From Deltaproteobacteria bacterium (GTDB taxonomy: Bacteria > Bdellovibrionota_B > Oligoflexia > Oligoflexales > Bog-1112): DNA of 20,278 nt. The notes beneath the pieces are model-generated. The model was not told the origin of the DNA. It worked only from the letters and a program-made list of their open reading frames with translations, and did no database searches. Every line of letters begins with the position of its first letter. Position 1 is the stretch's first letter. The stretch is from positions 1 to 20,278 of the forward strand of contig JACPKR010000046.1 of assembly GCA_016186945.1 (NCBI GenBank). The letters run 5' to 3'. A program made the translations under genes and the position numbers. Below, one piece after another: positions 1-20,278 of the stretch.

Positions 1-77
1 AAGATAACGTTGTGGGGACCCCAGAGGATTGAAAAAATAATTTCTCTCAGGTACTTATCCACAGGGAGAAAAGACAT
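1..77 (-). CDS. Possible partial ORF running off the left edge
   Basis: An ATG at 77 on the minus strand opens a reading frame without stops to the window edge (25 codons, beginning MSFLPVDKYL and ending WGPHNVI). It starts 23 nt after the stop of the small ORF at 101-292. Together they could be an antitoxin-toxin pair, but this is inference from position only. No clear ribosome binding site precedes the ATG and no family is recognisable from so short a piece. It may equally be chance. Confidence 0.15.
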   Translation of the reverse strand, partial: MSFLPVDKYLREIIFSILWGPHNVI

Positions 78-100
78 AATACCAAGAATTTAAAGATGAA

Positions 101-292
101 TTAAGATATAAACTTACACCGCCAAAGTGCGGAATGAGGGATATAATCCTGAAAATCATCGAGGACATCGTCAAAATCTTCAGAAACTTCCATCTTCTTT
201 TCAAGCTCACCAAGGACTCTCGTCTCGTTCATTGTACGTTCAAGAGACGCTAGCGTATCTAACAAGCCTTTGCCTTTACCACTGACATTCAC
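101..292 (-). CDS. Small acidic hypothetical protein, antitoxin-like
   Basis: A 63-residue ORF if read from a GTG at 292, which has a purine-rich GAGGAG about 7 nt upstream. An in-frame ATG at 319 has no such site. The N-terminal part is basic and glycine-rich (GKGKG). The middle predicts a long helix (LASLERTMNETRVLGELEKKM), followed by an acidic stretch (EDFDDVLDDFQDY). That layout resembles small antitoxins, and it lies divergent to a BrnT-type toxin pair with an inverted repeat between them. I do not recognise a named family. The C-terminal ALWRCKFIS is atypical and could mean a decayed or spurious frame. Confidence 0.35.
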   Translation of the reverse strand: MNVSGKGKGLLDTLASLERTMNETRVLGELEKKMEVSEDFDDVLDDFQDYIPHSALWRCKFIS

Positions 293-348
293 GCTCCCTC
301 TCCTCGACAAGCTTCTCATAATCGATTAAACTATGACTTTACGTTTAG

Positions 349-365
349 GTAGTGCCAAACACTAC
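349..365. promoter_or_regulatory. Inverted repeat, candidate toxin-antitoxin operator
   Basis: GTAGTG (349-354) and CACTAC (360-365) form a perfect 6-bp inverted repeat around a 5-nt centre, 14 bases before the toxin ATG at 380. BrnTA-type modules are known to be autorepressed through palindromic sites bound by the ribbon-helix-helix antitoxin. Placing that role here is inference from position and symmetry. The site could also control the divergent small ORF. Confidence 0.4.
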
Positions 366-379
366 ACGAAAAGTTTCGC

Positions 380-664
380 ATGACAAAGCAAATACTATTT
401 GATTGGGATCAATGGAACATTCAGAAAAATGAAATTAAACATGGCGTGTCTCATCTTGAAGCAGAAAGCGCTTTTTTTGACCCAAAATACAAACTTTTTA
501 AGGATAACAAACATTCTTCTCCAATTGAAAAAAGATATATTCTATTTGGAAAAGGGATTGAAAATAAAATCTTAATGGTAGGATTTACACTCAGAAACTC
601 AAAGATTAGAGTGATAACCGCACGCCCAGCGTCGAAAAAAGAAAGACAAATTTATGCCAAATAA
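380..664 (+). CDS. brnT: BrnT family toxin (type II toxin-antitoxin, DUF497)
   Basis: A 94-residue protein of typical BrnT length. The N-terminal FDWDQWNIQKNEIKHGVS matches the DUF497/BrnT signature (FxWDxxNxxKNxxKHGVSF), followed by EAESAFFDP. The C-terminal half carries the usual strands (RYILFGKG, ILMVGFTLR, IRVITARPASKKER) with the conserved ITAR. BrnT proteins have a RelE-like fold and act as ribonucleases that slow translation until neutralised by the partner antitoxin. The ATG at 380 has only a weak purine stretch (GAAAAG) before it. The gene overlaps the next ORF by 11 nt, the classic toxin-first BrnTA order. The base composition is noticeably more AT-rich than the neighbouring genes, which suits a mobile module. 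Confidence 0.85.
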   Translation: MTKQILFDWDQWNIQKNEIKHGVSHLEAESAFFDPKYKLFKDNKHSSPIEKRYILFGKGIENKILMVGFTLRNSKIRVITARPASKKERQIYAK

Positions 665-917
665 AAAAAAAGAAATCCCTGATTACGATAAATTGGATAC
701 ATCAAAAATGATTGATCCAAAATCTCCGCTTAAGTTTTCGGATATCGGTATTGAATTGCCGACTATGGCCCCGACCCAGGTGGTCTCTATAAGAGTGCCA
801 ACTACCCTGCTAAACGAAATTAAAGCTCTCGGTTCAGAGTATGACGTCCCATACCAAGCGTTGATCAAACTATTTCTTTCAGATGGGGTTAAACGTAGAA
901 GACGAAAGCAGGCCTAA
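654..917 (+). CDS. Ribbon-helix-helix (BrnA/CopG-type) antitoxin
   Basis: An 87-residue protein whose start overlaps the toxin's last codons by 11 nt, so the two are translationally coupled. The N-terminal half is charged and probably disordered until it binds the toxin. The C-terminal half has a CopG/BrnA-like ribbon-helix-helix: the strand TQVVSIRVP, a helix LLNEIKALGSEYD, the turn VPYQ and a second helix ALIKLFLSDGVKRR, then a basic tail. The expected role is to neutralise the toxin and repress the operon by binding DNA. A run of A bases just after the start codon is a possible slippage or frameshift hotspot. The stop lies 2 nt from the convergent lipoprotein stop. BrnA and generic CopG antitoxins cannot be separated by eye. 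Confidence 0.75.
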   Translation: MPNKKKEIPDYDKLDTSKMIDPKSPLKFSDIGIELPTMAPTQVVSIRVPTTLLNEIKALGSEYDVPYQALIKLFLSDGVKRRRRKQA

Positions 918-919
918 GT

Positions 920-3271
920 TTACTCAGCTTCCTCAGCTTCGATAAGACCGATGAGGCGGGTGTCGAAGTCGGCCTGAGCCCTCGTAAGCGCATCCAAAGC
1001 ATCCACCAGCTGAGGTTCCCAATAGCCCCGACCCTCGCTTAGAAACTGCCCGCAGGGAATTTCCCTCGCCCCACCGGCTAGAGATTGAGCAGCTGTGGCT
1101 ATAACCGCAGAACCGATGATCATCGCAATGATACCTGCCGCCATCTTCAACTTGGGGATACCAGCACCACCCCGAATATAACGGCCGCTGATTCCACCCT
1201 CTGGAAGAACCACCGACGTTCTACGCACCGCTCCGCCAGCATCAGCGGTAGCTTTGGGGGGATCGATAGGGTCAGGGGCCTCGCCTCTGAATTTACTTAA
1301 CTTCTCGTCCCCTAGCTCAGAAACGGCGGTGCCTCTCGTCAACTTATATTCTGCACCCTGTTTACCTGGCAACGTGACGTCCTGGTCCGCTTTTACCTTC
1401 AGTTTACCTGTGTCATCTGCCTCGATTTTACCGTACTCCGTTAACCTCGCCTCCCAACCGGCCTTCGTCTCTGCATCGTCCATTGCTCCTGCCAGTCGGT
1501 TACCCTTCGCGACGGAGTCGCCATATTCGGCTCCCTTCCCTTCTGCTATCATCGTTCTAAGCTCTGTCTCGATCTCAGTAAGTTGTGTATGTCGGGTCAT
1601 ATCTGGATCGACCACCAGCGTAGCCTTCTGGGATCGAAGCCACGTTCCTTCTTTAATATCTCCTTTGCCTAGGGCTTCCCCTGCGCGGAATGTTTCGCCT
1701 TCGATAACAACCTCCTTTGTCACTTTAATGCCAGCTCCAGACTTTTCAAAACTGGTGTATCGCTTCTCAATTTCGTCCACTTGTTTTTTGTAAGTTTCCG
1801 CGTTTTCTTTTCGAACAGCTTCCGGCAGGCGATTGAAGTCAGTTTCCATGAGTCCGAGGGTCTCCCTAATTTTTTTCTGAGCTATTGCAAATTTCTCTCC
1901 GTCATTATTTGCTAAAGCTAGGTTTGCTTTCCCGACCTGACTATTGATTTCTCTAACATTGTATGCGGCGCTCTTGGCGAATTCAAACTTGCTCCCTAAT
2001 AAGCCACGTGCCTTGGAACTGAGCGTAGTCCCCGTAATTTTTTGAATAAACCCCGCGGCAAACAGTGCGGCTCCAGCAACTAATACACCAATCCCAATGT
2101 TGATGTGTTTTTGCTTCTCAGCTTTTTCATCCTTCTTTTCATCAACGGGCTTTATGTCGACGGAATCGTCCCCATCACCAGTATCGGGACCAGTCCCTGT
2201 GCCTGTACCAGTCCCTGTGCCTGTACCAGTCCCTGTGCCTGGCGTACTTGCGGGGGGGGGTGTCTTGCCTTCCTTGGAAGCTTCACCTCCGCCCTTGCCA
2301 CCAAAAAGGTCTCCGAAGTCATCTCCGCCCGCTCCTGCAGGTGCAGCACCTTCTGCAACGGCAGTGGGTGGACAGGCTGTCCCTCCTGTAAGTCCTAAAG
2401 CTGTCTGTTCTTGCTGTGCACCCTCAAGAATTGCATTGCTGAGGTCCTGCATTTCGTAACCGAATTGCGTGACGATATTTGCTGTTGTTGAGGGCTGAGT
2501 ATTTTTAATGTTGATGGCAAATTGCAGGTCAGCAGACGATGCTGGCATTTCCTGCTCGCAGAGGGCTACATAGGCTCTGGCATCGGTGTCATAGCCTTCA
2601 GAAAGAGAAAGCATTTGAGCTTTTTTCTCTTGCAGCGTTTTTGCATATGCTTTCAGTTGGGGGTCGATGGGAAGACTATCCAATTTAACGGTTTTTGAGA
2701 TCGCTTTTCCACAATAGCAGGGTTTTGTCATGGAGCAGGGCGCACTTCCAATAGCTTCCACTTCTCTATTCACATCTCCGACGAGGATGGAGATGTCATG
2801 GACGCATGCTCGCATGGTGAGTGTTGCGAGCCCCGAGGGAAAGTCAGGAATATCCTCGATTGTGAATTCGTAGACTTTGGCCCACTTTCCGTCATTCGCA
2901 CAGTTTGATCCGTCTATCTGACAAGCTTTCCAAAGGAGGAAGATCTCGGGAATATCGACTGGTTCGTCCCCTGCCAGCGCTAGACTTGAGTGTCGAGCAT
3001 GAGAGGAAGCGTCAAAGTAAATCTGCGTTGTGTTGGCAGCCAGTCCATAACTTGTCGTTGAGACGTCAATATCTTCTTTTTTGAGAGTCAGCGCATCCAA
3101 GGCTAATTTGGGGGCTTCTGTGCTCCCCACATCTTCTGCTGTGGCCACGGGGCACTGGCCCGTTAGTGCCGCGGGGGGAGCGCGTTTCACATCTGGTTTC
3201 TTAGCTTCCTTAGCGCAGGAGAGCGGAAAGGCGAGAATCGCCAGGAATATGATTTGCTTGCGGATGCTCAC
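920..3271 (-). CDS. Large membrane lipoprotein with six-cysteine framework, unknown function
   Basis: A GTG at 3271 preceded by GAAGGG gives a 783-residue protein. The upstream in-frame extension has a TTG start and runs through a repeat, so I reject it. Residues 1-19 form a lipoprotein signal ending FPLSC, with Cys19 as the lipid site. There follow a cysteine-rich domain (about 60-190), a helix ending VALCEQ (Cys238), a Gly/Ala-rich linker with a pure Gly-Thr run (about 345-361), an acidic/lysine stretch, and TM1 (about 389-410). Next comes a 290-residue loop with helical and beta parts, TM2 (about 708-730), then Cys740 and a C-terminal helix. It shares this layout with the two lipoproteins at 8807-11226. 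No known family is recognised. If the two TMs form a hairpin, the loop would be cytoplasmic; that is inference. Confidence 0.85.
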   Translation of the reverse strand: MSIRKQIIFLAILAFPLSCAKEAKKPDVKRAPPAALTGQCPVATAEDVGSTEAPKLALDALTLKKEDIDVSTTSYGLAANTTQIYFDASSHARHSSLALAGDEPVDIPEIFLLWKACQIDGSNCANDGKWAKVYEFTIEDIPDFPSGLATLTMRACVHDISILVGDVNREVEAIGSAPCSMTKPCYCGKAISKTVKLDSLPIDPQLKAYAKTLQEKKAQMLSLSEGYDTDARAYVALCEQEMPASSADLQFAINIKNTQPSTTANIVTQFGYEMQDLSNAILEGAQQEQTALGLTGGTACPPTAVAEGAAPAGAGGDDFGDLFGGKGGGEASKEGKTPPPASTPGTGTGTGTGTGTGTGTGPDTGDGDDSVDIKPVDEKKDEKAEKQKHINIGIGVLVAGAALFAAGFIQKITGTTLSSKARGLLGSKFEFAKSAAYNVREINSQVGKANLALANNDGEKFAIAQKKIRETLGLMETDFNRLPEAVRKENAETYKKQVDEIEKRYTSFEKSGAGIKVTKEVVIEGETFRAGEALGKGDIKEGTWLRSQKATLVVDPDMTRHTQLTEIETELRTMIAEGKGAEYGDSVAKGNRLAGAMDDAETKAGWEARLTEYGKIEADDTGKLKVKADQDVTLPGKQGAEYKLTRGTAVSELGDEKLSKFRGEAPDPIDPPKATADAGGAVRRTSVVLPEGGISGRYIRGGAGIPKLKMAAGIIAMIIGSAVIATAAQSLAGGAREIPCGQFLSEGRGYWEPQLVDALDALTRAQADFDTRLIGLIEAEEAE
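2189..2242. repeat. Three tandem 18-bp repeats encoding a Gly-Thr linker
   Basis: Three copies of an 18-bp unit, ACCAGTCCCTGTGCCTGT on the plus strand, with the last differing at its final base. On the minus strand each encodes GTGTGT, giving the alternating Gly-Thr linker of the large lipoprotein. The unit length is a multiple of three, so copy-number change would alter linker length without a frameshift. Confidence 0.9.
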
Positions 3272-3347
3272 GGGTTTACCCTTCTCTCTGTTTTCGTCTA
3301 TACTTCGGTAGAATGAGGTGAGGACTTGAGGTTCTTTTTCGCAGGTT

Positions 3348-3426
3348 GGGGGAGGCGACGCTTCCCTCGCCCCCCCCCAAACCCCCCTCTCCCTTTTTGC
3401 CCTTAGTGGCTTATGTGTTACGTAAC
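3348..3426 (-). repeat. Dispersed repeat module B, copy 1 (G-rich)
   Basis: Read on the minus strand, this matches 8648-8717 on the plus strand over about 70 nt. Shared blocks are GTAAC, TAAGCC, a GGC/GCC mini-stem, then AAAAGGGAGAGGGGGGTTT, a long G run (9 here, 7 in the other copy), CGAG.GAAGCGTCGC and TCCCC. It ends 77 nt before the GTG of the large lipoprotein, in the same orientation relative to that gene as copy 2 is to the lipoprotein pair. It also abuts the ribosome binding site of nuoB on the other strand. A degraded module A may follow on the lipoprotein side, but I cannot establish that by eye. Confidence 0.8.
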
Positions 3427-3435
3427 GAGGAAAAC

Positions 3436-3924
3436 ATGAAACATCAGACAAGCGCCTTGGAACAGATACTTTTCACCACGAGGCTCACGGATTTACTCGC
3501 CTGGGCGCGGAAGAATTCCCTGTGGCCTTATGTCTTTGGAACGGCCTGTTGTGGGATTGAATACATGTCGGTCGTAGGGCCGAAGCATGACGCTGCCCGC
3601 TTTGGCGCTGAAGTCGTGCGTTTCTCCCCCCGGCAGGCAGACTTGCTTATCGTGGCAGGAACCATCAGTGAGAAGATGGGCCCCGTCGTAAAAAAGGTCT
3701 ACGAGCAGATGTCAGAACCCAAGTGGGTGATGGCGATGGGCGCTTGTGCCGCGAGTGGAGGGTTCTACCGCGCCTATCATGTGTTGCAGGGGGTGGATCA
3801 GGTGATGCCGGTCGACATTTACGTTGCCGGATGTCCTCCTACGCCTGAGGCTGTTTTAGCAGGGCTTTTAATGTTGCAGCAGAAAATTCAGAGTGAGGCG
3901 CGACCCCGGAAAACGATGGCTTGA
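3436..3924 (+). CDS. nuoB: NADH-quinone oxidoreductase subunit B (NuoB), stand-alone
   Basis: A 162-residue protein of the NuoB/PSST family, which holds the terminal iron-sulfur cluster N2 of respiratory complex I and passes electrons to quinone on the cytoplasmic side of the inner membrane. All cluster ligands are visible: the tandem cysteines in [11 protein letters not shown], the cysteine in [11 protein letters not shown] and that in [10 protein letters not shown]. The opening [12 protein letters not shown] is also typical. I start at the ATG at 3436, 5 nt after CGAGG. The longer frame from 3346 translates repeat DNA into a proline-rich leader and is not credible. No other nuo gene is in the window, whereas nuoB usually sits between nuoA and nuoC. 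It converges with the ATPase gene, with stops 11 nt apart. Confidence 0.9.
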
Positions 3925-3935
3925 TTTCAGCCCCT

Positions 3936-5048
3936 TCACACCAAATCTTTGAGAACGTCGATTGCATGACATGCGGTAATCCCGTCCTTGCTAATGTACG
4001 GGTCACCGGGTGTGCCGCAAAGTTGATAGGTCCGGCAAGTTTCAAATTTCTTCTTGAAGTAAATGAGATGTTTTGAAATCGGTCCTGGCTTCAATTTGCA
4101 TTCAACAGCCATAATGGGCGCATCATCAAGCGTGACGATAAAGTCCACCTCGCGTTGTTCTCGATCCCGAAAAAAGCACAAGCGGTAATCTTGCCCTAAC
4201 GTGTCATATTGGAAATGAACCCATTTCAAAAGATGAGATGCGACAAAGTTCTCAAACCTTGCTCCTTCGTCTTGCACCTGAAACCAGTTCCACTGATAGT
4301 GCTTAGGTTCTTTTTTGATCGCCTTGATTTGAGGGGATCCCCACGGATAGATTCTGAATATGTGGTACATTCTCTCAAGAATATCCAGCCAATTTGCAAC
4401 TGTTTTATGATTAACCTGAAGATCTTCTCGCAGTGCATTCACAGACAGAAGGCTCCCCACCAGAGTTGGCAATCGAATAGAAAGCAATTCGAGGTTTCCA
4501 ATATCTCTTACGTTCTCGATGCTTCGAATGTCTTCATCAATCAGTCGTTGTCTATATTCGTTATTCCAGCGGCGGGCTGCTGTTTCAGATCCCTCGAAGA
4601 AAGGCTCTGGAAAACCACCCAGTCGAAGTAGAGTCTCAAAATCCTTCTGGTCAGAAATTGCCAACTCAGCAACAGAAAGCGGGTGAAGCCGTAGGTAATG
4701 ATATCTACCTTGCAAACTATCCCCTCCGAAGCGGTAGTAGTCTAGTCTCGCACTGCCCGTCACAAGAAATTTCACAGCTCCTTTATGCAGGTCATAGAGA
4801 CCTTTGAGGTAATTTCGCCAGTTTGTATACTTGTGAAGTTCGTCGAAACACCAAAGAGGAGCCGGGGGGAGTTTTTCTTCCAGTATCTTTGCCCTATGTG
4901 GAGAGGCATCCCAATTCAAATAGGTGCCCCCAAGTTGAGCATTGATGCCCTGGGCCATGGTAGTTTTGCCCACCTGGCGCGGCCCGCCCACAAACACCAT
5001 TTTTTTCTCAAGGTCTTTAAGCACCTGATTCTCAAGGTATCGTTTCAT
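3936..5048 (-). CDS. AAA-type ATPase with DUF4143 C-terminal domain
   Basis: A 370-residue protein of the COG1373-type ATPases (AAA_14 plus DUF4143). Walker A is GGPRQVGKTT at 21-30 and Walker B LWCFDELHK around 65-73. The stretch FLVTGSARLDYYR fits the sensor region, and GDSLQGRYHYLRLHPLS is the usual continuation. A winged-helix-like part follows (LREDLQVNHKTVANWLDIL). The C-terminal part has EVDFIV (Asp302) and VECKLK (Glu316, Lys318), a spacing that recalls the PD-(D/E)xK nuclease fold noted for DUF4143. The biological role of this widespread family is unsettled, and it is often found in scattered, transfer-prone positions. No strong ribosome binding site is seen before the ATG. It is a single gene with no evident partner. 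Confidence 0.9.
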   Translation of the reverse strand: MKRYLENQVLKDLEKKMVFVGGPRQVGKTTMAQGINAQLGGTYLNWDASPHRAKILEEKLPPAPLWCFDELHKYTNWRNYLKGLYDLHKGAVKFLVTGSARLDYYRFGGDSLQGRYHYLRLHPLSVAELAISDQKDFETLLRLGGFPEPFFEGSETAARRWNNEYRQRLIDEDIRSIENVRDIGNLELLSIRLPTLVGSLLSVNALREDLQVNHKTVANWLDILERMYHIFRIYPWGSPQIKAIKKEPKHYQWNWFQVQDEGARFENFVASHLLKWVHFQYDTLGQDYRLCFFRDREQREVDFIVTLDDAPIMAVECKLKPGPISKHLIYFKKKFETCRTYQLCGTPGDPYISKDGITACHAIDVLKDLV

Positions 5049-5127
5049 AAAATCGTGCTTTTTATAGGGAAGGGTAAAATGTACGCCTATTTTTTACAGC
5101 ATAGGGTAAACTATCCGACAACACAAG

Positions 5128-5165
5128 CTCCCCTCCCTTTCCGCCCCAAAAGGCTTACGCCTTAC
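5128..5165 (+). repeat. Partial dispersed repeat (end of module B) across a stop codon
   Basis: About 38 nt resemble the last part of module B as seen on the plus strand in copy 1: CTCCC, a TTT stretch, GCCCCAAAAGGCTTACG, then TTAC. The GCC/GGC mini-stem is kept. The stop codon of the permease gene (5155-5157) lies inside it, so the last codons of that gene are repeat-derived or the repeat has eroded into it. The match is short and the assignment moderate. Confidence 0.45.
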
Positions 5166-7164
5166 TCTCCTTTGCTTCCCTCCTACGAACCTTGAAAAGG
5201 GCTGCGACGAAACATCCCCCGACAATCAGCAAAGCTTGCGCCAGGAGAGTCTCCCAGAATGGGTAGATGCCAAGGACATCCAAGGAAGGCAGGAATTCGA
5301 CCGGACTTGCTTTGAGGTAACCCGCTTCGACCAGTTCCTTCACCGTCTTACCAGCTAGGATGACAGAAAGAAGGATCATGAGAAGGCTGGTGACTCGAAA
5401 AAACTGTTTCAGAGGGATGCGCACATTGAATTTGAGGATGGCAAAACAACCCAGGAGCAAGGTTACAAGTCCAGTGGAAAAGCCACCGACCACCATCCAA
5501 TCATTGTGGGAACTTGAGAGCAAAGCCGCATAGAAAAGTATCGTCTCGGCAGCTTCTCGAAACACGGCGATGAAGGACATGCTGAAAAGCACCCAAAGTT
5601 TGCGGGAACTGATGGCATGGTTTGTTTTTGTTCTGATGTACTGCTGCCATTTCTTCTGTTCGGACTGACTCAGCAACCAGAAGCCTGTGTAAAACAGCAT
5701 GGCAACGGCCAAGCCTGTGCAAAACGCTTCGATTGTTTCTTTCGCAGCGCCGGAAATTTTAAGTACGTGTTCAAACAAAAAGTAAGCAAGCACTCCTGTA
5801 AAAATTGCAGACACCCACCCTGCGTGAATCCACTTACGGGCATAGTGGGCACCAAGATTTTTCACAATCAAGAGAAGTGCAACGACGATGAGAAAAGCCT
5901 CAAGACCTTCTCGTAAAATAATGAGAAGAGCGCTCAGAAAGTCACCGTTAAAAAGGGAAGGCGTCTCTGATTTCTTGTGAAGTTTATCGTTTGCTTTCTG
6001 AAGAAGGCTCTCAAGTTCAGCTATGCTTCTATCGAAAGCAGCACTATCTCCTTTTCCCGCAAACCCTCTTGTAGCGGAAAAGCTTCGTTCAATGTCCGAC
6101 ATCAGCTGTTTGTCCACAAGCGCCAGTGCAACTTCCACATGTTCAAAACCTTCCAGGTAGGCATCCAGCAAAGTCCCCTGCGTCTCTGACGTCAAGCCAT
6201 TGTGAAACTGGTCTTTCGCTTTTTGCACACTGGCTGAGATAAAATCCCAATGCGACTTGGCTTCGTTTGATGGGACTTCCTTTTTGCCTCCTTCTTCCAC
6301 AGGCAGCCGTGGGTCATAAGGGGCAAGAAGGCGAGCGTAAGCGATGTGAGTCTTCTGTTCGCTTGGGCTGAACTGCACGTAGGCTGGCAGATTATTTTCC
6401 AACCACTCGTGAAGTTCTTGATCGGAAGCCTTTGCCAAAAGAGGGAGGGACAGGTTTGCCGGAGGAATTTCCTGAAAAACTGCGGGGGAGGAGTCTTCAT
6501 AACGTAGACCGAGCATGTAGAAACTTACACTCCACAGTTCCTGCACTGACAAATGAGGGAATCCCACCATCGCTGTGTTTTCAATTCCCGTTTCTGTCGA
6601 GTTGTAAAACTTGAAGGGGGAGGCCAGGGCCATGTACTCATCGTCATGGAAGCTGCGGGGCTGTGGTTTCAGGCCCCTCGCTCCGGGGCCATCGCCTCGG
6701 CCATCGTTTCCGTGACAGACGGCACAGTTTTTTTCGAAAACCTGTTTTCCCAACGTACGATCTGGGTGTGAAGGAGGTGAGGACGGAATTTGGAGACGTT
6801 CTATGATGAGGTCCTTTAGGGTAGCGGTTCTATGGAGAATCTCGGAGTAATCACATTTCTCCAGAATGCAAAGGCGGAGGGCATGAAGATTTTGGCTGAT
6901 CGAATCCTGTGGATTCAGGTTTCTTTGGGTCGCCACCCGCTGGAAGATATTGGCCGCAGCTTCTGAGAATTCCTGCATTTCTGCGAATTCTTCCTTATCG
7001 ACGACAGCCCCTTTTTTTACCGCCTCAGGGTAGTCGCCCCGGATATATTCGATGAGGCCTAGAAGGCGTTTTCCCGCCTTTTCAGTAGATTCGGATGCAA
7101 TGAGTTTCGATGTGAAAAATCCCCAACCGGCTGCTATTATGATTAAGAACCACTGTCTTGCCAT
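5155..7164 (-). CDS. Cytochrome c / FTR1 family iron permease
   Basis: A 669-residue fusion. Residues 1-23 form a signal or anchor segment. Residues 24-125 are a helical periplasmic region. A class I cytochrome c domain spans about 135-225, with heme motif CAVCH (147-151) and a likely axial methionine at 199 (TAMVGFPHLS). Residues 240-400 are another helical periplasmic region. The FTR1 permease domain (about 408-655) has some seven hydrophobic segments and both iron-binding REXXE motifs, REGLE (418-422) and REAAE (536-540). The family imports iron across the inner membrane. The fused cytochrome plausibly takes electrons from ferrous iron before transport, as the partner oxidases do for EfeU/Ftr1; that role is inferred. 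AAGAAGGAAC precedes the ATG. A Fur-box-like site lies 22 nt upstream. Confidence 0.93.
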   Translation of the reverse strand: MARQWFLIIIAAGWGFFTSKLIASESTEKAGKRLLGLIEYIRGDYPEAVKKGAVVDKEEFAEMQEFSEAAANIFQRVATQRNLNPQDSISQNLHALRLCILEKCDYSEILHRTATLKDLIIERLQIPSSPPSHPDRTLGKQVFEKNCAVCHGNDGRGDGPGARGLKPQPRSFHDDEYMALASPFKFYNSTETGIENTAMVGFPHLSVQELWSVSFYMLGLRYEDSSPAVFQEIPPANLSLPLLAKASDQELHEWLENNLPAYVQFSPSEQKTHIAYARLLAPYDPRLPVEEGGKKEVPSNEAKSHWDFISASVQKAKDQFHNGLTSETQGTLLDAYLEGFEHVEVALALVDKQLMSDIERSFSATRGFAGKGDSAAFDRSIAELESLLQKANDKLHKKSETPSLFNGDFLSALLIILREGLEAFLIVVALLLIVKNLGAHYARKWIHAGWVSAIFTGVLAYFLFEHVLKISGAAKETIEAFCTGLAVAMLFYTGFWLLSQSEQKKWQQYIRTKTNHAISSRKLWVLFSMSFIAVFREAAETILFYAALLSSSHNDWMVVGGFSTGLVTLLLGCFAILKFNVRIPLKQFFRVTSLLMILLSVILAGKTVKELVEAGYLKASPVEFLPSLDVLGIYPFWETLLAQALLIVGGCFVAALFKVRRREAKESKA

Positions 7165-7185
7165 CTGTTCCTTCTTTGTTTCAAT

Positions 7186-7204
7186 GACAATGAGAATCTA
7201 CATC
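7186..7204. promoter_or_regulatory. Fur-box-like operator before the iron permease
   Basis: GACAATGAGAATCTACATC matches the classical 19-bp Fur consensus GATAATGATAATCATTATC at 14 of 19 positions by direct comparison. It sits 22 nt upstream of the iron permease start, where a repressor would block transcription when iron is plentiful. The match and location are seen; Fur control is inference. No strong -10/-35 pair is obvious beside it. Confidence 0.55.
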
Positions 7205-7250
7205 ATTTAAAGACGGCTGTCTCGACAAAGTCTTTTGGGCATTTGTAATC

Positions 7251-7310
7251 TTGGAGGAACCAGCTGCGCAGTTTCCTCCAAACCACCTCCTTGCCACAAG
7301 CGGCTTACGC
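7251..7310. repeat. Dispersed repeat module A, copy 1, with partial B tail
   Basis: The hairpin arms TTGGAGGAACC (7251-7261) and GTTTCCTCCAA (7271-7281) pair with one mismatch around the loop AGCTGCGCA. The common tail AAACCACCTCCTTGCC follows, then a GCC/GGC mini-stem and GGCTTACG as at the end of module B. It occupies most of the gap between rtcB and the iron permease gene. Neither strand has a T run after the stem, so it is not a standard terminator. Confidence 0.75.
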
Positions 7311-7323
7311 GAAAACCCACTAA

Positions 7324-8547
7324 CTAACCTTTAACACAAATGATTTGCTTCAAGGTATGAACAATTTCGACTAGATCGCTTTGTGCGGTCATGACGGCGT
7401 CGATGTTCTTGTAGGCTCTTGGGGATTCGTCGATAACTCCCTTATCTTTACGGCATTCGACACCTACCGTGTCTTGCTCGTGCTCTTCCAGCGAGATGCT
7501 TCTTTTTGCCTCGCCTCTTGACATGGTGCGGCCGGCACCGTGGGCGCAGCTTGCGAAGCTTTCCGGGTTACCCAGGCCGCGCACGATGTAGGACTTTGCT
7601 CCCATGCTTCCCGGGATGATGCCCAATTCTCCGAACTTTGCGCTCACGGCTCCTTTCCTTGTAACCCATACGTCACGGTGGAAGTGGAATTCCTTTTGAA
7701 CGTAGTTGTGGTGGCAGTTGACAGCTTGTTCTGTAACTTCAAAGGGAGGAAGAGTTCCGTCTCGCCTCAACGTTTCCACGATATGTCGCATCATCAGATC
7801 ACGGTTAACGCGAGCGAAAGTCTGCGCCCAGAGGACTGCTTCCACATAGTCCGCGAAATGTTTGGTGCCTTCACTAAGATAGGCGAGGTCTTTGTCTGGC
7901 AAGTCTTTCAAATGGGTTTGCATGTCTTTTTTTGCTAGGTCGATGAAGTAGCGTCCTATGAGGTTTCCCACTCCTCGTGAACCGCTATGTAGCATGATCC
8001 ACACGTTTTGATCCTCATCGAGTGAGACTTCGATAAAGTGGTTTCCCGTGCCTAAGGTTCCCAGGTGCACGACGGTGTTTCCTCTTGCTACCGTCGGGTG
8101 TTTCTCGATGATAGCTTTGAATTCTGGCGACAGTTTTTTCCACTCCTTCAGAACATCTTCCGGAGGATTGCCCCAAGCACCTTGGTCACGGTGCCCGTGT
8201 CCTGTCCTTCCGACGGGGACTGCTCGCTCGATAGCCCGGCGCAGTTCGCGAAGGTTGTCGGGAAGATTTTTGGCCTTCAGAGTGGTCTTCTGGGCGATCA
8301 TTCCGCAGCCGATATCCACTCCGACAGCCGCGGGGATGATAGCATTGAGGGTGGGAATGACGCTTCCCACTGTCGCTCCTTTCCCCAGGTGAACGTCTGG
8401 CATGACGGCAACCCAACGAAAGACTATGGAAAGATTCGCCATATGTTCCACCTGACGTCGGGCATTCTCATCGAAGGGAACACCCCGGGTCCAAGCCTTG
8501 ATGACTTTGCCTTCGGAAGTGTTTATGGTTTCGTAATTTTCTGCCAT
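7324..8547 (-). CDS. rtcB: RNA-splicing ligase RtcB
   Basis: A 407-residue protein, practically the length of E. coli RtcB (408). RtcB joins RNA 2',3'-cyclic phosphate or 3'-phosphate ends to 5'-hydroxyl ends using GTP and manganese, through a guanylated histidine. The metal and active-site residues are all present: Asp78 and Cys81 in GVDIGCGM, His170 in GTGNHFIE, His187 in MLHSGSRG, His280 in NCHHNY, and the guanylation histidine His336 in CAHGAGRTMSR. No archease or rtcA gene is nearby, and the gene stands alone between two repeat-bearing gaps. The ribosome binding site is weak (AAAGAAA). It most likely serves RNA repair or tRNA maintenance after damage; the specific substrate here is unknown. 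Confidence 0.96.
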   Translation of the reverse strand: MAENYETINTSEGKVIKAWTRGVPFDENARRQVEHMANLSIVFRWVAVMPDVHLGKGATVGSVIPTLNAIIPAAVGVDIGCGMIAQKTTLKAKNLPDNLRELRRAIERAVPVGRTGHGHRDQGAWGNPPEDVLKEWKKLSPEFKAIIEKHPTVARGNTVVHLGTLGTGNHFIEVSLDEDQNVWIMLHSGSRGVGNLIGRYFIDLAKKDMQTHLKDLPDKDLAYLSEGTKHFADYVEAVLWAQTFARVNRDLMMRHIVETLRRDGTLPPFEVTEQAVNCHHNYVQKEFHFHRDVWVTRKGAVSAKFGELGIIPGSMGAKSYIVRGLGNPESFASCAHGAGRTMSRGEAKRSISLEEHEQDTVGVECRKDKGVIDESPRAYKNIDAVMTAQSDLVEIVHTLKQIICVKG

Positions 8548-8641
8548 TTTTTGTCATTTCTTTAAAAAAGAGTTCTCTACAATCTTAACGGATTTTTCGT
8601 TTTTCATTTTTATATTAGCGGGAATCAAGTGAAAATATTCT

Positions 8642-8647
8642 TATAAT
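8642..8647 (+). promoter_or_regulatory. Candidate -10 box upstream of the lipoprotein pair
   Basis: A perfect TATAAT lies directly before repeat module B copy 2 in an AT-rich stretch. No good -35 element is found at 16-18 nt. If it is used, transcription would start near 8654 and both repeat modules would form a leader of about 150 nt in front of the lipoprotein start at 8807. Confidence 0.3.
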
Positions 8648-8717
8648 GTAACCCGTAAGCCCTTTGGGGCCAAAAGGGAGAGGGGGGTTTGGGGGGGCGA
8701 GTGAAGCGTCGCTCCCC
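8648..8717 (+). repeat. Dispersed repeat module B, copy 2 (G-rich)
   Basis: The counterpart of the minus-strand element at 3348-3426. It begins GTAACCCGTAAGCCC, has a GCCC/GGGC-type stem, then GGGAGAGGGGGG (8676-8687), TTT and seven G (8691-8697), followed by GCGTCGCTCCCC. It ends 90 nt before the ATG of the first lipoprotein of the pair and has the same orientation relative to it as copy 1 to its lipoprotein. The four G-runs satisfy the simple G-quadruplex pattern. Confidence 0.8.
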
Positions 8718-8726
8718 AGGGAATTC

Positions 8727-8770
8727 TTGGAGGAACCAGCCGCGCAGGTTCCTCCAAACCACCTCCTTGC
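8727..8770. repeat. Dispersed repeat module A, copy 2
   Basis: A perfect 11-bp stem, TTGGAGGAACC (8727-8737) with GGTTCCTCCAA (8747-8757), around the loop AGCCGCGCA, then the shared tail ACCACCTCCTTGC. The two bases that spoil the stem in copy 1 are paired here. On the minus strand the tail reads AAGGAGGTG, a full match to the ribosome-binding consensus. Confidence 0.8.
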
Positions 8771-8806
8771 CCCCAGCTTTCACTCATTTTCCGGAGATCA
8801 TTAGCC

Positions 8807-10090
8807 ATGGGCGTTTCTATAATTAAAAGACCGGGGTCCCTTCGAAACACAGAAACACCGATTCTTTTGGTGGCCCTGCTTTTGATCTCATGTCGGACGA
8901 AGCGGATGGAAGTTCCCGAAGAGCCACTCGCAAAGCCAAGTCTTGCTGGGCTAGCACTCCTCAGTGAGGAGGACGTGTCGGCTCCCCGGATGGTGCATGC
9001 GATCAAGCTGGACGACATCGACTTTCGCGTGAGTGGGGTGCGCGTAGGGGAGCAGGTATTCTTGCAATACAAGACGCCGGTTCTAACGTACGAGATGCCT
9101 GCGATTGCTGATTATGTCGAAATCCTGCGCTGTCCGAGCGATCGCATCATCATGGGGGGAGCCGACATTTTGGAGGACGTTGAGCGGAAAGCGATGACTG
9201 CGGAAGAAGAGACTCGCATTTTCCGGGCGAATAATTTCTGGGAGATGGCCGTGCAGACGTCCGGTTGTATTCTTGTGGCCTCATCATACTCGGACCCTTT
9301 CCTTGCTGACAGTTTCGCGGAGACGGGGACTTACTTCTACTACTTGCGAGCGTGTATAAACCCCAAGCGTTTGATCGGCTTCGAAACGTTCACGACCACC
9401 AATTGCAGCCGACAGGTGACCCGTTCCGTTGAATACAAGCACGTGAATGAGCGAGACCGACTGGAACTTCTTGCCTTGCAGAAAGCGTCACGACTGCGCC
9501 AGAGGATGCACGGTTTGAGTCGGCAAATCGTCGCAGGTACGCAAATCTTCGGGCAGACGCTCCTTGATTGTCAGAACCGCAAAGGCAAGCAGGTGGTCGA
9601 CAACGAGCAAAAGGAAGCCTTGCGTGACATCATCACCTTTGCAGGAGGTATCGGGGGAGGGGCTGCCATAGGCACTGCGGTGGGTGCCATGCGGGCAAGA
9701 CCTGGAGGTCGAATCGTCGGGGGCTTGAGCGGCATGGCAATAGGTGCTGTCGGGGGGCTTTTCGCCTCCTACCTTGCGAATGCCATCGACCGAGCGTTCA
9801 TACGAAAACCAGAGGTCGTCGTCCCCAGAGATGAGGAACGGTGCTACAGTGTTAAAGAGGAAACACTGGCAGCGGATGCGCTGGAAGAATATAAAGGCGA
9901 GAAGAAACACGCTTCTAATGTCTGCAGCTGTTCTCATGCCATCACCATGCAAACGAGAATTCAAAATCAGAAAAAAGAATTGGACCAACTGATGGGCATG
10001 GAGAAAGATATCTTTGGAAAATACGAAGGTCCCCAGGAGTCTGAACCAGGGACGGGGACTGAACCCGAAACCACAAAGGAAAGTCCATGA
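8807..10090 (+). CDS. Glycine-zipper lipoprotein with six-cysteine framework, unknown function
   Basis: 427 residues; ATG with GGAG about 10 nt upstream. The signal peptide ends LLLISC, with Cys29 as the lipid site. A beta-rich domain follows with Cys109 (EILRC), Cys154 (SGCILV), Cys183 (YYLRAC) and Cys200 (NCSRQVTRSVEY). A long helix ends at Cys255 (LLDCQN). Two glycine-zipper membrane segments (about 277-295 and 301-324: GGIGGGAAIG, GGLSGMAIGAVGG) come next, then Cys346, a helical tail with CSC (373-375) and a Gly/Thr/Pro-rich end. The same order recurs in the next gene and in the 783-residue lipoprotein. It ends in an ATGA overlap with the next gene, so the two are made together, perhaps as partners. 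No known family is recognised. Confidence 0.87.
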   Translation: MGVSIIKRPGSLRNTETPILLVALLLISCRTKRMEVPEEPLAKPSLAGLALLSEEDVSAPRMVHAIKLDDIDFRVSGVRVGEQVFLQYKTPVLTYEMPAIADYVEILRCPSDRIIMGGADILEDVERKAMTAEEETRIFRANNFWEMAVQTSGCILVASSYSDPFLADSFAETGTYFYYLRACINPKRLIGFETFTTTNCSRQVTRSVEYKHVNERDRLELLALQKASRLRQRMHGLSRQIVAGTQIFGQTLLDCQNRKGKQVVDNEQKEALRDIITFAGGIGGGAAIGTAVGAMRARPGGRIVGGLSGMAIGAVGGLFASYLANAIDRAFIRKPEVVVPRDEERCYSVKEETLAADALEEYKGEKKHASNVCSCSHAITMQTRIQNQKKELDQLMGMEKDIFGKYEGPQESEPGTGTEPETTKESP

Positions 10091-11226
10091 AATTTTGGCT
10101 CCTCACTGCCTTCCTCTGGCTTCTATCATGCAAAGAGGGAGTGGAAATCACGAGAAAAGAACCGGCACCAGCTCCTTCTGCACCTGCTCCCAGTTTAAAT
10201 CTGTTTGACCCCAACACCGCCAAAGTGGGTGTCTCTCCCGTGACCGTAGAAGCACGAGATTTCGGGGAGAAGTTCAAAAGCCCCACCTTCGAGATCACTT
10301 ACACGGTCAACAACTTCGTTCGCATTCTGAGGTGTGAGGCTGGCTACCGTGATTTCCTGGAAGAGCGCCTTGTTGAAGTCGAGAGCGTCAAAAAACTGGA
10401 CGACCGGAAATGGGTGTGGGCAGACGCATTTGGTGCCCCCAAATTCTGCAAAATCGCTGCGATTCAAAGCATGGCTACAACGTTTCAAGACATAGCTGCA
10501 CCCAACGGCAATTTCTTCTACGTCATCAACCCCTGCGTTTCTAAGGAAATGTCAACGACCGGCAAGGAAGACTGCTCAAACTTCCTGACAATGACGGACG
10601 TGATTGAGTACAGAAGTGCTCTTTCCAATACCTTCCTGCAAAAGGCAGCTGAGTTGGCGGATGCTGAGGGCGCATACGACGCAATTGTAGCAAGGCTCAA
10701 CGGACTCGTCGGAAACCTGGCAGCTTACAAGGAAGCCTGTCAACTCAAGTTCGAGTATGAGCAGGAACAATTCCAACGTGAAGAAAACGCCAAAAAGTAC
10801 GAACAAGCGATGGGTGACATTTACACCGTCGCAGGCGCAGGTGGGGCCGGGGTCTTGACCTATATGGCAGCCAGGCAGTTAAAACACCTGGCAACAGGTG
10901 TCGGGGCTATTCGGCGCACAGGCCAATTCGTGGGCCGAAATCCGTTCCTGGTTGCAGGAACAGTGTTCACAGGTGCCCTCGTCATTTCCACACTGATCCG
11001 CCGAAGCATGGCATCTCCAGGTTCCGCTCCCCAAGCGAACTGTAGCAAGGCAGAGGAATTCGCCAGCGAGATTCTTAAAATTCAAAAGAGTGGAGAACTG
11101 GACCAAGCAAAAGCCAAACTCATCTCCCTGTCAACGGAACTCCTGGCCCTCGACAAGGAGTTTAGAGGCTACGACGAGCTGATGTTTACGGCAACAGGTC
11201 TGGAAGGAAAGACTCCAGGGGAGTAA
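10087..11226 (+). CDS. Paralogous membrane lipoprotein, unknown function
   Basis: 379 residues starting within the ATGA of the preceding stop. A short lipoprotein signal, MKFWLLTAFLWLLSC, has the lipid site at Cys15, then an Ala/Pro linker. The cysteine domain follows the upstream protein: Cys83 (RILRC), Cys121 (FCKIA), Cys150 (FYVINPC) and Cys163 (DCSNFLTMTDVIEY). A helix ends at Cys218 (YKEACQ). A charged coiled coil follows, then two hydrophobic segments (about 247-262 and 285-303), Cys319 and a helical tail. Cys2-Cys3 (29 residues) and Cys4-Cys5 (55) spacings equal those of the upstream protein. This supports paralogy despite low overall identity. It may form a complex with its coupled neighbour; that is inference. 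Confidence 0.87.
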   Translation: MKFWLLTAFLWLLSCKEGVEITRKEPAPAPSAPAPSLNLFDPNTAKVGVSPVTVEARDFGEKFKSPTFEITYTVNNFVRILRCEAGYRDFLEERLVEVESVKKLDDRKWVWADAFGAPKFCKIAAIQSMATTFQDIAAPNGNFFYVINPCVSKEMSTTGKEDCSNFLTMTDVIEYRSALSNTFLQKAAELADAEGAYDAIVARLNGLVGNLAAYKEACQLKFEYEQEQFQREENAKKYEQAMGDIYTVAGAGGAGVLTYMAARQLKHLATGVGAIRRTGQFVGRNPFLVAGTVFTGALVISTLIRRSMASPGSAPQANCSKAEEFASEILKIQKSGELDQAKAKLISLSTELLALDKEFRGYDELMFTATGLEGKTPGE

Positions 11227-11319
11227 TGCTTGGAATGGACCGACTCGCCATCAAAACGAGACTTCAGAAATCTAAAGAGGCTCAGACTAGTCCTAAGTTC
11301 TAAGAGGGAGCGGAACTGT

Positions 11320-11760
11320 TTACAGCGCGATGGGTCGCACGAGTTCAAGGTAGTCTTTCAAGCCAAGCTGTATAAGTTCCAGGTGAGTTCCTGCATTGAA
11401 CGCTATCTGGGGAGGTAGTGTTCCCATCGTGTACACGTCCATTTCGTAGAGGTTGCCGAAAGGTGGCATCGCACCGATTTCGCAACCCGGGAAGCGTCCT
11501 TGAAAATCATCCTCTGTCGCCAGCTTTACGGAGGAGTCCAAGGCCTCACGTAAGTCCCTCATGTCTAGCCTCATGTTCCCAGGCATGACGACCATGGCTA
11601 ACTCCCCGTCGATTTTCACAATAACAACTTTTGCAATATCTTTTGCAGGGATATGGGCAGCTTGGGCGGTTTCTTGAGTGGTGTACACAGGAGAATGCTT
11701 GATACTCACATACCTGACTTTGTGTTTATCAAGAAAATCTTTGAGTTTCTGAATAGGCAT
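11320..11760 (-). CDS. YbaK/EbsC-domain aminoacyl-tRNA deacylase
   Basis: 146 residues from the ATG at 11760, preceded by GAAAGGG. An in-frame extension to 11955 runs through repeat module A and lacks support. The whole protein is one YbaK/ProX-like domain: MPIQKLKDFLDKHKVRYVSIKHSPVY opens as usual, then TAQAAHIPAKDIAKVVIVKIDGE with the lysines expected near the catalytic site. MVVMPGNMRLDMRDLREAL, GCEIGAMPPFG and the closing DYLELVRP complete it. Such proteins hydrolyse wrongly charged aminoacyl-tRNA in trans (Cys-tRNA-Pro or Ala-tRNA-Pro in studied cases); the substrate here is unknown. It lies 86 nt after the last gene of the MoxR operon with a repeat between, so it may be a separate unit. 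Confidence 0.88.
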   Translation of the reverse strand: MPIQKLKDFLDKHKVRYVSIKHSPVYTTQETAQAAHIPAKDIAKVVIVKIDGELAMVVMPGNMRLDMRDLREALDSSVKLATEDDFQGRFPGCEIGAMPPFGNLYEMDVYTMGTLPPQIAFNAGTHLELIQLGLKDYLELVRPIAL

Positions 11761-11817
11761 GGCTTTGCCCTTTCTCTGATAGCTTTTACCAGTAGTTCGG
11801 TTTTTTGAGAAACTTTC

Positions 11818-11867
11818 TTGAGGGAAACCAGCTGCGCAGTTTTCCCTCAAACTCCCTTCCTTGCTTC
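11818..11867. repeat. Dispersed repeat module A, copy 3 (variant stem)
   Basis: The arms TTGAGGGAAACC (11818-11829) and GTTTTCCCTCAA (11839-11850) pair with one mismatch around the same loop AGCTGCGCA as copy 1. The tail is ACTCCCTTCCTTGC. Both arms differ from copies 1 and 2 in a compensating way. The stop codon and last codons of the upstream gene (ending 11847) lie inside it. Confidence 0.75.
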
Positions 11868-12434
11868 TGTGCGGCGAAGCAAGAGCCAAGATCCCAAGAG
11901 GAAAAGGGCAATAAACAGGCTTACAAGATAGGGCATCAGGTAAACTTCCTCCCAAAGATGCTCTCGAAACGCTCGGAGTGCTTCCTGATATTCTAAGATC
12001 GCGTAGGCGTTAAGTTCATCGGTCAGACTGTTCAGGCGTTCTATGTTCTCCCTCCCTTGTTTTTCATCAGCTTGCTTGATTCCTGCTTTCAACGTTTCCA
12101 CGAGGTCGAGCGAAGCTTCCACCTGATGGGGATAAAAGGCGAAAGTTTTTAATTCCTCCAGATTCTCAGACATGTCATCCAGCATTTCCAAGGCATGGTG
12201 GAGAAGCAACTCGTTTTTCTGTGTGGAGGCGATAGCCAATTGCGACTCGAAGTGGCTAAAATCCGTGAAATTATCTCTTGAGAGGATGAGGATTTGCTGT
12301 GTTCTATCTTTCCACTGGTAGAGAAGTTCCTTACTTTCCGAAAGGACGTTACGGGAAAGAAGCCAGAAGCTTAAAATAAGAAGGCCGAGGAGGGTCAAGA
12401 TTCCGATCAGCTTGTTTTTGATCGACAGGTCCAT
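11847..12434 (-). CDS. Two-TM membrane protein with helical periplasmic domain
   Basis: 195 residues; GGCGGAG sits about 5 nt before the ATG. A short basic N-terminus is followed by TM1 (about 8-27, LIGILTLLGLLILSFWLL). A periplasmic region of about 135 residues is almost entirely helical, and TM2 (about 166-186) leads to a short cytoplasmic tail. This is the outline of a four-helix-bundle sensor domain like those of chemoreceptors and histidine kinases, but no signalling domain follows. It is the last gene of the MoxR operon, 10 nt after the SH3-like lipoprotein. It could be an adaptor or scaffold for that envelope system. I do not recognise a named family. Its final codons overlap repeat module A. 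Confidence 0.8.
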   Translation of the reverse strand: MDLSIKNKLIGILTLLGLLILSFWLLSRNVLSESKELLYQWKDRTQQILILSRDNFTDFSHFESQLAIASTQKNELLLHHALEMLDDMSENLEELKTFAFYPHQVEASLDLVETLKAGIKQADEKQGRENIERLNSLTDELNAYAILEYQEALRAFREHLWEEVYLMPYLVSLFIALFLLGSWLLLRRTEARKGV

Positions 12435-12444
12435 CGGTCTCCGC

Positions 12445-13173
12445 CTACTCGGTGTTTGGCTTTGGAATTTTCTCTAGAACTATGTAGCCATTCTCAAGTT
12501 GGGGCGGACACCCTTCTATGATGGGCAATTGAATGCGGAGTGGTGAGTCCTGAACGACGAGAAGTTCCGCTCCTGCTTCAATCGTGCAGACAGTGTCCAC
12601 CTTGTCAGCGTTGGAAAATACGCGCGTGGATTGAGTCAAACGGATCGTGAGGTAAGGTTTGGCAGATTCCCCTTGGGGGGGGCTAACGAGATCGCTCACT
12701 TTTAAATAGCCAAACGAAGCTGATTCAGGGCATCCCCATTTTGTGACGACTCGGTCCAACCTGACTTGCTCGAACTCTTGCTCGAAATCTTGTAGGTTCG
12801 TGATCCTTAGAAACTGTGTCCCTTGCGCTGCTTCACAGAGTAATTGAGCCTCGTCCGAAGGGCTGGCAAAAATACGAGTCTGAGAATTAGGGACTACGAT
12901 GACGTTTGCAACTGAAGAGGTAGGTTTTTCGTTCATCACTTCTTCAGGATTGACTAAGCCTAAATGTTCGGAAAAGACCACATTTTGTTCCTCTTTCAAT
13001 TTCAAGTCATCGGACGGGGGCATTTCGTCCGCCGAAAAATACAATTTCCCTTCAGTAATCTCTTTTCCTTTCACTTTTTGCTCAGTTTCCGTGCCTGTCT
13101 TTTGGCAGCCGAGGGAGACGGTCAGTATTGAGGCAAGAATCAGAACTCTCTTCATAACATTCACCCGCTTCAT
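12445..13173 (-). CDS. Lipoprotein with two SH3-like, cysteine-paired repeats
   Basis: 242 residues; the start at 13173 lies 3 nt after the upstream stop, and an in-frame ATG at 13155 is an alternative. The signal peptide ends VSLGC (Cys23). A low-complexity charged linker is followed by two tandem copies of an SH3-like beta unit, at about 90-163 and 173-236. Each has the pattern TR(I/V)F, a cysteine after about ten residues (113; 196), a second cysteine in GCP (148; 222) and GY(L/I) at the end. The paired cysteines probably form one disulfide per repeat in the periplasm. SH3-like domains often bind peptidoglycan or proteins. In the MoxR operon it could be a client or envelope anchor; that is inference. 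Confidence 0.82.
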   Translation of the reverse strand: MKRVNVMKRVLILASILTVSLGCQKTGTETEQKVKGKEITEGKLYFSADEMPPSDDLKLKEEQNVVFSEHLGLVNPEEVMNEKPTSSVANVIVVPNSQTRIFASPSDEAQLLCEAAQGTQFLRITNLQDFEQEFEQVRLDRVVTKWGCPESASFGYLKVSDLVSPPQGESAKPYLTIRLTQSTRVFSNADKVDTVCTIEAGAELLVVQDSPLRIQLPIIEGCPPQLENGYIVLEKIPKPNTE

Positions 13174-13176
13174 GTA

Positions 13177-15474
13177 TCAATCTTTCGCCCCCAGGATGTG
13201 CCAGCGTCGCACGATGACTTCGAGGGGAAGAAAGAGGAGCAAGAGGAAAAACCACCATGTGTGCATCACCCAATAATAGCTCTTCAATTGCACGTATCGG
13301 TCAGGCAAAACCAGCCCTTGAAGGGAAGCATAATTCGCTAACCATTCCCGTACGTTATTCTTGGTTCTTTCCCGATCCCCGTTAAAAAAAGATAGGGGCG
13401 CGCCCGTAAGTTTGCTCAGTTGTTTAAGCTTGGCTGAACTTCCTCCCACCACACTGTCTTTCAATGCTCCGGGGATCTGAACTGACAAAGTTTCCTTCAC
13501 AGAGCCAAAGGCTGGATGGACACCGGAGACTTCGAAACGGCAGGTGCGCAGATTTTGGGAGCTGCCTTGCAAGTGGCCCAGTATGTTGACTCTATTAGGA
13601 GAGGGGTTGTCGATGATCACGTCTTGTATGTCGACGGGGGTATCGCAAACACTCAGTTTCCAATCCTCCGTAGCTTGGAAGTAGCGGACGGTGGGACCAT
13701 AGAGACTTGCGGTCCATGTGCTGACAGTTTCATCCTTAGATTCGATTTCGAACTTAGTAATGGCAAGGCTTTTTCTGAAGTCATGACGCAGAAGCCAGGT
13801 AAAAGCGCTTTCCATAAATTGATTGTAGGTGGAACGTGGCAACGCTTCCTTGCTACCCATAGCCATACGCCACAGGCTGTCTGTGAAAATCCACAAAGCC
13901 CGTCCTTTCCCGGGATAGGATGCTACGGCAAGGGGAATTCGTTTTCCGTCGGGCGCGATTGCGTTCAGCAAAGGGGTCGCTTGTTCTTCCCGGAAAACGA
14001 TATTTTCCATGTGGTGGAGACCCTTGCCATCCTGGAAATTCCCCAAGTCGTGGGAGAGCAGGGCCCATTCGTTGAGCACGGTCGCAAGTGCTCGTTTTTC
14101 CGGAGATGGGTTAGCGACCTCGATTTTGAAACGAAGATCGCGATCGAACCAAGGTCCTTTCTTGTCGACGGGCCAATCCATGTCATCCCACAATCCAGGT
14201 GGGGTAACAGTGGGGTTGGAGTTCTGTAGGTCGAAAGGGAGGAGTTCCTTCAGTGGTGTACCTTGCAAGTCCTGCGTCAAAAGCGCACGTTTTCCTCCGA
14301 CAAAGAGCAGCCCCCCTCCATTTTTCACAAAATCGACAAGGCTTTTTTGGTACTCGGGAAGCAGAAACTGCAAGAGGTTGAAGTTCTGCAATACCACTAC
14401 ACGGAAGTTGATCAATTCTTCGTTGAAAAGCCTTGAGACGGGAAAGGGGATGAGCGAAATTTCCCTTTCGTTAACATCCTGCCTATCCCAAGGGTCACGA
14501 AGAATGAAGAAGCTAACCAAATCATATTTCGGCTCCGTCTTCAGGTAGCGGCGCAGGAAACGACCGTCCCAGCTCGGGCTTCCCAAGAGGTGGAGGATTC
14601 CCAAGGTGTTGCTGACAACTTCGACAGATTCAAAAACTTCGTTGTCCCAGAGGACGGATTCGTCGGGTGAGGGTAAGACTTTGAATTTGAGCAAATGGTT
14701 ACCACGGGGAAGGGGTGGGACACTTAGATCGACCCAGACACGGTCCTGTCCCGCCTGAAAACTTGCGTTTTGAGAAGCAAGGATCTGGTCTCCTTCTGTC
14801 AATTGCACCTGTAGGTGTTCGGGGTCTAGCGCGTCACGGGTTCTCACAAGGAGAAGGCTAGAGCTGAGCGGGGTTTCTGCAAAGGCGAAGGGGGTGACCC
14901 TGCTTTCCTCGATCCATGCGTTATCCTCAGCTTCGTGCTCAACGCCAACGATGAAACCACGACTCAGTTTTCCTTCCCCCGCGCCCAAATTTTGCAAGCT
15001 AAGGGGCCAAGACAGGGACGGCCGCGAGTCTCCCCCGTCGGTGAAAAGAAGCCACGGTTGGTTTTCAAGTCCTGGCAGCCATTTCTCCAAGGTACGACGC
15101 ATGGGGGAGTAGCCAAGTTGCGTGCGCATGTCCTCTTGCGAAAGTTTGCTTGTGCGAAGTTCGCAGCCGCTTTTCAGGCAGAACGATCGCAAGTCTTCGA
15201 GGAAGCCTTCGATATCTTCCGACATGTGCTTCATGCTAAGCGAGTCATCGATCAAAACACTGACCGGAGTGGACACGATCGTTTTGGGAAGGGAAAGCTG
15301 CTCGTTCTCAGGATGGAAGGCAAGAAGCAGCGGCAATATCCATAGGAAGCGGCATGCTGCGATCGCAGCACTGCGAGGGATCCCCACCTGAGCTTTCAGA
15401 GATAGCCCCCATAGCGCTGTCAGAATGGCAGTGATCCAAATAAGATGTAATGGGTCCATTAGTAATGGTTCCAT
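13177..15474 (-). CDS. VWA / amidotransferase-like membrane protein of the MoxR operon
   Basis: 765 residues; its ATG shares one base with the upstream stop (TAATG). The N-terminus has two membrane segments (about 9-28 and 36-53). A von Willebrand A domain follows, with metal site DxSxS at Asp76-Ser78-Ser80 and TDGGD at 145-149. Then come a beta-rich region, a glutamine-amidotransferase-like domain (about 288-415, with VVVLQNF and FVKNGGGLLFVGG) whose catalytic residues I cannot confirm, further beta domains and a C-terminal TM (about 732-752). This layout is common in proteins encoded beside MoxR, DUF58 and BatA genes. The large middle part should be periplasmic. Such proteins are thought to be substrates or partners of the MoxR ATPase; the exact function is unknown. 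Confidence 0.88.
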   Translation of the reverse strand: MEPLLMDPLHLIWITAILTALWGLSLKAQVGIPRSAAIAACRFLWILPLLLAFHPENEQLSLPKTIVSTPVSVLIDDSLSMKHMSEDIEGFLEDLRSFCLKSGCELRTSKLSQEDMRTQLGYSPMRRTLEKWLPGLENQPWLLFTDGGDSRPSLSWPLSLQNLGAGEGKLSRGFIVGVEHEAEDNAWIEESRVTPFAFAETPLSSSLLLVRTRDALDPEHLQVQLTEGDQILASQNASFQAGQDRVWVDLSVPPLPRGNHLLKFKVLPSPDESVLWDNEVFESVEVVSNTLGILHLLGSPSWDGRFLRRYLKTEPKYDLVSFFILRDPWDRQDVNEREISLIPFPVSRLFNEELINFRVVVLQNFNLLQFLLPEYQKSLVDFVKNGGGLLFVGGKRALLTQDLQGTPLKELLPFDLQNSNPTVTPPGLWDDMDWPVDKKGPWFDRDLRFKIEVANPSPEKRALATVLNEWALLSHDLGNFQDGKGLHHMENIVFREEQATPLLNAIAPDGKRIPLAVASYPGKGRALWIFTDSLWRMAMGSKEALPRSTYNQFMESAFTWLLRHDFRKSLAITKFEIESKDETVSTWTASLYGPTVRYFQATEDWKLSVCDTPVDIQDVIIDNPSPNRVNILGHLQGSSQNLRTCRFEVSGVHPAFGSVKETLSVQIPGALKDSVVGGSSAKLKQLSKLTGAPLSFFNGDRERTKNNVREWLANYASLQGLVLPDRYVQLKSYYWVMHTWWFFLLLLFLPLEVIVRRWHILGAKD

Positions 15475-18062
15475 TATCGTAACCGTTTTAAAATTTCACG
15501 CATATGAACCTGGTCTTTTTTATAGTCCGTGGTCAGAGCCACCTTGATGATATTGACGAAGATACGAACCCGCTGTTCCCAGGGGACGACTGACTCGCAA
15601 GCACCTGAGGGGGCGGTGGGGCTTGTAAGTGATCCTAGGAAATCATAGGGAATTGCCAGAATCGCAAGTCGGCCATCAAATTGCAGGCCATACCAAACCT
15701 CTCCCTGGCAAGCGGGGAGAGCTTCAAGCAGGTAGAAGCTTCGCATCAACTCATGGTCAGGCGGGATCGGCACCCACCTGGCCTGGTCACGCTGCATAGA
15801 AAAACCCTTGCCTGTAAGCTGAGTCAGGACGTCTCTGCCAAACCCTTGCAGGATCAGGAACCCACCTCTTGCCAGCCAAGAACGAAACGCTGGCTTTAGA
15901 ACACCGTCTCGATCCACGAGCATGTCGCGGTCTGGAAACGCTGTCCAGTACCAAGGCTCTCCTCGAAAATTTTCACCTCTCGTCTCAAAATAGGGCTCAC
16001 CTAAAAAGTCATCGACGCTGGTTCGAGAAGAGATCTCACGTGCCACACGATCGAGGGACAGCGGACGGACTTGTTTTGAAAGGACGGACACCTGAATTTC
16101 TGCCCGCGCCGACGGGACTCCGTAGCCGAAACATCCAGCAAGAAGAAGCAGGGAAAACCTTCTTCTCACATGCGTACCAAAATGCCACAGCAACTCAAGT
16201 ACCATGATCGACAGAATGACGATCAGGCAGACGTAGAGCCACGGTAGGGGGTCCTTTTCCTCACGCTGTAGACTGATCTGCTTCTGACCTAAGGTCCCCT
16301 CTCCCCCCCAACGCTTGGGCAGCAAGGACGCCTGAAGATGGGAATGCAGGCTTTCACCCATAGGTACATTGCTTTCCCTAAGCTTCTGATCAAGGTCCCC
16401 CTTTTCCCACTGAACGACCTGAGCAAGATTGACAGGTCGTGGCCAGACGCTTTTGTTTTCTGTAAGATCGCGGATGCCATACCACCCTACTAGATTCTTG
16501 ATAAGCAGAGGAAACAGAGCATGATCCATGCCAGTCAGCTTGCTGGGTTTGAGAGGAAGCGTGAAAGCCGTCACTGCAAAACCAAGTGCCTTGTCTTCCT
16601 TAAACCAACTAAGCCCCTGCTGCTCTTCCGCAATGCCTCCTCCTAAGCGTGACGCCCCCCACGCTCGCATAAGTGCGTTTAGGGATGGGCGATCGTAGAC
16701 ATCCTGACAGAGCTGAGGAATCTTAGCTTCCACCCTTTCTGCCCGGATGAGGTTATAGAAACAATGACACAGGTTCCTATACGAAGTTTCCACCACAAGA
16801 GGAGCTAACCAGACATGGGGAAAATCGCTTGCTTGACTTTTTCTTCGTTGCAGATCGATCCGCCTTTGAGCAAGCGGCAGGGGGCAGGTTTCTGCCAGAG
16901 GTCTTTCCTCATCGACTCCGAATATCCAGAATTTTGAAGTTTCCAAAACACTTTCATCATAACGATCCCAGCGTCGAGGCAAGAAACCGATGACTTCCAG
17001 AGCTGACTGAAGTTGAAAGAAGGGGTCTTCGATCATCCGCTCTCCAGCAACCGGAGCCACAAGAAGAGCATTCTGCCGCATTCCTCCCACCAACGTGCGA
17101 AACGTGTTGTCGAGGGAAATCATGTCAGGCTGGAGAAATTCCAGTTGCCAAACCAGAGCAGCGTCTGCAGGAAGTGTGGAAGATTCTATTTGTTCAATAG
17201 GAATACTTGCGGGGATTGTGAGCCTGCTCTGGCCTTCATTCAAGCTCCAGGCGATCTCTAGGAGATTCCTCCCCTGTAGAGTCCCCCGCAGTTTGCCTGC
17301 TCGTGCAAGAAGCCTTCCGCTACGTTCGATTTCCACGTCCCACTCCAACACAGGGTCCTGTGGTTGAGAGGTGACAAAGATGTCACGGAAGTAAACATTG
17401 TCACTCGCAAGCTGAGGAGTTTTTACATCTATCCAGGAAACATCCATCCCGGCTTCTAAATATTTCCAGTTAAAGTCCTGCCATGATGCCTGGTCACCAT
17501 CTGAGAAGATCAAGAGAAACGACACACCTTCCAGTTGGCTTTTCAACTTAGCAAGGGCAGAGCCTAACTCCACTCCAGCCCTGTGGAAACCAAGTGACGC
17601 GACAAGTTTCTCTACCTCTGCTTTCGACTGCGGATAAAACACTTCGCCACTATGACTTGTGGAGATAGAGAGTTTTACCTCACCTTCCCAATTGCTCCAG
17701 ACTTTGCCAACTTGCGCAGCTAATTGATCTGGTGTCACATAGCGACTGAGCGAGGGACTCATGTCGATGAAAAAATGGACTCGGTCGCTTTGAGGGGCAA
17801 TCTGCAAAATAACTTTATTCGCAGGTTGCAACATAAAGAAAAGAAACGTCATGCCCGTCAAAAAAAACACAAGAAACGGAGTCCAGGGGGGCACCTTAAG
17901 AACTAAGCGACGCAAGCGAGAAGGCTCCATCGCGATCACTTTTAGGGGAGGAAGCCACACCGTCTGTCTGCGGATTCGGATAAGGAGCCAAATGGCACAC
18001 GCGACGATGAACGCCGCCATGGCAATGAAAAGCGCAAAATGGGGGGAAAACATGATATCCAC
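15474..18062 (-). CDS. BatA-like VWA protein fused to DUF4159
   Basis: 862 residues from a GTG at 18062; an ATG three codons on (18053) is an equal alternative. The BatA-type N-terminus has two TMs (about 9-30 and 61-78). The VWA domain follows, with DMSPS (Asp100, Ser102, Ser104) and SDGD (187-190), so the metal site appears intact. A long beta-rich middle ends in a TM (about 606-627). Then comes a second hydrophobic stretch behind RRR ending in ARA (652-654), like a signal peptide in the middle of the chain. The C-terminal 208 residues fit DUF4159: GEPWYWTAFPDRD, ARGGFLILQGFG, PPDHELMRSFY, and GRLAILAIPYDF. The two halves are often separate genes. It lies 6 nt after the DUF58 gene and overlaps the next gene by one base. 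Confidence 0.88.
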   Translation of the reverse strand: MDIMFSPHFALFIAMAAFIVACAIWLLIRIRRQTVWLPPLKVIAMEPSRLRRLVLKVPPWTPFLVFFLTGMTFLFFMLQPANKVILQIAPQSDRVHFFIDMSPSLSRYVTPDQLAAQVGKVWSNWEGEVKLSISTSHSGEVFYPQSKAEVEKLVASLGFHRAGVELGSALAKLKSQLEGVSFLLIFSDGDQASWQDFNWKYLEAGMDVSWIDVKTPQLASDNVYFRDIFVTSQPQDPVLEWDVEIERSGRLLARAGKLRGTLQGRNLLEIAWSLNEGQSRLTIPASIPIEQIESSTLPADAALVWQLEFLQPDMISLDNTFRTLVGGMRQNALLVAPVAGERMIEDPFFQLQSALEVIGFLPRRWDRYDESVLETSKFWIFGVDEERPLAETCPLPLAQRRIDLQRRKSQASDFPHVWLAPLVVETSYRNLCHCFYNLIRAERVEAKIPQLCQDVYDRPSLNALMRAWGASRLGGGIAEEQQGLSWFKEDKALGFAVTAFTLPLKPSKLTGMDHALFPLLIKNLVGWYGIRDLTENKSVWPRPVNLAQVVQWEKGDLDQKLRESNVPMGESLHSHLQASLLPKRWGGEGTLGQKQISLQREEKDPLPWLYVCLIVILSIMVLELLWHFGTHVRRRFSLLLLAGCFGYGVPSARAEIQVSVLSKQVRPLSLDRVAREISSRTSVDDFLGEPYFETRGENFRGEPWYWTAFPDRDMLVDRDGVLKPAFRSWLARGGFLILQGFGRDVLTQLTGKGFSMQRDQARWVPIPPDHELMRSFYLLEALPACQGEVWYGLQFDGRLAILAIPYDFLGSLTSPTAPSGACESVVPWEQRVRIFVNIIKVALTTDYKKDQVHMREILKRLR

Positions 18063-18068
18063 AAAGAC

Positions 18069-18968
18069 CTACCAACTTGCTAAGGCTTCCAAACCTGCAA
18101 AGTAATTCTGGAGACTGCTTTTATCCGTAAAACTAAGGTACATCCCACCTTTTCTGGTAACTTCATGCTCTATTGTCTCACACCACTTTTCAATTTTTCG
18201 AATATATTTGTTTTTCGCTTTCAGGTCCTGCCCGAGGTATTCCTTGAATTTCGAACTTTGGTCGAAGTAACACGTCTTGTCTTCCATCCACGACGGGTCT
18301 TTTTCCAGATGACTTAGAAGGTGAAACAGACAGAAGCGGTGAGTATGTTCAAAAACTTCATCTGTAAAGGGTAAGCTGCAAAGATCCCCGATCCAGTAAA
18401 TAAGATGCGTATTGTGGAGATAAGGATGCTCGCCCTTGAGCATACCTTTCACCGTTTCGATTTGAAAACTACCGTTCATGCAATAATCGAAAGCGCTAAG
18501 GACTTCGGATGGATTGTTGGGGGTGAAACAAAGCACATTATCCTCAAGGTCTTGTGATTCAAGAAGGATGAGCTGGGTCTGATCGCCCATGCGCTTGTGC
18601 CTGTAGACAAGGTTGAAAGCAACCCTCGCTGCGACTTCAAATTTCCTGGGAACTTTCCCCACGATGTTTTTGAGACCTTCGTTAGGCCAATCCATGGACG
18701 GACTGCTGTCCAAGTAGATGATAACTTTCGCCAAAGCCTCTTCACGTTGCTGGCGGACGATCAGTTGATTGCTTCTGGCGTACATTTTCCAGTCAATATG
18801 CCGGACGGAATCGCCAGGTGCATACGCCCTGCTTAATTCCAAGGACCGACTGGTACGCGGAAGGTTGAATCGAAAACTGCCGTGTATACCCCTGCTGCTA
18901 TGAAGTTTCGAAAAATAAATGTCTGACAGAATCAGCGGGTGCAAAGCTGCCAGGGTTGGTTCCTCCAT
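18069..18968 (-). CDS. DUF58 domain protein of the MoxR operon
   Basis: 299 residues; the ATG follows a G-rich stretch (GGGGGGT) and starts 5 nt after the MoxR stop. The DUF58 hallmark YAPGDSVRHIDWKMYAR is at 49-65. It is followed by a VWA-like strand and metal motif DSSPSM (Asp87, Ser89, Ser91). The rest fits the family, including the C-terminal helices. There is no signal peptide or TM, so it should be cytoplasmic. DUF58 genes are very commonly found next to moxR and are thought to work with the ATPase, passing its action to the membrane VWA proteins encoded downstream. The biochemical role is not established. Confidence 0.93.
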   Translation of the reverse strand: MEEPTLAALHPLILSDIYFSKLHSSRGIHGSFRFNLPRTSRSLELSRAYAPGDSVRHIDWKMYARSNQLIVRQQREEALAKVIIYLDSSPSMDWPNEGLKNIVGKVPRKFEVAARVAFNLVYRHKRMGDQTQLILLESQDLEDNVLCFTPNNPSEVLSAFDYCMNGSFQIETVKGMLKGEHPYLHNTHLIYWIGDLCSLPFTDEVFEHTHRFCLFHLLSHLEKDPSWMEDKTCYFDQSSKFKEYLGQDLKAKNKYIRKIEKWCETIEHEVTRKGGMYLSFTDKSSLQNYFAGLEALASW

Positions 18969-18973
18969 GGCGC

Positions 18974-20017
18974 TTACCCCCCCGCACCTTTTGCCAGGTC
19001 ATGGTGACGAGCTTCCAAATTTTCAATCAGCTCGTCGATCGCATCGTCGGTACTCATGCGGTCTCTGCTTGCTGTAACCGTAAGGCGTACACGATGACGC
19101 AGGGCAGGTTTGGCCATGCGTTTAACGTGTTGCCAACTGACGGCCTCCTTGCCTTCAAGCAAAGCGTAGGCACGACTTAGCGAGACAAGAGAAATGCCGG
19201 CGCGTGGACCGGCACCGTACCACATCGATGCGGCAATATGCTCCGGACAATTCGGATCATGCGGACGACTCGAACGCACCAGTTCGCGAATGGCTGACAG
19301 CAGCTCTTCCGCAAGCCGTACTTTGTGTACATTTCGCAAAAGCCCCGACACGAGCTGCGGAGTCAACGCCCCTGAATCTTGCCTGGAAAGCTCTCCTTCG
19401 CCCACCAGCCTGTTAGAGGAATGGTCGCGTAGAATTTTCATCTCAGCATCCTGGTCGGGATAGGACATGATCGCATGAAGGAGGAAACGGTCGAGCTGCG
19501 CTTCGGGCAAAGGAAAGGTTCCCTCAGCGTCGAAAGGGTTCTGCGTCGCGAAGACCATAAAAGGCCGTGGTAAGGGATGCTCGGCACCTGCTACAGTGAC
19601 GCGCCGTTCCTGCATGGCTTCCAACAAGGCGGACTGTGTACGGGGAGATGCTCGATTGATTTCGTCTGCCAGGACAAAGTTTGCAAATACAGGCCCGGGA
19701 ATAAAGGAAAACGTCCGCTTTTGCGAGTCCGGATCGACGTTCAAAATCTCACCGCCAATGATATCGCTTGGCATAAGGTCCGGGGTGAACTGAACGCGCC
19801 CAAACTGAAGCCCCAAGTTTCTAGCAATGACCCGGACCAATGTCGTCTTGGCGAGGCCAGGCGCTCCCGTGATCAGAATATGCCCTCCTGACAGGAAACA
19901 TGACAGCGCCTCCGCTAACAACTCTTCCTGACCGAAAATCACACTGGCAATTTTTTCTCGAAGGCTGCTAACGTGCGAAACAGCCTGCTCAAAGCTCAAC
20001 TCGTCCTCTCTGCTCAT
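18974..20017 (-). CDS. MoxR family AAA+ ATPase
   Basis: 347 residues; AGGGGGAG lies just before the ATG. Walker A is GAPGLAKT (51-58), Walker B FVLADE (114-119), followed by NRASPRTQSALLEAMQE. Sensor 1 is ATQN (157-160), and EGTFPLPEAQLDRF (165-178) holds the arginine-finger region. The C-terminal lid follows (RAGISLVSLSRAYALLEG, then VKRMAKPALRHR). All are standard for MoxR ATPases, which act as chaperone-like partners of VWA proteins in stress tolerance, metal insertion and envelope assembly. It is the first gene of the operon and supplies the energy-using component. The downstream order of DUF58, BatA-like and a second membrane VWA protein is the usual one. Which process it serves here cannot be told from sequence. 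Confidence 0.95.
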   Translation of the reverse strand: MSREDELSFEQAVSHVSSLREKIASVIFGQEELLAEALSCFLSGGHILITGAPGLAKTTLVRVIARNLGLQFGRVQFTPDLMPSDIIGGEILNVDPDSQKRTFSFIPGPVFANFVLADEINRASPRTQSALLEAMQERRVTVAGAEHPLPRPFMVFATQNPFDAEGTFPLPEAQLDRFLLHAIMSYPDQDAEMKILRDHSSNRLVGEGELSRQDSGALTPQLVSGLLRNVHKVRLAEELLSAIRELVRSSRPHDPNCPEHIAASMWYGAGPRAGISLVSLSRAYALLEGKEAVSWQHVKRMAKPALRHRVRLTVTASRDRMSTDDAIDELIENLEARHHDLAKGAGG

Positions 20018-20052
20018 ACACTCCCCCTAAATTCACAGAACGCTCTTTCTTT

Positions 20053-20082
20053 ATTATAGTCGGAAAGAAGAAGGGGTGCCTA
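20053..20082 (-). promoter_or_regulatory. Candidate promoter of the MoxR operon
   Basis: On the minus strand a perfect TATAAT (20058-20053) is preceded, 18 nt upstream, by TAGGCA (20082-20077), which matches TTGACA at four of six bases. It would give a leader of roughly 30 nt before the moxR start. The -10 is strong, and the -35 and long spacer are only fair. Confidence 0.45.
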
Positions 20083-20155
20083 AGCTGACGAGAAAAGCCG
20101 AACTTAGTGTGCGAAATTTGCCTACAGAGAAGAGAGCCATTGTAATTGGGAGTCT

Positions 20156-20278
20156 GTCATCCCGCGGCTACCGTCATCCCGCGGCTACCGTCATCCCGCG
20201 GCTACCGTCATCCCGCGGCTACCGTCATCCCGCGGCTACCGTCATCCCGCGGCTACCGTCATCCCGCGGCTACCGTCA
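20156..20278. repeat. Perfect 17-bp tandem array, continuing past the window
   Basis: Seven identical copies of GTCATCCCGCGGCTACC plus four further bases reach the right edge. There are no spacers and no base differences between copies. The unit is not a multiple of three, so it is unlikely to be coding. Each unit holds the palindrome CCGCGG. The start GTCATCCCGCGG resembles half of the REP-like palindromes known from several bacterial genomes (the Rickettsiales, for example). Confidence 0.95.

Follow-up and report, generated by a model that had tools for sequence, protein, structure and literature searches.

A co-encoded pair of lipoproteins in Oligoflexia, with a predicted fibronectin-III fold and probable partner subunits in the cell envelope

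The window, by which we mean the whole 20,278-nucleotide stretch of DNA analysed here, carries two overlapping genes on its forward strand, A and B, whose products (P0002 and P0003) are lipoproteins, and a gene for a third, larger lipoprotein, P0001, 5.5 kb away on the opposite strand. The coordinates, lengths and lipoboxes given for all three in an earlier note on this DNA were right. The lipoboxes read LISC/R in P0002, LLSC/K in P0003 and PLSC/A in P0001, and all 17 A homologues and, as aligned, all 18 B homologues keep the lipobox cysteine. The pair is laid out as follows:

8807-10090, plus strand: gene A (P0002, 427 aa), a lipoprotein with a predicted FnIII-fold domain, a long helix, a glycine-rich hydrophobic hairpin and a C-terminal helix
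9002-9445, plus strand: A residues 66-213, predicted fibronectin-III fold with a helical insertion at about 115-150 and Cys1-Cys4 (AlphaFold2 pLDDT about 90; VIA-align Z about 9)
9449-9661, plus strand: A residues 215-285, predicted long helix bearing Cys5 (255) (AlphaFold2 model; Cys4-Cys5 spacing)
9629-9769, plus strand: A residues 275-321, hydrophobic glycine-rich hairpin with the basic loop RARPGGR (hydropathy 1.47 and 1.64; low pLDDT)
10087-10090, plus strand: ATGA overlap of the A stop and the B start
10087-11226, plus strand: gene B (P0003, 379 aa), a paralogue of A
10249-10626, plus strand: B residues 55-180, homologous to the A FnIII domain (hhalign), with Cys1-Cys4 at 83/121/150/163
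10816-10998, plus strand: B residues 244-304, hydrophobic segments, of which the second alone is strong

From the ATGA overlap we infer that A and B are translationally coupled. The neighbours of the pair in the window are rtcB, an FTR1/cytochrome c gene, a ybaK-like gene and a Bat/MoxR-type operon. At 5155-7164 a cytochrome c domain is fused to an FTR1/EfeU-type iron permease, and a lone nuoB (3436-3924) lies between P0001 and an ATPase gene, with no other nuo genes in the window. Two small genes at 380-917 overlap by 11 nt; the first is BrnT-like by eye and the second is a weak match to the BrnA antitoxin (23 bits, cut-off 60), so that they probably form a toxin-antitoxin pair. Dispersed intergenic repeats are REP-like and stand beside several genes. 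They include a 50-nt inverted pair (3372-3421 and 8648-8697, 86%) and a 53-nt direct pair (7249-7301 and 8725-8777, 92%) with a third, partial copy at 11826-11855. A 17-nt tandem repeat (GTCATCCCGCGGCTACC) occupies 20139-20278 and reaches the end of the window.

The earlier note had proposed that A and B share one framework, and profile comparison bears this out. By blastp the two proteins are 24% identical over 421 aa (E about 1e-9 in a database of 4 sequences), and a profile of 17 A homologues matches one of 18 B homologues with an hhalign probability of 99.8 (E 1.5e-29). Residues 55-252 of P0003 are aligned with residues 64-284 of P0002, also at a probability of 99.8. In a tree of 47 proteins, one single branch (99/96) splits all A from all B, which points to an ancient duplication. 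The genome has a second A-B pair, on contig C43, which obeys this split as well as the first. Judged by profiles and tree, A and B are ancient paralogues of one family that have been kept as an ordered pair.

When 383 genomes were searched with the A profile (E 1e-4), 18 were positive, all of them among the 58 genomes of the window's own class, taken from relatives to be the Oligoflexia. Named records that matched include an Oligoflexales MAG and one of an uncultured Silvanigrella, which are both Oligoflexia, and no family matches were found in the plasmids and phages searched. The order A then B is conserved, with a 4-nt overlap in many homologous pairs. Relatives with the same gene order, which had been put forward as expected support for a family, thus exist in 18 of the 383 genomes.

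The cysteines lie at 15/83/121/150/163/218/319 in P0003, at 29/109/154/183/200/255/346 in P0002 with an additional C-S-C at 373/375, and at 19/40/117/124/156/179/185/187/238/300/740 in P0001. The positions in the earlier note were accurate apart from the omission of 373/375 in P0002. Its choice of Cys 346 as the sixth cysteine of P0002 is ambiguous, as the invariant cysteine of the alignment is the one at 375 and a PR motif precedes 346. The spacings of 29 and 55 residues that it had pointed out are real, and the second is not due to chance, being near-invariant across homologues: Cys4 and Cys5 are 55-56 residues apart in 16 of 17 A and all 18 B homologues. In the C family, a group of related lipoproteins to which P0001 is assigned below, the spacing is 51-54 in 17 of 30 proteins, P0001 included (51). 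A Cys4-Cys5 spacing of 51-56 residues ahead of a hydrophobic segment can serve as a simple diagnostic of the superfamily.

A disulfide between Cys5 and Cys6 that clamps the hairpin, as suggested earlier, fits the distribution of these residues. Each of the 17 C proteins with Cys5 has a cysteine in the interval 28-45 residues ahead of the C terminus, where none of the 13 without Cys5 has one (p 8e-9, for an interval picked post hoc); for any cysteine in the last 70 residues, the counts are 17/17 and 4/13 (p 5e-5). Several C proteins without Cys5 have two cysteines instead, about 36 and 75 residues past Cys4, and the A homologue of the second pair on contig C43 has lost Cys5 and kept Cys6. The co-occurrence in the C paralogues thus speaks for the bond, but the hairpin region was modelled at pLDDT <50 only and lends no contact support. 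Among the C proteins, an N-terminal linker cysteine (C40 in P0001) tends to accompany a cysteine about 98-130 residues past Cys4 (C300 in P0001), as seen in L045, L083, L081, L082 and P0001, and L037 is missing both. An extra disulfide between these two positions is possible in such proteins.

The AlphaFold2 model of P0002, made from 14 sequences, has a domain at about 62-200 with pLDDT about 90, a helix at 215-285 and a C-terminal helix; the hairpin (pLDDT <50) is unreliable. When residues 66-213 were compared with known structures by VIA-align, the matches were almost all FnIII domains (Z 8.6-9.3, rmsd 2.1-3.3 over 87-99 residues), among them those of titin, fibronectin and cytokine receptors. 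The rank-1 row (BBSome, rmsd 11.4) was disregarded as meaningless. Foldseek E-values for the domain were weak, the best being 6.6e-3, and Pfam fn3 matched none of the members scanned. With high confidence, we assign the modelled N-terminal domain of A to the fibronectin-III fold. By homology, it follows that B should carry the fold as well. The fold search gave no match for the hairpin and tail, which we do not take as a sign of a new fold, and a sequence search of solved structures returned weak coiled-coil matches for A (E 0.15 or worse).

P0001 has the following parts:

920-3271, minus strand: P0001 (783 aa, GTG start), assigned to the expanded C family within the superfamily of A and B
2672-3109, minus strand: residues 55-200, a cysteine-rich beta domain, putatively FnIII by homology only
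2042-2098, minus strand: residues 392-410, hydrophobic segment 1
1145-2041, minus strand: residues 411-709, a variable insert without cysteine, predicted to be cytoplasmic
1088-1144, minus strand: residues 710-728, hydrophobic segment 2, followed by Cys6 (740) and a helical tail

The membership of P0001 in the family was tied to a third group of sequences. A P0001 profile of 4 members had no significant match to the A and B profiles. With more members, the P0001 group matched the C family at 92.7-92.8% (E 4e-7), and C in turn was matched by A at 96.1% (E 3e-9) and by B at 90.8% (E 1e-6); reversed and column-shuffled control profiles gave at most 3.8%, and at most 2.4% for the link between P0001 and C. 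That P0001 is unrelated to A and B, with a cysteine pattern arisen by convergence, would agree with the weak direct matches of its group (0.4% to B, 52% to A) and with the poor model of its domain, but it leaves unexplained the 92.8% link through C, far above its controls, as well as the same order of cysteines and a Cys4-Cys5 distance of 51 residues; we consider it improbable. Since the C family bridges P0001 with A and B, P0001 is best read as a more distant sibling of the C type and not as a third A/B copy. The earlier claim that it belongs to the family is therefore upheld by way of C (91-96%), but not by a significant direct match. Its domain model (mean pLDDT 53) was too poor for a fold search. 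The shared fold that the earlier note had looked for is thus predicted for A and, by homology, to be expected in B; homology through the C family suggests that P0001 may have it too, though more weakly than for B.

The two hydrophobic segments differ in strength among the three proteins. Mean hydropathies are 2.05 and 2.15 in P0001 (strong), 1.47 and 1.64 in P0002 (moderate) and 0.97 and 1.94 in P0003, which has one weak and one strong segment; in A and B homologues, the second is usually weak. Two membrane segments per protein, as had been described, are thus clear in P0001 and moderate in P0002, but P0003 has only one that is strong. The stretch between the segments of P0001, estimated before at about 290 residues, measures 299. 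Seventeen C proteins have two strong segments, with no cysteine between the helices, and in these the fraction of K+R is 0.181 on the insert side and 0.096 outside (Wilcoxon p 4e-4, with paralogues that are not independent). Basic residues flank the cytoplasmic side of membrane segments (the positive-inside rule), so that the insert of these strong-pair C paralogues is probably cytoplasmic and the protein placed in the inner membrane. The bias was tested on the C paralogues only and is uninformative for A and B, whose segments are weaker. With their weak second segment and poorly modelled hairpin, A and B perhaps do not cross any membrane.

These data bear on two other views of where the proteins reside. 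They might be Lol-sorted surface adhesins of the outer membrane, or an alpha-helical pore in it, in which the glycine-zipper hairpin crosses the outer membrane, the C inserts lie outside and the role resembles that of TasL. Nearly all lipoboxes lack Asp at +2, the A and B hairpins are glycine-rich, and TasL is itself a fibronectin-repeat lipoprotein proposed to reach the cell exterior (PMC9040878), all of which would suit such a location. However, the helices of the C paralogues are of the classical hydrophobic type, reaching a hydropathy of 2.6, and their insert side is basic, as expected for the inner membrane, and we regard an outer-membrane site as rather unlikely. Alternatively, the proteins could be lipid-anchored periplasmic coiled-coil proteins whose hydrophobic segments pack in a helical bundle and cross no membrane. 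This is easier to reconcile with the low-confidence hairpin model and the weak second segment of most A/B homologues than with the strong paired segments and charge bias of the 17 C paralogues, and we rate it as unlikely.

In several families, further lipoprotein genes precede the A-B pair: D, of about 480-560 aa or split into two shorter ORFs, and C, of 350-470 aa. A single locus holds D, C, A and B in families f1 (G002), f2 (G008), f7 (G020) and f12; as an exception to the pairing, one locus (L086, on contig C69 of G052) has D then B without a recognised A. Of the 18 A-positive genomes, 16 also contain D, which the other 40 genomes of the class all lack, and robust C matches were confined to A-positive genomes; this co-occurrence was counted among related genomes, so that the cases do not count as independent. 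Within the family of the window itself, D and C mostly have an operon of their own and C is expanded: one profile detects seven loci in this genome, in addition to the P0001 group. For D, a sequence search of solved structures found nothing. One genus has a third lipoprotein between D and C (L060 8389-9567, L062 6648-7796, L089 11402-12619), which by eye shows a VWA-like motif (DTSEN); its L060 copy had no Pfam match. A Pal-like gene adjoins the operon in two lineages, but not at a constant position, and the genes around it have housekeeping roles; an association with Pal was therefore rejected.

No conserved and informative neighbours were seen beside the C paralogues. A reading of the proteins as contact-dependent toxins or bacteriocin-like glycine-zipper proteins with polymorphic inserts would make use of the variability of the C insert and of a pre-toxin domain to which one A member is weakly similar (E 0.049). 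The inserts nevertheless contain no toxin domain and no recurrent immunity-like gene accompanies the C paralogues, and we give this reading hardly any weight.

Our best overall explanation is one superfamily that forms a multi-subunit lipoprotein complex of the envelope with expanded C subunits, its function being inferred; we see about an even chance that it is correct as a whole. Signal peptidase II would lipidate the N-terminal cysteine, and the FnIII domain, helix and tail would come to lie on the periplasmic side, where DsbA-type oxidation could create local disulfides: in the FnIII loops between Cys1 and Cys2 and between Cys3 and Cys4, and between Cys5 and Cys6 as a clamp on both ends of the hairpin. 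C proteins such as P0001 are envisaged in the inner membrane, with the stretch between their helices, up to about 360 residues, in the cytoplasm. Translational coupling of A and B may favour a hetero-oligomer. Since several families have the four genes D, C, A and B in a single operon, it could also hold D and a C subunit. Such a complex might serve the envelope as a scaffold or receptor, with a partner bound by the FnIII domains, going by the fold only, and the expanded C paralogues might be its exchangeable membrane-spanning subunits. The co-encoded FnIII lipoprotein pair probably has D and C subunits as its working partners in the envelope. A more specific form is doubtful: an Oligoflexia-specific D-C-A-B machine with a fixed A/B core and one of several C subunits per genome with differing cytoplasmic inserts, in which disulfide-clamped hairpins link the periplasmic FnIII domains to the cytoplasm.

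About a dozen members of this unannotated superfamily, with a recurring set of partners, occur in one 2.7-Mb genome. Annotators could build a family model from them, and for experiments the operon is a defined target. The class is akin to the predatory bdellovibrios, and little is known of the biology of their envelope.

Neither Pfam nor NCBIfam has a model for A, B or P0001, no description of the family was found in the literature searched, and none of the domain, neighbour and literature searches names a function. Together with the profile links of A-B and C, this supports the earlier suggestion of an undescribed family: an unnamed, lineage-restricted superfamily of envelope lipoproteins, seen among 383 genomes in Oligoflexia only. 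The glycine zipper 2TM lipoproteins (PF05433; YiaD family NF053611) likewise combine a lipobox with a glycine-rich hairpin. However, single members match them only below threshold (YiaD 16.1 bits, cut-off 175; one B member E 0.0055), and no OmpA-like domain was found in these proteins. TasL of Vibrio, a large lipoprotein of a T6SS cluster with five fibronectin-like repeats near its C terminus (PMC9040878), is also an envelope lipoprotein with fibronectin-like domains. In contrast, the present proteins, of 380-780 aa, have a single such domain at the N terminus, besides a hydrophobic hairpin and a paralogue in tandem, and the window holds no T6SS genes and thus no TasL-type cluster. The closest likeness in fold is to the FnIII domains themselves, on which A residues 66-213 superpose with Z about 9 and rmsd 2.1-3.3 over about 90 residues; A differs from them by its helical insertion, four conserved cysteines, lipid anchor, long helix and hydrophobic hairpin.
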